Shown piece after piece: positions 1 through 64,000 of a DNA stretch of 64,000 nt (position 1 is the first letter of the stretch; each line of letters starts with the position of its first letter). Under the pieces are notes generated by a model. The model made no database searches. It was not told where the DNA came from and saw nothing but the letters and a program-made list of their open reading frames with translations. Position numbers and translations under genes: made by a program. Origin of the DNA: Phycisphaerae bacterium (GTDB lineage: Bacteria > Planctomycetota > Phycisphaerae > Phycisphaerales > SM1A02); NCBI GenBank assembly GCA_016795065.1, contig JAEUIU010000086.1, positions 62,001-126,000 on the forward strand, read 5' to 3'.

Positions 1-128
1 GAGCTGACATGCCGCGAAGTATTGCATGGATGGGGCACCCGGGTGTCCATTTCGGGCAGTTTTCGGCGCCGGAGATTTCCACAGCGCATGCCCAACGGCC
101 TCACCGCTCGAACGTCCGGAACGTCCCG

Positions 129-519
<391 letters not shown>

Positions 520-530
<11 letters not shown>

Positions 531-3500
531 GATTCACCATCCGGCCGGGAACGACGATGATTTTCTTCGGCGCCCGCCCGCCGAGCTGCTTCTGCACCTC
601 GTCGTTGGCCAGCACCGCGGCCTCGACCTCCTGCGGCGTGGCCTTGGTCGGCACCATGATGCGGGCCTTGATCTTGCCGAGGATCTGGACGGGCATCTCG
701 ATCTCATCGTCGACGAGCATCGCAGGATCGACCTTCGGCCAGGCCTGTTTTGCGACGGTGTCGGTGTGCCCGAGCCGATGCCACAGTTCCTCGCACATGT
801 GCGGGGCGAAGGGAGCGAGGATCAGGACGAACCGCTCCGCCTGGTCGCGGGTAAGGCCGGACTCGGTCGGGTCCGCGGCGCCGGTGGGACGCGTGGCGGC
901 GTTCACGAACTCGATGAGGAGCGCAATCGACGTGTTCAGCGATATGCGCTCGATGCCCTCGGCCACCTTGTGGACGGTCCGATGGAGCAGCCGTTCGATC
1001 TTCTCGTCTCGCCGCGAGGCAAGCAGGAGTTCGCCGCTGCGCTCGTCGACGAACAGTCGCCACGCCCGCTGGAGGAAGCGGAACGAGCCGACGATGTCGC
1101 GGGTGTTCCACGGCTTCGACGCCTCGAGCGGCCCCATGTACATCTCGTACAGGCGGAAGGTGTCGGCGCCGAAGTCGGCGATCACGTCGTCGGGGTTGAC
1201 CACGTTCTTGAGCGACTTGCTCATTTTCGCGGTCACCTGGGCCAGGCGCTCGCGAGTCGCCTTCTCGATGAACGCGCCGTCGACCTCCTCGACCTCATCG
1301 GTCGGAACGAGGGTCTTGTCGGCACGCTGGTAGGAGAAGCTCGTGATCAGCCCCTGATGGAAGAGCTTCGCGAAGGGCTCGGGCGTCGAGACGTGCCCGA
1401 GATCAAAGAGCATCTTGTGCCAGAAGCGGGCGTAAAGAAGATGCAGCACCGCGTGCTCGGCGCCGCCGACGTAGAGGTCGACGCCGCGCTCGCCCATCCA
1501 GTAGCGCTCGGCTTCGCTCGAGACGAAGCGGCCCGACTCCTTCGGCGAGCAATAGCGGAGGTAATACCAGCAGGAGCCGGCCCACCCCGGCATCGTGTTC
1601 GTTTCGCGTCGCACCGGCGTGTTTGGCGGAAGAAGCGACGGATCGACTCCAGCGGCCCCTGCGGTCGTGTCCACCCAAGCGATCGCCTTGCCCAGCGGCG
1701 GCACCGGCGCGTCGCTCTCAATCGGCTGGTAGTCGGCCAGCTCCGGCAGTGAGAGCGGTAGCGACGTCGCCATGACCGGATAGTGCATGCCGTTGGCGTG
1801 CACGACGGGGAATGGCTCGCCCCAATAGCGCTGACGGCTGAAGAGCCAGTCGCGGAGCTTGTAGTTGATGCGCCGTCGGCCGATACCCTTGGACTCAAGC
1901 CACTTGGTGATGGTCGACTTCGCCTCGGCAGTCGGCAGGCCGTCGAGGGAGATCTCGGCGTTGCGGCTGTTCACACCCACGCCGTCTCCCGCCGTCGCCC
2001 GCTCGCCGGTCCAGGGCTCGTCCTTCATCTCCACGACCTGGCGGATCGGCAGGGCGAAGACCGTCGCGAACTCAAAGTCACGCTCGTCGTGGGCCGGCAC
2101 GGCCATGATCGCTCCGGTGCCGTAGCCCATGAGAACGTAGTCGCTCGTCCAGATCGGGATCGCTTCGCCGGTCGCCGGATTGCGGGCGTAGAGCCCGGTG
2201 AAGACGCCGGTCTTCGTTTTCGACTCGGCCATGCGATCGACGTCGGCGCGGTTGCGGGCGATCTCGACATAGGCGCTGAGGGCATCCAAATCGGTCTCGT
2301 CAACCGGATCGGCCAAGAGCGCAGCGATCAGCGGATGCTCCGGCGCGACAACCATGTAGGTCGCCCCGAAGAGCGTGTCCGGGCGCGTCGTGAAGACCTG
2401 AAGCGATGACGCGGGATGCTCCTCGTGCAGGAGCTTGTCCAGCTTCGACACCCGCAGGACGTCGACCTGATGCTCGTCGGCATCGACAACCACGACCTTC
2501 GCGCCGAAACCTCGGACGCGGCCCTGCAGGGTGAGGATCTCGCCGATCCGCTTCGAGTTGAGCATCTCGCCGGCGAGCGAGACCTGGACCTCGAGCCCCG
2601 GCGATGCCCGGCACTTCTCCTCGATTTTGCGGAGGAATCCGCCGGTCGTGTCGTGCAGGGCCGCTTCGAGCTCGGCGATCGGCACGCGGGCGCGGAGGTG
2701 CGAGAGGCCCAACTCATCGCTGGAACGCAGGACCTCGAACTTGATCTCGGCGCCTTCGCTGCGCCCGACCCATTCGGTCTGCATCACCCGCGTCGACTCG
2801 GGCCAATCGACCATTCCCAGATCGGAGAGGAGCCGCTCGGCGTAGGCGGTGATGCGGAACATCCACTGCTTCAGCGGCATCCGATAGACCGGATGGCTAC
2901 CGCGCTCGCTGCGCCCGTCGATCACTTCCTCATTCGCCAGGACCGTGCCGAGCTTCGGGCACCAGTTGACCGTTTGCTCGCCGAGGTAGGCGAGCCGGAG
3001 GCCGTCGAGATACGCCTGCCGCTGCGGCGCCGTTGCCCGCGACCAGCGGACGCGCTCGCCGCCGATGTTGACCAGAGCGTCGGACTTCTCGAGCCGGTCG
3101 ACCAGCTCGCCGATCGGTCGGGCCCTCTTCAGTTGCGGATCGAACCAACTGTCGTAGGCCTGCAGCCAGATCCACTGCGTCCAGCGGTAGTAGTCAGGAT
3201 CGATCGTCGCGAATTCGCGCGACCAGTCGTAGCAGAAGCCGAAACGCTTGAGCTGCCGACGGAAGTTGTCGATCGCCTTCTTTGTCGTGATGACCGGATG
3301 CACGCCGGTCTGCACGGCGTACTGCTCTGCGGGGAGCCCGAACGCGTCCCATCCCATCGGATGCAGGACGTTGAAGCCCCTCATCCGCTTGTACCGGCAG
3401 ATTATGTCCGTCGCCGTGTAGCCCTCGGGATGGCCGACGTGGAGTCCCGCGCCCGACGGGTACGGGAACATGTCCAAGACGTAGTACTTCGGCCGGCTCG

Positions 3501-3645
3501 CGTCGAAACCAGGCTCGCCCGGATTGGGCTGGCGGTAGGTGCCTTGCTCTTCCCACCACTCCTGCCATCGAAGCTCAAGCGTCCCCGCGAGCTGCGCGGT
3601 GTAACGATGAGGCGTCTCGGTGACGATGGTCGTGGCTTCGGACAT
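520..3645 (-). CDS. leuS: Leucine--tRNA ligase (class I aminoacyl-tRNA synthetase)
   Basis: Charges tRNA-Leu with leucine in the cytoplasm. The class-I HIGH motif is HVGH (residues 69-72) within PYPSGAGLHVGHPEGYT, KMSKS lies at 807-811, and the CP1 editing signature is TTRPDTLFGATYMV. At 1041 residues it is about 180 longer than E. coli LeuRS. The extra sequence is mainly an insert of about 50 residues before TVNWCPKLGTVLANE and one of about 105 residues between GRSEGAEIKFEV and the editing motif. The cysteine cluster that follows VIDG in E. coli is absent here. The start at ATG 3645 was chosen because the family alignment begins within the next 20 residues; the frame runs upstream but is not protein-like there. 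It lies 62 nt downstream of folC and overlaps the ACT gene. Confidence 0.97.
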
Positions 3646-3707
3646 GGGTGATCGGAATGGTAAGCGATTCGCGTGCGGGTTCACCGGCGGAATCGCCCCC
3701 CCGGGGA

Positions 3708-5528
3708 TCACCGATGGACCAACGACGGGACCTTTCCGCCCTTCTCGCGATCGAAATGGGCGAGATGCTTGAGCGTCTCCCCGACGAGGTAGAAGCTGCC
3801 GGTCACGCACACCAGATCCTCGCGACTCACCGCTCGCGTGGCGAGTTCGAGAGCCTCGGGAAGCGTGCGGGCGACCTGACTCATCTTGCCGCTCCGCTCC
3901 ATGAAGAGCCGCTGCAACTCATCCGGATCGGCAGCCCGAGCGTTGGACTGGGCTCGCGTGAAGATCACCTTGTCGGCGCCGAGGTTGACCCGGTCAAGAA
4001 GTGTCGGCACGTCCTTGTCGGCACAGCAGCCGAAGACGCAGATCATCGAGTCGTAGGGAACGTGGGCTCCGACGCAACGCATGAGGGCACTCATCGCCGC
4101 CGGATTGTGGGCGCCGTCCACGAGGACGCGGGGCCGATCCCACACGAGCTGCATGCGACCGGGAATGCGTGTCTTGGCCAGGCCTGCGGTGATCTTCTCC
4201 TCGGGGCAGTCGAAGCCGACCGTCTTAAGGTGATCGATGACTGCGAGGGCAAGGCCGCAGTTGCTCGCCTGATGCTCGCCCGGCAGCGGAACCGGAAGGT
4301 GCTCGAGGCGGCTCGTCTTGGAGTAGAGGCAGACGCGGGTGTGCGGGCCGAGGTCGTCGGTCGAGCAGAAGCGGCTCGAGAACTCGATGTCCTTGTTGAC
4401 GATCTTGAGTGTCGCCCCGACCGAGGTGGCGATCTCGACCATCGTCTTCTCGACGGCGGGCTCGCTCTCGAAGATGAACGCGGGGACGTCCTTCTTGAAG
4501 ATGCCGGCCTTCTCGCGAGCGATGTCGGTCAGCGTGGAGCCGAGGAGCTTGGTGTGGTCGTAGTCAATCGAGGTGATGATCGTCGCCTCGGGACGGATGA
4601 CGTTGGTCGAATCGAGACGCCCGCCGAGGCCGACCTCGATGATCGCGATATCGACGGCACGCTCGGCAAAATAGAGGAATCCGATGGCGGTCACGATCTC
4701 GAAGAAGGTCGGCTCACTGTCGAGCTTCGCGGCCGCGTCAGCGACTTCCTTCAGGAGATCGGTGAAGTCGGACTTTTCGATCATCACGCCGTTGATCTGG
4801 ATGCGCTCACGCAGGTCGACCAGGTGCGGGCTGGTGTAGAGGCCAACCGCGTAGCCGCACTCCTGGAGCATCGCGGCGAGCATCGCCGTCGTCGATCCCT
4901 TGCCATTGGTGCCCGCGACATGGACCGAGCGGAACTGGTTCTGCGGGTTGCCGAGCTTGGTGAGCAGCGCCCGCATGCGATCGAGCTTGAAGGTCTCCTC
5001 GCTGTACTTGACGACACGCATCCGCTCGATGTCGGTGCGCTCGAGCAGCCAGCGCACCGCCGTGGAGTAATTGGAGATGTCCGATGCCTTGGTGGCGATG
5101 CCCGCGACAGCGCCAGGCTTGAGCGAGGTGATGGTCTTGGCCGCATCGATGGGCGGCTTGGATGCCTTCGCCGCAGCGCCGGCGACCGACTTCGATGCGG
5201 CGGCCTTGGGTGCAGCCTTCTCGGGGCTCTTGGCAGCGGCAGACTTGACCTCGGGCGCCTTCGCCGGCTCGGCCGCCGCAACCTTCACGGGCTTCGAGGT
5301 CGGCTTGGTGCTGGGCTGAACGATCGGCTTCGCCTCCGCCGCGATCGAGGGCTTCGCCGGCGCCGTTGCCCCGATCTTCACGGTGCTCTTTGCGGCGGCA
5401 GGCTTCGTCGCCGTCGTTTGTGAAGCTGCCGTTGGGACCGCGGTGGGCGCCGCGCTCAGAGGAGTCGGGGCTGGGGTGGAAACGGTGGAGTCGCTTCCCT
5501 TCGAACGCTGCGCCGGCTGCTTTGGCAT
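3708..5528 (-). CDS. folC: Bifunctional folylpolyglutamate/dihydrofolate synthase with long Ala/Pro/Lys N-terminal extension
   Basis: Adds glutamate to dihydropteroate or folates (ATP-dependent Mur-ligase family). The P-loop is GTNGKGST at residues 206-213, followed by the family motif SPHLVDLRERIQING; the Mur-ligase core runs from about residue 155 to 606. The first 150 residues are a low-complexity Ala/Pro/Lys/Ser tract with no recognisable fold, absent from ordinary FolC (about 420-450 residues). The ATG at 5528 is supported by a promoter ending only about 10 nt upstream, so the extension is probably translated and the mRNA nearly leaderless. It is upstream of leuS on the same strand. Confidence 0.93.
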   Translation of the reverse strand: MPKQPAQRSKGSDSTVSTPAPTPLSAAPTAVPTAASQTTATKPAAAKSTVKIGATAPAKPSIAAEAKPIVQPSTKPTSKPVKVAAAEPAKAPEVKSAAAKSPEKAAPKAAASKSVAGAAAKASKPPIDAAKTITSLKPGAVAGIATKASDISNYSTAVRWLLERTDIERMRVVKYSEETFKLDRMRALLTKLGNPQNQFRSVHVAGTNGKGSTTAMLAAMLQECGYAVGLYTSPHLVDLRERIQINGVMIEKSDFTDLLKEVADAAAKLDSEPTFFEIVTAIGFLYFAERAVDIAIIEVGLGGRLDSTNVIRPEATIITSIDYDHTKLLGSTLTDIAREKAGIFKKDVPAFIFESEPAVEKTMVEIATSVGATLKIVNKDIEFSSRFCSTDDLGPHTRVCLYSKTSRLEHLPVPLPGEHQASNCGLALAVIDHLKTVGFDCPEEKITAGLAKTRIPGRMQLVWDRPRVLVDGAHNPAAMSALMRCVGAHVPYDSMICVFGCCADKDVPTLLDRVNLGADKVIFTRAQSNARAADPDELQRLFMERSGKMSQVARTLPEALELATRAVSREDLVCVTGSFYLVGETLKHLAHFDREKGGKVPSLVHR

Positions 5529-5537
5529 AGGAGGGGC

Positions 5538-5566
5538 AGTCTAGCGATCACCGCCCTTCGGTTCAA
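5538..5566 (-). promoter_or_regulatory. folC promoter, near-leaderless
   Basis: Read on the minus strand: TTGAAC (5566-5561), a 17-nt spacer, then TAGACT (5543-5538). Both boxes are close to the vegetative sigma consensus with ideal spacing. The expected transcription start is about 5531, only 3 nt before the folC ATG, and there is no Shine-Dalgarno sequence. Confidence 0.65.
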
Positions 5567-5718
5567 ATTGCATGGCCTAACGTGCTGCGGCATAGCGATT
5601 TACGTCGCCCCGCGCTCGAATCGCCCGCAAATGCTCACGAAACGCCTCGCGGCGCAACGCACGACTCCTCCTCCGTTCTTCAACCTCGGGTGCGGAACGG
5701 TCGAAGTTACCGGCAGCA

Positions 5719-6501
5719 ATGACCAGAACAGAACGAAAGCACGCCGTCGCCAACGAGGCATGGCGTGCCCTGCGCATCATGAGTGAGTTCGTCGATGCCG
5801 TTGACACGATGAGCCGCATCCCCGCCGCCATCAGCGTCTTCGGATCAGCCCGCACCCAGCCGACGGACCCCTACTACCTCAAGGCCGTGGACATCGGACG
5901 CAAGCTCGTCGCGAAGAACTTCGCGGTGATCACCGGCGGCGGCCCGGGCATCATGGAGGCCGCGAACAAGGGAGCGCTCGAGGCGAAAGGCGTCTCGGTC
6001 GGGCTGAACATCGCCCTGCCGATGGAGCAAAAGCCCAACCCCTACCAGAACATCGAGCTCGACTTCCGGTACTTCTTCATCCGCAAGGTGATGTTCGTGA
6101 AGTACGCCCGCGGGTTCATCATCTTTCCGGGCGGCTTCGGAACGATGGATGAGTTCTTCGAGGCGCTCACCCTCATGCAAACGCTGAAGATCGAGCCCTT
6201 CCCAGTTGTTCTCATCGGCACCGACTTCTGGTCGGGGCTGCTTGACTGGTTCAGGAAGACACTGGACGCGAAGTACCACACGATCTCGCCCGGTGACTTC
6301 TCGCTCTTCCACGTGACCGACGACATCGACGAGGCGGTGCGCATCGTGCACGAGACCTACATGGGAACGCTCCAGGTCGCCGAGGACCTGCCGCGGTTCT
6401 CCAGCGACGTCGAGGCCCGCGAAAGCGGCGAAGGCACGCGACGCGGCGTCTTCCCGCGCCGCAAGGCCCTCTCCGAGCCGCCATCCGACGGCGCCATCTG
6501 A
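5719..6501 (+). CDS. LOG-family Rossmann-fold protein (TIGR00730-like)
   Basis: 260-residue protein of the lysine-decarboxylase-like LOG family, whose characterised members release free cytokinin-type nucleobases from nucleoside 5'-monophosphates or hydrolyse nucleotides at the N-glycosidic bond. It has both signature motifs: GGGPGIMEAANKGA from residue 73 and PGGFGTMDE at 137-145, which carry the catalytic Arg/Glu environment of the family. The C-terminal 40 residues are polar and probably disordered. It is transcribed divergently from folC and its 3' end lies 10 nt from the end of hrpB. The true substrate is unknown; many bacterial homologues act as nucleotide 5'-monophosphate nucleosidases. 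Confidence 0.9.
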   Translation: MTRTERKHAVANEAWRALRIMSEFVDAVDTMSRIPAAISVFGSARTQPTDPYYLKAVDIGRKLVAKNFAVITGGGPGIMEAANKGALEAKGVSVGLNIALPMEQKPNPYQNIELDFRYFFIRKVMFVKYARGFIIFPGGFGTMDEFFEALTLMQTLKIEPFPVVLIGTDFWSGLLDWFRKTLDAKYHTISPGDFSLFHVTDDIDEAVRIVHETYMGTLQVAEDLPRFSSDVEARESGEGTRRGVFPRRKALSEPPSDGAI

Positions 6502-6511
6502 TCGGTCGACG

Positions 6512-9043
6512 TCAGCGCCACTCGTGCTTGGGATATCGCCTGCGCAGTTCGTTGCGCAGCTCGGGATAGAGCGTCTTCCAGAAGTTCGCGAGGTCGCTCG
6601 TCACCTGCAGCGGCCGGTAGTTCGGGCCGAGGATCTCCAGCGTCAAGGGCACCCGGCCTCCGGCGACGGTGGGCGTCTTCTCCTCGCCGTAGAAGTCCTG
6701 AATCTTCGCCCGGCCGCGCGGCGTGGCTCCGGGCTGGTATTCGATCCGCATGCGAAAGCCCCGCTTGAGTTGCACGTGCTCTGGCGCCATCTTGCGGACG
6801 AATTCCTGTTCCTCCCACGAGAGGGCGTTGCGCACCGCGTCGATGACCGGCTTGTCGCGCACCTCGCTTGAGCGAACGCAGCCGCCAACGATCTCGTGAC
6901 GGATGATGTCGAGATCCTCGTCGGTGTAGGCGATGAGTCCGCGATCGGGGAACCACTCGGCCACGCAGCGGACGCGGGCGATCCACTGCTCGACCGCTTC
7001 GTTCCACTGCTCGAGGACAATGGTGCCGTCGTGGATGCACGCCACCAGCAGGCGCTCGGCGGCCGCGCTGGGCTTCGCGGGTCGGGCAGTCGTCGCGATG
7101 GCGATCGCCCCGAAGCGTTCCTCCTCGATCTCGTCAACAGCCTTGGACGCCGCGTTCCAGCGCGTCTCGATCACCCGCGTCAGCCGCTCGGGCATCATCT
7201 CTTCGATGATCCGCCGCTCCACTGGGCTGACCATCGAAAGCGTCGCTAGGCGATCGTCCCCTTGGCCGGTCTCGCGCACGTCCAGCGCCAGGAGGAAGCC
7301 GGCGTCCTGAACGATCGACTCCTTGTCGACGACGACCTTGCGCCGGCCCTCCATGTGGCAGTGCGGGCGCAAGCGGTCCGGTCGCCACGCGACGTGATCC
7401 GGAAAGCCGGCAAGCAGGCAGTCGATGCCCAATGCCCCCTCGAACTCACCCTCGGCAGCAGCGCTGCCACGACGTCCGCTTCCCTCGCGTTCGGCAACGC
7501 GCTCGGCGATGCGCGTGAGTTGCTCGGCCGCCTGCGAGCACTCGCGGGCCGCGACCGGATGAATGTCGATCCGTTGCCGCAGGTCGCGGATCCGGCCCGT
7601 TTCCCAGAGTGTCAGCACGCGCTCGCGGGCCAGGACATCCGAGATCGGGTCGTTCCTGTCCAACGCGTCGCGAAGTGCCGTCGGGCTGGCTTCGACGACG
7701 AACTCCTTCTCCGCGGCGACCGCCGCGAGCCGCGCCGCCAGTCGAGGTTGCCCTCGCCTCGCACCCTCGATGAGGACGCGGGCAAGACGAGGTTCGGCGG
7801 GCACCCGAGCCATCGACCGACCGAGCGGCGTGATCGCGCCGCTCGCGTCGGTTGCACCGAGCATGTGCAGGCAGCGTTCGGCCCGCTCGACCATCTCTGC
7901 GGCCGGTGGCTCAAACCAATCGAAGTCGCCGTGGCCTGCGACGCCGAGGCTCTTCAGCCGAAGCGTCGGATCGGCGAGGTCGACGCGAGCGATTTCGGCG
8001 TCGGCGTAGGCCGGTCGCTGATGATGGTCCTTCTCGGTCCACAGGCGAATGCAACGGCCGGGAGCGACGCGACCGGCGCGACCGGTGCGTTGGTCGGCAG
8101 TGGCTCGCGAAACGGGCTCGACGCGCAGCGTGTTCAGGCCGCGCTTCGGATCGACACGATGAATGCGGGCGGCGCCGGAGTCGATGACCGCCCGAACGCC
8201 TTCGATGGTGATCGAGGTCTCCGCCACGTTCGTCGCGACAATCACCTTTCGTCCGGCCGCAGGCTCGACGGCCCGATCCTGTTCGGCTGGCGGAAGCGAT
8301 CCGTGAAGCGGAACGATGAGAAGTTCGTCGCCGCGCCGCTTCGCCACGAGCCGACAACACTCCATCGTGCGGTCGATCTCATAGACCCCGGGCATGAAGA
8401 TGAGAACATCACCTTCGCGCTCGAGGTCCAGAACGCGGTCGAGGGCCTCGGCCGCAAGCTCCCACATCGGCTTGGTCGGCGGACGGTCCAGATGGGTCAC
8501 GCTGACGGGATAGAGGCGACCCGAAGCCGACAGCGTCGGGGCGTTGTCGAGGTAGCGAGCGACGCGATCGGCGTCGAGCGTGGCGCTCATCACGCCGAGG
8601 CGGAGATCTGCACGCGTTCGCTGAAGCCGTTTCAAGAGTCCAAGTGCCAGATCCGCATCGATCGACCGCTCGTGAAACTCATCCAAGAGAACAGCGCCGA
8701 CGCCACTCAGCTTCGGGTCCTCTTGGAGAAGCCGCAGGAAGACGCCCTCGGTGACGAAGCGAATCCGCGACTCAGCCGAGACCCGCGACTCGAAGCGGGT
8801 CTGGTACCCGACGAGCCGCCCGACCTCGCTTCCCATCTCGAAGGCGACGCGCCGGGCGGTCATCCGGGCCGCCAGTCGTCGCGGCTCGAGCACGATGACC
8901 GAGCCCTTCACATGCGGCGAGCCGACCAGCATCTGCGGGACCTGCGTTGTCTTGCCGCTCCCGGTCGGCGCGGTCAGGACGAAGCGGTTTCCGCCCGCGA
9001 CGGTGGCGAGGATCTGGTCGCGAATGGCCTGGACGGGAAGCAC
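6512..9043 (-). CDS. hrpB: ATP-dependent helicase HrpB (DEAH/RHA family)
   Basis: Superfamily-2 RNA helicase-like protein of about 843 residues, the usual HrpB size. Walker A is APTGSGKT (residues 25-32), Walker B is DEFH, the helicase C domain holds NVAETSITIEGV and QRTGRAGRVAPGRC, and the HrpB-specific C-terminal domain ends with GRAKIQDFYG and TLEILGPNYRPLQVTSDLANFW. The start is placed at GTG 9043 because E. coli HrpB begins in the same way (xLPVxAxxxx just before motif Q/I). The frame stays open upstream, but that would run through a terminator-like hairpin (9115-9149). Cellular role is poorly known even in E. coli. Confidence 0.93.
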   Translation of the reverse strand: MLPVQAIRDQILATVAGGNRFVLTAPTGSGKTTQVPQMLVGSPHVKGSVIVLEPRRLAARMTARRVAFEMGSEVGRLVGYQTRFESRVSAESRIRFVTEGVFLRLLQEDPKLSGVGAVLLDEFHERSIDADLALGLLKRLQRTRADLRLGVMSATLDADRVARYLDNAPTLSASGRLYPVSVTHLDRPPTKPMWELAAEALDRVLDLEREGDVLIFMPGVYEIDRTMECCRLVAKRRGDELLIVPLHGSLPPAEQDRAVEPAAGRKVIVATNVAETSITIEGVRAVIDSGAARIHRVDPKRGLNTLRVEPVSRATADQRTGRAGRVAPGRCIRLWTEKDHHQRPAYADAEIARVDLADPTLRLKSLGVAGHGDFDWFEPPAAEMVERAERCLHMLGATDASGAITPLGRSMARVPAEPRLARVLIEGARRGQPRLAARLAAVAAEKEFVVEASPTALRDALDRNDPISDVLARERVLTLWETGRIRDLRQRIDIHPVAARECSQAAEQLTRIAERVAEREGSGRRGSAAAEGEFEGALGIDCLLAGFPDHVAWRPDRLRPHCHMEGRRKVVVDKESIVQDAGFLLALDVRETGQGDDRLATLSMVSPVERRIIEEMMPERLTRVIETRWNAASKAVDEIEEERFGAIAIATTARPAKPSAAAERLLVACIHDGTIVLEQWNEAVEQWIARVRCVAEWFPDRGLIAYTDEDLDIIRHEIVGGCVRSSEVRDKPVIDAVRNALSWEEQEFVRKMAPEHVQLKRGFRMRIEYQPGATPRGRAKIQDFYGEEKTPTVAGGRVPLTLEILGPNYRPLQVTSDLANFWKTLYPELRNELRRRYPKHEWR

Positions 9044-9114
9044 GAGGAGCCTCGGATTCTCGCCGAAACCGGGACCCGCCGCCCAGCATCCCGTGGGGAG
9101 TTGCGCTATGAAAC

Positions 9115-9149
9115 GCGACCGCGTCACGGACAGGCCGTGACGCGGTCGC
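9115..9149 (-). terminator. Perfect 15-bp hairpin after the dockerin-like gene
   Basis: Arms GCGACCGCGTCACGG (9115-9129) and its exact complement (9135-9149) enclose a 5-nt loop. It lies 65 nt past the stop of the 9214-10386 gene and before hrpB on the minus strand. There is no clear T-tract, so it may be a factor-dependent terminator or an mRNA 3'-end stabiliser. Confidence 0.6.
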
Positions 9150-9213
9150 TGGTCACACATGGAAGGACGCGGATCCCGCGTCTCACGGCGTCCGGAGACA
9201 CCGTTCTCTCGGA

Positions 9214-10386
9214 TTACGGGGTCACGCAATCCGTCTCGATGGTGAGCTGGTAGTTGCCGGCGGTCGACTGATTGAAGCCGGCGACGAGGATGTGGTAAAT
9301 GGAGCCAGCGCTGGCGTAGAAGTCGACCTTGGTCTTGCGGAAGTTGCCGTTCAGCGTGCAACTGGCCGACTGGGTGTCGTCCTCGCAGGCCTTGAGGTCG
9401 CCGTCGCAGCCGGCGGCGAGCGTTTCCTTCCACACGGCCAGAACCGTGTCGAAGTTGGTCCCGTCGTTGCAGGTGCTCAAGAAGACGTGCTCTTCCTGGC
9501 AGGTCGGGATGTAGGTGATCCATTCGCCGCGCGAACCCTGATCCGTGCAGGGCGGGAAGGTCGTGAAGTTGTCGACGGTGGTGCCGGTGACGGTTTGGGT
9601 GACGCCGTCCGCGCCCTCGATGAGGATGCCGTCAAAGCACTGGGAACCAATGCTCTTGAAGGTGAGGTTCAGCGTGCCGCTGCCCGTGTGTCCGTTCCAA
9701 CCGCCGAGACGGATCATGTAGGTCTTCCCTGCCAGAACATCGATCGACAGCTTCGACTGAACGGAGGTCGCCCCGCACGAGTCGCTGTCGTCGCTGCAGC
9801 CAACGAGGGAGACGAGCGAGACTCCGCTCACCGGCGGGCAGGCGGAACCGATCGGGAGGATCGATGCATACGCGGCGATGATCGTGTCGAAGTCGGCGGT
9901 GCCGCAGGTGCTCAGCGTGAGGGTGCCGTCGCCATCGGCAACGTACTCGTACCAGAGGTCGTTGGTGATCGTTGTGGTGGACGATCCTTCGCAGGCGCCG
10001 GCGCCGAAGGACTGTCCGGACCACGTTGCGTTGACGTTGCAGAACGGAATGGCGTCGCCGTTCGCGACGGCGATCGCGCTAGCGCACTCGTCGTTGACGG
10101 GAGCGCCGCACGGTCCCCACGATCCAAGAAGGATCGCGAGATCGGCGGCGTCAGTCGTGCCGTTGCCGTCCAGATCGCCGCCGGCGCCGCCCCACGCACC
10201 GAGCAGGAAGGCGAGGTCGCCAGCTTCGATGCCGCCGCTGTTGTTGTAGTCGCCGTCACAGGAGCAGCTCACGCCGGCGATCCCTCCCTGCTCCTTTCGG
10301 GGCTTGGCCCGCTGGTCGGCGGAGAGTGTTGCGGCGATCGAAAAGGTGGCGGCGACGGAAAGGACGATGGTGCTTGAGCGAGTCAT
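9214..10386 (-). CDS. Secreted protein with N-terminal dockerin-like repeats
   Basis: 390-residue exported protein of unknown function. Residues 1-23 form a signal peptide (MTRSSTIVLSVAATFSIAATLSA). Two Asp/Gly-rich EF-hand-like repeats follow: GDYNNSGGIEAGDLAFLLGAWG (split around residues 44-66) and DLDGNGTTDAADLAILLGSWG (71-91). This dockerin-type pair is common in Phycisphaerae, where it normally binds calcium. The rest holds two beta-rich domains of about 130 residues, each beginning near NDECASA or CFDGILIEGA and rich in paired cysteines with LWYEY and FDTIIAAY/FDTVLAVW repeats, resembling bacterial pre-peptidase C-terminal domains. A ribosome-binding AGGA lies about 12 nt before the ATG. 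It ends before the 9115 hairpin and is probably a single-gene unit. Confidence 0.85.
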   Translation of the reverse strand: MTRSSTIVLSVAATFSIAATLSADQRAKPRKEQGGIAGVSCSCDGDYNNSGGIEAGDLAFLLGAWGGAGGDLDGNGTTDAADLAILLGSWGPCGAPVNDECASAIAVANGDAIPFCNVNATWSGQSFGAGACEGSSTTTITNDLWYEYVADGDGTLTLSTCGTADFDTIIAAYASILPIGSACPPVSGVSLVSLVGCSDDSDSCGATSVQSKLSIDVLAGKTYMIRLGGWNGHTGSGTLNLTFKSIGSQCFDGILIEGADGVTQTVTGTTVDNFTTFPPCTDQGSRGEWITYIPTCQEEHVFLSTCNDGTNFDTVLAVWKETLAAGCDGDLKACEDDTQSASCTLNGNFRKTKVDFYASAGSIYHILVAGFNQSTAGNYQLTIETDCVTP

Positions 10387-10610
10387 GGCGATGAATTCCT
10401 GATGCGTAGAGACGTGTTTGAGAGATACGGCCGGGCAGGGCTACACCCTCCCGACAGCCCACACACGAAATCGAGATGTGGGCGGCGCAACGGATTCGGG
10501 GATTGCCGAGTGGGCTTGTTCCGCCGTCGCACCCATCCCCGACCTGACCTGCAGGCTCGCTACGCTGCAACGCCGCCCGGACGGCATCCCCTCCCGTCGG
10601 AACCCCGACC

Positions 10611-11537
10611 ATGCTTAATCAACCCACCTCTCGTCGTGACCTTCTTCGCACCGGCCTAGTTGCCTCCGCCGGCGTCATGGCCGCCGGAGCGCATGCCGCG
10701 ACCGCAAGAGTCGCTCCGACTACTCCCATGCACCACCGCTATGGCCCCCACCCGGGCATGTTCCACGAGCATGCCGGCGACCAGATCGAGGACCAGATTG
10801 CCTACTTCGCCGATCAGGGCTTCACGGGCTTTGAGGACAACGGCATGAAGGGACGCAGCGTCGAGGAGCAGCGAGCCATCGCCGCGGCTCTTGAACGGCG
10901 CGGAGTCATGATGGGCATCTTCGTCGCCACCGATATCGACTGGACAAACCCGACGCTTACCACCGGTGAGGCGTCGCATCGCGAGAAGTTCGTCGCCCAG
11001 ATGAAGGAGTCCGTCGAAGTCGCGAAGCGGATGAACACCAAGACCTGCACGATCGTGCCGGGCGTCGAACACCGGAACATTCCGCATGGCGCTCAAACCG
11101 CCCACGTCGTCGAAACGCTCAAGCAGGCAAGCGCGGTGTGCGAGGCCTCGGGCCTGGTGATGGTGCTTGAGCCGCTGAACTGGCGCGACCATCCGGGCCT
11201 CTTCGTTCGCTACAGCGATCACGCCTACGCGATCATGAAGGCGGTGGACCACCCCTGCTGCAAAATCCTCTTCGACATGTATCACCAGCAGGCGACGGAA
11301 GGGAATCTCATCGAGAACATCGGCCGCTATTGGGATGAGATCGGCTACTTCCAGATCGGCGACAACCCCGGGCGGCGCGAGCCGGGCACTGGCGAGATCA
11401 ACTATCGAAACGTCTTCCGCTTCATCCACGAGCGAGGCTACAAGGGCGTCATGGGGATGGAGCACGGCAATTCGAAGGGCGGCAAGGATGGCGAGCTGGC
11501 CCTGATCGAGGCGTATCGGACGGCGGATAGCTGGTGA
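10611..11537 (+). CDS. Tat-exported hydroxypyruvate isomerase-like TIM-barrel protein
   Basis: 308-residue sugar-phosphate isomerase/epimerase family protein. The N-terminus has a twin-arginine signal (SRRDLL followed by a hydrophobic Ala/Gly/Val stretch, cleavage near AHA-AT). The barrel carries the metal and catalytic residues of hydroxypyruvate isomerase: VLEPLNW, DMYHQQ, the very characteristic DNPGRREPGTGEINY, and GMEHG at the C-terminus. Cytoplasmic Hyi converts hydroxypyruvate and tartronate semialdehyde; the Tat-exported planctomycete forms are uncharacterised and may act on other sugars or keto-acids in the periplasm. No operon partner: the next gene downstream starts about 100 nt away behind its own control region. 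Confidence 0.85.
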   Translation: MLNQPTSRRDLLRTGLVASAGVMAAGAHAATARVAPTTPMHHRYGPHPGMFHEHAGDQIEDQIAYFADQGFTGFEDNGMKGRSVEEQRAIAAALERRGVMMGIFVATDIDWTNPTLTTGEASHREKFVAQMKESVEVAKRMNTKTCTIVPGVEHRNIPHGAQTAHVVETLKQASAVCEASGLVMVLEPLNWRDHPGLFVRYSDHAYAIMKAVDHPCCKILFDMYHQQATEGNLIENIGRYWDEIGYFQIGDNPGRREPGTGEINYRNVFRFIHERGYKGVMGMEHGNSKGGKDGELALIEAYRTADSW

Positions 11538-11581
11538 CGAACGGCGAGGCGGCGGCTTCCGGTCCGAACATCGTCCAAAAG

Positions 11582-11642
11582 TGCCACTTTTGTCATCTTA
11601 TGGCCGATATGGCCATATAGTTGCCAGAACTGGCATCTTATG
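11582..11642 (+). promoter_or_regulatory. hipBA control region with three operator-like repeats
   Basis: Three related elements lie about 20 bp apart. Two 21-nt direct repeats (11582-11602 and 11622-11642) agree in their first 5 and last 9 bases (TGCCA ... CATCTTATG). Between them is an inverted repeat, TATGGCC-GATAT-GGCCATA (11599-11617). The second direct repeat contains a perfect palindrome (TGCCAG AA CTGGCA) and ends in the hipB start codon. A -10-like TATAGT lies at 11616-11621. The layout fits autorepression by the HipB-type protein. Confidence 0.6.
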
Positions 11643-12056
11643 ACGAGCCCATCACCATCCTCTGAAGCAGCAGTCCTTCGGCTCCTTGGCGAGCGGTTGA
11701 GCCAGTATCGCCTTCGCCGAAACCTGAGTCAGGAGGCGTTGGCACAGGAGGCTGGCGTCTCCGAACGAACCCTGGTTCGGCTGGAGCAGGGCGAGTCGAC
11801 CCAACTGGCGAATCTCGCACGCGTGCTACGCGCCTTGGGACTCCTCGCGAGCCTAGGCGACCTTGTGCCGCCAGTGCCGCCGAGCCCGCTGGAACAGTTG
11901 CGCACGCAGTCCAAGGTGAGGCGTCGAGCCGCGCGGCGAGTCAAGCGCGCGAAGTCCGATGGCCCGGCGGAAGGCGGCTCCCCACCGTGGACATGGGGCG
12001 ACGAACGGGGCGCTTCAGGGGAATCGAGTCAGCCATCGAACGGGAGTGACGCATGA
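11640..12056 (+). CDS. HipB-like helix-turn-helix antitoxin
   Basis: 138-residue Xre-type regulator. The helix-turn-helix occupies about residues 13-66 (LGERLSQYRLRRNLSQEAL, then AQEAGVSERTLVRLEQGES). The C-terminal 55 residues are basic, then Gly/Ser-rich and probably disordered, the part that may contact the toxin. The stop codon overlaps the start of the downstream HipA-type kinase by 4 nt (ATGA), the usual antitoxin-toxin coupling. In HipBA systems the antitoxin binds operators and the kinase dimer, repressing the operon; the repeats that precede and overlap this gene are the likely binding sites. Confidence 0.85.
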   Translation: MTSPSPSSEAAVLRLLGERLSQYRLRRNLSQEALAQEAGVSERTLVRLEQGESTQLANLARVLRALGLLASLGDLVPPVPPSPLEQLRTQSKVRRRAARRVKRAKSDGPAEGGSPPWTWGDERGASGESSQPSNGSDA

Positions 12057-13360
12057 CCGTCGCCGAAGTCCGTCTCTGGGGCACCACCATTGGAGCAGCT
12101 TCCGTCGAGGGCCCCGGACGCGTCGCCGCGTTCGAGTACGACCCGTCGTTTCGCCGAAGCGGCATCGAGGTCGCGCCGCTCATGATGCCCCTCGACGATT
12201 CGATCTACAGCTTCCCCACGCTGCCGACCAAGTCCTTCCACGGGCTTCCGGGGCTCCTCGCCGACTCACTGCCCGATGCGTTCGGAAACGCCGTCATCGA
12301 TGCATGGCTGACATCGCAGGGACGCCTGCCGGGCGAGATCGACGCCGTCGAGCGACTCTGCTACACGGGATCGCGCGGCACCGGCGGGCTCGAGTTTCAT
12401 CCGGCCCGCGGGATAACAACAGGTGCCTCCACGCCGCTGCACGTCGACGCTTTGGTGCGGCTCGCGTCGGACGTCCTTCGCGATCGGCAGAGCCTGGCTG
12501 CCTCCTTCAACAATCCTGACGCCGCCACCGCCGTGCAGGAGATCCTCCGCGTCGGCGCATCGGCCGGTGGAGCGCGGGCGAAGGCCGTGATCGCCTGGAA
12601 CCCCGCAACGAACGAGGTCCGTTCGGGACAGGTCACCGCGCCGCCCGGCTTCGAGTACTGGCTCCTCAAGTTCGACGGCGTTGCCGCCGCCAACGAGCAG
12701 GGCCTTGGCGACCCGCGGGGCTTCGGGGCGATCGAGTACGCCTACTCGCTCATGGCCCGCGCTGCCGGCATTCGTATGACCGAGTGCCGGCTCTTTGAGG
12801 AGAACGGACGAAGGCACTTCATGACCAGGCGTTTTGACCGCCTGCCGAACGGCGACAAGCTGCACATGCAGTCGCTTGGCGCCATGGCCCACCTCGACTT
12901 CAACAACGCGGGCGGGCACTCCTACGAACAGGCGTTCGTCGTGATGCGACGGCTTGCACTGGCGATGGAGGACGTCGAGGAACAGTTCCGCCGGATGGTC
13001 TTCAACGTCGTCGCCCGCAACCAGGACGACCACGTGAAGAACATCGCGTTTCTCATGGATCGGCGGGGACGATGGTCGCTCTCGCCGGCGTTTGACGTCA
13101 ACTACAGCTACAACCCCGATGGCCCGTGGACGTCGACGCATCAGATGTCAATCGCCAATCGCCGCGACGGATTCACCATGGACGACATGCGCAGCGCGGC
13201 GAACGCCGCGTCGATGAAACGAGGTCGGGCTGAAGCGATCGTTGGCGAGGTCTGCGCCGCCGTCACCCGCTGGGAGGACTTCGCGCGATCCGCCGACGTC
13301 GACCCAGCCAGGGCGAGGGCGATCGGGGCGGTGCACCGGATCGACTTGGCCAAGGTGTAG
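12053..13360 (+). CDS. HipA-family serine/threonine kinase toxin
   Basis: 435-residue HipA-type kinase. The N-lobe contains the HipA_N region with FHGLPGLLADSLPDAFGN; the C-lobe has the catalytic loop NQDDHVKNIAFL (Asn323-Asp326-His327) and the metal-binding LSPAFDVNYSYNP. Well-studied HipA phosphorylates glutamyl-tRNA synthetase and halts translation. The target here cannot be predicted, since family members also modify other tRNA synthetases. Length and all kinase motifs look intact, so the toxin should be active unless neutralised by the coupled HipB-like protein. There is no sign of a split HipS/HipT arrangement. Downstream is an unrelated glycosyltransferase about 100 nt away. Confidence 0.88.
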   Translation: MTVAEVRLWGTTIGAASVEGPGRVAAFEYDPSFRRSGIEVAPLMMPLDDSIYSFPTLPTKSFHGLPGLLADSLPDAFGNAVIDAWLTSQGRLPGEIDAVERLCYTGSRGTGGLEFHPARGITTGASTPLHVDALVRLASDVLRDRQSLAASFNNPDAATAVQEILRVGASAGGARAKAVIAWNPATNEVRSGQVTAPPGFEYWLLKFDGVAAANEQGLGDPRGFGAIEYAYSLMARAAGIRMTECRLFEENGRRHFMTRRFDRLPNGDKLHMQSLGAMAHLDFNNAGGHSYEQAFVVMRRLALAMEDVEEQFRRMVFNVVARNQDDHVKNIAFLMDRRGRWSLSPAFDVNYSYNPDGPWTSTHQMSIANRRDGFTMDDMRSAANAASMKRGRAEAIVGEVCAAVTRWEDFARSADVDPARARAIGAVHRIDLAKV

Positions 13361-13462
13361 CCCATCGTCTCCGGGCGCCGAAGACACTCGAAAGAACGAC
13401 GGCAGCCACGAGCCACCCCGCTCGCTTTGGCGGCATCTTGGGACCGACGTGACTCCAGCCCT

Positions 13463-14716
13463 ATGAACACGCTCCTCATCACCCTCGGTTCGCACGGGGA
13501 TATCCACCCCTTCATCGCCATGGGAAAGTCCCTTCGCGAGCGGGGGCACGGCGTCGTAGTGGCGTCGAACCCCTACTACGAGGAGCAGATCGCACGGACG
13601 GGACTCCCGTTTGAACCGTTCGGCGAACGGCTCGACTTGAAAGCCATGATCGAGGACCACAAGGTGATGGACCCCAATCGCGGTCCGCTCAACGTGTTCC
13701 GGAAGCTGGTGCTCCCGTACGTCGGTGATTTCGTGAGGTGGACGCGCGAGCTCATTCGAAGGCACCGCCCCGATCGCGTCATCTATCACCCGATCGTCAT
13801 CGGAGCGCCGTGGGCCTGCGCCCTGGAAGGCGGAGTGCCAACCGTCTCGGTCACGCTATCACCGACGCTCTGGGCCTCGGAGGGTGATCCGCTGGTCATG
13901 CTGCCGTTCCATGGTGTCGCTCCGGGACGAACCGCCGCGGCCTTCGACCGGTTCATCGGCCGATGGTTCATGCGCTTCGCCCTCGATGGCGGGCTGAACC
14001 GGATCCGTCGGGAGTTGGGGCTCACCCCGCAGCGCGACCATCTGCGCCGCCACGGCCGGGACGCGTCGCTCAACCTTGGACTTTGGTCGCCGGTCTTCCG
14101 TCCGCCGCTGCCCGGTGATCCCGCGAACTCCGCCGTCGTCGGCTTCACGTGGCACGATCGTGATCACACCCAAGAGGTTCCTGATCGTGAACTTGTCCGT
14201 TTCCTGGACGACGGCCCGCCGCCGATTCTCTTCGCCTTGGGCTCCACAGGCGTGCACGCTGCCGGCGCGTTCTTCCACCACGCAGTCAGCGCGGCCCGAA
14301 CCCTCGGCGCTCGTGCCATGCTGGTCATTGGCCGCGACCAGCGTCCACCCACCAACCTTCCCGGCGATGGCTCGGTCAAGGCAGTTCCGTATGCCCCGTT
14401 CTCGGCCGTCTTCCCAAGAGCAAGCGTGATCATCCATCACGGCGGCGCCGGCACCACCGCCCAGGCCCTCGTTGCGGCGCGGCCCACACTCATCACGCCG
14501 ATGGCTCATGACCAGTTCGACAACGCCGCCAGGGTGCGGCGGCTCGGAGCCGGCGAGACGCTGCACTTTGCGAAGGTGACGGAAAGGCGCCTCGTTCGGT
14601 TGCTGGGCACTCTTCGTGACGATCCGAGGTACGCCCAAGCCGCAGCGGCGATCGGACCCCGCATCGCCGCCGAGGGCGGCGCGGCGCGCGCCACCGAGCT
14701 CCTCGAGGCGATGTGA
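13463..14716 (+). CDS. GT1-like (UDP-glycosyltransferase/MGT-type) glycosyltransferase
   Basis: 417-residue GT-B fold enzyme. The N-terminal Rossmann half starts MNTLLITLGSHGDIHPFIAMG, the classic start of nucleotide-sugar transferases acting on sterols, macrolides or lipids. The C-terminal donor-binding signature is HHGGAGTTAQALVAARPTLITPMAHDQFDNAARV (split around residues 325-360). Start ATG 13463 matches the family N-terminus exactly; the 12 codons of open frame before it are not conserved-looking. There is no signal peptide. The acceptor is unknown; it has no biosynthetic neighbour that would reveal one. Confidence 0.85.
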   Translation: MNTLLITLGSHGDIHPFIAMGKSLRERGHGVVVASNPYYEEQIARTGLPFEPFGERLDLKAMIEDHKVMDPNRGPLNVFRKLVLPYVGDFVRWTRELIRRHRPDRVIYHPIVIGAPWACALEGGVPTVSVTLSPTLWASEGDPLVMLPFHGVAPGRTAAAFDRFIGRWFMRFALDGGLNRIRRELGLTPQRDHLRRHGRDASLNLGLWSPVFRPPLPGDPANSAVVGFTWHDRDHTQEVPDRELVRFLDDGPPPILFALGSTGVHAAGAFFHHAVSAARTLGARAMLVIGRDQRPPTNLPGDGSVKAVPYAPFSAVFPRASVIIHHGGAGTTAQALVAARPTLITPMAHDQFDNAARVRRLGAGETLHFAKVTERRLVRLLGTLRDDPRYAQAAAAIGPRIAAEGGAARATELLEAM

Positions 14717-14965
14717 ACCTGAATGAGCACGACCGCGGTATTCCCAGGCCGATGTTGCGACGGGAATGATCAGAACGACAGCCTGCCCCGGGCCGACGCC
14801 AATAGACCTTGGGCATAGCGCCGATAGGGTTCGAAACGTCGTCGCATGCTCGGCTTTCTTGGGCAATGCAATCGAGGCCTGCGAGATGCTCGAAGTTTCG
14901 GTAACCTCGCCCAGGACTTGCTGCCCCTGAAGCTCGAACATTCGTACGCTTTCGACAACAACGCC

Positions 14966-15868
14966 ATGCATCGCGATTCCGTCCCTCACCTCGAACCGCT
15001 TCCCATCCACTCGGCGACGGGATTTCAGCTCGTTCGGAACGCGGGCATCTACCTGCTCATTTGCTTTCTCATTCTGACCAGCATGGCGGTCTCCCAGATG
15101 ATGAACGGCCGACCGCTTGTGACGCGATGGCCGCTCCTGATGGCCGCCTTCGTCCTGCCGATGGGAATCTATCTCGTCGTGACGCTGCTTGGTTTCCTCT
15201 CCACACGGAGCAAGGCGATCGCCTATGCACCTGTGGCCGACCGACCCTGGACTACGGCGATTCAGGCTTGTCTGGCACGCGACTCGATCACCTTCTCCAA
15301 GGCCGCCAGCGCCCGCATCTGGAACGCGCTCCTGCAACAGCCAAGCCGCCCGTCGGTCGTTGCCGACGCCAGACTTGCTCAGCGGTTTCAGCCGGCGCCG
15401 GATGCGCTCCTCGAACCGGAGTCGATCGAGCCGTCGCAGCGCGGCATGGTGATCGTCGCCTGCCTCTTCCTGGTGCTCGCAGGCATGTCCGCCATGGATG
15501 CGGGCGCCAACCGCTGGTGGAACATCACGATCTTCTTTGCGTTGTCGGCCTTCTTCCTGGCCAAGCATCCGAAGGTGCGCAATGCGTTTCCGGGGCTCCG
15601 CAACACCGGGCGCGACCTCATCGCCGGCCCGGGCTGGGTGACCGCCGCGAAAGAGAACACGCGATGGACGATCGAGGATTCGATCATGCTCGTCCAATGC
15701 AAGGCGGAACCGCCCAAGTCAGGCGCGTCGCCGGCGATCGTCGTCCGACTCATCGGGCCGCCCGGCATTCGGGACATCCAATTCGCATCGAGCGCGGACC
15801 CCGACTTCCAATTGCTCTGGCAACGCTGGACAACGCCGTTGCCAAGACTGGACCTGGATGGGCGATAG
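14966..15868 (+). CDS. Four-TM membrane protein of unknown function
   Basis: I do not recognise this family. From ATG 14966 the product is 300 residues with two pairs of predicted membrane helices: IYLLICFLILTSMAV and LLMAAFVLPMGIYLVVTLLGFL near residues 30-80, then MVIVACLFLVLAGMSAM and ITIFFALSAFFLA near 160-200. Between them is a cytosolic loop of about 90 residues, and after them a 90-residue beta-rich tail. Such a topology is seen in membrane proteins with a PH-like tail, but I cannot confirm it. The frame is open from 14846, which would add 40 unconvincing residues; the start is therefore uncertain. Confidence 0.55.
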   Translation: MHRDSVPHLEPLPIHSATGFQLVRNAGIYLLICFLILTSMAVSQMMNGRPLVTRWPLLMAAFVLPMGIYLVVTLLGFLSTRSKAIAYAPVADRPWTTAIQACLARDSITFSKAASARIWNALLQQPSRPSVVADARLAQRFQPAPDALLEPESIEPSQRGMVIVACLFLVLAGMSAMDAGANRWWNITIFFALSAFFLAKHPKVRNAFPGLRNTGRDLIAGPGWVTAAKENTRWTIEDSIMLVQCKAEPPKSGASPAIVVRLIGPPGIRDIQFASSADPDFQLLWQRWTTPLPRLDLDGR

Positions 15869-15902
15869 GGAACCCTGGCGGGGGGAAGCCCTGGATTGCC
15901 AC

Positions 15903-15908
15903 TACACT
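15903..15908 (+). promoter_or_regulatory. TANNNT box (TACACT), leaderless start of the small NTase partner
   Basis: TACACT followed by exactly 6 nt and then GTG 15915. No ribosome-binding site precedes the GTG. This matches the spacing seen before many other genes here and argues for 15915 as the real start rather than the in-frame ATG at 15858. Confidence 0.45.
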
Positions 15909-15914
15909 GCTCCC

Positions 15915-16145
15915 GTGGACCCTCGCCCGGTAACGCCTGCCGAGTTCGACGACGAGCGACTCGCTGCCGCGATGCGGATGACGATCGAAGAGCGGCTGCT
16001 GATGGGTCTCGAGCTCTTCGATCTCGCCGTCGAGTCGATCGCCGCAGGTGTAAGGGCGGAGGGACGCGAGCCGACGCCGGAGGAGTTGCGTGCGGTGGTG
16101 CGTGCAAGGTTTCGACTGGGGTCGGACCATGACGAGTCGGATTGA
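15915..16145 (+). CDS. Small conserved-looking partner of a nucleotidyltransferase
   Basis: 76-residue acidic/helical protein: TPAEFDDERLAAAMRMTIEERLLMG, then LELFDLAVESIAAGVRAEG and EPTPEELRAVVRARFRLG. Small proteins with this ERLxxGLxLFDLA...EELRAVVRARF pattern are regularly encoded next to nucleotidyltransferase-fold genes in several phyla, as here (5-nt gap). They may be the antitoxin or regulatory half of a two-gene module, but no function is established that I know of. Start GTG 15915 is preferred because of the TACACT box; an alternative ATG at 15858 would overlap the preceding gene. Confidence 0.6.
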   Translation: MDPRPVTPAEFDDERLAAAMRMTIEERLLMGLELFDLAVESIAAGVRAEGREPTPEELRAVVRARFRLGSDHDESD

Positions 16146-16150
16146 GCGAC

Positions 16151-16705
16151 ATGAGCGAAGCCAGCAAGTCCATTCGCAGTGTGCTCGGCGCGCTTGTTGA
16201 CCTAGGCATCCCCCACATGCTCACCGGCTCGCTGGCGAGCAATGCGTACGGCCTGCCCCGCATGTCGAAGGATGCCGACTTCGTGGTCGCGCTTCAGGCC
16301 AAACAGGTTCCGGCGCTGGCGAAGCGCGTCGCGCCCGGACTCCTGCTCGACGAACAGATGTCGTTCGAAACAACGACGCTCACCTCGCGCTGGCGGCTGC
16401 TCGAGACTCGTGGCGGCTTCGAGATCGAACTGTTCCAACTCAGCGACGATCCGTTCGATCAGGAGCGGTTCAAGCGGCGAGTGGCCACGGTCTTCCTGGG
16501 GCTTGCGACATTTTTGCCCACCGCCGAAGACGTCGTCGTCCAGAAGCTGCGGTGGGCAGTTCGGGCGCATCGGCCGAAAGACATCGACGATGCGTTGAAT
16601 GTCATTCGCGCTCGCAAGGAATCGCTCGATTGGATGTATGTCTCTCGCTGGTGCGCAAAGCACGAGTCGCTCACGCTGCTTGAGTCGCTGCGCGCAAGGG
16701 CGTAG
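16151..16705 (+). CDS. Nucleotidyltransferase-fold protein (AbiEii/MNT-like)
   Basis: 184-residue protein with the minimal nucleotidyltransferase fold. The glycine/serine motif MLTGSLASNAYG (about residues 22-33) and the acidic metal motif KDADFVV (about 38-44) are in the correct order and spacing; a third acidic residue lies in FEIELFQLSDD. The C-terminal half (VVQKLRWAVRAHRPKDIDDALNVI) matches the helical extension of the nucleotidyltransferase/AbiEii-like group. Some relatives are toxins that modify tRNA or defence components, others are housekeeping. ATG 16151 lies 5 nt after the small upstream gene; the two are surely co-transcribed. Confidence 0.75.
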   Translation: MSEASKSIRSVLGALVDLGIPHMLTGSLASNAYGLPRMSKDADFVVALQAKQVPALAKRVAPGLLLDEQMSFETTTLTSRWRLLETRGGFEIELFQLSDDPFDQERFKRRVATVFLGLATFLPTAEDVVVQKLRWAVRAHRPKDIDDALNVIRARKESLDWMYVSRWCAKHESLTLLESLRARA

Positions 16706-16731
16706 GTCTACCGGCGCGCGAAGCCCCCTCT

Positions 16732-16771
16732 GTCCGCTCCGCGGACATCTCCCCCGCAATCGCGGGGGAGA
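16732..16771. repeat. REP-like palindromic element
   Basis: Two adjacent hairpins: GTCCGC-TCC-GCGGAC (16732-16746) and a perfect 10-bp stem TCTCCCCCGC (16748-16757) with AATC loop and its complement (16762-16771). This GTCCGC...CTCCCCCGC...GCGGGGGAG layout recurs as a dispersed extragenic palindrome in many high-GC genomes. It separates the convergent nucleotidyltransferase and gcvP genes and may also stop transcription in both directions. Confidence 0.6.
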
Positions 16772-16835
16772 GCGGCCGCGCTGCTGCGCTGACCCGGTGC
16801 CTCTGAGGGTTTTCGGAAGTCGCCGTACCCCGACC

Positions 16836-19775
16836 TCACGCATACTCCGCCATCGGCGGGCACGCGCAGACGAGGTTCCGGTCGCCGTACGGGTTGTCGA
16901 CCCGGCCGACGTGCGGCCAGAACTTGAAGTCGCGGAGCCACTTCGCCGGATACGCCGCCTTCTCGCGGGAGTAGCCGTGCTTCCAGGCGTCGCTTGAGAC
17001 CGCGGCCGCGGTATGCGGGGCGTGCTTCAGGACGTTGTCGTCCTTCGGCGCCTTGCCGTCCTCGATCTCCTTGATCTCGGCGCGGATCGCAATGAGCGCG
17101 TCGCAGAAGCGGTCGATCTCGGCTTTCGACTCGCTCTCGGTCGGTTCGATCATCAGCGTGCCGGGCACCGGCCAACTCATCGTCGGAGCGTGGAACCCGT
17201 AATCGATCAGCCGCTTCGCCACGTCGTCGATCTTGATGCCGGCGGAGTGGTCGAAGGGACGGCAATCGATGATGAACTCGTGGGCCTGACGGCCGTTTCG
17301 GTTGGCGTAGACGACCTTGTAGTGGTCCTTCAATCGATGGGCCATGTAGTTGGCGTTGAGGATCGCCGCTTCGGTCGCCCGCCGCAGGCCCTCGGCGCCC
17401 ATCAGGGCGATGTAGACCCACGAAATCGGCAGGATGCTCGCGCTGCCGTAGCCGGCGGCCGACACCGGCTGGATCGCATGGCGACCGGCCGATTCGGGGC
17501 GCGACACCGGGTGACCGGGGAGGAAGTCCTTGAGGTGAGCAGCCACGCCGATCGGTCCGACGCCAGGACCGCCGCCTCCGTGCGGAATGCAGAAGGTCTT
17601 GTGCAGGTTGAGGTGGCAGACGTCGGCGCCGATGTCGCCCGGCCGCGTGAGGCCGACCTGGGCGTTCATGTTCGCGCCGTCCATGTAAACCTGCCCGCCG
17701 TGCTTGTGCACGACCTCGCAGAGTTCCTTGATCGACTCCTCGAAGATGCCTGCGGTCGACGGGTAGGTGACCATCAGGGCGGCGAGGTGCTTCTCGTGCT
17801 CAGCCGCCTTCGCCTTGAGATCGTTCAGGTCGATGTAGCCCATCTCGTCGCAGGCCACCGCGACAACCTTGAGGCCAGCGACGACGGCGCTGGCGGGATT
17901 CGTCCCGTGGGCGGTCTCGGGAATCAGGCAGACGTCACGCTGCACGTCACCGCGGTGCTCGTGGAAGGCCCGAATCACGAGGAGACCGGCGTACTCGCCC
18001 TGCGACCCGGCGTTGGGCTGGAGCGACACGGCGGCAAAGCCGGTGATCTCGCTCAGCCAATTCTCGAGCATGCGGCACATCTCGACATAGCCCTGGGCCT
18101 GCTCCTTCGGCACGAAGGGATGGATCCGCCCGAACTCGGGCCAGGTGACGGGAATCATCTCGCTCGTTGCGTTCAGCTTCATCGTGCACGAGCCGAGCGA
18201 GATCATCGACTGGGCCAGCGACAAGTCGCGCGACATCAGCTTGAAGATGTAGCGGAGCATCTCGGTCTCGCTGTGGTAGCGGCTGAAGACCGGATGAGTC
18301 ATGAACTCGCTGGTGCGCCGGAAGCTCCCGACCGGCGACGCGGCGTTGCCGAGGGCGCTCACGGCCGGCGCCGACTTTCCGCCCGCAAAGCAGGCGAGCA
18401 GCGTGGCCAATTCCTGCTCCGTGGTGCACTCGTCAAGGGACACGCCCACCGAGCCGTCGGCATAGCTGCGGAGGTTCATCCGCTTGGCCTGCGCCGCAGC
18501 GTGGACATCGCTGGCCTTCACGCCGCCACCTAACTTGACGCGCAGCGTGTCGAAGAACGCCTTCGTGCCGACATCATGGCCGAGCTTGCGCAGTCCCTCG
18601 GCCAGGGCGGCGGTCATCCGATGGACGCGCGTCGCGATCGCCTTCACCCCCTCGGGTCCGTGGTAGGCGCCGTACATGCCGGCGATGATCGCCAGAAGCA
18701 CCTGGGCGGTGCAGATGTTGCTTGTGGCCCGCTCGCGGCGAATGTGCTGCTCGCGGGTCTGAATGGCCATGCGCAGGGCCGGATTGCCGTGGCTGTCGCG
18801 CGACACGCCGATGATGCGGCCAGGCATCTTGCGAACGAATTCGCTCTTGGTTGCGATGAACGCGGCATGTGGGCCGCCGAAACCGAAGGGAACGCCGAAA
18901 CGCTGGGAGTTGCCGATGCAGATGTCCGCGCCCCACTCGCCCGGCGGCGTGATGAGGGCCAGCGAGAGCAGGTCGGCGGCGGCTATCACCATGGCGCCCG
19001 CCTCGTGGGCCTTCGCAGCGATGCCGCGATAGTCCTCGATGCGCCCGTCGGTCGTCGGATACTGGACGACCACCCCGCACGTGGACGCGCCGAAACTCGC
19101 CGTCGCGACGTTGCCGATCACAACCTTGATGCCGAGGTGTTTCGCCCGACCCTCGATCACGGCGATGGTCTGCGGATGGCAATCCTCGGCGACGAAGAAC
19201 TCGTTGCGTCCGCTCGTGCCATCGGGATCGACGATGCCATGGGCCATCGTCATCGCCTCGGCGGCCGCGGTACCCTCATCAAGGAGCGACGCGCCGGCCA
19301 GCGGAAGGCCGGTCAGGTCGGCGATCATCGTCTGGAAGTTGAGAAGGGCTTCGAGACGGCCCTGGGCGATCTCGGCCTGGTACGGCGTGTACTGCGTGTA
19401 CCAACCAGGATTCTCGAGGATGTTCCGCAAGATCACCGGCGGTGTGATCGTGTCGTGATAGCCCATGCCGAGGAAGCTGCGGAAGACCTGATTCTTGCCG
19501 GCGACCCGCTTCAAGGCCTCGATCGCCTCGAACTCGCCGCGCTCCGCGAAGCCGCCGCCATTGGTCGGATCGGTGATCTCCAACGCTCGGCGCAAACGGA
19601 TGCCATCCGGAATAGTCGCCTTCAGGAAGTCGCCCATCGACGAGAATCCGAGGGCCTGAAGCATCGAGGCGATGTCAGCATCGGATGGTCCGACGTGGCG
19701 GCGTCGGAACGTGTCGGCGGGCGGGAAGGGATGCGTCGTGGCGGCCGAGGCGGCGTCCAGAGTCGATTGCGGCAT
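16836..19775 (-). CDS. gcvP: Glycine dehydrogenase (decarboxylating), P protein of the glycine cleavage system
   Basis: Full-length fused P protein (979 residues) containing both homologous halves. It decarboxylates glycine and transfers the aminomethyl group to lipoylated GcvH. The pyridoxal-phosphate lysine is Lys726 in [15 protein letters not shown]; the N-terminal half starts with [18 protein letters not shown] and has [25 protein letters not shown] 19775 was chosen because the conserved region begins about 20 residues later. The gcvT and gcvH genes are not adjacent. A minus-strand TATACT box at 19901-19906 implies a leader of about 120 nt. Confidence 0.96.
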
Positions 19776-20195
19776 TGGCGTGGGACCCCGTGATGGGGGA
19801 TGATGTAGGCGAGGTGGGAGTGAACCGTAGTGCGAGCCCATTCGTGGGCCACCGCCGATTCATCACCCTGCAAGTGGAGACGGGCTTGCGTGAAACGGTG
19901 AGTATAGAAGGAACCCTTGCACGAAACCCGTGCTCGACGTGCCGCCCGCCGCACAATCGCAAGCGCCGCAACCATGGGGATCCCATCGGGTAGGCGAATT
20001 GGCCCAACTCCGCCCAATTGGTTCAGCAAAGCTGAGTTGGGATAGCGTTCGGGGGGGTAGCGTTCGGGGCCGCACTTCGGGTCAAATCCCGAACATCACT
20101 CGCCCTCGCCGTCCGACCGAGTCGCACGGTGGGCTCCCGACCGAGTTCGGGACTTCCGACTTCGGTCCGTCCCGACGGGCCGCCAGGACTTCCGC
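19776..20195. other. Divergent intergenic region gcvP / M28 peptidase, with TTCGGG-type repeats
   Basis: 420 bp with no credible gene. The half toward the peptidase carries a 12-nt direct repeat TAGCGTTCGGGG (20043-20054 and 20058-20069), an inverted repeat TTCGGG-TCAAAT-CCCGAA just after it, the direct repeat CCGACCGAGT (20113-20122 and 20137-20146), and TCCCGA-CCGAGT-TCGGGA overlapping its second copy. These could be operator sites for the peptidase gene. A CCAGGA ribosome-binding site precedes ATG 20196. Confidence 0.5.
19901..19906 (-). promoter_or_regulatory. gcvP -10-like box (TATACT)
   Basis: Minus-strand TATACT, 5 of 6 to the vegetative -10. No convincing -35 stands 16-18 nt upstream. 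It would give an untranslated leader of about 120 nt; I looked for a glycine riboswitch core in it and found none. Confidence 0.35.
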
Positions 20196-22238
20196 ATGCT
20201 CAACGACACCATCCGCTTCGCTCGCCTTGGCATCGCATCGACATTGCTTCTCGCCTGCGGGTCACTCGCTCTGATCCCGAGCGCATTGCACGCGCAGGAC
20301 GCGAAGCCGGCCGAGGCGACGAAGGAACAGTCCGGGCCGCAGCGCGGAACAATCATCCGAGAGGCGGTCAATCCGTATCGCTTCCAGCCGAAGGAAGACG
20401 CGATCACGGTCGACGCCTCGACGGCGAACATCCGCAAGCTCTTCGAGGATCTCGGGCCGGATGCCACCGAGTGGTATCAGCATGTGCAGACCCTCTCGAA
20501 CCCATGGTTCGAGGGCCGCGCTCCCGGCAGCCCCGGTCACGAGCGTGCGATCGAATACGTCGAATGGTGGATGAAGCAGAACGGGCTCGCCCCGGCCTTC
20601 GGTGGTCCGAGCGCCGGAACCGACCCGAGCTATCGACAGCCGTTCGATCTCACCGGCCGCGAGCGACAGGTCCGATCGGCGAAGGTCGCTGTCGCCGGCA
20701 AGGCGCTCGAGCGTGACAACGGCTTCGCGGTGATGAGCGTTTCCGGTTCCGGTGCCGTGAGCGGAAGCCTCGCCTTCGCGGGCTACGCGATCAGCGCGGG
20801 CGAGAACGGCTACACGAGTTTCGACGGTGATGATGACATTCGCGGCCGCGTGGCGATCTTCCTCCGCTACGAACCGCTCGACGCCGAAGGCAAGAGCCGT
20901 TGGGCGGGGAATCGCTTCTCGCAGTGGTCCAATCTCGCGGGCAAGCTCACCGAACTGCAGAAGCGCGGCGCGTCGGCGATCATCCTCGTCAATCCGCCTG
21001 GCGCGAAGGAGGGGAAGACCGGGCTGGAGAACCTCCGCTCCAGCCGTTGGGGCAGCGATCTGACGATCCCGTTCGTCCAGATCACCACCGAGGAGGCGGA
21101 CGCCCTGGTGAAGAAGGCCGATCCCAAGGGCCGCGATCTCGTCGCCCTGCGGACCGAGTGCGACGCGGGTGACCTCAAGGACTTCGCGATGAAGCCCGAT
21201 GTGCACGTCACCGTCGAAACCGACGTTGGCGAGTCGAAGGTGCCGACGGCCAACGTCGGCGGCACGATCGCGGGCAAGGGATCGCTGAAGGACGAGTGGA
21301 TCGTCATCGGCGGCCACTTTGACCATGTCGGCTACGGGCTCTTCGGCGCCGATCCGACCAACCGCGGCAAGCTCCACCCCGGCGCCGACGACAACGCCAG
21401 TGGAACGGCGGGCATGTTGGTCATCTCGCGGCAACTCAAGAAGATCTACGACGAGGCCCCTTCTGATGCGAACCTGCGCAGCATCCTGTTCCTGGCGTTC
21501 AGCGCAGAAGAAAGCGGCCTCGACGGATCGCGGCACTGGGTGAAAAATCCGACCATCGCCGCCGATCGCATCAACGTGATGCTGAACATGGACATGATCG
21601 GCCGTCTTCGCTCTGACACGCTCTCGGTCGGCGGCGTCGACAGCGCCGAGAATTTTGGCGAGATGATCGATCCCCTCTTCGCCAAGAGTGGCATGGAGAT
21701 CCACGCCGATCCGAGCGGCCGCGGGCCGAGCGACCACTCGAGCTTCTACAACGGCGGCGTGCCCGTTCTCTTCTTCTTCACCGGAACGCACGACGTCTAT
21801 CACAAGCCCGGCGACAAGGGCTGGACGGTCAACCCGGGAGGGGCGATGAAGATCGTCACCCTGGTGCGCGAGATCGCCATGGCGGCGGTGTCCTCAAGCG
21901 ACCGCCTCCGGTTCAAGTCGAGCGAGGGCGCCGCCACGCCTGACCGCGGGTACGCACGAGTCCGTCTCGGCGTGATGCCGGCGATGGGCGACACCGACGT
22001 CGAGGGCGTGCTGGTTGAGTCGGTTTCCGCCGACACCTCCGCCGCCGAGGCGGGCATCGTGAAGGGCGACATTCTCGTCACCTGGAACGGAAAGGAACTC
22101 ACCGGTCCCGGCGACATGATGGCGAAGTTGCGCGAGCACAAGGCCGGCGATGAGGTGGTGATCAAGCTCACCCGCGAGGGCAAGGAGATCGAGGTCACCG
22201 TGAAGCTGAAGGCAAGCCAAGGCCCGCCGCGCCAATAA
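20196..22238 (+). CDS. Exported M28-family zinc aminopeptidase with PA and PDZ domains
   Basis: 680-residue secreted metallopeptidase. Signal peptide residues 1-33 (ending ALHAQ). A protease-associated domain (about 170-310) is inserted in the catalytic domain. Zinc ligands are the usual M28 set: His374 in GGHFDHVG, Asp in HPGADDNASG, Glu-Glu in SAEESGLDG, Asp in NMDMIGR and His in FTGTHDVYHKPGD. A C-terminal PDZ domain (about 588-675) has RVRLGVMP, AAEAGIVKGDILVTWNG and VTVKL. It probably trims N-terminal amino acids from exported peptides, with the PDZ choosing or presenting substrates. It stands alone, 46 nt before a separate operon. Confidence 0.92.
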   Translation: MLNDTIRFARLGIASTLLLACGSLALIPSALHAQDAKPAEATKEQSGPQRGTIIREAVNPYRFQPKEDAITVDASTANIRKLFEDLGPDATEWYQHVQTLSNPWFEGRAPGSPGHERAIEYVEWWMKQNGLAPAFGGPSAGTDPSYRQPFDLTGRERQVRSAKVAVAGKALERDNGFAVMSVSGSGAVSGSLAFAGYAISAGENGYTSFDGDDDIRGRVAIFLRYEPLDAEGKSRWAGNRFSQWSNLAGKLTELQKRGASAIILVNPPGAKEGKTGLENLRSSRWGSDLTIPFVQITTEEADALVKKADPKGRDLVALRTECDAGDLKDFAMKPDVHVTVETDVGESKVPTANVGGTIAGKGSLKDEWIVIGGHFDHVGYGLFGADPTNRGKLHPGADDNASGTAGMLVISRQLKKIYDEAPSDANLRSILFLAFSAEESGLDGSRHWVKNPTIAADRINVMLNMDMIGRLRSDTLSVGGVDSAENFGEMIDPLFAKSGMEIHADPSGRGPSDHSSFYNGGVPVLFFFTGTHDVYHKPGDKGWTVNPGGAMKIVTLVREIAMAAVSSSDRLRFKSSEGAATPDRGYARVRLGVMPAMGDTDVEGVLVESVSADTSAAEAGIVKGDILVTWNGKELTGPGDMMAKLREHKAGDEVVIKLTREGKEIEVTVKLKASQGPPRQ

Positions 22239-22272
22239 CCGCGACGCACGAGGTTCAGCGAGCCGATCGGAC

Positions 22273-22278
22273 TACCAT
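22273..22278 (+). promoter_or_regulatory. TANNNT box (TACCAT) opening the ebo-type operon
   Basis: TACCAT, then 6 nt, then ATG 22285. No Shine-Dalgarno sequence. Likely leaderless start of the operon that continues to about 28333. No clear -35. Confidence 0.45.
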
Positions 22279-22284
22279 GCCGAT

Positions 22285-22596
22285 ATGGCCGCCCCACCCA
22301 TCGACCGGACCGCCGTCGTCGATCGTTACTTCATCGAGCATCGCGCGAAGCTGATCGACCTCGCCGCCTACCTTGATCGCGTCGACCGCGCCTCGCCGCG
22401 CAGCGGCGGCAACGGATTCGATTTCCGACACGACGCTCTCATGCGGGCGATCGCGATCCTCACCGACGGCAAGCCGGATCGAGCGAGGCGCATCCTCGAA
22501 CACTTCAGCGATCCCTCGACGGAGCCGATCGCAAAGGCCCCGATGAAGGGCGCGACCGGCGCCCACCCGATGGGCGCGAAGGGCGGAGCGTCATGA
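22285..22596 (+). CDS. Small protein opening the ebo-type operon, function unknown
   Basis: 103-residue protein I do not recognise. It is mostly helical ([57 protein letters not shown]) with a conserved-looking tail [19 protein letters not shown]. No transmembrane segment or signal peptide. Its stop overlaps the eboB start by 4 nt (ATGA), so the two are made together. It occupies the place where eboA stands in other clusters, but it is less than half the usual EboA size and I see no clear similarity to it. Confidence 0.7.
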
Positions 22597-23396
22597 CCTA
22601 CATCGATCCGCACATCCACATGGTCAGCCGCACCACCGACGACTACGAGCGGATGCGGCTCGCCGGTTGCGTGGCCATCACCGAGCCGGCGTTCTGGGCC
22701 GGCTACGACCGTTCGAGCGCCCAAGGCTTTTACGACTACTTCAAGCTCCTCACCGAGTTCGAGCCGCGCCGCGCGGCCCAGTACGGCATCCGTCACCACA
22801 CCTGGCTCTGCATCAATCCGAAAGAAGCCGAGGATCCGGCCTTCGCGCGCGAAGTGTTAGCCATCATCCCCAGCTTCCTCGATCGCCAGACGGTCCTGGG
22901 CATCGGCGAGATCGGCCTCAACAAGAACAGCAAGAACGAGCTCATCATTCTTGAGGAGCACCTCCAGCTCGCCGCGAAACACAACCTGCTTGTCCTCGTC
23001 CACACCCCGCATCTGGAGGACAAGCTGAAGGGGACGAAACTCATCCTCGACGCGGTGCGCAACCAGGGCTCGCTCGATCCGGGGCGTGTGCTCATCGATC
23101 ACGTCGAGGAGCACACCGTGCGGCACGTACTCGACGCCGGCTTCTGGGCGGGCATGACCCTCTACCCCGACACCAAGTGCACGCCGCAGCGGGCCGCGGA
23201 CATCATCGAGGAGTTCCAAGGCGAGCGGCTCTGGATCAACTCCGCCGGCGACTGGGGAGCGAGCGACCCGCTGGCCGTACCGAAGTGCCAAATCGAACTT
23301 CGCGGACGCGGACACACCGAGGATCTCATCCGGAAGATCTCCTTCGACAATCCTGTGCGGTTCCTCGGGCAATCCGGCCGATTCCGCACCTCGTGA
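22593..23396 (+). CDS. eboB: TatD-family metal-dependent hydrolase, EboB type
   Basis: 267-residue amidohydrolase-like TIM-barrel protein. Metal ligands: DPHIHM (His-x-His near residue 7), GEIGLNK (Glu), LVHTPH (His), DHVEEHT (His) and [10 protein letters not shown] (Asp). The [13 protein letters not shown] and VHTPHLEDK blocks resemble the TatD-like proteins of ebo clusters rather than the housekeeping TatD DNase. In Nostoc, ebo genes were linked to moving a scytonemin precursor to the periplasm; the reaction of EboB is unknown. It is coupled to the small gene before it and followed 17 nt later by an amidotransferase-fold hydrolase. Confidence 0.82.
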
Positions 23397-23413
23397 CGCG
23401 CTCGACCCAACTC

Positions 23414-24073
23414 ATGAAGCGACCCATCATCGGACTTACCCCCAGTGTCGATCGCGTCGGCGACCGCCTTCGCATTCGTGTCAATGCGGCGTACCTCGAC
23501 ATGCTCACCGAGGCCGGCGGCGCGGGGGTCATCCTGACGCCCGAGCCCGATCTCATCCCGAGCTACCTCGCCTCGCTGGACGGGTTCCTCCTCACCGGCG
23601 GACCGGACATCGACGTGACGCCATTCGGCGGCACGCTGCATCCGAAGGCCGAGGTCATGGAGCGCAAACGGCAGGAGTTTGACTTTGCCCTCCTTCGAGC
23701 CCTCGATGCCGCGCCGCGCCACGCGACCTTGGGCATCTGCCTTGGCATGCAGGAAATGGGTGTGCACGCCGGATGCCGCCTGATTCAGCACATCCACGAC
23801 GAGATCGCCGACGGCTCGCGGCACGGCGACGATCGCATCCATCCGGTCACCAGCGCGTTCGGCGACGGACCGGTGCGCAGCTACCACCACCAAGCCCTTG
23901 GCGATGCGGGCCGGTTCGAGGTCATCGCGACCAGCGACGACGGCGTCATCGAGGGAATCCGCGACCCGCTCCGACCCTTCTACGTCGGCGTGCAATGGCA
24001 TCCCGAGCGCACCGAGAATCGGACGCTCGGCGTCGAGGTCATGCGTCGCCTGGTCGAGGCGGCACGGGCGTGA
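23414..24073 (+). CDS. Class-I glutamine amidotransferase-fold hydrolase (PuuD/peptidase C26 family)
   Basis: 219-residue enzyme of the gamma-glutamyl-GABA hydrolase type. Motifs: LLTGGPDIDVTPFG (oxyanion strand), the nucleophile in LGICLGMQEM, and the catalytic His-Glu in VGVQWHPERT; SYHHQAL is the usual YHHQ box. Family members hydrolyse gamma-glutamyl amides, as in putrescine breakdown. ATG 23414 matches the family start (KRPIIGLTPS). The stop overlaps the eboE GTG start by 4 nt. This gene is not a standard part of described ebo clusters, so its presence here suggests a gamma-glutamylated intermediate; that is inference. Confidence 0.9.
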   Translation: MKRPIIGLTPSVDRVGDRLRIRVNAAYLDMLTEAGGAGVILTPEPDLIPSYLASLDGFLLTGGPDIDVTPFGGTLHPKAEVMERKRQEFDFALLRALDAAPRHATLGICLGMQEMGVHAGCRLIQHIHDEIADGSRHGDDRIHPVTSAFGDGPVRSYHHQALGDAGRFEVIATSDDGVIEGIRDPLRPFYVGVQWHPERTENRTLGVEVMRRLVEAARA

Positions 24074-25200
24074 TTCGGCCTGACCAGATCGCCTACTGCA
24101 CCAACGTTCACGCGGGAGCGGACCTCGCCGAAACGGAACGTCAGCTTGCCCTGCACGCGACCGAGGTGCGACGCCTGGTGTCGCCGGACGGAATGCTGAG
24201 AATCGGCCTTTGGCTCTCGGCGATCTCGGCCGGCGAACTGGGTTCGCGCGACGCCGTTCGGGCGTTTCGCGATCGCCTCGCGGTGATGGGGCTTGAGGTG
24301 ATCACGCTCAACGGCTTCCCCTTCATCGACTTCCACGATCACGTCATCAAGCATGCCGTCTACGAGCCGCACTGGGGTCGCCCGGAGCGGCTCGCGTACA
24401 CGATTCGGCTGGCCACGATCCTGGCCGACCTGCTGCCGGAGCACTGTCGCGAGGCGTCGATCTCGACCGTCCCGATAGGTTGGCGACCGACCTTCACTAA
24501 CGAGGGTTGCGGGTCGAGCGTTGGCATGGCCGTCTCGCAACTCGAGGCGATGGCCGCCCACCTGCGGCGCATCGAACGTGAGCGAGGCGTGCGCATCCAT
24601 GTTGATCTTGAGCCGGAGCCGGGGTGCCTGCTCGACACCGCGCAGAACGTCGTGGACCTCTTCGACCAGTGTTTCAGCGGCGACTCCGACCTGCGGCGAT
24701 ATCTGGGCGTCTGTCATGACGTCTGCCACAGCGCGGTGATGTTCGAGCCGCAGCGCATCGCCATCGACGCCTATGTCCGGGCAGGAATTCGGATCGGCAA
24801 GATCCAGGTCTCGAGCGCCGTCGAGGCCGATGGCTCACGGGCATCGCTGGAGGCGCTGCGCGAATTCGACGAGCCGAAGTACCTGCACCAGACCTGCGTT
24901 CGGCTCGAGGGTTCCGGCGAGGTGCGATTCTGGGAGGACCTTCGCCCGGCTCTCGGCCTTCCCCCGAAGGGCACCTTCCGCACGCATTTTCACGTTCCCA
25001 TTCACCTCGAGCGCGTTGGACCGCTGCGCACCACGCGCGACGAAATCCGGGCCTGCCTCGCGGCCCTGCCCGATGATCTCGCCCCGACCATCGAAGTCGA
25101 GACCTACGCCTGGGGCGTCCTGCCGGAGTCCCTTCGCCCCGCGACGCTGGCCGAGGGCATCGCCGACGAGATCCGATGGTTGCGCGGAGTCGTCTCGTGA
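24070..25200 (+). CDS. eboE: Metabolite traffic protein EboE (xylose-isomerase-like TIM barrel)
   Basis: 376-residue EboE-type protein. Family marks: IAYCTNVHAGADLAETERQL at the N-terminus, ITLNGFPFIDFH, STVPIGWRP, HVDLEPEPGCLLDT, GVCHDVCHSAVMFE and IEVETYAWGVLPESLR. The acidic and histidine residues in these blocks match a sugar-isomerase metal site. Other EboE proteins are of similar length. Start GTG 24070 overlaps the previous stop (GTGA); a purine-rich GAGGCGG precedes it. Together with eboB, eboC and eboF this is the firmest identification of the cluster. The molecular reaction is unknown. Confidence 0.88.
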   Translation: MIRPDQIAYCTNVHAGADLAETERQLALHATEVRRLVSPDGMLRIGLWLSAISAGELGSRDAVRAFRDRLAVMGLEVITLNGFPFIDFHDHVIKHAVYEPHWGRPERLAYTIRLATILADLLPEHCREASISTVPIGWRPTFTNEGCGSSVGMAVSQLEAMAAHLRRIERERGVRIHVDLEPEPGCLLDTAQNVVDLFDQCFSGDSDLRRYLGVCHDVCHSAVMFEPQRIAIDAYVRAGIRIGKIQVSSAVEADGSRASLEALREFDEPKYLHQTCVRLEGSGEVRFWEDLRPALGLPPKGTFRTHFHVPIHLERVGPLRTTRDEIRACLAALPDDLAPTIEVETYAWGVLPESLRPATLAEGIADEIRWLRGVVS

Positions 25201-26240
25201 GGTTGGGTGAGAAGGTCCGTGCCTTTCTCGAACTGTCGCGCATTTCGAATGTCCCGACAGTCATCAGCAACGCTTTCGCGGGAAGCGCCGTCGGCGCGTT
25301 GGCGATCGGAAACACCTCGCTGTCGGCCGTGGCCGGCAACGGCACAGTCGTCGCAGCGGCGTGCAGCCTCTTCTACATCGCCGGCATGGCCCTCAACGAC
25401 CTCGCCGATCGCGAGATCGACCGCGCCGAGCGTCCATCTCGCCCGATTCCTTCGGGACGCGTCACGCCGGAAGCGGCATTCGGATACGCCTGCGTCCTCA
25501 TCGTCGCCGGCCTCTCACTTCTCCTACTCGTGGACGCTGCCGCGCTGATCACGGGTGGCGTCCTGGTCGCCCTTGTTCTTGCCTATGACCTGCTGCACAC
25601 CCGGACGCGCTGGAGCGTGCTTCTCATGGGCGCCTGCCGCGGGGCGGTCGTCGTCGCAGGCGCGCTGGCATTCGGCATGCCGTCGCAACCGATCGTCGTG
25701 ATGCTGCCGGCGGCGCTCCTTCTCCTGTACGTCGCCGCGTTCAGTCTGGTCGCCCGTCACGAGGCGGACCTGTTGACGCCCAAGCCGAAGGAGGAGTGCC
25801 CGCGATGTTCCTACCCGGCCCGGACAGCCTCAGAGCGTTGCCCGGAATGCGGCACGGACTTCCTCCCCAAGCCGCCTACCGCCGACGACCTACGACGACG
25901 GGCTGTCTTCGGCCGGCTTCTCGGAGGACTCCCGCTCCTCTCCGCGGTTCTCCTCCACTCCGCGTTCACGCCGGCACGACCGCCGAGCGCAATGGACATC
26001 CTGATCATCGTCCTGCTCATCACGACCATCGGGTTTCTGCTGGCGTGGACGACCACTGCGGCACGGCTGGTCGAACAGACGCCGCCCAAGATCGGTCCTG
26101 CCGTGACCATGTGGATCGCGGGGATCAGCATTGCCGACGCCTATCTTGCCCTGCTGTGCCGATCGCCCTCGGTGGCATGCCTCTGCATTGCCTGCTTCTT
26201 CCTCACTCGCGCCGGGCAGCGGCGCATCGCCGGGACGTAG
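25197..26240 (+). CDS. eboC: EboC-type UbiA prenyltransferase with inserted zinc ribbon
   Basis: 347-residue integral membrane protein with about eight transmembrane segments. The first Asp-rich motif of UbiA enzymes, NDLADREID, is at residues 67-75, with RPSRPIPSGRVT after it. Unusually, the cytosolic loop that normally holds the second Asp-rich motif contains a four-cysteine zinc ribbon: CPRC (201-204) and CPEC (215-218). GTG 25197 overlaps the eboE stop and has a GGAG 7 nt before it; an upstream ATG 25176 is the alternative. The presumed role is moving a prenyl or similar hydrophobic group for the ebo pathway. Confidence 0.85.
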   Translation: MRLGEKVRAFLELSRISNVPTVISNAFAGSAVGALAIGNTSLSAVAGNGTVVAAACSLFYIAGMALNDLADREIDRAERPSRPIPSGRVTPEAAFGYACVLIVAGLSLLLLVDAAALITGGVLVALVLAYDLLHTRTRWSVLLMGACRGAVVVAGALAFGMPSQPIVVMLPAALLLLYVAAFSLVARHEADLLTPKPKEECPRCSYPARTASERCPECGTDFLPKPPTADDLRRRAVFGRLLGGLPLLSAVLLHSAFTPARPPSAMDILIIVLLITTIGFLLAWTTTAARLVEQTPPKIGPAVTMWIAGISIADAYLALLCRSPSVACLCIACFFLTRAGQRRIAGT

Positions 26241-26243
26241 ACT
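26238..26243 (+). promoter_or_regulatory. TANNNT box (TAGACT) before eboF
   Basis: TAGACT overlaps the eboC stop codon and is followed by CTCACC and ATG 26250. The spacing is that of a leaderless promoter, so eboF may have an internal start in addition to operon read-through. No clear -35. Confidence 0.4.
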
Positions 26244-26249
26244 CTCACC

Positions 26250-27641
26250 ATGAGACCGGTCGCGGTGCTCAACATCGTCGGGCTATCGCCGTCGCTCCTC
26301 GGGAACGACGCTCCGAGGCTGCGCGACTTCGCCCGATCTTCGGGTGGCGTGCGACTGCTCAAGCCGCCGCTGCCTGCGGTCACCTGCACCGCCCAGTCCT
26401 CGATGCTGACCGGGCTGGATCCCTGCGATCACGGCATCGTCGGTAACGGCTGGTTTCAGCAGGAGCTTCAGGAAATCCAGTTCTGGAAGCAGTCCAACCG
26501 CCTCGTCTCGGGCGAGAAGGTCTGGGAGACCGCGCGGCGCGAACATGTGGGCAAGGACTTCCGTTGCGCGAACCTCTTCTGGTGGTTCAACATGTACTCG
26601 AGCGCCGACATCGCGGTGACGCCGCGACCGATCTACCGCGCCGACGGACGCAAGATCCCCGACTGTCTGTCCTCGCCACCGGAGCTGCGCGACGAACTCC
26701 AGGCCAAGCTCGGACGGTTTCCACTCTTCCGCTTCTGGGGACCCGGAGCCGACATTCGTTCGACCGACTGGATTGCCGCGGCGGCGATGCACACCTACGA
26801 GCGATCGAAGCCGACGCTCACGCTGGTCTACCTTCCGCACCTGGACTACCCGCTGCAGAAGCTCGGACCTGGGCACCCCGAGATACATCGACACGTGCGC
26901 GAGATCGACCGTGTCTTCGGCGCCCTGCTTGATTTCTTCGGCAACCGAGGCGTGCGCGTTCTCGTGGTGAGCGAGTACGGCATCGTTCCGACCTCCTCGG
27001 CGGTCGAGCCGAATCGCATCCTGCGCGGGGCCGGACTGCTGGCGGTGCGCGAGGAGTTAGGTGGCGAGCACCTCGATGCCGGAGCAAGCGAGGCCTTCGC
27101 GGTATGCGACCATCAGATCGCCCATGTCCATGTCCGCGACAAGAATCGCATCGAGGAGGTCAGGGCCCTGCTTGCCGGCCAGCCGGGCATCGAACAGGTG
27201 CTCGATGCCGAGGGCCAGCGCGAGCAGCGCATCCACCACGCCCGAAGCGGCGACCTCGTTCTCGTGAGCTCCGCCGATCGCTGGTTCGCCTATCCCTACT
27301 GGCGAGACGGTCACGAACCCGATTTCGCCCGCACCGTCGACATCCACCGGAAACCCGGCTACGACCCGTGCGAACTCTTCATCGACCCGGCCATTCGCTT
27401 TCCGAAGCTGGCCATCGCGTGGCGGCTCTTCAAGCGCTCGCTCGGCATGCGCACGCTGCTTGACGTGATTCCGCTCGACTCCCGCTTCGTGCGCGGCTCA
27501 CACGGCAGGGTCGAACAGCAGCGCGGCTTCGAGCCGCTTCTCTTCGGCGAGGGCCTCGACCACTTCGATCCGCCGACCCACGGCCCGCTCGTTGCGATGA
27601 CGTCGGTGCGGGAAGCCATCCTCCAGGCGATGCGAGGCTGA
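26250..27641 (+). CDS. eboF: EboF-type alkaline-phosphatase-superfamily phosphodiesterase
   Basis: 463-residue cytosolic-looking member of the nucleotide pyrophosphatase/phosphodiesterase branch. The nucleophile is Thr45 or Thr47 in PAVTCTAQSSMLTG; other metal residues are in YLPHLDYPLQ, VVSEYGI and ICDPCDHG-like GLDPCDHGIVGNGWF. The first strand reads VLNIVGLSPSLLG, where classical enzymes have an Asp-Gly metal motif; to my knowledge the ebo relatives share the altered form. ATG 26250 is 9 nt after eboC. It is the last recognisable ebo gene; its substrate is unknown. Confidence 0.85.
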   Translation: MRPVAVLNIVGLSPSLLGNDAPRLRDFARSSGGVRLLKPPLPAVTCTAQSSMLTGLDPCDHGIVGNGWFQQELQEIQFWKQSNRLVSGEKVWETARREHVGKDFRCANLFWWFNMYSSADIAVTPRPIYRADGRKIPDCLSSPPELRDELQAKLGRFPLFRFWGPGADIRSTDWIAAAAMHTYERSKPTLTLVYLPHLDYPLQKLGPGHPEIHRHVREIDRVFGALLDFFGNRGVRVLVVSEYGIVPTSSAVEPNRILRGAGLLAVREELGGEHLDAGASEAFAVCDHQIAHVHVRDKNRIEEVRALLAGQPGIEQVLDAEGQREQRIHHARSGDLVLVSSADRWFAYPYWRDGHEPDFARTVDIHRKPGYDPCELFIDPAIRFPKLAIAWRLFKRSLGMRTLLDVIPLDSRFVRGSHGRVEQQRGFEPLLFGEGLDHFDPPTHGPLVAMTSVREAILQAMRG

Positions 27642-27643
27642 CC

Positions 27644-28333
27644 ATGATGCGGGCGTTCTGGCTCTTTCTCGCGATCCTGATCGGCGGCGGCCTGGCAGCG
27701 TGGCTGATCGGATCGACGGGGTCGACGCCGGACGTTGCGGAGAAGCAGGCGGCCGCTCCCAATCCCCTTCCGGATCCTGCGTCGCCACCGCCGCCCGCAC
27801 CCAGCCCGACACCAGCCCCGACGCCAAAGCCTTCACCACCAGCGCCAACCGACCAATCGAAGGCGGTGCGCGTTCTCGATGCCCGAACCATTCGGCTGAA
27901 CGACCGGTTCGATGTGCTCGGTCGCGGCAGCGTCGACGACCCCTTCCGGGTGAACTGGCAACTGCTCAGCGCCGCGATGGAGTCGATGGATGCGACTGTC
28001 GGGGATCTCGCCGTGCCTCCCTGGCTTGAACCGCTTAACGGGGCGTGGATCGAGATCTCAGGCTACTTCGCACCGACCATGCAGAGCGAGGAGACCGACG
28101 AACTCCTCTTCACCATGAACCGCTGGGATGGCTGCTGTATCGGCCTGCCGCCAACGGTTTTCGATTCCCTGGCCCTTCGACTTGACCGGCGCATCTCGCT
28201 CATGGGGCAGCACCTCATTCGCTTTGGCACGATTCGCGGCGAATTGCACATCGAACCTTTCGCGGCCGGCGGCATGATGCTGGGGCTCTATCGCATCGAG
28301 CACGGCACGATCACGACGCAGACGGGCGGCTGA
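27644..28333 (+). CDS. Membrane-anchored DUF3299-like protein
   Basis: 229-residue protein 2 nt after eboF. Residues 4-24 form one membrane segment (FWLFLAILIGGGLAAWLIG), followed by a Pro/Ala-rich linker of about 45 residues and a globular domain of 140 residues. The domain has LNGAWIEISGYFAPT and DGCCIGLPPTVFD, the layout of the DUF3299 family (GxxVxIxGFMxP ... CCxGxPP), which may bind metal through the Cys pair. It is probably a periplasmic accessory of the operon. The 3' end overlaps that of the sigma-54 regulator gene by 23 nt. Confidence 0.65.
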   Translation: MMRAFWLFLAILIGGGLAAWLIGSTGSTPDVAEKQAAAPNPLPDPASPPPPAPSPTPAPTPKPSPPAPTDQSKAVRVLDARTIRLNDRFDVLGRGSVDDPFRVNWQLLSAAMESMDATVGDLAVPPWLEPLNGAWIEISGYFAPTMQSEETDELLFTMNRWDGCCIGLPPTVFDSLALRLDRRISLMGQHLIRFGTIRGELHIEPFAAGGMMLGLYRIEHGTITTQTGG

Positions 28334-29843
28334 GCTTCATCCGCACCGTCCGGCGATCGAGGTCGAGGAGTCGACCGGTTTCCTCAAAGCTGCCGCATCG
28401 CCGATAGGTCATCGCACAGTAGCGTGAGAGGAGTTCCTCGGCGGTGATCTCGCTTCGACGAAGGAGCCCCACGAGTTCGTCCGCCTCGTCCGGCGCGGGC
28501 ACCGCGCGAACCGGTCGATAGGAGCCTCGCACCAGGACGTTGCTCACGACCTGCTCGAGTTCGCGCACGTTGCCGGGCCAGGCATAGTCCATGCCGAGAT
28601 GCTCCCGCACGTACCGCCCCACCTCGGCGGCGAGTGCCTCGCTGTCGCCTGGCAGGAACCGTCCGGCAATGAACGCGAGAAGCGTGTCGAGCTCGGCAGG
28701 ATCGTCATCGATGCGAGCCTTGAGCGACGGTGCCTCGATCATGTCGGCACAGAGTCGATAGTAGAAATCCTCACGCATCCCGCCGTCGGCCATGGCGGCA
28801 ACCAGGTCGCGATTCGTCGCGGCCACGAGCTTTCCGCGGAAGTGCCGCTCGCGCGACTCGCCGATCCGCTGGAAGGATCGCGATTGGAGGACTCGCAGGA
28901 GTTTCACCTGGATCGCCGGCTCGAGCTCCCCGATCTCGTCGAGGAAGACCGTGCCGAGGTCCGGGCAGGTCTCGAACCAGCCTTGGCGATCGGCGATGGC
29001 GCCGGTGAACGTGCCTCGCTTGTGGCCAAAGAGTTCCGACTCGATCAGCGTTGGCGAAAGGGCGGAAAGATTGAGGGCGAAGAAGGAGTCCGCGACGTCG
29101 CTCTCGTCAAACGAACCGGTCGCGCGATCGAGCGGGACATAGCGGGCCAGGCCGATGGCACGGGCGGCGAGTTCCTTGCCGCTCCCCGACGGACCGGTGA
29201 TGAGAGTCACGATGTCGGACATCATCGTGAAGAGCGAGCGGCGGTAGCGGCGCACGTCGCGGGTGAAGATCGACTCCCAGATTGCGGCGCGAAAGTCCGA
29301 CGTCGGCCGCGAGACGCCGATCACGCAGCGGAAGATGGACCGGAACGCCCGGCTCACCTGGTAGAAGCACGCCAGGACATGACCCGCGTTGCGAAGCGAC
29401 TCGAACTCGTGGCGGCCGACCGCAAGGTACTCGGCGAGACATTCGGTGAATCCCCGTTCGGCGCGGGCGACACCGCGGCGCGGCGCCCCTCGCCGGGAGC
29501 GTTCGTTGGGCTCGAAGTCGAACCGCTCGCGCCAGTCGTGATAGGCGAGAAAGACGACGATGTCCTCGTACAGGGCAAGGTCGGCGTCCGCAGCCGCGTT
29601 GCCGCGAACGAGCCCGTCACGAGCACGTGCGGCGAGGGAACGGGCCAGCGCCACCAGCCGCAGGACGTTCGGGTGATCGTCGATGAGTTCACCTTGCTGG
29701 TTCCACGGCAACGATGATTCCACGTACGCCGCTCCGAGCGCGATCCGCTCGAGTTCGATCCGGCGAGGGCGAAAGGGATTGCAGTAGGTGAGTTCGGCCA
29801 GCGCTTCCGCTGTGCGTCGATCGCGGGCGGTGAAGAGTGCCAT
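28311..29843 (-). CDS. Sigma-54-dependent transcription activator (bacterial enhancer-binding protein)
   Basis: 510-residue activator. Central AAA+ domain: Walker A GPSGSGKE (217-224), GTFTGA loop (277-282; the usual second residue Ala is Thr), Walker B TVFLDEIGEL. A C-terminal Fis-type helix-turn-helix ends the protein (RRCGSFEETGRLLDLDRRTVRM). The N-terminal 200 residues are not a receiver, GAF or PAS domain that I recognise; they begin with a stretch containing NPFRPRRIELERIALG and may be the signal sensor. The gene is divergent from a VIT-vWA/rhombosortase operon whose upstream DNA holds a -24/-12 promoter, its most likely target. ATG 29843 sits 7 nt after a TACGCT box. Confidence 0.92.
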   Translation of the reverse strand: MALFTARDRRTAEALAELTYCNPFRPRRIELERIALGAAYVESSLPWNQQGELIDDHPNVLRLVALARSLAARARDGLVRGNAAADADLALYEDIVVFLAYHDWRERFDFEPNERSRRGAPRRGVARAERGFTECLAEYLAVGRHEFESLRNAGHVLACFYQVSRAFRSIFRCVIGVSRPTSDFRAAIWESIFTRDVRRYRRSLFTMMSDIVTLITGPSGSGKELAARAIGLARYVPLDRATGSFDESDVADSFFALNLSALSPTLIESELFGHKRGTFTGAIADRQGWFETCPDLGTVFLDEIGELEPAIQVKLLRVLQSRSFQRIGESRERHFRGKLVAATNRDLVAAMADGGMREDFYYRLCADMIEAPSLKARIDDDPAELDTLLAFIAGRFLPGDSEALAAEVGRYVREHLGMDYAWPGNVRELEQVVSNVLVRGSYRPVRAVPAPDEADELVGLLRRSEITAEELLSRYCAMTYRRCGSFEETGRLLDLDRRTVRMKLSRPSAS

Positions 29844-29850
29844 GGCGGCG

Positions 29851-29880
29851 AGCGTACGACGCCTGTACATATTTTGACCA
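29851..29880 (-). promoter_or_regulatory. Promoter of the sigma-54 activator gene
   Basis: Minus strand: TGGTCA (29880-29875), 18-nt spacer, TACGCT (29856-29851), then 7 nt to ATG 29843. The -10 fits TANNNT and the mRNA would be leaderless. Confidence 0.5.
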
Positions 29881-29909
29881 TGGCCGAGCAGAAATTGTCC
29901 TGGCCCAAA

Positions 29910-29940
29910 GGGGCGGGAGCGAGCGGCGCAACGCCGCCCC
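29910..29940. promoter_or_regulatory. Nested inverted repeats, candidate enhancer for the sigma-54 activator
   Basis: GCGGCG-CAA-CGCCGC (29923-29937) lies inside a larger GGGGCGG / CCGCCCC pair (29910-29916 and 29934-29940). The centre is about 58 bp upstream of the -24 box, within the usual range for an activator binding site. Assignment is by position only. Confidence 0.35.
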
Positions 29941-29987
29941 TCAACGGAAAGGACCATCCCACAGCGACTTGCGGGCATCGCCCCACC

Positions 29988-30004
29988 CTGGCGCGGGGTT
30001 CGCT
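29988..30004 (+). promoter_or_regulatory. Sigma-54 (-24/-12) promoter of the VIT-vWA/rhombosortase operon
   Basis: CTGGCGCGGGGTTCGCT matches the consensus YTGGCACGRNNNTTGCW except at two places. The invariant GG (29990-29991) and GC (30002-30003) are 10 nt apart as required. Transcription would begin near 30015, leaving a leader of about 55 nt with the CTGGAG ribosome-binding site before ATG 30071. Confidence 0.65.
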
Positions 30005-30070
30005 TTGGACGGGCCAGCGGCCGATCGTCGCCGCCGCGCTTCACCCGTCATCCATCTGGAGCCTTGACCC

Positions 30071-32164
30071 ATGCTCGCCTCCTCGTTCTCTCGCCAGTCG
30101 CTCGCCCGCACCGTGCTCGCCGGCATCGCCGCGGTTGGCGTCACCCTCTGCGCCTCAGCTTCCGCAGATGCCGCAGGCACCCTCACGCCGGTTCACTCGC
30201 CCGACCAGCCGATTGCGATTCGCAGCCACAACGTCAAGGTGACCATCAACAACGGCTTCGCCCGTACCGAGGTCGAACAGGTCTTCTTCAATCCCAACGC
30301 GACGAGGATGGAAGCCATCTACGCCTTCCCCGTGCCCAAGAGCGCGAGCCTCTCGGAGATGAGCATCCTCTCCGGTGAGATCGAACTGTTAGGCGAGGTC
30401 GTCGCCAAACCAGAGGCCGAGCGGATCTTCGCCGAGGAGAAGGCACAGGGCAACGACGCGGGCATGGCCCGGAAGGAGAGCTTCCAAACCTTCGAGTTCC
30501 TGGTGGCGAACGTGCTTCCATCAGCCGAGACGCGCATGCGCTTCGTCTACTACCAGCCGCTGGAGATCGACACCGGCGTCGGTCGCTATGTCTATCCGCT
30601 CGAGGACGGCGGCACGGACGAGAAGGCCCAGGGATTCTGGAGCCGCAACGAGAAGGTCGACGGCCAAGTCTCGATCGATGTCGACGTGCGTACCGCGCTG
30701 CCGATCGAGGAGCTTCGAACCCCGGGCTTCGAGACTGTCGCCACGATCGATCGCGTCGCCGAGGACCACCATCGGCTGCACCTCGATGCCACCGGCGCTT
30801 CCCTGAACCGCGATTTCGTCCTCTATTACCGACTTCCGACGAACCTCCCGGGCCGCGTCGAGGTGCTGTCGTATCGCCCTGACGCCACGAAGCCCGGCAC
30901 CTTCATGGCGGTGGTCACTCCCGGCATTGACCTGCAACCGATCACGACCGGCGCCGACTGGTGCTTCGTGCTCGACGTCTCCGGCAGCATGCAGGGGAAG
31001 ATCCGCACGCTTGCCGACGGCGTCTCCGGCGCACTGGGCCAACTGAACGCCCAAGACCGCTTCCGCGTCATCACCTTCAACGACGCGGCCCGCGAGATTG
31101 TTCCGGTCCAAGCGGCAACACCGGAGAACGTGAAGGCGGCGATCGAACGGGTGCGCGGCCTTGCCACTAGTGGTGCAACCAACCTCTACGGCGGCGTCCA
31201 ACTGTCCCTCAACAGGCTTGACGCCGACCGGGCGACGAGCGTCATTCTGGTCACCGACGGCGTCACGAACACCGGCGTCGTCGAACCTCGTGCGTTCCAC
31301 ACGATGCTGGGCACCTGTGACATCCGCTTCTTCGGCTTCCTGATGGGCAACGGCGCGAACTGGCCGCTCATGCGGACAATCTGCGATGCAAGCGGCGGCT
31401 TCTACGCTGGCGTCTCCAATGAGGATGACATCATTGGGCAGATCCTCCTGGCCAAGAGCAAGGTCACTCACGAGTGCCTGCACGATGCCAGCCTCACGAT
31501 CAGCGGCGTGCCGACGCACGACTGCACCGATGAGTTGCTCGGCAAGGTCTATCGAGGCCAACAGGTGGTCTTCTTCGGCAAGTACGACCAGGCCGGCGAG
31601 GCGACGCTGACGCTGAAGGCCAACCTCACCGGCGAAGACAAGACCTACACGACGCGATGTGCCTTCCCCGAGGTCTCAACGGAGTACCCCGAGCTCGAGC
31701 GGCTCGCGGCCCTTCAGCGGATCGAGGAACTCGAAGTGAAGGAACTCGCCGGCCTGATGGACCCGGAAGAGTCGAAGGCGACAATCGCCCAGTTGGGGAT
31801 CGACTATCAGCTGGTCACCGATCACACCTCGATGATCGTCCTCATCGACGAGGCCCACCAGCGCCACGGAATCACGCGGTCGAACCGCGATCGAGTCGAG
31901 CGGGAACGGACTGCCCAAACCCAGCGTGCAGCGCAGCCGGTGGTCAACCATCGCGTGGATGCCGCGCAGCCGATGTTCAACCAACCCGCGCCGACGGTGA
32001 GCGGCCCGAGCTCATCCGGAACCAAGTCGGGTGGAGGCGGTGGTGGCGGTGCCCTTGACCCGTTGAGCGCTCTCCTGGCCTTGGGGGTCGGTGCCGTGGT
32101 CGCAGCGACCGCCCGACGCCGTCGCAACAGCCAAACGGCATCGGCCGCGGGCGGCGGTCTGTGA
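30071..32164 (+). CDS. VIT and von Willebrand A domain surface protein with GlyGly-CTERM-like tail
   Basis: 697-residue exported protein. Signal peptide residues 1-36 (cut near ASADA). A VIT domain follows (about 45-170: NVKVTINNGFARTEVEQVFFNP, AIYAFPVPKSASLSEM), as in inter-alpha-trypsin inhibitor heavy chains. The vWA domain starts near 295 with the MIDAS motif DVSGSM (Asp302), plus TSGATNLYGG and VTDGVTNTG, so it should bind a divalent metal and a protein partner. The C-terminus has a seven-Gly run, a hydrophobic helix (LSALLALGVGAVVAATA) and RRRR, a GlyGly-CTERM-like sorting signal. The stop overlaps the start of a rhomboid protease gene, its likely processing enzyme. Confidence 0.92.
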   Translation: MLASSFSRQSLARTVLAGIAAVGVTLCASASADAAGTLTPVHSPDQPIAIRSHNVKVTINNGFARTEVEQVFFNPNATRMEAIYAFPVPKSASLSEMSILSGEIELLGEVVAKPEAERIFAEEKAQGNDAGMARKESFQTFEFLVANVLPSAETRMRFVYYQPLEIDTGVGRYVYPLEDGGTDEKAQGFWSRNEKVDGQVSIDVDVRTALPIEELRTPGFETVATIDRVAEDHHRLHLDATGASLNRDFVLYYRLPTNLPGRVEVLSYRPDATKPGTFMAVVTPGIDLQPITTGADWCFVLDVSGSMQGKIRTLADGVSGALGQLNAQDRFRVITFNDAAREIVPVQAATPENVKAAIERVRGLATSGATNLYGGVQLSLNRLDADRATSVILVTDGVTNTGVVEPRAFHTMLGTCDIRFFGFLMGNGANWPLMRTICDASGGFYAGVSNEDDIIGQILLAKSKVTHECLHDASLTISGVPTHDCTDELLGKVYRGQQVVFFGKYDQAGEATLTLKANLTGEDKTYTTRCAFPEVSTEYPELERLAALQRIEELEVKELAGLMDPEESKATIAQLGIDYQLVTDHTSMIVLIDEAHQRHGITRSNRDRVERERTAQTQRAAQPVVNHRVDAAQPMFNQPAPTVSGPSSSGTKSGGGGGGGALDPLSALLALGVGAVVAATARRRRNSQTASAAGGGL

Positions 32165-32820
32165 GCGCCTCGCTCACCCATTCGTCGAGCCGGGCGGGCG
32201 AACGCTTGAACGCGTCCGCTTTACCGAGCTCGGAGGGGGCGAGGTCCTGGCCATGGATCTCGCTCCTTCTGACCGGAGTGGTCTTGGCGATCGCACTCCT
32301 TGGTTTGGAAGAGGCCACCGAGTTTCGGCGAAGCGCGACCCGGGAGGGCGAACTCTGGCGTCTCCTTACCTCGCACTTCAGCCACTTCGGCTGGAACCAC
32401 CTGGTGTGGGATCTTGCGGTGTTCGGGGTGCTCGGGGCTGTCGTCGAACGGACGAATCGAAGAACGTTCCTGCACGTCCTTCTGTGGCCGGCGATCCTCA
32501 TTCCGCTTGCAGTGGGCTTGGGTGAACCAAGCATCACCCACTACCGGGGGCTTTCAGGTCTGGACTCAGCGCTGGCGGCATTCCTCGGCATGACCCTCGT
32601 CGCCGACCGCACGGTCTCACCCACACTCCGCACCATCGCGTTCCTGTCGCTTGGGGGGCTGGCTGTCAAGATCCTCGTCGAATGGACGAGTGGCTCGACG
32701 ATCTTCGTTGACCACGTCGCTGCGGGGTTCCATCCCGTGCCGATCGCACACCTCGTTGGCGGAGCGGTCGGCGCCGGAGTCGCCGTCGTTGCCTGGTCGC
32801 AACGGCGACCTTCAGCATGA
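32161..32820 (+). CDS. Rhombosortase-like rhomboid serine protease
   Basis: 219-residue membrane protease with about six transmembrane segments. Catalytic Ser132 lies in HYRGLSGLDSALAAF and catalytic His197 in PIAHLVGGAVGAG; the HFSHFGWNHLVWDL block is the usual rhomboid helix-2 region. Size and motifs fit rhombosortases, the small rhomboids thought to cleave GlyGly-CTERM proteins at the outer face of the inner membrane. The upstream gene, overlapped by 4 nt (GTGA), encodes just such a substrate. Start GTG 32161 is fixed by this overlap. Confidence 0.85.
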   Translation: MSASLTHSSSRAGERLNASALPSSEGARSWPWISLLLTGVVLAIALLGLEEATEFRRSATREGELWRLLTSHFSHFGWNHLVWDLAVFGVLGAVVERTNRRTFLHVLLWPAILIPLAVGLGEPSITHYRGLSGLDSALAAFLGMTLVADRTVSPTLRTIAFLSLGGLAVKILVEWTSGSTIFVDHVAAGFHPVPIAHLVGGAVGAGVAVVAWSQRRPSA

Positions 32821-32837
32821 CAATTCCCACAAGCGGA

Positions 32838-32843
32838 TAAGCT
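32838..32843 (+). promoter_or_regulatory. TANNNT box (TAAGCT) before the esterase gene
   Basis: TAAGCT, then CCCCGC, then ATG 32850. An ATGACA (5 of 6 to the -35 consensus) lies at 32817-32822, giving a short 15-nt spacer. The mRNA would be leaderless. Confidence 0.5.
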
Positions 32844-32849
32844 CCCCGC

Positions 32850-35300
32850 ATGCGTTTCCGTTCGCTTGCGGTGCTCGGTGTGTATGCGTGTGCGGTGTCC
32901 TCGCTGCTCGGCGCCGAGACCCTTCCTTTCGTCTTCGAGAATGCCCTGACCGTGAGCCAAATCGGGCGAAGCGCTCGCTCGCCGATCCGGTTCGACGCGG
33001 TCGAACACCAGATCGTTACCGGGGCGTTCGCTGCACCAACCGACGGCGCACCTATCACCGCGCCCGACGGAACCGTGCAGGCGTGGGGCACGCTCAAGGC
33101 CGTCGCGAAAGGCGATTTTCCTGAGTTCGCCGATCCGCGCCTCAATGGCGGCTACCTCTTCGCCACCTTCGAGAGCGACGAGGATCGCAGCGCCTTGCTC
33201 GAGGCCCAAGGGCACTCGATGGTCTACGTCAACGGCGAGCCGAGAATTGGTGACCCCTACTCGTACGGCTGGCTTCGCATCCCGGTGGTCCTGAAAAAGG
33301 GCCGGAACGACTTCCTTTTCGCCTGTGGCCGCGGCCGACTTCAGGCTCGGCTGACGCCATGCCCGTCGGACGGACCGTTCCTTCTCGCCGCCGACGACAC
33401 CCTTCCAGACCTCGTTGCGGGCGAAGACAACGACCTTCCGCTCGGATTGGCCGTCGCAGTGCCAACTGCCGCCCAATTGCTGAACGCGACGCTCGAGGTG
33501 CGTTCGCCGGAGGGCACCGTCACATCGACGCCGCTCCCGTCGCTGCTTGGTTCCACTGCGAGCAAGGTCGCCGCTCAGGTGAAATGCCGACCGAACGCTC
33601 CCGGACCGATCGCGTTAGATGTCACGCTCAAGGTCGACGGCCAGGTGGTCGCCCAGCGGTCCGTGGAGGCCGTCGCCGTCGGGCCGCACGATCGACGGAA
33701 GATCACGTTTCGAAGCGGAATCGACGGCAGCGTCCAGTATTACTCCTGCGTTCCGGCGAGCGGCGAGGGGCAGGTGGGCCTGATCCTCTCGCTGCACGGG
33801 GCAAGCGTCGAGGCGACATCACAGGCCGCGTCGTACAGCCCCAAGAGTTGGGCCCACATCATCTGCCCCACCAACCGCCGGCCCTTCGGGTTCGACTGGG
33901 AGGACTGGGGCCGGCTCGACGCCCTTGAGGCCCTTGCCGATGCCCAGCGTCGCTTCAACACCGACCCGCGCCGACAGTGGCTGACCGGACACTCGATGGG
34001 CGGTCACGGCACCTGGCAGCTTGGCTCGCATTTCCCTGATCGATTTGCGGCCATCGCGCCGAGCGCGGGATGGATCTCCTTCTCCAGCTACGGCGGCGTG
34101 ACACTCGCCACCGAGGGAGCCGAGTGGATGTTCGCCCGGGCTTCCAGCGCCAGCGACACGCTCGCCCTGAAATCCAACCTCGCGCACTTCGGCATCTACA
34201 TCCTGCATGGTGACATCGACGACAACGTCCCGGTCGCCCAGGCACGCCGGATGCGTTCCGAGCTGGCGAGCGGCGAGACCGCTTTCCACAGCGATTTCGT
34301 CTACTTCGAGAAGCGCGGGGCCAACCACTGGTGGGGAAGCGAATGCGTTGACTGGCCGCCGCTGATGGCGTTCCTTGCCGAGCGAACGCTTCCGGAAGCG
34401 AAGGCCGTCGATTCGATCTCGTTCTCGACGGCCGCCCCAAGCGTCTCGAGTACGTGTCATTGGCTGGCCGTTGATCAGCAAATCACGGCATGGGCCACGA
34501 GTTCGGTTCAGGTGGCGCTCGATCGCCTGAAGCGATCGATCAGCGGAACGACTGGCAATGTGGCTCGCCTGCGCCTTTCGCCTCCGATCGAGGCAGGCCC
34601 GCTTGCCGTCACGCTCGACAACACCACCGTGGAGACCACGCTGGGTGCCGATGGCGTCCTTTGGCTGGTTCGTGAAGGCGACGCCTGGAAGGTCGGCGAG
34701 GCTCCCGCTCCCGCATCGAAACGGGCCGAGCGATCGGGGGCGTTCAAGGATGCGATTGGTCGGGACCTCGTCATCGTCTATGGCACGGCGGGAGATGAAG
34801 CCGACGATGCCGCACTGCGGGCGAAAGCTCGCTTCGACGCCGAGACGTTCTGGTATCGCGGCAACGGATCGCTCGACGTGATTGCGGACATCGACTTCGA
34901 ACCAAGCCGCTACGCCGATCGCAGCGTTCTTCTGATCGGCAACGCGGAGACAAACGGGGCGTGGAACGGCCTTCTTGGCGGCGCCCCAATTCTGGTCCGC
35001 AACGGTTCGGTCAAGGTAGGTGATCGCGAACTCGCGGGCGACGACCTCGCCTGCCTTTTCGCCTATCCGCGCCGCGATAGCGATGTCGCCTACGTGGCCG
35101 CGGTGGCCGGAACCGGTCGAACCGGCACTCTCCTCACGATGCGCGTTCCCTATTTCGTCAGCGGCGTCGGCTATCCAGACCTGTGCGTCCTTCATGCGAG
35201 CACGCTTCTCTCCGGAGCTGCAGGTTTCCGCGCCGCTGGCTTCTTCGGAAACGACTGGTCAGTTGAGAAGGGCGATTGGGCAACGAGTCCGAACCCGTAG
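32850..35300 (+). CDS. Secreted esterase/peptidase of the alpha/beta-hydrolase fold
   Basis: 816-residue exported protein. Signal peptide residues 1-22 (ending LLGAET). The first 290 residues are beta-sandwich-like with no motif I can name. The hydrolase begins near RRKITFRSGIDGSVQYYSCV; the nucleophile is Ser382 in LTGHSMGGHGTW, and an acid and a His are expected in HGDIDDNVPVAQ and GANHWWG. This resembles poly-hydroxybutyrate depolymerase/prolyl-oligopeptidase-type enzymes. The 280-residue C-terminal part is unrecognised and contains DLVIVYGTAGDE. It lies 29 nt after the rhombosortase gene, but has its own promoter-like box. Confidence 0.85.
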   Translation: MRFRSLAVLGVYACAVSSLLGAETLPFVFENALTVSQIGRSARSPIRFDAVEHQIVTGAFAAPTDGAPITAPDGTVQAWGTLKAVAKGDFPEFADPRLNGGYLFATFESDEDRSALLEAQGHSMVYVNGEPRIGDPYSYGWLRIPVVLKKGRNDFLFACGRGRLQARLTPCPSDGPFLLAADDTLPDLVAGEDNDLPLGLAVAVPTAAQLLNATLEVRSPEGTVTSTPLPSLLGSTASKVAAQVKCRPNAPGPIALDVTLKVDGQVVAQRSVEAVAVGPHDRRKITFRSGIDGSVQYYSCVPASGEGQVGLILSLHGASVEATSQAASYSPKSWAHIICPTNRRPFGFDWEDWGRLDALEALADAQRRFNTDPRRQWLTGHSMGGHGTWQLGSHFPDRFAAIAPSAGWISFSSYGGVTLATEGAEWMFARASSASDTLALKSNLAHFGIYILHGDIDDNVPVAQARRMRSELASGETAFHSDFVYFEKRGANHWWGSECVDWPPLMAFLAERTLPEAKAVDSISFSTAAPSVSSTCHWLAVDQQITAWATSSVQVALDRLKRSISGTTGNVARLRLSPPIEAGPLAVTLDNTTVETTLGADGVLWLVREGDAWKVGEAPAPASKRAERSGAFKDAIGRDLVIVYGTAGDEADDAALRAKARFDAETFWYRGNGSLDVIADIDFEPSRYADRSVLLIGNAETNGAWNGLLGGAPILVRNGSVKVGDRELAGDDLACLFAYPRRDSDVAYVAAVAGTGRTGTLLTMRVPYFVSGVGYPDLCVLHASTLLSGAAGFRAAGFFGNDWSVEKGDWATSPNP

Positions 35301-35303
35301 AAT
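35298..35303 (+). promoter_or_regulatory. TANNNT box (TAGAAT) before dus
   Basis: TAGAAT overlaps the esterase stop codon and is followed by 6 nt and GTG 35310. A weak TTGGGC (35276-35281) stands 16 nt upstream. Suggests a leaderless dus mRNA and supports the GTG start. Confidence 0.45.
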
Positions 35304-35309
35304 CGCGGC

Positions 35310-36464
35310 GTGTCCCTGCGAATCGGTTCACTCACCCTGGAAACCCCGCTTCTCCTCGCGCCGATCGCAGGGCATTGTGACTTGCCCTTCCGAATCCTCT
35401 GCCGCGAGATGGGTGGCGTCGGTCTGGCAAGCACCGACCTTCTGAACTCCCGGGCGATCCTGAAGAGCTCGCAGAAGACGTTCGATTTGGCCGCCACGAA
35501 TGGCCTCGATCAGCCCTGCGGCATGCAGTTGTATGGGAACGCTTCAGATCCGCTCCCCGAAGCTGCCATCTGGGCGATCGACCACGGAGCCCGGCTCATT
35601 GACATCAACATGGGCTGCCCCGTCGACAAAGTGGCGAAGAAGAACGGTGGGTCGCTCCTCTTATGTGATGTCAGTTCCACCGTGGCTCTCGCCTCCCGGA
35701 TCGTTCGAGCCGTCGAGCGGCATAGCTTCGGGCGAGTGCCGGTGACCGCCAAGATGCGGCTGGGCTGGGATCCGGAACACAAGGTGGCTCCGACTCTTGC
35801 TCGAGCTCTCGAGGACGTGGGGATCGCCGCCGTGACCGTGCACGGCAGGTACACCGTCCAGCTCTTCTCCGGGAAGGCTGATTGGGATGCCATCAGCGAC
35901 GTTGCCGCAGCGGTTCGATCGATCCCAGTCATTGGAAATGGCGATGTGACCCGCCCAGAGCAGGTTCCGAACCTCTTAGAGCAGTCAGGCTGTAGCGGCG
36001 TGATGATCGGCCGCGCCGCCCTCCGGACGCCGTGGATCTTCGAGCACGCCACTCGCCTGCTCAGAACCGGAGAACTTCCGCCCGAGCCAAGCGTGAACGC
36101 CAAGCTCCGGATGATCCTTCGACATCTCGATCTGTCGATTCGTTATCAGACTGAGCGCATTGCCATTCTCTCGATGCGGAAGCGGATCGCCTGGTACGGG
36201 AAGACGCTTGGCCACATGCGACCTCTTAAGGAGGCGATTCGGCTTGGCGAGTCGTTGAGCATGATGCGGGATGCAATCGAATCTTGGGTGCGTCCAGAAT
36301 TCGATCACGTCAGTTCCGCCCCTCGAACTACCGCGAACGCGGCATGGGATACGTCCGAGAACGGAACGCCCGAGAGCGCCAACGGCCAAAACGACCCGAT
36401 CGACACGTTCTCGGGCCTGCCTGCACAGGCTGACCGATCGGACACTCCAAGGCAGATCGTCTAA
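35310..36464 (+). CDS. dus: tRNA-dihydrouridine synthase
   Basis: 384-residue flavoenzyme that reduces uridines in the tRNA D-arm. Motifs: LLAPIAGHCDLPFR at the N-terminus, INMGCPVDKVAKKNGGSLLL with the catalytic Cys in GCP, TAKMRLGW, TVHGRYTVQLFSG, and VIGNGDVTRPE with GVMIGRAAL for FMN. It is of the DusB-like broad type. The last 60 residues (after WVRPEFDHVSS) are polar, low-complexity and absent from typical Dus enzymes. The start at GTG 35310 is supported by the TAGAAT box. No fis-like partner gene follows. Confidence 0.93.
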   Translation: MSLRIGSLTLETPLLLAPIAGHCDLPFRILCREMGGVGLASTDLLNSRAILKSSQKTFDLAATNGLDQPCGMQLYGNASDPLPEAAIWAIDHGARLIDINMGCPVDKVAKKNGGSLLLCDVSSTVALASRIVRAVERHSFGRVPVTAKMRLGWDPEHKVAPTLARALEDVGIAAVTVHGRYTVQLFSGKADWDAISDVAAAVRSIPVIGNGDVTRPEQVPNLLEQSGCSGVMIGRAALRTPWIFEHATRLLRTGELPPEPSVNAKLRMILRHLDLSIRYQTERIAILSMRKRIAWYGKTLGHMRPLKEAIRLGESLSMMRDAIESWVRPEFDHVSSAPRTTANAAWDTSENGTPESANGQNDPIDTFSGLPAQADRSDTPRQIV

Positions 36465-36479
36465 AGGCGAGAGTTTCAC

Positions 36480-36573
36480 TTGCTGGGGTGCGGAGGCTGT
36501 GGTACGTTCACGGTGGGAAAAGGGCGGCGCTTCGGCACCGCCGGAATTCGTTCGCGCTCCTTGGGAGGGAGCG
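36480..36573 (+). promoter_or_regulatory. Promoter and structured leader of the first PEP-CTERM-like gene
   Basis: TTGCTG (36480-36485), 17-nt spacer, TACGTT (36503-36508). The leader of about 90 nt then contains two hairpins: GGCGGCGC-TTCG-GCACCGCC (36523-36542, with a stabilising UUCG loop and one mismatch) and CGCTCC / GGAGCG (36555-36573). A strong GGAGGAAGGGG ribosome-binding site precedes ATG 36605. The layout suggests a stable, highly translated mRNA. Confidence 0.45.
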
Positions 36574-36604
36574 TGGGCGGACCTCATCGGAGGAAGGGGT
36601 CTAA

Positions 36605-37375
36605 ATGGTTGCCGCAAAGAGACTTTCTGTACTGTCAGGATGTGGCTGCGCGTTCATCGCGCTTGCTTCAGGGTCGGCTCACGCCGATACATCCGTTATT
36701 CCTGACCTGATGATGCGTATCGGCGTCGCAGGTCAAACCTACGAATACAACGCGGCAACAACGGGGAACGCGTGGTCGAACGGCAATAGCACGTTCGGCT
36801 ACAACGGTACCGTTACCAGCCCGTTCGACGACACTGGTTTCAACTTGAGCTGGGGCCTTCTGGTGAATCCAGACCCGTTCATTGTTGGCAACCTGGTCGT
36901 CACCAACACGAGCAACTCGACGCAGACGTTCTTCTTGGACGTCTCGCTGCCGATCAATGTTGCGTTGGCTAGCAGCCTCATCGGCGGCTCGATCACCGGA
37001 ACGGTGACCGACCTCAACGGTGATGGTGCAACGGTCTCGGCGATTGGTGCCAACGACGCGATCTATCGCGCGTTCACCGATGTTGCTCCGGACTTCTCGA
37101 CGGGAGATCTGGCGGGGTCACTCCTCGTCGGCTCGTCGGCGTCCGCAGGCGCGTTCCTTAGCCAGACGATCGGACCGGACACCTTTGGTGGCCCGATCCC
37201 GTCGCAGCCGTACGGCGCTGTGACGACGAACATCGCGATTCGACTCCAGTTCACCCTCACTGCGGGTGACTCGGCGTCCTTCACGAGCCTGTTCGTCGTG
37301 GTGCCGGCTCCGGGTGCGCTCGCGGTGGCTGGCTTCGGCCTGCTCGCCGGTCGTCGTCGTCGTCGTTCGGCCTAA
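36605..37375 (+). CDS. Exported PEP-CTERM-like protein 1
   Basis: 256-residue exported protein of unknown function. A signal peptide (KRLSVLSGCGCAFIALASGSAHA) is followed by a beta-rich, Thr/Ser/Asn-rich domain with few charged residues. The C-terminus, VPAPGALAVAGFGLLAGRRRRR, is the planctomycete variant of the PEP-CTERM sorting signal: PAPG, one membrane helix and an Arg run. Such tails are thought to be processed by an exosortase. A second protein of the same architecture is encoded 216 nt downstream (37592-38323), and both share a block like ADTFGGPIPS/ADSFGSPIPS and SASFTSLFV/SASFTSVFV, so they arose by duplication. No exosortase gene is in the window. Confidence 0.85.
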   Translation: MVAAKRLSVLSGCGCAFIALASGSAHADTSVIPDLMMRIGVAGQTYEYNAATTGNAWSNGNSTFGYNGTVTSPFDDTGFNLSWGLLVNPDPFIVGNLVVTNTSNSTQTFFLDVSLPINVALASSLIGGSITGTVTDLNGDGATVSAIGANDAIYRAFTDVAPDFSTGDLAGSLLVGSSASAGAFLSQTIGPDTFGGPIPSQPYGAVTTNIAIRLQFTLTAGDSASFTSLFVVVPAPGALAVAGFGLLAGRRRRRSA

Positions 37376-37410
37376 CCGCAAACGACGAGGATGGCTCACG
37401 GAATCGGAGG

Positions 37411-37439
37411 GGTTGAAAGATCTGTATGGTCTTTCAGCC
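37411..37439 (+). terminator. Hairpin after PEP-CTERM-like gene 1
   Basis: Arms GGTTGAAAGA (37411-37420) and TCTTTCAGCC (37430-37439) pair with one G-U, around a 9-nt loop. It is followed by CTCTTCC rather than a pure T-run. Likely transcription terminator. Confidence 0.5.
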
Positions 37440-37591
37440 TCTTCCACACGACTCGCGGCATTCGCTCTTGGTGAGCGGTCCGCACGTGACAAGATCAGCG
37501 GTTCGGCTCTCGGGAAAAGGGTCGGTCCGAAATCAAGCGCCGGTCAGTGTTCGCTGATCGGCGTTCAGAAGGATTGAGGGAGGGAACTCAC

Positions 37592-38323
37592 ATGCTCCGT
37601 AATCGTCTTCGCGGATTCATCGCTACTGCGGCGTGCGCTCTTGCCGCTGGCGCGACCATGACCGCAACGGCTGACGGCCCCACGGTGACGCTTGGCATCA
37701 CCGCTGATGGCAACAATCAGTCGCAGGATCTCATCGGCAGTTCGACTGCCACCCCCGACGTCTTTAACTACCAAGGCTCCGTCGTCGACGGCTCTGGTGC
37801 TTGGACGCTGGGTTGGAACTTCAACGCGTCGAACAACCAGGGTGGCAACAAGGCGTTTACCGCCGGCAACTACGTGATCCAGAATCTCTCTGATCACGCC
37901 ATCCAGTTCGATCTCACCGTGTCGCTTCCGGTTGCCCTCTTGGGCAGCACGGTTTACGGCGGCTCGGTGAGTGGTGGTCTCACCACGACCGCTGCGGGCT
38001 TCATTTCGAGCCTGCAGATCCCGCTTTGGACCGGTGCGACTGGGGGCTCGACGATCAGCACCCTGTTCAACAACCCGTTTGACGTGACCCGCACCGAAGC
38101 CGGTAGCTCCTCGCTCGGCGCCGACTCCTTCGGCAGCCCGATTCCGAGCCTCCCTGGCCCGGATCTCGGAAGCGATCTGCGGATCACCTTCTCGTTCCTC
38201 CTCGGTGCGAACTCCTCGGCTTCGTTCACGAGCGTGTTCGTTGCCCAGGTTCCGGCCCCAGGCGCGGCTGCCCTCCTCGGTCTCGCTGGCCTCGCTGCCT
38301 GCGGTCGCCGTCGTCGGGCTTGA
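37592..38323 (+). CDS. Exported PEP-CTERM-like protein 2
   Basis: 243-residue paralogue of the preceding protein. Signal peptide RGFIATAACALAAGATMTATA; beta-rich body with NYVIQNLSDHAIQFDLTVSLPVALLGSTVYGGS (split near residues 85-120), aligned with NLVVTNTSNSTQTFFLDVSLPI in protein 1; sorting tail VPAPGAAALLGLAGLAACGRRRR. Start ATG 37592 has GAGGGAGGGAA 6-8 nt before it; the frame is open 15 codons earlier but without a signal peptide. Its own terminator follows at 38458, so it forms a separate transcription unit. Confidence 0.85.
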   Translation: MLRNRLRGFIATAACALAAGATMTATADGPTVTLGITADGNNQSQDLIGSSTATPDVFNYQGSVVDGSGAWTLGWNFNASNNQGGNKAFTAGNYVIQNLSDHAIQFDLTVSLPVALLGSTVYGGSVSGGLTTTAAGFISSLQIPLWTGATGGSTISTLFNNPFDVTRTEAGSSSLGADSFGSPIPSLPGPDLGSDLRITFSFLLGANSSASFTSVFVAQVPAPGAAALLGLAGLAACGRRRRA

Positions 38324-38457
38324 TAACGGTTCTCCGTCCGGGCTCACCCTGCCCAGGCCCCGCTTCAGACCTTTGGCGCTCTTGCCCAAGGGTCCGCAGG
38401 ATGCCTCGGCCCGTGATTCCCCATCGGATCGCCCGGACAACCCTTCCTGATCCTCAC

Positions 38458-38495
38458 AGCCACGACCGGTCACTCGGTCGTGGCTTCTTTGTTTC
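38458..38495 (+). terminator. Rho-independent terminator after PEP-CTERM-like gene 2
   Basis: Perfect 11-bp stem AGCCACGACCG / CGGTCGTGGCT with a 6-nt loop, followed by TTCTTTGTTT. One of the two clearest terminators in the window. Confidence 0.85.
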
Positions 38496-38642
38496 TCGGA
38501 ATGCGACCCCCCTGTCTACAGAGCAGGAACTAGGTAGTTCCTGACGGGAGACATTCGGCCGTGCCTCTCTGTTCGTCCCCAGCGAGTCGGGCGCTTCCGC
38601 TATCATCCTTCCCCCCGCGTTGTCAGTCACGAGGAACCTGCT

Positions 38643-39053
38643 GTGCCCGCTACCTTTCGCTGCTCCATCGTCACTCCGAGCCTCTCGCTTCTCAGCGCCG
38701 ATGCGAACTACGTTTCGTTTGAGGCGTGGGACGGTCAGCGGGGTGTCATGGCAGGAGCTAGCCCCTTCCTTGCGTCGCTCGGCGTCGGTGTTGCCAGGGT
38801 GGAACTGTCCGATGGCACCGCGAAGACATTCTTGGTCGACAGCGGCTTTGCCCAGATGCGGGGAAACGAGCTCACTCTCGTGACCGACTACGCCGAGGAT
38901 GCCGCGAATCTCAATCGTGCCCAGGCCGAGCGCGAGTATGCAGACGCGAAGGCGAAGGCGGTTGAGATGGGGATGACTTCCGCGGAGGCCCGAGCTCAGG
39001 TGGAGCGGGCTCAACGCGTGGCGGCAACGAAGGTCGCACTCGCCCGCGGCTGA
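38643..39053 (+). CDS. atpC: F-type ATP synthase epsilon subunit
   Basis: 136-residue epsilon subunit of the F1 head, which couples gamma rotation and inhibits ATP hydrolysis. The beta-sandwich half is intact: CSIVTPSLSLLSADANYVSFEAWDGQRGVMAGASPFLA, then KTFLVDSGFAQMRGNELTLVTDYAE (each quoted only in part of its length). The helical half, ANLNRAQAEREYADAKAK, is short but present. GTG 38643 is preceded by GAGGAA at a good distance. No other ATP synthase gene lies beside it, so the subunit gene has separated from the atp operon. Confidence 0.88.
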   Translation: MPATFRCSIVTPSLSLLSADANYVSFEAWDGQRGVMAGASPFLASLGVGVARVELSDGTAKTFLVDSGFAQMRGNELTLVTDYAEDAANLNRAQAEREYADAKAKAVEMGMTSAEARAQVERAQRVAATKVALARG

Positions 39054-39177
39054 CTTTGGCGCTGTTGGAAGGGGTCCGCCCGGCAACGACATGCCCCAAC
39101 CCGAAAATGGGGAGGGAGACGCTCAGGTTACGCCTTGACTGCCTGTCGACAGCGATGGGCCGAACCCATGGGTGTGG

Positions 39178-39183
39178 TAGCCT
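39178..39183 (+). promoter_or_regulatory. TANNNT box (TAGCCT) before scpB
   Basis: TAGCCT, then TTTGCC, then ATG 39190, with no ribosome-binding site. Consistent with a leaderless mRNA. No clear -35. Confidence 0.45.
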
Positions 39184-39189
39184 TTTGCC

Positions 39190-39936
39190 ATGGTCTCCAG
39201 TACCGAGGAAGTTGTCATCCACGCCGATGCCTTTCAGCATGAAGCTTCGGACGAGGGGGTAGCCTGTGCGGGGTTTCCGCTGGAACAGCGGCTGGAAGTT
39301 CTTCTCCTCGCGTCGGATCGCCCGCTCACCGAAGCGCGGCTGATCGATCTGCTCGGCCTCATGCCAACTCCGAAGAACGCCTCAGGGCGTCGGAAGAAGT
39401 CCAAACCTCAATCGTCTCGCGGTGACATGCCCCCCGAGCCTGACATGGAGTTGGACCCGCCCGCGGAGAACGATGACCCTGCAACCGCGCGGGCCCGCAA
39501 GCATGCCATTGGTCGCCTCACCGAGGCCATCAGCCATCTGAACGCAAACTACGAGGAGACCGGAAGGGCGTTTCGAATCGAGGCGTTGGCAAGCGGTTAC
39601 CAAGTTCTGACACTCCCGACCTTTGGGCCACTGCTGGCACGCCTGAAAGGCGAACGTCAGCAAAGTCGCCTCAGCCAAGCGGCGCTCGAGACGCTGGCAA
39701 TCATCGCCTATCGTCAGCCCATTCTCAGGGCCGACCTTGAGTCGATTCGCGGAGTCGCCTGTGGCGAAGTACTCAAGAGCCTGATGGATCGGCGGCTTGT
39801 CCGTATTGTCGGTCGCGCAGAAGAGGTCGGACGCCCGATGCTCTACGGGACGACCCGCGAGTTCTTGCGCGTCTTTGGCCTGGCCAGCCCGACGGAGTTG
39901 CCCCAAGCGAAGGAACTTCGCGCCAATCCGATCTGA
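39190..39936 (+). CDS. scpB: Segregation and condensation protein B
   Basis: 248-residue ScpB, the winged-helix subunit of the SMC-ScpA-ScpB condensin that organises the chromosome. The core signature SQAALETLAIIAYRQPILRADLESIRGV and the second winged helix SLMDRRLVRIVGRAEEVGRPMLYGTTREFLRVFGL are intact (each longer than quoted contiguous motifs; key blocks ETLAIIAYRQP and GRPMLYGTT). A charged insert of about 55 residues (TPKNASGRRKKSKP through EPDMELDPPAENDD) interrupts the first winged helix and looks disordered. scpA is not adjacent, though the two are usually neighbours. Confidence 0.93.
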   Translation: MVSSTEEVVIHADAFQHEASDEGVACAGFPLEQRLEVLLLASDRPLTEARLIDLLGLMPTPKNASGRRKKSKPQSSRGDMPPEPDMELDPPAENDDPATARARKHAIGRLTEAISHLNANYEETGRAFRIEALASGYQVLTLPTFGPLLARLKGERQQSRLSQAALETLAIIAYRQPILRADLESIRGVACGEVLKSLMDRRLVRIVGRAEEVGRPMLYGTTREFLRVFGLASPTELPQAKELRANPI

Positions 39937-40139
39937 GCGGATCAGCACCACGACGCGAAGTTTGGTCAGCTAGAAGTCGAGACCTTGGGCAGACATCACA
40001 AGGCAACTGCTATCCTCAAGGTGAACCGATCGGTTGAGGGCGCCGATCGCATGTGCTATTGACAGTCTGAAACGACGCGCAGGCAAAGCCCGCATCGTCA
40101 CCGGGCGACTTCCTCCATCGAGTAAGCAGGAGTGTTGAG

Positions 40140-41648
40140 ATGACCATGTTCTCTATCGCATTCTGCCTCGCCTTGGTCACAGCCGAGCCGCCCCCACCTC
40201 CTGCCGGCGTCTCGATCACCGTCTACTCCTCGGCGGATCCGCGCGGCTTCGATCCACAACAGTTCGTCGCTCAACAGCGGGAAGGCCGTGACCCCACTTT
40301 CGCCTGGCAGGTCCCCGGCTTCGGTGTGGTGCGAGAGACACGCACCGTGAAGCTGAAAAAGGGCACCAACGCCCTTTCCTTTGATGATGTCGCTGCGTTC
40401 ATCGACCCGACCACCGTGGGCTTTGCGGACCTCACGGATCCGAAGACCTCCGTTCTTGGCCAGAACTTCGAGTTCGACTTGGTAAGCCCATCGAAGCTCT
40501 ACGAGCGCTATCTGGGACGTGAAGTTCGCCTTGTTTCCCACGAACGGCCCGACCAGACCGTCAGCGGCATCCTCCTCTCTGCCAATCAAGGACAATTCGT
40601 CCTCAACGCGGCGAACGGCATCACGGTCGTTCCGGAAGCCGGCACGCGAGTGGAGCTGCTTGGCGAGCTTCCCGGTGGCCTGCTGACGCGGCCGACGCTG
40701 GTGTGGCAGGTGAACGCCGAGACCGAGGGCGAGCACACCATCCGAACGACGTATCAGACCGCCGGCATGACTTGGCGTGCGGACTACAACCTGGTCCTCG
40801 ACCAAACCGACACCAAGGCCGCGATCACCCCGTGGGTCACCCTCCTGAACGTCAGCGGGGCGTCGTACCAGAACGCGCAGCTAAGGCTCGTGGCCGGCGA
40901 CGTACAGAAGATCGTGTCGCCTAGGCCGGATCGAATGATGAGGAGGGGAGCCGGCGTTGCTGCGGCCCCTGCCGAGGCCAGTTTCGAGGAGGAGCAGCTT
41001 CTCGAGTACCACCTCTACACACTCACACGACCTGCCAACGTGCTGCGAAACTCCAGCCAACAGCTCGCCCTGTTCCTCCCTGTGTCAGACGTCAAGGTGA
41101 AGAAGCGGCTCGTCTATGTGGGTGCGCCGCAGTACTGGGGACACCAATCGTCGACGGCGTGGACCGACGAACTCAACAACGGGAACTCGAACCGGAAGGT
41201 CGGAGTTTTCCTTGAGCTGACCAACGACGAGGCCAGTGGTCTCGGCAAGCCCCTCCCGAAGGGAAGGGTGCGCGTCTACAAGTCCGCCTCCGATGGCACG
41301 CTTGAGTTCGTTGGCGAGGATCTGATCGATCACACGCCCAAGAACCAAGCCGTATCGCTCAAGCTCGGCGATGCCTTTGACGTAACCGGCGAGCGGGTCC
41401 AAACGGCGTTCCGCGCCAACAACCGCGGCCGCGAAGTTGTCGAGAGCTTCACCATCACCCTTAAGAACGCCAAGCCTGCCCCCCAGGCGGTGGAGGTCCG
41501 CGAGTACATGTATCGCTGGACGAATTGGGCGGTGACCGAGAAGACCCATGAGTTCCGGAAGCTCGATGCCCGCTCGATCGCCTTCGACGTGACTGTGCCC
41601 CCGGAGGGCTCGACGACGATCGGGTTCACCGTGAAGTACAGTTGGTAA
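40140..41648 (+). CDS. Exported DUF4139-family protein
   Basis: 502-residue protein. Residues 1-18 look like a short signal peptide (MFSIAFCLALVTAE). The body is the DUF4139 beta-rich domain: TVKLKKGTNALSFDDVAAFIDPTTV near the N-terminus, TAGMTWRADYNLVL in the middle and EYMYRWTNWAV with TIGFTVKYSW at the end. The family is widespread in bacteria, apparently periplasmic, and has no established function; the mucoidy-inhibitor A group is a distant relative. AGGAG stands 8 nt before ATG 40140. rsmA begins 7 nt after the stop, so the two are likely co-transcribed. Confidence 0.85.
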   Translation: MTMFSIAFCLALVTAEPPPPPAGVSITVYSSADPRGFDPQQFVAQQREGRDPTFAWQVPGFGVVRETRTVKLKKGTNALSFDDVAAFIDPTTVGFADLTDPKTSVLGQNFEFDLVSPSKLYERYLGREVRLVSHERPDQTVSGILLSANQGQFVLNAANGITVVPEAGTRVELLGELPGGLLTRPTLVWQVNAETEGEHTIRTTYQTAGMTWRADYNLVLDQTDTKAAITPWVTLLNVSGASYQNAQLRLVAGDVQKIVSPRPDRMMRRGAGVAAAPAEASFEEEQLLEYHLYTLTRPANVLRNSSQQLALFLPVSDVKVKKRLVYVGAPQYWGHQSSTAWTDELNNGNSNRKVGVFLELTNDEASGLGKPLPKGRVRVYKSASDGTLEFVGEDLIDHTPKNQAVSLKLGDAFDVTGERVQTAFRANNRGREVVESFTITLKNAKPAPQAVEVREYMYRWTNWAVTEKTHEFRKLDARSIAFDVTVPPEGSTTIGFTVKYSW

Positions 41649-41655
41649 GGGCTCC

Positions 41656-42519
41656 GTGCAGACACTCAGCGAGATCAAGGCACTACTGGCGGCGCACGGC
41701 ATTCGGCCAAAGCACCGCTTCGGCCAGAACTTCCTGCACGACCACAACCAGCTTCGAAAGCTGGTTGATGCGGCCGCGGTCACTCCTGGCGAGTTGGTGC
41801 TTGAGGTCGGCCCAGGCACGGGCACGCTGACCGAGACGCTGGTCGAGGCTGGCGCAAACGTGATCGCCTGCGAGATCGACCCGGACATGCGGGCCATCGT
41901 GCAGGGACGACTAGGTGAACGGGTCACGCTTGTCGCAGGCGATTGCCTTGACGGCAAGCGGGCATTGAGCCCTGAGGTCCTGGCAGCCCTGCACGGCCGC
42001 CCGTTCGTCCTGGTGGCCAACCTCCCGTACAACGCGGCGAGCCCGCTGATGGCGATCCTTGCCGGGCGCCACCCTGAATGCCGAGGCCAATTCGTCACCG
42101 TGCAGAAAGAGGTGGCGGATCGGGTCCGGGCAGCAACCAATACCCGCGACTACGGTCCGCTGACGGCCCTCCTCCAACTCACCTCCGACATTCGCGAAAT
42201 CGCAGTGGTCAAGCCAGGCAGCTTCTGGCCTGCGCCGGATGTGATCAGTGCGATGATCGCCTTGGTTCCCAAGCCGACGCCATTCGCGACAGCGGACGAA
42301 CTCGATCGCTTCGAGCGATTCACGCATGAGCTCTTCTCCAAGCGGCGAAAGCAGCTTGGATCGATTCTCCGCGACCTCCACGGACGAACAGACAATGGTC
42401 TTTGGCCCGCTGGCATCACCTCGGACCTCCGGCCCGAGGTGCTCTCACCGAACCAGATTCTGGAACTCATGCGGCTTCGCGAAGGCCCGGAACAACGGCT
42501 CGATCAGGACTTGCGGTAG
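41656..42519 (+). CDS. rsmA: 16S rRNA (adenine1518/1519-N6)-dimethyltransferase
   Basis: 287-residue KsgA/RsmA, which dimethylates two adjacent adenines near the 3' end of 16S rRNA as a late step of small-subunit assembly. Motifs: KHRFGQNFLHD, SAM-binding LEVGPGTGTLTETLVEAG, ACEIDPDM, the catalytic VANLPYN and FSKRRKQLGS. Start GTG 41656, 7 nt after the DUF4139 gene. Its 3' end overlaps the anti-sigma-kinase gene by 16 nt, tail to tail. Confidence 0.96.
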   Translation: MQTLSEIKALLAAHGIRPKHRFGQNFLHDHNQLRKLVDAAAVTPGELVLEVGPGTGTLTETLVEAGANVIACEIDPDMRAIVQGRLGERVTLVAGDCLDGKRALSPEVLAALHGRPFVLVANLPYNAASPLMAILAGRHPECRGQFVTVQKEVADRVRAATNTRDYGPLTALLQLTSDIREIAVVKPGSFWPAPDVISAMIALVPKPTPFATADELDRFERFTHELFSKRRKQLGSILRDLHGRTDNGLWPAGITSDLRPEVLSPNQILELMRLREGPEQRLDQDLR

Positions 42520-42962
42520 ATCATCCGCAGGTGGTTGCCCGGCTTGAAGTAGAAGACGTCAGTCATGTAGGCCTTGATCAGCATGATCCCGCGCCCTGAA
42601 GGGATCTCGATATTCTCGTCCTCGGTCGGATCGGGAACGGTATCGGGATCGAAGCCAGGGCCTTCGTCGCGCACGTCAAAGAGCGACTCAGCATCTCCGA
42701 TGCGACAGCCGAAATGCACGGCCTTCGAAGGGTCGCTCTTGTTGCCGTGCCGAAAGCCATTCACGATCGCCTCTTCAAGGGCGAGACGGATGGCCCATCG
42801 CGACTTGTCGTTGTAGCCGTGCTTTTCAAGCGCCTCGGCAACGACCGCCTGGACATGATCAACGTCGTTACCCTGGTCCCGAAGGAGACACTCAAAGGTG
42901 AAAGCATTCCCCCCGGAAGCGGAGGAACTGCCACCCGAGGGATTGCTCCCGGCGGCACTCAT
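42504..42962 (-). CDS. RsbW-like anti-sigma factor / serine kinase
   Basis: 152-residue GHKL-fold kinase of the RsbW/SpoIIAB type. N box EEAIVNGFRHGN, G1 box DEGPGFDPD and G2 box SGRGIMLI are intact, so it should bind ATP. Such proteins hold a sigma factor or other partner and are switched off by an unphosphorylated STAS protein, which they phosphorylate. The STAS gene sits 88 nt upstream on the same strand, making a two-gene partner-switch module. No sigma factor or PP2C phosphatase gene is close, so the output is unknown. The first 20 residues are Gly/Ser-rich and probably flexible. Confidence 0.9.
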   Translation of the reverse strand: MSAAGSNPSGGSSSASGGNAFTFECLLRDQGNDVDHVQAVVAEALEKHGYNDKSRWAIRLALEEAIVNGFRHGNKSDPSKAVHFGCRIGDAESLFDVRDEGPGFDPDTVPDPTEDENIEIPSGRGIMLIKAYMTDVFYFKPGNHLRMIYRKS

Positions 42963-42993
42963 GGGTGAATCGGCGAATAGCGGGCGGCGGCCA

Positions 42994-43028
42994 TGATCGT
43001 GTTGATCGGTGTTGATCGGTTTTGATCG
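42994..43028. repeat. Four TGATCG direct repeats spaced 9-10 bp
   Basis: TGATCG occurs at 42994, 43003, 43013 and 43023, i.e. about once per DNA helical turn, in the 88-nt space between the STAS and RsbW-like genes. The sites fall on one face of the helix. They may be a cooperative protein-binding array or an mRNA element controlling the ratio of the two proteins. Confidence 0.6.
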
Positions 43029-43050
43029 TGGAGGACGTGAGGAAGTGGAA

Positions 43051-43410
43051 TCAGGCGAAGCTCGCGAGCGCCTTGTCGGCTGTCTCGTGGATCTTGAAGA
43101 TCTTGTTGAGCTTGGTGATGACAAAGACCTCGTAGATCTGGGTGTCAATGTCCGAGAGCCGAAGCTGCCCTTCCTTCGAGCGAACCCGGTTGTTGACCGT
43201 GATCAGCGTTCCAAGGGCAGCGGACGAAAGGTGCTCGACGCCCTTGAAGCTGATGAGGAGCTTCGGGTTCACCTGACCGTCGATGAGCCTGGCCAGCTCC
43301 TCGCCAATCTGCTGGATGTTCGTCTCGTCGAGAATGTTGCGGTCCACGAACTCGACGCGCGTGACGCCGTTCTGGACGCGCACATTGAGTCGAGATGCGA
43401 CAGATCCCAT
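43051..43410 (-). CDS. STAS-domain anti-anti-sigma factor
   Basis: 119-residue SpoIIAA/RsbV-like protein. Motifs: VRVQNGVTRVEFVDRNILDE at the N-terminus and the phosphorylation loop FKGVEHLSSAALGTLI, in which one of the adjacent serines is the likely target of the RsbW-like kinase encoded downstream. ATG 43410 is preceded by TTTTGGAG and gives the usual family length; the frame is open a further 64 codons upstream but without similarity. When dephosphorylated it should bind the kinase and release that kinase's partner. Confidence 0.92.
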   Translation of the reverse strand: MGSVASRLNVRVQNGVTRVEFVDRNILDETNIQQIGEELARLIDGQVNPKLLISFKGVEHLSSAALGTLITVNNRVRSKEGQLRLSDIDTQIYEVFVITKLNKIFKIHETADKALASFA

Positions 43411-43606
43411 GCCGTCACACTCCAAAAGGGGCTGAAGCGGATCGCGAAACGACCTGCACGCCGTTGGTCCCGAATTGACGGGGCTGCTCGTCGCCTGACC
43501 GCGCGTGCGGTCGAGCGCACCGGTTCGCCTAAGGCCATACGCGGCCCGACACACCGGACATACGCGGACTGTAGCAGGTCGACCCGCGTCGAACCTGCGC
43601 ATGAAA

Positions 43607-43632
43607 GCGGACGGCCCGTGGGGGCCGTCCGC
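43607..43632 (-). terminator. Terminator hairpin after the secretin gene
   Basis: Perfect 11-bp stem GCGGACGGCCC / GGGCCGTCCGC with a 4-nt loop, 62 nt past the secretin stop on the minus strand, followed by TTTCATG. On the plus strand it is followed by TTGGTTCTT. Probably stops the secretin mRNA. Confidence 0.65.
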
Positions 43633-43693
43633 CTTGGTTCTTGCCGAGCGATCTGGCGACTCGGTGGGCCGATCGCCAATCAGGCCCAGCCAA

Positions 43694-46684
43694 TTATTGG
43701 GTGATCACGCCGCCGCCAAGCTGGTCACGAAGGCCCGGATAGAGCGTGTCTTCGTCTTCCTGCTGGATGATGACTTCCGGTCGGATAAGGAGGAGCGTTG
43801 TGAGCTCGACCTTGCTCGTCACGCGGTTGGTGAAGAACCGGTTGACGATCGGAATCTTCGAGAGCACCGGCACGCCGGTCTCGACCTCGAATTCGCGGAG
43901 CTTGCGCTGTCCGCCGAGGAGGATCGTTCCCTTGTCCGGCACCGAGACGGTGGTGGCGATTTCAGTACCTTCGAGTTCGGGGAGCTGGAAGGTCGCCTCG
44001 AAGGTGCTTGAGCCACGGCCGACAAGGTCACCTGCACCGGCGGCACCGCTGAAGGTGACGTCGCGGAACTTCACGTTCTCGTTCAGGCCGAATTGGACGG
44101 TCATCGTCACGTAACGGCGATCGGCCGAGATGACCGCTTCGACGTCAAGCACGAAGCCCTCGTACACCACGCCGACGGTCGGCTGGAAGGCGCCGGAGGA
44201 GTCGCCAGTGATCGGCGTCAGGCCAGAGATGAAGCTGACGGCCTTGGCCACCGACACCCATGAACGCTGCCCGTTGAAGAGGGTGACGCGCGGAGCGGTC
44301 AGGACGACGTTGCGCTGGTCGGCCTGGGTTGCCTTGATGATCAGGTCGACCTGGATGTCATCGAGGTAGCTGATGCCGATGTTGAGGGCCGGCGTGCCGA
44401 GGGCGGCGGCGCCAACCGGGCCGACGGCCGCGGTCGCGAGGGCGTCGGTGAGATCAAGCGACGACTGCGAGACGCCGATCGGGGCCCAGCCGCTCTGACG
44501 AGCGATCGGAACGCCAACCGGAGCGGTGACGTACTGGATCGCGGTCGGATCGTTCGGGTCCACCTGACCGAACTGGGCGCCAGTCGCGACCGTGTTCGCG
44601 AAGGGGTTGTTGAAGCCGCCGTCATCGCCGGTCGGGAAGGAGTCGAACACCAGCGGCTTCTTGAGGTCGCCGTTGTTGAACGCGCTGCCCGAGGGCTGGT
44701 TGTTGTAGAAGAAGTCACTGAGCTGGAAGTTCGGATCAACCGCCTTCGCAGCGCTGTACATGTTGTTGTTGGTGTTGAAATACAGATCGAGGTCGATGCC
44801 GATCTGCTCAAACCACTCGAGGGAGACGTTGATGAGTCTGCTCTCGATGTTGATCTGCAGCGCTCGAATCGTGCGGAGCTGGGTGAGCAGTCCCTCGATC
44901 TCGGCGTGATTGCGGGGCGTGTTCGTGATGATGAGATTGCCGTTGAGCTCCTGAAGCGCGGCACCGCCGTCACCTTCGAGCCAGCCGTTCGGGTCAACCT
45001 GCTCCTGGATGATGGTGACGATCTGGTCGATCATCTCCTGACGGTCGCGCCGCTCGGGATCCTCACCTTCGTCGCCGAAGATGTTCCCGCCGCCGCCACC
45101 GCCACCGCCGCCGTTGCCGCCACCACCACCGCCGCCGAAGCCGCCACCACCACCGCCGCCACCGAATCCGCCGCCGCCACCGCCGCCGCCTTGGCCGCCG
45201 CCACCCTGACCACCCTGGTTGGCCTGCTGGATCGACTGGCTGAGGTTGAACTCAGGGGCGTTGTCAAACATCGGGACGTCGAACAGGAGGTCCCGAATGT
45301 CGTACACGACCGTGATGGTCTTCTTGCGGAGGGCCGCATCGGAAGAAACGACGACGACGCCGTCCTCAATCGCCACGAGCGGGCGCGATTCCTCATCGGA
45401 ACCAAGCTGCTCCAGAATGCGGTTGAGGGCAACTTCAGCCGGAACGTCCTTCAGGTCGAGGGAGATCGTGTCCTCGGCCGAAACGTCGAGTTCCTCGAGC
45501 GCCTTCCAATCGGCGTAGAAGTCGAGTCCAGTGACCGACTTCATGTAGTTGATCACCTGATCGAACTGGTTGTTCGAGAAGTTGACGCTGACGACCTTCT
45601 GAAGGTCGAACCGGGTCTGCTGGTCGCGCTCGCTCTCGCGGTAGCCGGCGGCTGCGCCGCGCTGGATCGAGAGCTGGGGCCAGTCTTCCGGATACTCAAG
45701 GAGACCGGTGACCGACCGCGGGCCGGAGCCGCTAACGTTCGGACGCGGCGGGACCATGCCCTCGAGGGCCTTGTGCGACTCGGCGGCGTAGGCCTCCCAG
45801 CGGCGCTTCTCGACATCGCTGTACTTGCGGTACATCTGGCTGGACGTGATGACGTCCTTGAGCGCGAGAGCGGCAGGGTTGTGCGGATCAATGAAGAGGA
45901 TCTCGTCGAGAACCTGGATGGCCTCGGTGTACTTGAGCTCCATCTGAAGCTGCCGGACGCGCTTGAGGCTCTCGTTGATGGAGTTTTCGCGGTTCCGGGC
46001 CTCCGCGGCCTTTGCATCCTCGGCGGCCTTCTTGGCGTCATCGCGGGCCTTGGCGGTCTTGTTGAGGTCGCTCAGCGTGCGCTTCTGCGAGACCTCTTCG
46101 GTCATCGTGACGAGCTCGGCCTTCATCGTGGCGTATTCGCCGGCCGGAAGGATGCCCTTGTCGTTGTCGAGCTGAACGCCAGCGGTCAGGAGCTCGCGCT
46201 CAGCCAGCCGGAAGTTCTCTTGGGTCAGGTAGTCCTGAGCCCGCTGCTTTGCAGCCGCAAACTTTTTCACCGCTCGCTCGCGGCGAATGGAAATGTCCTC
46301 GGTCACGCTTGCGTTGGTGCTGGGCGTGTCGAGGGCGGTGCGGGCCTGAGCGATGGCGGTCATCGCTTCCGCGTCACCGGGATTGGCGTTCAAGATCGCC
46401 GTCCAGAGGTCGATCGCCCGTTGCCACTGGCTGCTGTTCATCGCTTCACGGGCCGCATCACGATCGGCATCCTGCGAGCGGGCAGCAGCGGAGGCCGAGC
46501 GGGGACCCACGCTGGCGTCCAGCTCCGCAACGAGATCACCGAACCCCTCGAGTCCTGCGACGAATTGAGTGAGCGAGGCAACCGGCAAACCGCCGATCGT
46601 GGTGGCCATCACGAACACCGAAAGAGCGTTCGAACGGCGGACCGGAAGAGTGCAACTCGCAGGGGACTCGAACGACCGATTCAT
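43694..46684 (-). CDS. Secretin (type II/III secretion or type IV pilus outer-membrane channel) with poly-Gly insert
   Basis: 996-residue protein. An N-terminal signal segment (NALSVFVMATTIGGLPVASL) is followed by a helical TPR-like region to about residue 330, then two small N-domains (VNFSNNQFDQVINYMKSVTGLDFYADW; ITNTPRNHAEIEGLLTQLRTI). A Gly-only tract of about 40 residues (about 493-533) separates them. The C-terminal secretin barrel has VISADRRYVTMTVQ, DKGTILLGGQRK and VPVLSKIPIVNRFF. Start ATG 46684 has CGGAG 6 nt before it. No other secretion genes are adjacent; such lone, TPR-bearing secretins are typical of planctomycetes, so its transport partner system is unknown. Confidence 0.92.
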   Translation of the reverse strand: MNRSFESPASCTLPVRRSNALSVFVMATTIGGLPVASLTQFVAGLEGFGDLVAELDASVGPRSASAAARSQDADRDAAREAMNSSQWQRAIDLWTAILNANPGDAEAMTAIAQARTALDTPSTNASVTEDISIRRERAVKKFAAAKQRAQDYLTQENFRLAERELLTAGVQLDNDKGILPAGEYATMKAELVTMTEEVSQKRTLSDLNKTAKARDDAKKAAEDAKAAEARNRENSINESLKRVRQLQMELKYTEAIQVLDEILFIDPHNPAALALKDVITSSQMYRKYSDVEKRRWEAYAAESHKALEGMVPPRPNVSGSGPRSVTGLLEYPEDWPQLSIQRGAAAGYRESERDQQTRFDLQKVVSVNFSNNQFDQVINYMKSVTGLDFYADWKALEELDVSAEDTISLDLKDVPAEVALNRILEQLGSDEESRPLVAIEDGVVVVSSDAALRKKTITVVYDIRDLLFDVPMFDNAPEFNLSQSIQQANQGGQGGGGQGGGGGGGGFGGGGGGGGFGGGGGGGNGGGGGGGGGNIFGDEGEDPERRDRQEMIDQIVTIIQEQVDPNGWLEGDGGAALQELNGNLIITNTPRNHAEIEGLLTQLRTIRALQINIESRLINVSLEWFEQIGIDLDLYFNTNNNMYSAAKAVDPNFQLSDFFYNNQPSGSAFNNGDLKKPLVFDSFPTGDDGGFNNPFANTVATGAQFGQVDPNDPTAIQYVTAPVGVPIARQSGWAPIGVSQSSLDLTDALATAAVGPVGAAALGTPALNIGISYLDDIQVDLIIKATQADQRNVVLTAPRVTLFNGQRSWVSVAKAVSFISGLTPITGDSSGAFQPTVGVVYEGFVLDVEAVISADRRYVTMTVQFGLNENVKFRDVTFSGAAGAGDLVGRGSSTFEATFQLPELEGTEIATTVSVPDKGTILLGGQRKLREFEVETGVPVLSKIPIVNRFFTNRVTSKVELTTLLLIRPEVIIQQEDEDTLYPGLRDQLGGGVITQ

Positions 46685-47414
46685 GCGGGACTCCGATTGG
46701 CTTTCGCGTGGAGGACGGTACCTCACGAAATCGTGGGGTACGTCATGTGTGTGGGGACGCAGTCGTTGCCGCGGACATCTGCTTGGAAGGCCAACCGGAT
46801 GGGCCGTGCGAATCGCGGCCCCGCCAATCGACCTGTCCTTCAGCCTTGCAAGGGGGCAGGATCTGAACATGTCGTGCAACACACGGCATGCGGAATCCCA
46901 ATATCCCCAGACGCGGGGCTGACATCCGTGGAACTCGCCTGCGCAGTTCCAGTGATTCCGTGGGGTTGCAGCTGTTGAGGAGATTCGCGCACAGTGGCGA
47001 CCGCCTCAAACGCTGCCTCCAACACGGGCGGGCAGACTACTTCGATGCTGGGGCATTCGCAAGCCTGCATGCCGTGACTTCTTGCGAGCAACGTCTTTTG
47101 GCACAAGAAGTTCGATGGACTCATGCCGACCGCGCGTGAGCCCGACTCAAAGGCCTTCCCGACATCGCACATTGCACGGGGAAACGCGTGATTGTGATGC
47201 GTTGCGGGCGCTCCCGCGTGAGCACTGCGAAGCGCGGTGGAGCAACCTGGAGATCACTCGGTGCCGCTTGACTCAGGCAATCGCCCCGCCTTCTGTCTCG
47301 ACGGCGCAGCACATGACCTGCGAGTGGTGCTTTCATCGCGCGACCCCGACGGAGGGGGACCCATCGGCGCGAGGCTCACATGGTCGGTTCGACGCGCTGG
47401 GCATCAGGAACCGG
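46685..47414. other. 730-bp region without a recognised gene
   Basis: Between the start of the secretin gene and the end of carA. Open frames of up to 130 codons exist on both strands, but none has a recognisable motif or a convincing start. I found no tRNA or other RNA gene. Apart from the inverted repeat at 46718-46741, I see nothing. Confidence 0.6.
46718..46741 (-). promoter_or_regulatory. Inverted repeat in the secretin leader
   Basis: Arms GTACCTCACGA (46718-46728) and TCGTGGGGTAC (46731-46741), 10 of 11 pairs, only 2 nt apart, centred 45 nt upstream of the secretin ATG. Such a closely spaced palindrome is more like an operator than an RNA hairpin. The binding protein is unknown. Confidence 0.4.
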
Positions 47415-48764
47415 TCATCGCGCGCTGGTTACTTCATCGCCCAGGGTGGCGCGACCACGCTCATGGCCCTGCCGCCCTGATCGACCCACCTGGATTGCCT
47501 TCAATTCATTGACAGACAATGGCTTACGACTGCCCATCATGGCTACGAATGCGTCGAACAGGTACGCCGAATCGTGCGGGCCAGGGCTCGCTTCGGGGTG
47601 GTATTGCACACTGAATATCGGCTTCTCTCGGTGTCGGAAACCGGCGACCGTGCCGTCGTTCAGGTGAAGGTGCGTCGCTTCGCCACCGGCCGCGGCGAGC
47701 GACGCCTCGTCTACGCAAAAACCGTGGTTTTGGCTGGTGATTTCGACGCGCCCAGTCAGCAAGTTACGCACAGGCTGGTTCGCCCCGCGATGGCCGAACT
47801 TGAGTTTCCAAGTCTTGGCCCCGAGCGCCAGTGCGAGCAGTTGGTGACCCAGGCAAATGCCAAAGGTGGGCACTTTCCCAGCTACTTCGCGAAGGGTCGC
47901 GATGGTGGTTTCGACGACCGCCGGATCCCCGGGGCCGTTGGAAATGAAGAGTCCATGCGGATCGTGGGCGAAGATCTCCTGCGGCGAAGCATCGAAGGGA
48001 AGAACGACGATTTGGCAGCCGCGGTCGACGAGGTTGCGGTAGATATTCCGCTTCGCTCCGCAATCGAGAGCGACGACGCGAAAGCAGTCGCCCTTGGCTC
48101 CGCTCGATGGCGTCAGCTCGTCCATCGGTTCCGGCGCCCAGATACCCAGATCTTCACTCCATGAGCCGCAGCGGTCGGTCGGGCTCACTTCACTGGCGAG
48201 ATTTCGACCTGCCATGGAAGGACTCGAACGGGCCATCGCCACCAGATCGGCGTCGGAGCGAGAGGCGTCGGAGCTGATGACTCCACGAAGCGCCCCCTCG
48301 GTGCGGAGCATGCGGACCAAGGCTCGCGTGTCGATTCCTTCGATGGCCGGAATGCCGGCGTCGTGGAGCCACGATCGAAGGTCGACCGTGCTGCGGTAGT
48401 TCGAACGAACCCTGCTCAACTCGCGAACGACAAAGCCGGCCACACACGGGCGAGCGCTTTCGTTGTCGTCGGGAGAAATTCCGTAGTTGCCGATCTCCGG
48501 CGCGGTCATCACCAGGATCTGACCGGTGTAGCTCGGGTCCGTGAGCGCTTCTTGATAGCCGGAGAGCGCTGTGTTGAAGACCACCTCGCCACACCCAAAG
48601 CCGCCCTGGGCCATGGCCGGATGGCCGTCTTTCGCGTTGACCGCGGATCGGCTTCCCGATGTCGGGGAGGAGGCCCCAACGGTCGCTCCGAAACCGATCC
48701 CGGAGAACACCGCCCCGTTCTCGAGGGCGAGACGGGTGGGCAAGGACTCTGCCGTGTGCTGCAT
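47415..48764 (-). CDS. carA: Carbamoyl-phosphate synthase small subunit
   Basis: 449-residue glutaminase subunit that feeds ammonia to CarB for arginine and pyrimidine synthesis. The N-terminal CPSase domain has FGCGEVVFNTALSGYQEALTDPSY; the class-I amidotransferase domain has ISNGPGDP, the nucleophile in FGICLGHQLLALALG, and catalytic His-Glu in VQYHPEASPGPHD. An insert of about 30 residues (ATVGASSPTSGSRSAVNAKDG) separates the first two strands. The last 35 residues after FVAMMG are extra. carB is not adjacent. ATG 48764 follows a TACGAT box by 7 nt; the gene is divergent from priA. Confidence 0.95.
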   Translation of the reverse strand: MQHTAESLPTRLALENGAVFSGIGFGATVGASSPTSGSRSAVNAKDGHPAMAQGGFGCGEVVFNTALSGYQEALTDPSYTGQILVMTAPEIGNYGISPDDNESARPCVAGFVVRELSRVRSNYRSTVDLRSWLHDAGIPAIEGIDTRALVRMLRTEGALRGVISSDASRSDADLVAMARSSPSMAGRNLASEVSPTDRCGSWSEDLGIWAPEPMDELTPSSGAKGDCFRVVALDCGAKRNIYRNLVDRGCQIVVLPFDASPQEIFAHDPHGLFISNGPGDPAVVETTIATLREVAGKVPTFGICLGHQLLALALGAKTWKLKFGHRGANQPVRNLLTGRVEITSQNHGFCVDEASLAAAGGEATHLHLNDGTVAGFRHREKPIFSVQYHPEASPGPHDSAYLFDAFVAMMGSRKPLSVNELKAIQVGRSGRQGHERGRATLGDEVTSAR

Positions 48765-48771
48765 GGCCGAG

Positions 48772-48777
48772 ATCGTA
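48772..48777 (-). promoter_or_regulatory. TANNNT box (TACGAT) before carA
   Basis: Minus-strand TACGAT, then CTCGGCC (7 nt), then ATG 48764. No ribosome-binding site. Suggests a leaderless carA mRNA. Shares the 79-bp carA/priA gap with the priA box. Confidence 0.45.
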
Positions 48778-48831
48778 GCAATCGCGACTCGGGATTTCCG
48801 GTTGATTCATGTAGCTGCCCGACGCGGGCTG

Positions 48832-48837
48832 TAGATT
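48832..48837 (+). promoter_or_regulatory. TANNNT box (TAGATT) before priA
   Basis: TAGATT, then GGCCGC (6 nt), then GTG 48844. Suggests leaderless expression and supports the GTG start. No clear -35. Confidence 0.45.
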
Positions 48838-48843
48838 GGCCGC

Positions 48844-51258
48844 GTGGAAAGCCTCTTTGGCGAATCTCCGGTCGGTAGCGACGTCGGAAAACGCGGCGCG
48901 AGATCCCTCCGCCGTGGGGTGCCAAAGCCGAAGCAACCGAAGGAGCCCATCGCTGGCCACGTGCTCGTCGCCGTCGAGCGCGGTGTCGATCGCTATCCCG
49001 AAGGACTTCTCTACGCACTGCCTGAACGGCTGGCAGAGGTCGCAGAGGGCGATCGCGTCACCGTGCCTCTGGGCGGAGGCGACCAAGCCACCGAGGGCGT
49101 CGTCGTTCGTCTGGCCACCGACGAGGAGATCACCAAGCTAGATCCGGATCGCGTGAAGGCGGTCCTTGAGCGAAGCTCGCTCGCCCGCCGCCTGCCGAGC
49201 GAACTCATGGCTCTCGCCCGGTGGGTCAGCGGCTACTACTGCTGCCCGATCGGGATGACCATCGCAGGGGTCCTTCCAGCCGCCGTTCGCAAGGGAATCG
49301 GGGCAGTCACACGCACGTTTGTCGATCTGGCGGCGCCAGATCGGCCGGTCCAAACGGAGCCGACCGGACTCTCCAAGAAGCAACGGCATCTGCTCGACGT
49401 CCTCGCCGCGATGCCCCTCGGTGAGCGTCCGATCGAACTGCGGCTTCTCCTGGAGCGAACGGAGATCGGAACGCCCGGGCCGGTCAAGGCCCTGGAGTCG
49501 AAGGGCTTCATTCGGCTGGAACGGCGAACCGATATCGAGGCGACGTTCGAGCGCGGCGGGATGGAGGCGGGCCCAGCGCCCCAGACGACCAAGGCCCAAT
49601 CGGAGATCATCGAATCAATCGGAAATTCGTTTGCGAACGGGTTCTCGCAACACCTTCTCTTCGGCGTCACCGGCTCGGGCAAGACCGAGGTTTACATTCG
49701 CCTCATCGAGCGCGTTCTTGCGGCCGGGAAAAGAGCCATCGTCCTTGTTCCCGAGATCGCCCTGACTCCGCAGACCGCGGGGCGCTTGGTCTCGCGTTTC
49801 CCCGGGCAGCGGGTCGCGATCCTCCATTCCGGTCTGACCGCGTCGCAGCGACACCGGATGTGGGCGAATGTGGCCGGCGGCGAGTCCAACCTCGTGATCG
49901 GCGCCCGAAGTGCGATCTTCGCGCCCGTGCCGGACGGGACGCTTGGCGTCGTCATCGTCGATGAGGAACATGATGGCTCCTACAAGGCCGATCAGGCCCC
50001 GCGATACCACGGGCGCGACGTCGCGATTCGTCGGGCCCAGATAGCGAATTGCCCCATCGTCTTGGGCAGCGCCACGCCGTCGCTTGAGAGTTGGAGCAAC
50101 GCCACGCAGCGCGGCGTCTCGAGTCTGCACCGGCTCTCGGAACGGGCTCCGGGCCTGAACGTACCCCGCGTCGATGTGGTCGATTTCAACGAGGAACGCA
50201 AGCGTTTTCGCGATCGGCGCGTGAACGTGATCGGCCCAACTCTCCGCCAGGCGCTGGAGGACACGCTTCGCGCCGGCGGGCAGGCCGTGATCCTCCTCAA
50301 CCGGCGCGGCTACGCCAACTACATCGCCTGCGCCGACCCCACCTGCGAGTGGGTTCTGCGCTGCGACCAGTGCGACGCCGGCATGATCTGCCACCGCGAC
50401 CGTTACGCGACCGGCGACGGCGCGGTTGGCTTGCGCGAATACACCCGCTGCCACCATTGCGAGAGCGAGGTGCGCCTGCCCAAGACCTGCCCCGCGTGCG
50501 GCAAGCGGGTGAGCGTCTTCGGACTCGGCACGCAGCGAGTTGAAGAGGAGTTGTCGCGGCTTTTCCCGAGCCTGATCGAGGGCCGCACGATGCTGCGGGT
50601 CGATGCCGACGCGATGCAGGGCGAGACCGATTTCCGCGATGCCCTCGAGCGCTTCGCCAAAGGCCAGGTGCGCGTCCTGTTAGGGACGCAGATGATCGCC
50701 AAGGGCCTTGATTTCCCCAATGTCCGCCTGGTCGGCGTCATCAGCGCTGACACTGCCCTGCACCTGCCGGACTTTCGCGCTGCCGAGCGGACCTTTCAAT
50801 TGGTCAGTCAGGTGTCAGGTCGGTGCGGTCGAGGTGCGGCAGCGGGGCGCTCGATCGTGCAGACCTTCCAGCCGAAGGCCCCGCCCATTGTTCTCGCGGC
50901 GAAGCACGACTTCGAGCGATTCGCGGAGCTGGAACTTTCCCAACGGGCGAAGTTCGGCTTGCCTCCCGTTCGACGCATGGCCCGGCTCGTCGTGCGGGAT
51001 GCCGGGGAGAGCAGGTGCGCCGACATTGCCACCGGGCTGGTCGCCTCGATTCGAGCCCATGCTGGCGAAGAGATCGAGATTCGGGACCCCACCCCCTGTC
51101 CGATTGCCCGAATCGCAGGTCGGTACCGACAGCAGGTCGAGATGTACGCCGCAAACGCAGCGACACTGACCCGTTTCCTGACGGTGATCCGGAACGCCGG
51201 CTGCCTCCCTTTGGGCGAGGTCGTTGCCGTCGATGTGGACCCGATTGCTCTCCTGTGA
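48844..51258 (+). CDS. priA: Primosomal protein N' (replication-restart helicase)
   Basis: 804-residue PriA, which loads the replicative helicase at stalled forks. The N-terminal DNA-binding domain begins VAVERGVDRYPEGLLYALP and has GVVVRL; helicase motifs are LFGVTGSGKTEVY (Walker A), VDEEHDGSYK (Walker B), LGSATPSLES and GTQMIAKGLDFPNV. Eight zinc-binding cysteines form two clusters (CADPTCEWVLRCDQC and CHHCESEVRL...CPACGKR). The first 40 residues are basic and not conserved in general. Start GTG 48844 is supported by the TAGATT box. Confidence 0.96.
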   Translation: MESLFGESPVGSDVGKRGARSLRRGVPKPKQPKEPIAGHVLVAVERGVDRYPEGLLYALPERLAEVAEGDRVTVPLGGGDQATEGVVVRLATDEEITKLDPDRVKAVLERSSLARRLPSELMALARWVSGYYCCPIGMTIAGVLPAAVRKGIGAVTRTFVDLAAPDRPVQTEPTGLSKKQRHLLDVLAAMPLGERPIELRLLLERTEIGTPGPVKALESKGFIRLERRTDIEATFERGGMEAGPAPQTTKAQSEIIESIGNSFANGFSQHLLFGVTGSGKTEVYIRLIERVLAAGKRAIVLVPEIALTPQTAGRLVSRFPGQRVAILHSGLTASQRHRMWANVAGGESNLVIGARSAIFAPVPDGTLGVVIVDEEHDGSYKADQAPRYHGRDVAIRRAQIANCPIVLGSATPSLESWSNATQRGVSSLHRLSERAPGLNVPRVDVVDFNEERKRFRDRRVNVIGPTLRQALEDTLRAGGQAVILLNRRGYANYIACADPTCEWVLRCDQCDAGMICHRDRYATGDGAVGLREYTRCHHCESEVRLPKTCPACGKRVSVFGLGTQRVEEELSRLFPSLIEGRTMLRVDADAMQGETDFRDALERFAKGQVRVLLGTQMIAKGLDFPNVRLVGVISADTALHLPDFRAAERTFQLVSQVSGRCGRGAAAGRSIVQTFQPKAPPIVLAAKHDFERFAELELSQRAKFGLPPVRRMARLVVRDAGESRCADIATGLVASIRAHAGEEIEIRDPTPCPIARIAGRYRQQVEMYAANAATLTRFLTVIRNAGCLPLGEVVAVDVDPIALL

Positions 51259-51439
51259 TCGTCGCGGCGACTGTTCGTCCAACGACCTCCGAACATCGCC
51301 CGAACTTCAGCTCTGAACGTGGCGATGTGGTTCCGTGGGAGCGGTGTTTGCTTTAGGATGGGAAGACTTCGGATCGCTCGGTCGCAGCCCATGTTGGGCG
51401 GTGCGCCGCGATATCCGCGCGTCCGCTTTCGGAGCTGTC

Positions 51440-54346
51440 ATGTCGTCTGAGTCTGCCCACGAGCGCGCCGGCAACGGCGCGGGACCCTCGCGCCAGCCCG
51501 CCACCCCCGCCCTCGCGTCGAACCAGGCCCTCAATGGCTGGTCGATGGACTTCGTTGAGGCGGAGTATCGGCGATGGAAAGCGGATCCGGCTTCCGTCGA
51601 TCCGCAATGGCAGCAGTTCTTCCTCGGCTTCGAGCTTGGCACCGACCGAACCGGCGGACCGCTGACCGGTGGGAGCGAAGTCGAGCTTCAACGGCGGGTC
51701 GACCGCCTCATCGAGGCCTACCGAGCCCGAGGCCACTTCGCCGCCCAGATCGACCCGCTAGGCACCGAGCGGCCCTTCCCCGCGGCGCTCAACCTTGAGG
51801 CATTCGGGCTGACCGATGCCCACTGTGAACTCGTTTTCGACGCAGGGACCTTGCCGCTGGCCTCGCCCGCGAAGCTCGCAGACATCCTCGCCTGCCTAGA
51901 GGACACGTATTGCCGAACGATCGGTGTCGAGTTCTCGCATCTGGGCGACGACGACCAGCGCGAGTGGATCCAGCAGCGGATGGAGGCTGTTCGCAATCGC
52001 CCCGTCATCGCCGACGACGTGCGCCTTCGCCTGCTCTCGAAGCTGGTGCAAGCGGATGTCTACGAGAACTTCGCCGAGAAGCGATACACCGGCAAGAAGC
52101 GTTTCGGCCTTGAGGGCGGCGACTCGCTGATCCCACTGCTGGATCAGATTGCCGAACTCAGCCCGCAGGCCGGGGTGCGCGAGATCACGATGGGCATGGC
52201 CCACCGTGGCCGGGTCAATGTCCTGGCGAACTTTGTCGGGAAGCGTTGGGAGCAGATTTGGACCGAGTTTGACGAGTCTTGGCACGGTGACGCCGAGTCC
52301 TCCGGCGGGGTCAGCGGCGGCGACGTGAAGTACCACCAGGGCTACTCGTCCACCCACACGACCAGTTCCGGCGGCTCCTTGCGGATCACCATGACCGCGA
52401 ATCCGTCGCACCTGGAGTTTGCGGCGTCGGTTGTTCTTGGGCGTTGCCGCGCTCGCCAACAACTGATGGGCGATTCGAACCGCACGCAAGTCGTGCCGAT
52501 CATCATTCACGGCGATGCCGCGTTGCCCGGACAGGGAACGGTGAGCGAGTGCCTGAACCTGATGAAGCTCGATGGCTACCGCGTCGGCGGCACCATCCAC
52601 ATCGTCATCAACAACCAGGTCGGCTTTACGACCGACCCTTCGGATGACTGGAGCGGAAACTACTGTACGGACATCGCCAAGTCGTTTGAGGCGCCGATCC
52701 TTCATGTGAACGGCGATGACGTCGAGGCCTGCGCCTGGGCGGCGCAATTGGCCATGGAATGGCGACAGACGTTCGGGACGGACGTGTTCATCGATCTGGT
52801 CTGCTTCCGCAAGCATGGCCACAACGAGACGGACGAACCCAACTACACGCAGCCGCTTCTCTATGCCCGAGTCCGCAAGCAGCGACCGGTCATGCAGAGC
52901 TACGCCGAGCGGCTGATCGAGTCCGGTGTGCTCACGGCCGAGCGGTTCCAGGAGATGACCGCGGCGTTCTTCGCCCAGCTCGACGCCGCCCAGACCGCGG
53001 CGCGGGCCAAGCCGGAAATGCCGGGCATTCCGCCGTTCCAGGCTCACTGGTCGGGCTACGTGTCCCAGTACAGCCACGAGGCGGTCGAGACCGGTGTTGC
53101 GCCGGATCGCCTGCGCCAGATCGCCAAGGCGCTCGGTCACATTCCGGACACGATCGTCCCCTTCAAGACGATCGTGAAAACGCTGCACGGGCGCGAGCAG
53201 GTCGGAGCCGACGACGGCGGCGAGGTCGATTGGGCGATGGGCGAACTGTTAGCCTACGGTTCGTTGCTGCTGGAAGGTCACCCGATTCGACTGACCGGCC
53301 AGGACGTCGAACGAGGCACATTCAGCCATCGACACGGCGTGGTCCGATGCCAGCAAACCGAGACCAAGTACGTCGCCCTCAATCATCTGCGCGAGGCGGC
53401 CGGCACGGATCAGGCGATGCTGCAGATCCACAACTCGCCGCTGACCGAAACGGCCTGCGTCGGATTCGAGTATGGCTACGCCCTTACCGATCCGCGCGCC
53501 CTCGTCATCTGGGAAGCGCAGTTCGGCGACTTCGCCAACAGCGCTCAGGTGATGATGGACCAGTTCCTGGCCTCGGCCGAGGTGAAGTGGCGGCGATCCA
53601 ACGGCCTCACGCTCTTCCTGCCACACGGCTACGAAGGCCAGGGACCAGAACACAGTTCGGCGCGACTGGAGCGATTCCTCCAGCTTTGTGCCGATGACAA
53701 CATGCAGGTGGTTTACCCGACGACTTCGGCCCAGATGTTCCATTTGGTCCGGAAGCAGATGAAGCAGCGGTTCCGCAAGCCGCTCGTCGTCATGACCCCC
53801 AAGAGCATGCTCCGCCTGCATGCGGCAATGAGCCACTTCGCCGAGTTCACCGGCGGTCATTTCCGCCAAGTGCTCCAGGATCCGATGTTCGTCACTGGGC
53901 GCGACGGCGGCAACGATCCCGCAGGCGTGACCAAGGTGCTCCTCTGCTCAGGCAAGATCGCTCACGAGCTGATCGCGTGGCGCGAAAAGAGCGAGAGCCG
54001 CTCGACCGCTGTCGTCCGGCTCGAACAGCTCTATCCCTTCCCGGATGCCGCCTTGAGCAAGGTGCTTGCCCTATACCCGAAGGCAGAGCGGTTTGTCTGG
54101 GTGCAGGAAGAGCCCCGTAACATGGGCGCGTATCGCTATTGTCAGGCCCAGTTGAAGGAGCTTCAGGGCATCGACGTGAGCTACGTTGGCCGAGCGGACA
54201 GCGCGACGCCGGCGTGCGGGTCCACCAAGGTCCACGCCGCCCAACAGGAGAAGATTCTTCTGGAGGCGATGGCCCCGGCTGGCGGATCGGCGAAGGGTTC
54301 GACGACCCCCAAGTCAGGCTCGAACGCAAAGTCGGGCAAGTCGTGA
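51440..54346 (+). CDS. odhA: 2-oxoglutarate dehydrogenase E1 component
   Basis: 968-residue thiamine-diphosphate enzyme (also called SucA) that decarboxylates 2-oxoglutarate and passes the succinyl group to E2. Motifs: NGWSMDFVEAEYRRWKADP at the N-terminus, MGMAHRGRVNVLANFVGK, GDVKYHQGYSS, the diphosphate/metal-binding GDAALPGQG and INNQVGFTT, FRKHGHNETDEPNYTQP, and LPHGYEGQGPEHSSARLERFLQL. The first 30 residues are Ala/Pro-rich. ATG 51440 has GGAG 5 nt before it; the frame opens 35 codons earlier without similarity. sucB follows after 83 nt. Confidence 0.96.
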   Translation: MSSESAHERAGNGAGPSRQPATPALASNQALNGWSMDFVEAEYRRWKADPASVDPQWQQFFLGFELGTDRTGGPLTGGSEVELQRRVDRLIEAYRARGHFAAQIDPLGTERPFPAALNLEAFGLTDAHCELVFDAGTLPLASPAKLADILACLEDTYCRTIGVEFSHLGDDDQREWIQQRMEAVRNRPVIADDVRLRLLSKLVQADVYENFAEKRYTGKKRFGLEGGDSLIPLLDQIAELSPQAGVREITMGMAHRGRVNVLANFVGKRWEQIWTEFDESWHGDAESSGGVSGGDVKYHQGYSSTHTTSSGGSLRITMTANPSHLEFAASVVLGRCRARQQLMGDSNRTQVVPIIIHGDAALPGQGTVSECLNLMKLDGYRVGGTIHIVINNQVGFTTDPSDDWSGNYCTDIAKSFEAPILHVNGDDVEACAWAAQLAMEWRQTFGTDVFIDLVCFRKHGHNETDEPNYTQPLLYARVRKQRPVMQSYAERLIESGVLTAERFQEMTAAFFAQLDAAQTAARAKPEMPGIPPFQAHWSGYVSQYSHEAVETGVAPDRLRQIAKALGHIPDTIVPFKTIVKTLHGREQVGADDGGEVDWAMGELLAYGSLLLEGHPIRLTGQDVERGTFSHRHGVVRCQQTETKYVALNHLREAAGTDQAMLQIHNSPLTETACVGFEYGYALTDPRALVIWEAQFGDFANSAQVMMDQFLASAEVKWRRSNGLTLFLPHGYEGQGPEHSSARLERFLQLCADDNMQVVYPTTSAQMFHLVRKQMKQRFRKPLVVMTPKSMLRLHAAMSHFAEFTGGHFRQVLQDPMFVTGRDGGNDPAGVTKVLLCSGKIAHELIAWREKSESRSTAVVRLEQLYPFPDAALSKVLALYPKAERFVWVQEEPRNMGAYRYCQAQLKELQGIDVSYVGRADSATPACGSTKVHAAQQEKILLEAMAPAGGSAKGSTTPKSGSNAKSGKS

Positions 54347-54429
54347 CCCGAGAGAGTCGCTGATCGAGACAATGACGCTTCCGGGGCCTGCGTCGCCCTG
54401 GACTCCTGAACCCGTTCACTCTTCCAGCC

Positions 54430-55722
54430 ATGCCCATCGACATCACCGTCCCCAGTCCTGGCGAATCGATCAGCGAAGTCACCCTTGGCACGTGGTCCAA
54501 GTCGGAAGGCGATTGGGTGGACAAGGATGACTTGCTCGTTGAGATCGAAAGCGACAAGGCGACGCTTGAGTTGCTTGCACCGGCGAGCGGGCTTCTGAAG
54601 GTCGGCGCGAAGAGCGGGAGTGAACAGAAGGTCGGCGCGATCATCGGTACGATCGACGAAGGCGCCCAACGACCCGGTGGCGCCGGAGGCGGAGCAAAGT
54701 CGACGTCGGAGACCAAGCCAGCGAGCGCCGGCGCGACCCAACAGGGCTTGGCGCCCGGAGCGGACGTGCGGGCCACCTCGATGGCAAAGAAGATCGCGGC
54801 CGAAAAGGGCGTCAGCCTGACCGGGGTGCCGGGAAGTGGACCAGCCGGCCGGGTCATGAAGGCCGACGTGATCGCCGCCAGCGGTAAGGGACAGGCGCCG
54901 GCCGCGATGCCGGTGCCATCAAGCGCCTCACCTGTCCAAGCGGCCCCAGCGACGACGGTCAAGCCGATCTTGGCCCCAGGAGCGCCGATCGGGACTCGCG
55001 GCGTACGTCGCGAGAAGATGACAAAGCTCCGGCAGCGCATCGCCGAGAGGCTGGTTGAGGCCCAGCACACGGCCGCCATGCTCACGACCTTCAACGAGGC
55101 CGACATGAGCGAGGTGATGCGACTTCGATCAGAGCACAAGGACGCGTTTGAAAAGGAGCACGGGGTGAGCCTCGGGTTCATGAGCTTCTTCGTCAAGGCG
55201 GCCACCAGCGCCTTGCGGAAGTTCCCGCGCGTCAATGCCTCCATCCTCGGCGGACAAGGGCTTGGGAGCGGCGACGAGATTGAATTCCATGAGTACTGCG
55301 ACGTGGCCGTCGCCGTCGGTACCGAGCGCGGCCTGGTCGTGCCGGTTCTCCGAAATGCCGAGGCGATGTCGTTCGCGATGATCGAGAACACGATTCGCGA
55401 GTTGGCGATCAAGGCCCGTGACGGCAAGCTGACCGTGGATGAGATGACCGGCGGGACGTTCACGATCTCCAACGGTGGCGTCTATGGCAGCCTGATGTCG
55501 ACGCCCATTCTGAACCCACCGCAGTCGGCGATTCTTGGCATGCACACGATCAAGAAGCGACCGATCGAAGATCCGAGGAATCCGGGCCAGATTGCCCTTC
55601 GCCCGATGATGTACCTCGCCCTGAGCTACGACCATCGGATCATCGACGGGGCCGAGGCGGTCGGGTTCCTCGTGCACATCAAGGAGTGCATTGAACGGCC
55701 CGAACGGCTGCTGTTCGCGTAA
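54430..55722 (+). CDS. sucB: Dihydrolipoyllysine succinyltransferase (E2 of 2-oxoglutarate dehydrogenase)
   Basis: 430-residue E2 core. The lipoyl domain carries the modified Lys43 in [11 protein letters not shown]; an Ala/Gly/Thr-rich linker leads to the E1/E3-binding domain ([22 protein letters not shown]) and the catalytic domain ([17 protein letters not shown]; active-site [15 protein letters not shown]). The family of the lipoyl and catalytic domains, and the odhA neighbour, point to succinyl rather than acetyl transfer. E3 (lpd) is not in the window. Confidence 0.95.
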
Positions 55723-56215
55723 CGCACACAAGGGCGCCCTTCGCCTCGGCAGGAACCAAGCGGGTTCCGAAGCTGGCTGCGTCGATTCCTGCTCGTGCCG
55801 CACTCGCCCTGCGTTGGCGAGGCCAAGGCTCGGCACGTTCTTGGAGGCTACGCCGTGCAGAGCATGGCGCCTCGTCTCGACAAGCGTCCTCGCCGGCCCG
55901 TTTGTCCGCTTGAGCAGCGAATCACCGGATCAGGGAGTCGCCGTACTGGCGAAGCGTCGGTTCGCGCTCTGGTGGGTCATGGGTTCTGATGTATTGGATT
56001 TTGCTGCGTCGGTTGATCGGACCCGAGCGATGGTTACGGGCGCGTGGACAGTTCGCTTCGCCCGATCCGTCAGCGGAGTGGCCCGTCAAAAGACGGTCCG
56101 GGCAAAGTGCAGTAAGGTGCGCGGGCGGTCGGCGGAGATCGCGGTCGATGGGAATGTGGCCATCGAGTGAACGTGATGGAGTGTCCCTGCCAGCGATGCC
56201 GCTGGCCTGAACGCG
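55723..56215. other. Gene-poor region after sucB
   Basis: About 490 bp without a recognised gene. A self-complementary AAGGGCGCCCTT lies at 55730-55741 just after the sucB stop. Short frames such as 55795-55989 have no recognisable homology. The segment from 55980 to 56030 is less GC-rich than its surroundings and could hold the methyltransferase promoter, but I cannot place one. Confidence 0.5.
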
Positions 56216-57016
56216 ATGTCCAAGGCCTTCCATAACCGCGCCTTCTCGCACGTAGCGAACTTCACCGGCTACATGGCCATCGCGACCGATGCGATGTGCC
56301 GCGAGGCTCGGCCGGGCGGGCGCGTGCTCGACATGCCCGCGGGGAACGGCATGGTGAGCGATGAGCTACGCCGTCGCGGGTTTGACGCGGTTCCTGGCGA
56401 CATCAACCGCGAGCGAGCGGACTTCGTCTACACCGACATGTCGAAGCCCCTCCCATTCGAGGATGCCAGCTTTGATGGTGTGATGTGTTTGGAAGGGATC
56501 GAGCACATGCTGGAGCCGTATGCGCTGATGCGGGAGATGTTCCGCATCCTCCGGCCCGGCGGGATCTTGGTGATAACGACCCCGAACGTCATGAGCCTCT
56601 ATTCTCGACTTCATTTCCTCCTCTACGGTTCGCCGTATCAGTTCGCGGCGACACAACAGCGCCGCGTCCCGCCTGAGGTGATGGAAGACCGCGGGCACAT
56701 CGCCCCCATGAGCTACCTCCACCTCCGCTACTACACCCACTGCCTAGGCGGCGAGGTCGTCACGGTCGAAGGCGACAAGACCAAGCGCAAGGTGCTCTAC
56801 CCGGTGTACCTCCTTCTCTGGGGACTCGCGTGGGTCACGTCAAGGGGAGGGGCGTTCCGACCGGACCCACGGTGGCCGGATCGAAGTTGGGAGCAGGCCC
56901 GCGACCATGTCCTTGGTCGGCCGACGATGCTCGCCCGATCGCTCGTGTTCGTCGCACGCAAGTCTGGTTCAAGAGAGACGACAGAGGCGCCGCTGCCGCC
57001 GGCATCTCCCGGATGA
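56216..57016 (+). CDS. Class-I SAM-dependent methyltransferase
   Basis: 266-residue methyltransferase. SAM motif I is GRVLDMPAGNGMVSDELRRRG (about residues 37-57), motif II/III lies in PLPFEDASFDGVMCLEGIEHM, and post-motif ILRPGGILVITTPNVMSL. The C-terminal 100 residues (RLHFLLYGSPYQFA, HIAPMSYLHLRYY) resemble methyltransferases of polysaccharide or lipid glycoconjugates. ATG 56216 opens directly on the family start. Downstream is an acyl-carrier/FGE-sulfatase fusion gene on the same strand; whether both act on one substrate is unknown. Confidence 0.85.
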   Translation: MSKAFHNRAFSHVANFTGYMAIATDAMCREARPGGRVLDMPAGNGMVSDELRRRGFDAVPGDINRERADFVYTDMSKPLPFEDASFDGVMCLEGIEHMLEPYALMREMFRILRPGGILVITTPNVMSLYSRLHFLLYGSPYQFAATQQRRVPPEVMEDRGHIAPMSYLHLRYYTHCLGGEVVTVEGDKTKRKVLYPVYLLLWGLAWVTSRGGAFRPDPRWPDRSWEQARDHVLGRPTMLARSLVFVARKSGSRETTEAPLPPASPG

Positions 57017-57209
57017 GCGCGGGAAGAGCTCGTGATGACCGCCGCGCCAGGCGGTACGTACAACCAGCCAGCCGCGTCTGTCGCATCGACCCGGAAGCCG
57101 AGCAATTCAGAGGGAACAGTGGCCAGACCCGCTGCCGCACGGCGGACAGGAAATCCATACGCGAGCCCGCACAAACGCCAACACGGGATCCAGTGCAGGG
57201 GCCTCCACG

Positions 57210-57269
57210 CACGCCAACACGTAGGCCAACACGTACGCTGGCACATACACCAACACACACGCCAGAACG
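57210..57269. repeat. Five imperfect 12-bp tandem repeats
   Basis: Units of the form CACGCCAACACG / TAGGCCAACACG / TACGCTGGCACA / TACACCAACACA / CACGCCAGAACG, each 12 nt, end to end. A lone half-unit lies about 35 bp upstream. In the reading frame of the downstream gene it would encode a Thr-Pro-Thr-Arg-like repeat. It lies just before the preferred start of the ACP-FGE gene. Confidence 0.7.
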
Positions 57270-57312
57270 CGAGTCTCCAAGCGAACCACCGTTCGGCGCC
57301 ACGTACCGGGAG

Positions 57313-58746
57313 ATGCGCCCCGTGTCTGAACCTCACCCCTCCGACGCCCATACTGAGATGCGCCTTGCCGATGACGTACGTCGGCAGTTGATGGACGCAT
57401 GTGGGTTGCCGAGTCTGCCGTCGCTCGATGACCGGCTCATCGCTGACCTGGGAATCGACAGCCTCGAACTGCTGGAGCTGACCCTGACGCTCGAGGAGCG
57501 CTACGGCATCTCGTTGCAGGAACCACCCGACGCCGACCTGCCGCTCAAGACGATCTTCACCCGCGATGACTTCCGAGTGCGCGACCTGGTGGAGGCCATT
57601 CAGACACTGCGGGCGCGGAATCTGACTCCGAGCCCACGTGAAGTCATCGGCGTCGGAAAGGCCAGTGCGCCGCCGCCGACGGCATCCATCGCCTGCGAGC
57701 CCTTCACGCAGTTGGGCGGCATCTGGCATGACACGGAAGGTGCTGGGCCCTGCGATCGCGAAGCCACGACTGAACACGGCAAGGGCGCTCCGCGCGTCGA
57801 CAGGCGCTCGCTCGGTGCCCCGCCGTTGCTGGACCAGCTCGGCATCGTCTCCTCGTTGCGGCACTATCGCCGCCGCAGCGATGGCATGCGGTGCATCGCG
57901 CTCCCCGAGACAGTGTGCACGATGGGCTCTTCGGATCCGAACTCCGATCGGGATAGCCGACCGACGCACGTGGTCCCCTTGAGCACGTTCATTCTGGACG
58001 CCGAGCCGGTGTCGGTTCTTGCGTACTCGCGGTTCCTGAACTCGATACGAATGGACGATGAACAGGTCCTTGCGGACTGGTTCCTCCTTGCACCGGTCGA
58101 TGATCGCGTCGGGTTCGTCCCCCTTCGGCGCGTCGATCGCCAAGGTGATGATGTGTACTGGGAACCCTGCGACGGTGTCGCCCATTGGCCGATGATCCTC
58201 GTCTCCTGGTTTGGCGCAAACGCCTATTCGCGTTGGGCAAATGGCATCGACTGGCGCGAGTACCGCACGCTGGCGTGTGATGGGCTCGGACGCTCCACGC
58301 TCCCCTCCGAGGCGCAATGGGAGTACGCCGCTCGCGGACCCGAACCGAGACGATTCCCTTGGAGTAGCGACAATCCAGATGGCAACGACACTCCGGCCAC
58401 CGGCATGGCCCAGGTCGGTCGGCATCGTCGCGGCATGCGCTACACGCTGCCGACCTTGCCGCTGCGGCCGACCAATGAACGCCTCGGCGTCTCGCCGTTT
58501 GGCATTCTCCACATGGCTGGAAACGTCTGGAATTGGTGCGCGGACTTCTACGACCCGCGCTTCTACGAGTCGCCCGCCGCACGTGCTCCGAACGCACTCA
58601 ACCACACCGACACCGGCGTCCGCTCCGAGCGCGGAGGCTCCTGGGTCGGAACGTCAGCCCTCGCGGAGTCGTGGTACCGACGAGGTCGGGTACCCCAAGC
58701 CCGTGGCCGCTGCCTTGGCTTTCGCTGCGTCACGATTGCCTCATAA
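57313..58746 (+). CDS. Acyl-carrier-protein domain fused to a formylglycine-generating-enzyme-like (FGE-sulfatase) domain
   Basis: About 477 residues. The N-terminal 90 residues are an acyl carrier domain: the phosphopantetheine attachment site is Ser50 in LGIDSLELLEL. After a Pro/Ala linker, residues 175-477 form an FGE-sulfatase/SUMF1 domain: TMGSSDPNSDRDSRPTHVVPLS, LPSEAQWEYAARG, HMAGNVWNWCADFYDP, RGGSW and GFRC. The two active-site cysteines of true FGE, which follow GGSW in related enzymes (C-x4-C-Y-R), are replaced by GTSALAESWYRRGR, so sulfatase activation is unlikely. The start is uncertain: ATG 57313, GTG 57322 (9 nt after GGGAG) or ATG 57013, which overlaps the methyltransferase stop. 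Confidence 0.82.
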   Translation: MRPVSEPHPSDAHTEMRLADDVRRQLMDACGLPSLPSLDDRLIADLGIDSLELLELTLTLEERYGISLQEPPDADLPLKTIFTRDDFRVRDLVEAIQTLRARNLTPSPREVIGVGKASAPPPTASIACEPFTQLGGIWHDTEGAGPCDREATTEHGKGAPRVDRRSLGAPPLLDQLGIVSSLRHYRRRSDGMRCIALPETVCTMGSSDPNSDRDSRPTHVVPLSTFILDAEPVSVLAYSRFLNSIRMDDEQVLADWFLLAPVDDRVGFVPLRRVDRQGDDVYWEPCDGVAHWPMILVSWFGANAYSRWANGIDWREYRTLACDGLGRSTLPSEAQWEYAARGPEPRRFPWSSDNPDGNDTPATGMAQVGRHRRGMRYTLPTLPLRPTNERLGVSPFGILHMAGNVWNWCADFYDPRFYESPAARAPNALNHTDTGVRSERGGSWVGTSALAESWYRRGRVPQARGRCLGFRCVTIAS

Positions 58747-58793
58747 CGGCACGAGCCAGCGCACCGTGGACACCCCCGAGACGCCTCCGCCGA

Positions 58794-60407
58794 TCAACCG
58801 TCCGGTTCGACGGATACGAGCGACGCGACGCGTCCAGCTTCTTCGGGTCGTCCCGCTGCACGGAGCGACTCCGCGAAGCGAATGATCTCCTCGCGAGGTG
58901 TTCGAACATGCGCCTTGCCGACGGAGAAGCCCGAACCCTTGGCGAAGGCGAGTTTGGCCAGATCAGCCCGGCGCTTCTCGGCAAGCTCGCGTGCCGTGGC
59001 ATCGGCGTCGGGAAAGAGCGCCACCACCGCCACCGGCTGCTCCGCAACAAACCACTCGTAGAGTCGATGGGCGTATCCGAGCGCCGATGGCACCTCACCG
59101 GCTGAACCCGTTGCCCGATCGGCGCTCGCTCGTCGGGCAAGCTCGATGATGGCCGGTTGAACCATCGTCGGTTCCTTCAGCATCAGACCGAGCTCGATCG
59201 TGCTGTCCAAGTGCGCAGTCGAGAGATCGGCTACCTGTCCTGCGGAAACCCGTGCTTCCAACTCCTTCCGCAACGCGATGGCCACATCGGGCGTGCGGAC
59301 AAGGGCAAGCTCGCATTCGAGTACATCAGCGTGTGCGCGGATGTCCGCTTCCTCCGGTGAGAACCGCTCCGCAGTCAGGCGGGCGGCCAGTTCGACATCT
59401 CCTGCCCTCATCGCCCTGTCCGATTCGATCGATCGCTCCAGAGCCCGTCGCTGGCGGTCCGATCGCGACACGCTCACCGATGCCGTCGTTAGGGGTCTTC
59501 GATCCGACTCACGGCGGCGTTCGAGAAACTGCCGACTGAGCCGGAGGTCGCTGAACACCGCCTCCTGCGGAACGGCTCCAACCGCGATGAACGCGGAGAG
59601 CGAGAGCGTCGCGATGGCCAGTTCGCCGTCGGAGGTGAGGTGCAATCCGTCGGAGGCGAAGAGACGTCCCGATTCCCTCGCCGTCAGCTCGGCGACTCCG
59701 ATGTTCACGGTTTCGCCGCGCCGAATGTCCTCGACAAGTTGCTCCAAGGAAAGGACGAGCACGTTGGGATGGTGTCCGGCCCACTCCGCGATCTGGCGGT
59801 TGAGTGCCGAACGATCGACCTCGCTTGGAGCGGCCGCGTCTCCGAGAAGCCTCGCCACCGCCCCCCTCATGTCGGGGAGGTTGCCAACGACGATCGGGGC
59901 TTCGATTGATCCAAGCGATTCGCAACAGGATTTGAGACGTGCTGCCCGTTCGGCACTCGATGCGGCCGGCCCATACGCCGCCCAGAACAATGCGTCGATC
60001 GCAAAGACCGCTGTTGGCTGAACCGCCTTGGCCAAACGCACCTGCCGTGCAAGCGATTCGGCTGGATGGAACGCCATGGAGCTCTCGGCGAAGCTCTTTG
60101 TTTCACCGTGTGTTGAGGCGATGCAGGCGTCGATTGCCTTGGCGAGTCCCACCGGCTCGAGACTCGCGTCGTTGGGTATCGACTCTCCCTCGCCGGGACG
60201 CATTCGCCCGACCAGCGCCGATCGCTCTCCGCTGGAGACGCTTGCCCCAAGGACCACCGGCCTTGCCAATGGGCCGGTTGGGGCCGCGCACCCGACGACT
60301 GCGACCGCGACGACCGCGAGTACGACGAACCGAACGGAGTTGATGACAACCGCCCGGACGTTCCTGCACGACGCCGCCAGGTCGGTCGGGGTGCCCCCCA
60401 ACGGCAT
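58794..60407 (-). CDS. SGNH/GDSL-like lipoprotein with helical C-terminal half
   Basis: 537-residue exported protein. Lipoprotein signal with hydrophobic FVVLAVVAVAVVGC, lipobox VVGC and CAAPTGP after it. The N-terminal 320 residues match an SGNH hydrolase: block-I-like VLGASVSSG with the nucleophile serine, NLPDMRG, and block-V SDGLHLTSDGELAIA with the catalytic Asp-His. The C-terminal half is helical and TPR-like (RALERSIESDRAMRAGDVELAARL, EEAGRVASLV). ATG 60407 is the first start giving a sensible signal peptide, with GAGGA before it. It ends 47 nt from the ACP-FGE gene, tail to tail. An ester or glycan substrate is likely; the exact one is unknown. Confidence 0.75.
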   Translation of the reverse strand: MPLGGTPTDLAASCRNVRAVVINSVRFVVLAVVAVAVVGCAAPTGPLARPVVLGASVSSGERSALVGRMRPGEGESIPNDASLEPVGLAKAIDACIASTHGETKSFAESSMAFHPAESLARQVRLAKAVQPTAVFAIDALFWAAYGPAASSAERAARLKSCCESLGSIEAPIVVGNLPDMRGAVARLLGDAAAPSEVDRSALNRQIAEWAGHHPNVLVLSLEQLVEDIRRGETVNIGVAELTARESGRLFASDGLHLTSDGELAIATLSLSAFIAVGAVPQEAVFSDLRLSRQFLERRRESDRRPLTTASVSVSRSDRQRRALERSIESDRAMRAGDVELAARLTAERFSPEEADIRAHADVLECELALVRTPDVAIALRKELEARVSAGQVADLSTAHLDSTIELGLMLKEPTMVQPAIIELARRASADRATGSAGEVPSALGYAHRLYEWFVAEQPVAVVALFPDADATARELAEKRRADLAKLAFAKGSGFSVGKAHVRTPREEIIRFAESLRAAGRPEEAGRVASLVSVEPDG

Positions 60408-60585
60408 GGTCACGTCCTCGACACCCTTCCGCGCGGCGCGCGAGCCAACCAGGCACCATTGAATCCCATCGTGCTCCACGAACGACTCCCGTCCCTTGGA
60501 AGGACTGATTCGATCGGCCGATCGTTTGCCCAATCCGATCCCGATCGCGTTCGATCCTACCGCGCGATGTCGGCCGTCCTGAAAA

Positions 60586-60620
60586 AAGGCCTCACATTCC
60601 CATTCGGAATGTGAGGCCTT
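60586..60620 (-). terminator. Rho-independent terminator of the ftsL-ftsI operon
   Basis: Perfect 15-bp stem AAGGCCTCACATTCC / GGAATGTGAGGCCTT, 5-nt loop, then six T on the minus strand. It lies 30 nt past the ftsI stop. Confidence 0.9.
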
Positions 60621-60649
60621 CGGTCTGTGGATATCTCGTCACTCGCGGG

Positions 60650-62716
60650 TCAATGCGCCGCGGCGAGCTTCGACGTGTCCTCGGTTCGTTCCGGGGGGAT
60701 GCCCATGTACTCAAGCACCGCGTTGGTGATATGCGCCGCCGCAGGTCCGGCGATGGCGCCGCCACCATAACGGTTGGCACCGAGCATGTACTTGTCGGGA
60801 TCTTCGATCACAACCACCACCGCTATGCGCGGGCGCTTGAACGGGGCCGCCGCGATGAAGCTCGAAACGTATCGATCCTCGTAGTAGCCGATGTTCTTGC
60901 CGGACGCGGTTTTCTTCGGAAGCTGGGCGGTCCCCGACTTGCCAAACATCTCGTACTTGGCGATCGCCTCGGCCTTTCGGCCAGTGCCTTCGGTCAGAAC
61001 GCCGCGCATTGCATCGCGGGTCATCAGGGCCACCGGCTCCGGCAGGGCCTGCACGGTCGTCGGCCGCTGATTCGGGGCCATGCGGTTCAGGGTCAGGTCC
61101 ACGATCGAGCCGTCACGGCAGAAGGCGGTGAACGCCCGGACCATCTGGACCGGCGTCACGCCGATCTCCTGTCCGATTGCCACCGAGCACTGCGTGTAGG
61201 CCATCGTCCAGGCCTTCTTCGAGGTGATGATGCCGGCCGTCTCACCCGGGAGCCCGCACTTCGTCCGGAAGCCGAAGCCGAAAGTGGCAAGGGCCTCTTG
61301 CATCTGGCTCGTGGAGATCTTCATGGCGGCCGTGGCCATGCCCGCGTTCTGGGATCGCTCGAGCACCTGCTTCCAGGTCGAGGGACCGTAGTACTTCACG
61401 TCGCGAATGAGGCGGCTGGCCCGTCCGTCGCGCACGACCAAGCCACCAGCTGATGGAAGGTCGAGCCGACTCTCCGGCCGAAGCTTCCCGAGTTTGGTCA
61501 CCCACGACCAGACGAAAGGCTTGAAGGTCGAGCCTGGCTCGTATGGGTCGGTGACGCAGCGGTTGCGCCCGAAGGCCGGGTGCTTCTCGCGATCCTTGTC
61601 GACGGCAATCGGCGAACGGCCGGTGTGCGTTCGAAGCGTGTCGTACATGGCGAGAATCTCGCCCGTGTCGACGTCGACCAGAACGCATCGTCCAGCCGCC
61701 GCGTTGGTGTTGGCGACGAACTCGTCCATGACATCCTCGACCATGGCCTGGATGTTCATGTCGATCGAGACCTGAATCGGCTCGCCGGACTTGCCGGGAT
61801 TGAAGCCCTCGGACGGGACCGCGATCGTTTGCTTGCGGTTGTCGACCAGCCGGACCATCGAGCCCGGATCGCTATCGAGGGTCTTCTCGAAGCGATGCTC
61901 CAAGCCGCCGAGGCCGCTGTGATCCGTGCCGACGAGTCCGACCAGACTTGCTGCCCGATTCTCGAAGGGATACTCGCGAACGGGCATCTCCTCGACGGTC
62001 ACGCCGGCGACGCGCATGCCGCGCATTGCTTCGAGATCGCCATCGGTCAGGTCCTTCTTGAGGACGACATACCGCGGCAACTTGGCGAGTTCCTCGTCGC
62101 TAGCGTTGGCTCGAAGGGTCTGCAGGGCGGCGGGGACTCGCTTGGTGACCTCGCGCAGCATCGACTGCGGATTCTCCCCCAGGCGGTTGGCGACAGCGGC
62201 TATGGCATCACCAAAGGGGTCTAGCGAGATCTCCAGCATCGGCTCCGGAGTGCCGTCCCTTCGGGCCTTGGCGACGCGGCGATCGTGGTCTTTCTGGGCC
62301 TTCTCGGCGGCTTTCATCGCCTCGCGATACACATGCCTCGGATCGATGTAGAGCCGGTGGCCCGGCACATCCATCGCAATGACCTGCCCGCGTCGATCAA
62401 AGATGGTGCCGCGCGGCTGGGGCTGCGCCCGGCGCAGATACTGGATCGGCGTGCCGTCGTTGTGGAGCATCGCATCGGTGAGACGCGGGTCAGCATCGGT
62501 CTTGAGCTGGGCGACGCGAGCGATCGTCGCGACGATCGAGATGCCCACCGTTGCGAGCATCAGCCGGGACCAGAAACGGGTCCGCTTCGCCCGAAGAAGG
62601 GATTCGCGAAGAAGCGGATCGGCGCCGATCGTCGCGCTGGGCTGCGGCCGAGCTGGTGACTCGGTCGCGGGTGCGTCAGCGGGCATGACGGGGGTCGCTT
62701 CCTGGGATTCGGTCAT
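60650..62716 (-). CDS. ftsI: Peptidoglycan transpeptidase FtsI / class-B penicillin-binding protein
   Basis: 688-residue septal-type transpeptidase that cross-links peptidoglycan. An N-terminal membrane helix (RLMLATVGISIVATIARVAQL) is followed by the pedestal domain (RGTIFDRRGQVIAMDVPG) and the catalytic domain: Ser396-x-x-Lys399 in PGSTFKPF, SQNAG as the SxN motif, and Lys593-Ser-Gly in GKSGTAQL. All three active-site motifs are intact. The start overlaps the stop of an FtsL-like gene by 4 nt, the order seen in the classical division-and-wall cluster. No mraW, murE or murF follows; a strong terminator does. Confidence 0.95.
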   Translation of the reverse strand: MTESQEATPVMPADAPATESPARPQPSATIGADPLLRESLLRAKRTRFWSRLMLATVGISIVATIARVAQLKTDADPRLTDAMLHNDGTPIQYLRRAQPQPRGTIFDRRGQVIAMDVPGHRLYIDPRHVYREAMKAAEKAQKDHDRRVAKARRDGTPEPMLEISLDPFGDAIAAVANRLGENPQSMLREVTKRVPAALQTLRANASDEELAKLPRYVVLKKDLTDGDLEAMRGMRVAGVTVEEMPVREYPFENRAASLVGLVGTDHSGLGGLEHRFEKTLDSDPGSMVRLVDNRKQTIAVPSEGFNPGKSGEPIQVSIDMNIQAMVEDVMDEFVANTNAAAGRCVLVDVDTGEILAMYDTLRTHTGRSPIAVDKDREKHPAFGRNRCVTDPYEPGSTFKPFVWSWVTKLGKLRPESRLDLPSAGGLVVRDGRASRLIRDVKYYGPSTWKQVLERSQNAGMATAAMKISTSQMQEALATFGFGFRTKCGLPGETAGIITSKKAWTMAYTQCSVAIGQEIGVTPVQMVRAFTAFCRDGSIVDLTLNRMAPNQRPTTVQALPEPVALMTRDAMRGVLTEGTGRKAEAIAKYEMFGKSGTAQLPKKTASGKNIGYYEDRYVSSFIAAAPFKRPRIAVVVVIEDPDKYMLGANRYGGGAIAGPAAAHITNAVLEYMGIPPERTEDTSKLAAAH

Positions 62717-63153
62717 CGTTCACCTCGCTTCGCCGCTTCGGAAGCGACTCGTTGCGGGGTCTTCTTTCGTTCGGGCATCGAGCCGCGACTGCCGCTGGTC
62801 GTCTTGGGGCGCGGCGAGCCGGCCGGCTTTCCGTTGAGGGTCGGCCGCGTTGGGGGCAACACCGCGCCGGCGACGGCGCGATCGGGACCCGAGGGCGACT
62901 GGAAGGGATCGAAGCGATACGGGATCTGCTGCCACTCGACGGGCTGGGCAAACGCGGCGACGCGCAGCTCGTCGGGACGGATGGCGTGGGCCACCGCGGC
63001 CTGCAGGCGCATGATCGTCTTGTCGTGCATCGCCATACGAAGCTGCGAACGGGCGATCTCGGCGACTGCGTCGATCCGCTGCTGTCGGTTGACGAGGAGC
63101 GCGCCGAAGGCCGCGCCGATCGAGATGATGATGACTGCTAGCTTCGCGACCAT
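62713..63153 (-). CDS. ftsL: FtsL-like cell-division protein
   Basis: 146-residue bitopic membrane protein. A single N-terminal helix (LAVIIISIGAAFGALLVN) is followed by a coiled-coil-like stretch (RQQRIDAVAEIARSQLRMAMHDKTIMRLQAAVAHAI; heptad pattern) and a Pro/Arg-rich tail of 60 residues. This is the FtsL architecture, and the position immediately before ftsI with a 4-nt overlap supports it, since FtsL sequences are poorly conserved. FtsL normally pairs with FtsB and FtsQ to activate FtsW-FtsI. GAGG precedes ATG 63153 at about 11 nt. Confidence 0.75.
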   Translation of the reverse strand: MVAKLAVIIISIGAAFGALLVNRQQRIDAVAEIARSQLRMAMHDKTIMRLQAAVAHAIRPDELRVAAFAQPVEWQQIPYRFDPFQSPSGPDRAVAGAVLPPTRPTLNGKPAGSPRPKTTSGSRGSMPERKKTPQRVASEAAKRGER

Positions 63154-63212
63154 GCGTTGCTTCGCCTCAGGCGCCTGATGGCGTGAATGTGCGTGAACTT
63201 CGGGAAGCGACC

Positions 63213-63240
63213 GACGCGGCGCGATCCTTCGCGCCGCGTC
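63213..63240 (-). terminator. Hairpin between the LysM gene and ftsL
   Basis: Perfect 11-bp stem GACGCGGCGCG / CGCGCCGCGTC, 6-nt loop, 47 nt past the LysM gene stop on the minus strand. No T-run follows, so it may attenuate rather than stop transcription into ftsL. Confidence 0.5.
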
Positions 63241-63286
63241 ATGTCGGGTTGCCTAACCATTCATCGGTTGGATGCTCAGCATGGGG

Positions 63287-64000
63287 TCATGCGTCGGTGG
63301 TGGTGGCGCTGGTCAGGGCCCCAGCCCGCTCGGGAATCCGAATCTGCATGCCCGGATGAAGATCGTCCGAGCCGCGCAGAAGCTCGTTGTTGGCCGAGCG
63401 GAGCTCCTTCAGCCGGCCCGAAGTGCCCATCTCTCGCTCGGCGATCCCGTACAGGGTGTCGCCTTGCTTGACCCGGTACATCCGGAACGCGGGCTGGACG
63501 GCCGCGGTGCGGTCGGAGGCGGGCTGTTCGTTGGAGGCCAAGCGGGACGGCGTCGCGGTCGGGTCCAGCTCGCCGATCGGCGGCAGCTTGACGATCGTGC
63601 CGACCTTCATCCGCGAGGGGTCGATCCCGTTGAACTCGGCAAGCTTCGTCCCGAGCGAACGCTTCTTGTATTCGCGCTGGGCGATCGCGGCGAAGGTGTC
63701 GCCGGACTTGATCGCATAGGTCTTGACTGAGGGCGCTTCGGGGAGCTTCGTCGGCGGGACCGTTGGGGCCTCGCGTTCCGGCTGGGTACCGCGTGCCATC
63801 CGGGTGTCCCCTTCGGGCTTGGCCGGATCGACGATCTGAGGCGGTTCTTGCGGCAACGCCTGGGCGCCGTTCTCGCCCTGAAGCACCAACTCGCCGCCCG
63901 TGCCCGGTCCGGGCAGCGGCGGCACGCCCACATCGGGGCGCTTGTCGATGTTCGTAGCGATCACCGGGGCGTTTCGCGCCGCCATGTGGTCGGAGACCAG
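63287..64000 (-). CDS. LysM-domain peptidoglycan-binding membrane protein (5' end outside window)
   Basis: At least 238 residues, with the start outside the window. Two LysM domains: TYAIKSGDTFAAIAQREY and MYRVKQGDTLYGIAEREMG, which bind the glycan backbone. Between the N-terminus and the first LysM is a Pro-rich linker of 85 residues. The first Met in view (63985) is preceded in the same frame by LVSDH, a sequence that usually ends an N-terminal membrane helix in such planctomycete proteins, so the true start lies upstream. It is on the same strand as the ftsL-ftsI pair, consistent with a wall-related operon. Confidence 0.85.
   Translation of the reverse strand: MVSDHMAARNAPVIATNIDKRPDVGVPPLPGPGTGGELVLQGENGAQALPQEPPQIVDPAKPEGDTRMARGTQPEREAPTVPPTKLPEAPSVKTYAIKSGDTFAAIAQREYKKRSLGTKLAEFNGIDPSRMKVGTIVKLPPIGELDPTATPSRLASNEQPASDRTAAVQPAFRMYRVKQGDTLYGIAEREMGTSGRLKELRSANNELLRGSDDLHPGMQIRIPERAGALTSATTTDA

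What the first reader, a model, noticed from the sequence alone, without database searches (positions are those of the whole stretch)
30071..32820. VIT-vWA protein with a GlyGly-CTERM-like tail overlaps its likely rhombosortase
The 697-residue protein ends in a Gly run, a hydrophobic helix and RRRR, and its gene overlaps by 4 bp a 219-residue rhomboid with Ser132 and His197. In marine Proteobacteria, a VIT-vWA protein with LPXTG is paired in the same way with a dedicated sortase. Here an unrelated enzyme class seems to serve the same kind of target, suggesting convergent evolution of one-substrate sorting modules. The tail has 12 extra residues after the Arg run, unlike typical signals.
Basis: partly seen in the sequence, partly recalled or inferred. 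Interest (0 to 1): 0.7.

Follow-up and report, generated by a model that had tools for sequence, protein, structure and literature searches.

The report
Surface protein with its own rhombosortase
A planctomycete surface protein (VIT-vWA) ends in a short sorting tag and is encoded directly before the membrane protease that almost certainly trims that tag; this one-enzyme, one-target pair recurs across Planctomycetota and Verrucomicrobiota, and it is a distinctive branch of an already described system.

Summary
The 219-aa protein passes NCBI's rhombosortase model (TIGR03902, 103.2 bits, cut-off 84); GlpG models score far below cut-off. The VIT-vWA gene overlaps it by 4 bp and carries a Gly-run + GA[IL]DP + hydrophobic + Arg tail.

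In 151 genomes of the order, the 11 with an over-cut-off rhombosortase are the same 11 that carry this tail, once each; in 10 a VIT gene is adjacent or one gene away. In a phylum-wide sample 21 of 24 assessable rhombosortases sit beside a VIT-vWA gene. Unpaired VIT paralogues lack the tail.

Three refinements. (1) Haft & Varghese 2011 already reported dedicated adjacent pairs and VIT-vWA proteins with GlyGly-CTERM, PEP-CTERM or LPXTG tails, so the convergence idea is not new. (2) The branch is a variant: tails fail the GlyGly-CTERM model, and the residue four after the catalytic Ser is Ser/Thr/Cys, not the rhombosortase His (His in 7 of 131). (3) Tail follows enzyme: an SGxAHG enzyme clade uses GPVGP-type tails on VIT-vWA bodies that are not one clade.

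Cleavage, lipid anchoring and surface exposure are inferred from Vibrio RssP; none was tested.

The parts
30071..32164 (+). VIT-vWA protein, 697 aa: signal peptide (by eye), VIT domain (residues 50-160), vWA domain (about 298-452) with a DVSGS metal-site motif, linker, sorting tail
   Evidence: ORF and sequence; Pfam; PDB sequence relatives are inter-alpha-trypsin inhibitor heavy chains and PARP4
32027..32161 (+). C-terminal sorting tail: Gly run, GALDP motif, hydrophobic segment, RRRR, 12-residue extension
   Evidence: sequence; tail profile A3 finds it as the only strong match in the genome (E 5e-13, next 0.026); motif AIDP/ALDP/AFDP in most relatives
32161..32820 (+). dedicated rhombosortase, 219 aa, six-helix rhomboid with Ser132/His197, WRLLT (L1) and AHLVGGAVG (TM6) motifs, GLSGLDSAL around the catalytic Ser
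   Evidence: TIGR03902 103.2 bits vs cut-off 84; AlphaFold2 pLDDT 89.4, one helix starting at S132 and one just before H197; Foldseek to GlpG prob 1.00, TM-score by target about 0.7
32161..32164 (+). 4-bp overlap (GTGA) of the target stop and the enzyme start, suggesting translational coupling
   Evidence: 52 of 100 relatives have a possible enzyme start within 30 bp of the target stop, 16 of them exactly -4

Best explanation
A dedicated, two-gene surface-sorting module. The VIT-vWA protein is exported by Sec and held in the inner membrane by its C-terminal helix. The neighbouring rhombosortase cleaves at the GGGA[IL]DP motif at the periplasmic edge of that helix, discards the helix and Arg tail, and, by analogy with Vibrio cholerae RssP, the new small-residue C-terminus is joined to a phosphoethanolamine-containing lipid. 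The processed protein then crosses the outer membrane, probably by the type II secretion system, and displays its metal-binding vWA domain at the surface. Shown by sequence: enzyme family, catalytic residues, tail, strict pairing, single target, correlated change of tail and enzyme. Inferred: cleavage (about 0.9), lipid anchoring (about 0.6), surface display through T2SS (about 0.5), adhesion or matrix role (about 0.4). The confidence given is for the pairing plus cleavage and sorting, not for each later step.
For: Rhombosortase model passed and rhomboid fold with the dyad at the expected helix starts. Co-occurrence in the order: the 11 genomes with the enzyme are the same 11 with the tail, 0 of 140 others. 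Adjacency (or one gene between): 10 of 11 in the order, 21 of 24 assessable over-cut-off hits in the phylum sample, 75 of 75 assessable loci in a scan with patterns from paired enzymes. One strong tail match per genome, the neighbour. Unpaired VIT proteins, including three paralogues in this genome, have no such tail. Partnered VIT-vWA bodies form a clade apart from unpaired ones, save one row. Tail similarity tracks enzyme similarity with body similarity held constant (partial r 0.37, p 0.001). A GspD secretin passes its cut-off in this genome. RssP cleaves VesB after Gly383, accepts Ala there, and a glycerophosphoethanolamine-containing moiety is found on the product (PMC6219818, PMC11389362).
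Against: No biochemical evidence. The tails fail TIGR03501 (3 of 50 even at E<10), and the enzyme lacks the His four residues after the catalytic Ser that Haft & Varghese call near-universal in rhombosortases. In VesB, Gly two residues before the P1 residue abolishes activity (PMC11389362 Table 1, S381G), so the exact cut site cannot be transferred. T2SS was assessed only by its secretin. One genome (G121) keeps the enzyme and a tail-only 80-aa ORF without a VIT gene.
Confidence: 0.8

Rival explanations
1. Shedding rather than anchoring: the rhomboid cuts the membrane-tethered VIT-vWA protein and water resolves the acyl enzyme, releasing it into periplasm or medium.
For: Ordinary rhomboids hydrolyse; V. 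cholerae GlpG cleavage of VesB releases soluble protein (PMC11389362); this branch has Ser/Thr/Cys instead of the rhombosortase His next to the active site.
Against: Family membership at model level, and the closest studied enzyme, RssP, leaves its substrate on the surface (PMC6219818); the one-target arrangement parallels sortase cassettes.
Confidence: 0.2
2. The tail is a PEP-CTERM-like tag handled by one of the two exosortases of this genome, and the rhomboid neighbour is incidental.
For: Two exosortases are present; weak PEP-CTERM score, 12.7 bits, cut-off 16; PEP-CTERM-like proteins lie nearby.
Against: Tail and rhombosortase co-occur 11 of 11 with 0 of 140 in genomes without it; the tail has GGGALDP, not the PEP motif; strict adjacency across phyla.
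Confidence: 0.04
3. The helix is a stable membrane anchor and the rhomboid only regulates or degrades the protein.
For: No processed form has been observed; some rhomboid homologues are regulatory (established knowledge).
Against: The catalytic Ser is retained in 166 of 167 enzymes compared, and a tail motif that changes with the enzyme points to proteolytic recognition.
Confidence: 0.06

Closest known systems
GlyGly-CTERM / rhombosortase system (Haft & Varghese 2011; RssP-VesB of Vibrio cholerae)
   Same: rhomboid subfamily above the TIGR03902 cut-off; tripartite C-terminal tag; adjacent genes when a genome has one target; VIT-vWA proteins with GlyGly-CTERM already noted (PMC3237569 Fig. 3C)
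   Different: tag is G-run + GA[ILF]DP rather than SGGS and fails TIGR03501; residue four after the catalytic Ser is Ser/Thr/Cys rather than His; one VIT-vWA target per enzyme over a wide range of genomes
Marine proteobacterial sortase target TIGR03788 with class GN sortase
   Same: VIT-vWA target overlapping or adjacent to a dedicated sorting enzyme; 4-bp overlap in Novosphingobium pSA2
   Different: LPXTG tail and a cysteine transpeptidase; target bodies are a separate lineage; the window protein scores 190.7 against a cut-off of 551.65
Rhombotarget lipoprotein TIGR04179 with its adjacent rhombosortase
   Same: dedicated target directly upstream of a rhombosortase, seen here in Verrucomicrobiota (L236)
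   Different: unrelated target protein; different enzyme clade (SG[LV]A[TVA]G) and tail (GYTGGGAxDG...)
Exosortase / PEP-CTERM
   Same: tripartite C-terminal tag; a VIT-vWA protein with PEP-CTERM is known in Verrucomicrobium spinosum (PMC3237569)
   Different: unrelated enzyme; motif absent here

Membership tests
Rhombosortase (TIGR03902) | score above the curated cut-off of 84 bits | tested here: met
   103.2 bits for the protein, 104.2 in the genome search
Rhombosortase (TIGR03902) | rhomboid fold with Ser/His dyad, WRxxS/T in L1 and AHxxGxxxG in TM6 | tested here: met
   WRLLT (W66), GLSG (S132), AHLVGGAVG (H197); AlphaFold2 and Foldseek; S132, K170 and E174 invariant in A4
Rhombosortase (TIGR03902) | His four residues after the catalytic Ser ('virtually all rhombosortases', PMC3237569) | tested here: not met
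   Ser136 here; in 131 VIT-linked enzymes (some duplicates) S 82, T 26, C 12, H 7, others 4
Rhombosortase (TIGR03902) | co-occurrence with a cognate C-terminal tag | tested here: met
   11 of 11 genomes with, 0 of 140 without
Rhombosortase (TIGR03902) | cleaves the tag in vivo | not testable with these tools
   needs mutants and mass spectrometry
GlyGly-CTERM (TIGR03501) | matches the curated tail model | tested here: not met
   no match for the window protein or tail up to E 10; 3 of 50 tails at E<10; MprA_tail TIGR03867 9.3 bits, cut-off 19.7
GlyGly-CTERM (TIGR03501) | tripartite architecture: Gly motif, hydrophobic helix, basic cluster at the C-terminus, on a signal-peptide protein | tested here: met
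   sequence; tail alignment (signal peptide judged by eye)
GlpG (TIGR04239) | score above the GlpG cut-off of 250 bits | tested here: not met
   30.8 bits
Marine proteobacterial sortase target (TIGR03788) | score above 551.65 bits, LPXTG tail, adjacent sortase | tested here: not met
   190.7 bits, no LPXTG, neighbour is a rhomboid

The most novel reading that the evidence does not exclude
Rhombosortases have split into subtypes that read different tags, so that one cell can run two or more private sorting channels side by side, and a target can change channel by exchanging tag and enzyme together. In five Verrucomicrobiota genomes (G513, G560, G592, G607, G619) two enzyme clades each sit beside their own target with their own tail class, and the SGxAHG clade uses GPVGP-type tails on VIT-vWA bodies that are not one clade.
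Probability: 0.55. Interest if true: 0.65.

Novelty: new variant of a known kind. Interest (0 to 1): 0.48.

Why it matters
The module gives a family of natural one-to-one enzyme and tag pairs, with different active-site motifs, in which to learn how a rhomboid protease chooses its substrate. It also puts a likely sorting route on a widespread planctomycete and verrucomicrobial VIT-vWA protein that NCBI's models do not name, and supplies a tail profile for tags that existing GlyGly-CTERM models miss.

Tried and rejected
Alignment A1 was too diverse for a genome-contig scan; subset A2 worked. A strict rule linking Asp three after the catalytic Ser to Asp in the A[IL]DP tail was considered and dropped: exceptions in both directions. 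A single common origin of all VIT-linked enzymes was not supported. A tblastn of an LHG-type enzyme against plasmids found nothing. The Rhodopirellula baltica target of Haft's Table 3 could not be read, so whether that published pair is a VIT-vWA protein is unknown. A Stieleria VIT-vWA (L190) grouped with sortase partners at 91% support; treated as unresolved. Predicting the VIT-vWA structure was left out as not decisive.

Full report
What is there. The window (contig C29 of a 5.0 Mb genome; a sister genome of the same genus, G105, is deposited as a Phycisphaerae MAG, locus L123) encodes a 697-aa VIT-vWA protein at 30071-32164 and a 219-aa rhomboid at 32161-32820, overlapping by the four bases GTGA. 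Pfam finds VIT, VWA and Rhomboid domains well above cut-off. The rhomboid scores 103.2 bits against the rhombosortase model TIGR03902 (cut-off 84) and 30.8 against GlpG (cut-off 250). An AlphaFold2 model (pLDDT 89.4) has the rhomboid helices with Ser132 at the start of one and His197 near the start of the last, and Foldseek's 34 best matches are all GlpG.

Is the pair conserved? In 151 genomes of the order, 11 have a rhombosortase over the cut-off; 10 of them have a VIT gene beside it, with one gene between in one genus. A profile of the tails (A3, 50 sequences) hits exactly those 11 genomes and no other, once each. The eleventh, G121, keeps the enzyme and an 80-aa ORF holding only the tail. 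In a sample of 294 genomes of the phylum, 25 have an over-cut-off rhombosortase; one is cut off by a contig end, and 21 of the other 24 lie beside a VIT-vWA gene with a Gly-rich tail; G278, G327 and G354 do not. A scan of named genomes with patterns from paired enzymes gave 80 loci; all 75 with enough upstream sequence carry the VIT-vWA gene, in records labelled Planctomycetota, Verrucomicrobia and Opitutales, Kiritimatiellota, Lentisphaeria and Acidobacteria. That scan is biased towards paired enzymes; the order and phylum surveys are not. Some MAG titles in it are doubtful.

Is it one enzyme, one target? The tail profile gives one strong match per genome, the neighbour, in seven planctomycete genomes (next best E 0.001 or worse) and one in eight of nine others (one genome there has a second, weak match at 0.009). 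Other VIT proteins, three in this genome and 22 elsewhere in the phylum, end without a tail.

How it differs from the textbook system. The tails share GGGA[ILF]DP, with the Gly-Ala pair invariant in 50, and are not recognised by the GlyGly-CTERM model (3 of 50 even at E<10). Most enzymes have SG[ILV]D[STC] at the active site: the position that is Tyr in GlpG and His in nearly all rhombosortases according to Haft & Varghese (PMC3237569) is Ser, Thr or Cys in 120 of 131 VIT-linked enzymes and His in 7. The counts include a few duplicate genomes.

Trees. In the enzyme tree 110 of 119 VIT-linked enzymes fall in one group; six of mainly SGxAHG type and three with SG[MV]L[HN] motifs lie elsewhere, also beside VIT-vWA genes. 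In the tree of VIT-vWA bodies without their tails, rhombosortase partners form a clade (98) apart from unpaired paralogues and from sortase partners, with one exception (L190). Partners of the SGxAHG-clade enzymes are not one clade there (AU p 2e-7), yet their readable tails share GPV[GN]P. Across 111 pairs, tail distance follows enzyme distance with body distance held constant (partial r 0.37) more than it follows body distance with enzyme distance held constant (0.21), both p 0.001. The simplest reading is that tag and enzyme travel together and that both have been exchanged on a stable target. These are quick trees with single-branch support only.

Other dedicated modules. In 241 Verrucomicrobiota genomes, 31 over-cut-off rhombosortases in 22 genomes include 12 beside VIT-vWA genes; of the others, those examined sit beside a rhombotarget lipoprotein (TIGR04179, 297.5 bits for the L236 example) or an Ig-domain matrixin-type metalloprotease (L243 example), each with its own tail class. 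In G513, G560, G592, G607 and G619 these two kinds coexist, each with its own enzyme. For some of these enzymes no tailed neighbour was found.

Mechanism. Vibrio RssP cleaves VesB after the second Gly of SGGS, accepts Ala there, and the product carries a glycerophosphoethanolamine-containing group and reaches the surface through T2SS (PMC6219818, PMC11389362). The same steps are the best guess here. This genome has a GspD secretin over its cut-off (376 bits, cut-off 351), but the rest of a T2SS was not checked, and no cleavage has been shown.

Relation to prior work. Haft & Varghese 2011 described adjacent single-target pairs (Table 3, with Rhodopirellula baltica and Opitutus terrae) and VIT-vWA proteins carrying GlyGly-CTERM, PEP-CTERM or LPXTG tails (Fig. 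3C). What I did not find in the library searched is a description of this branch as a widespread dedicated module with its own tag and active-site motif; most subscription papers are not held, so this is weak evidence of novelty.

Noticed in passing
window 36605-37375 and 37547-38323: Two neighbouring 256- and 258-aa proteins with VPAPGA...RRRR tails; weak PEP-CTERM and borderline MYXO-CTERM scores (one at 20.5 bits, cut-off 20) in a genome with two exosortases. One exosortase lies on the same contig, about 12 kb beyond the window's end.
   Followed up: partly
window 43697-47005 (-): 1103-aa open frame with a secretin domain that is below every named secretin cut-off (MshL 90.2 of 250; GspD 62.8 of 351), beside carbamoyl-phosphate synthase.
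   Followed up: no
L044 (G121), about 1 kb upstream of the rhombosortase: An 80-aa ORF holds only the Gly-TM-Arg tail while the VIT-vWA body is missing; looks like a decayed module that kept the enzyme and tag.
   Followed up: partly
L226 (G498): Two rhombosortases close together on one strand, with a 425-aa and an 854-aa ORF upstream or around them that share the GGGGAPSxWFxGALGLL tail.
   Followed up: no
L038, L042, L043: In one genus a gene of about 200 aa sits between the VIT-vWA gene and the rhombosortase.
   Followed up: no
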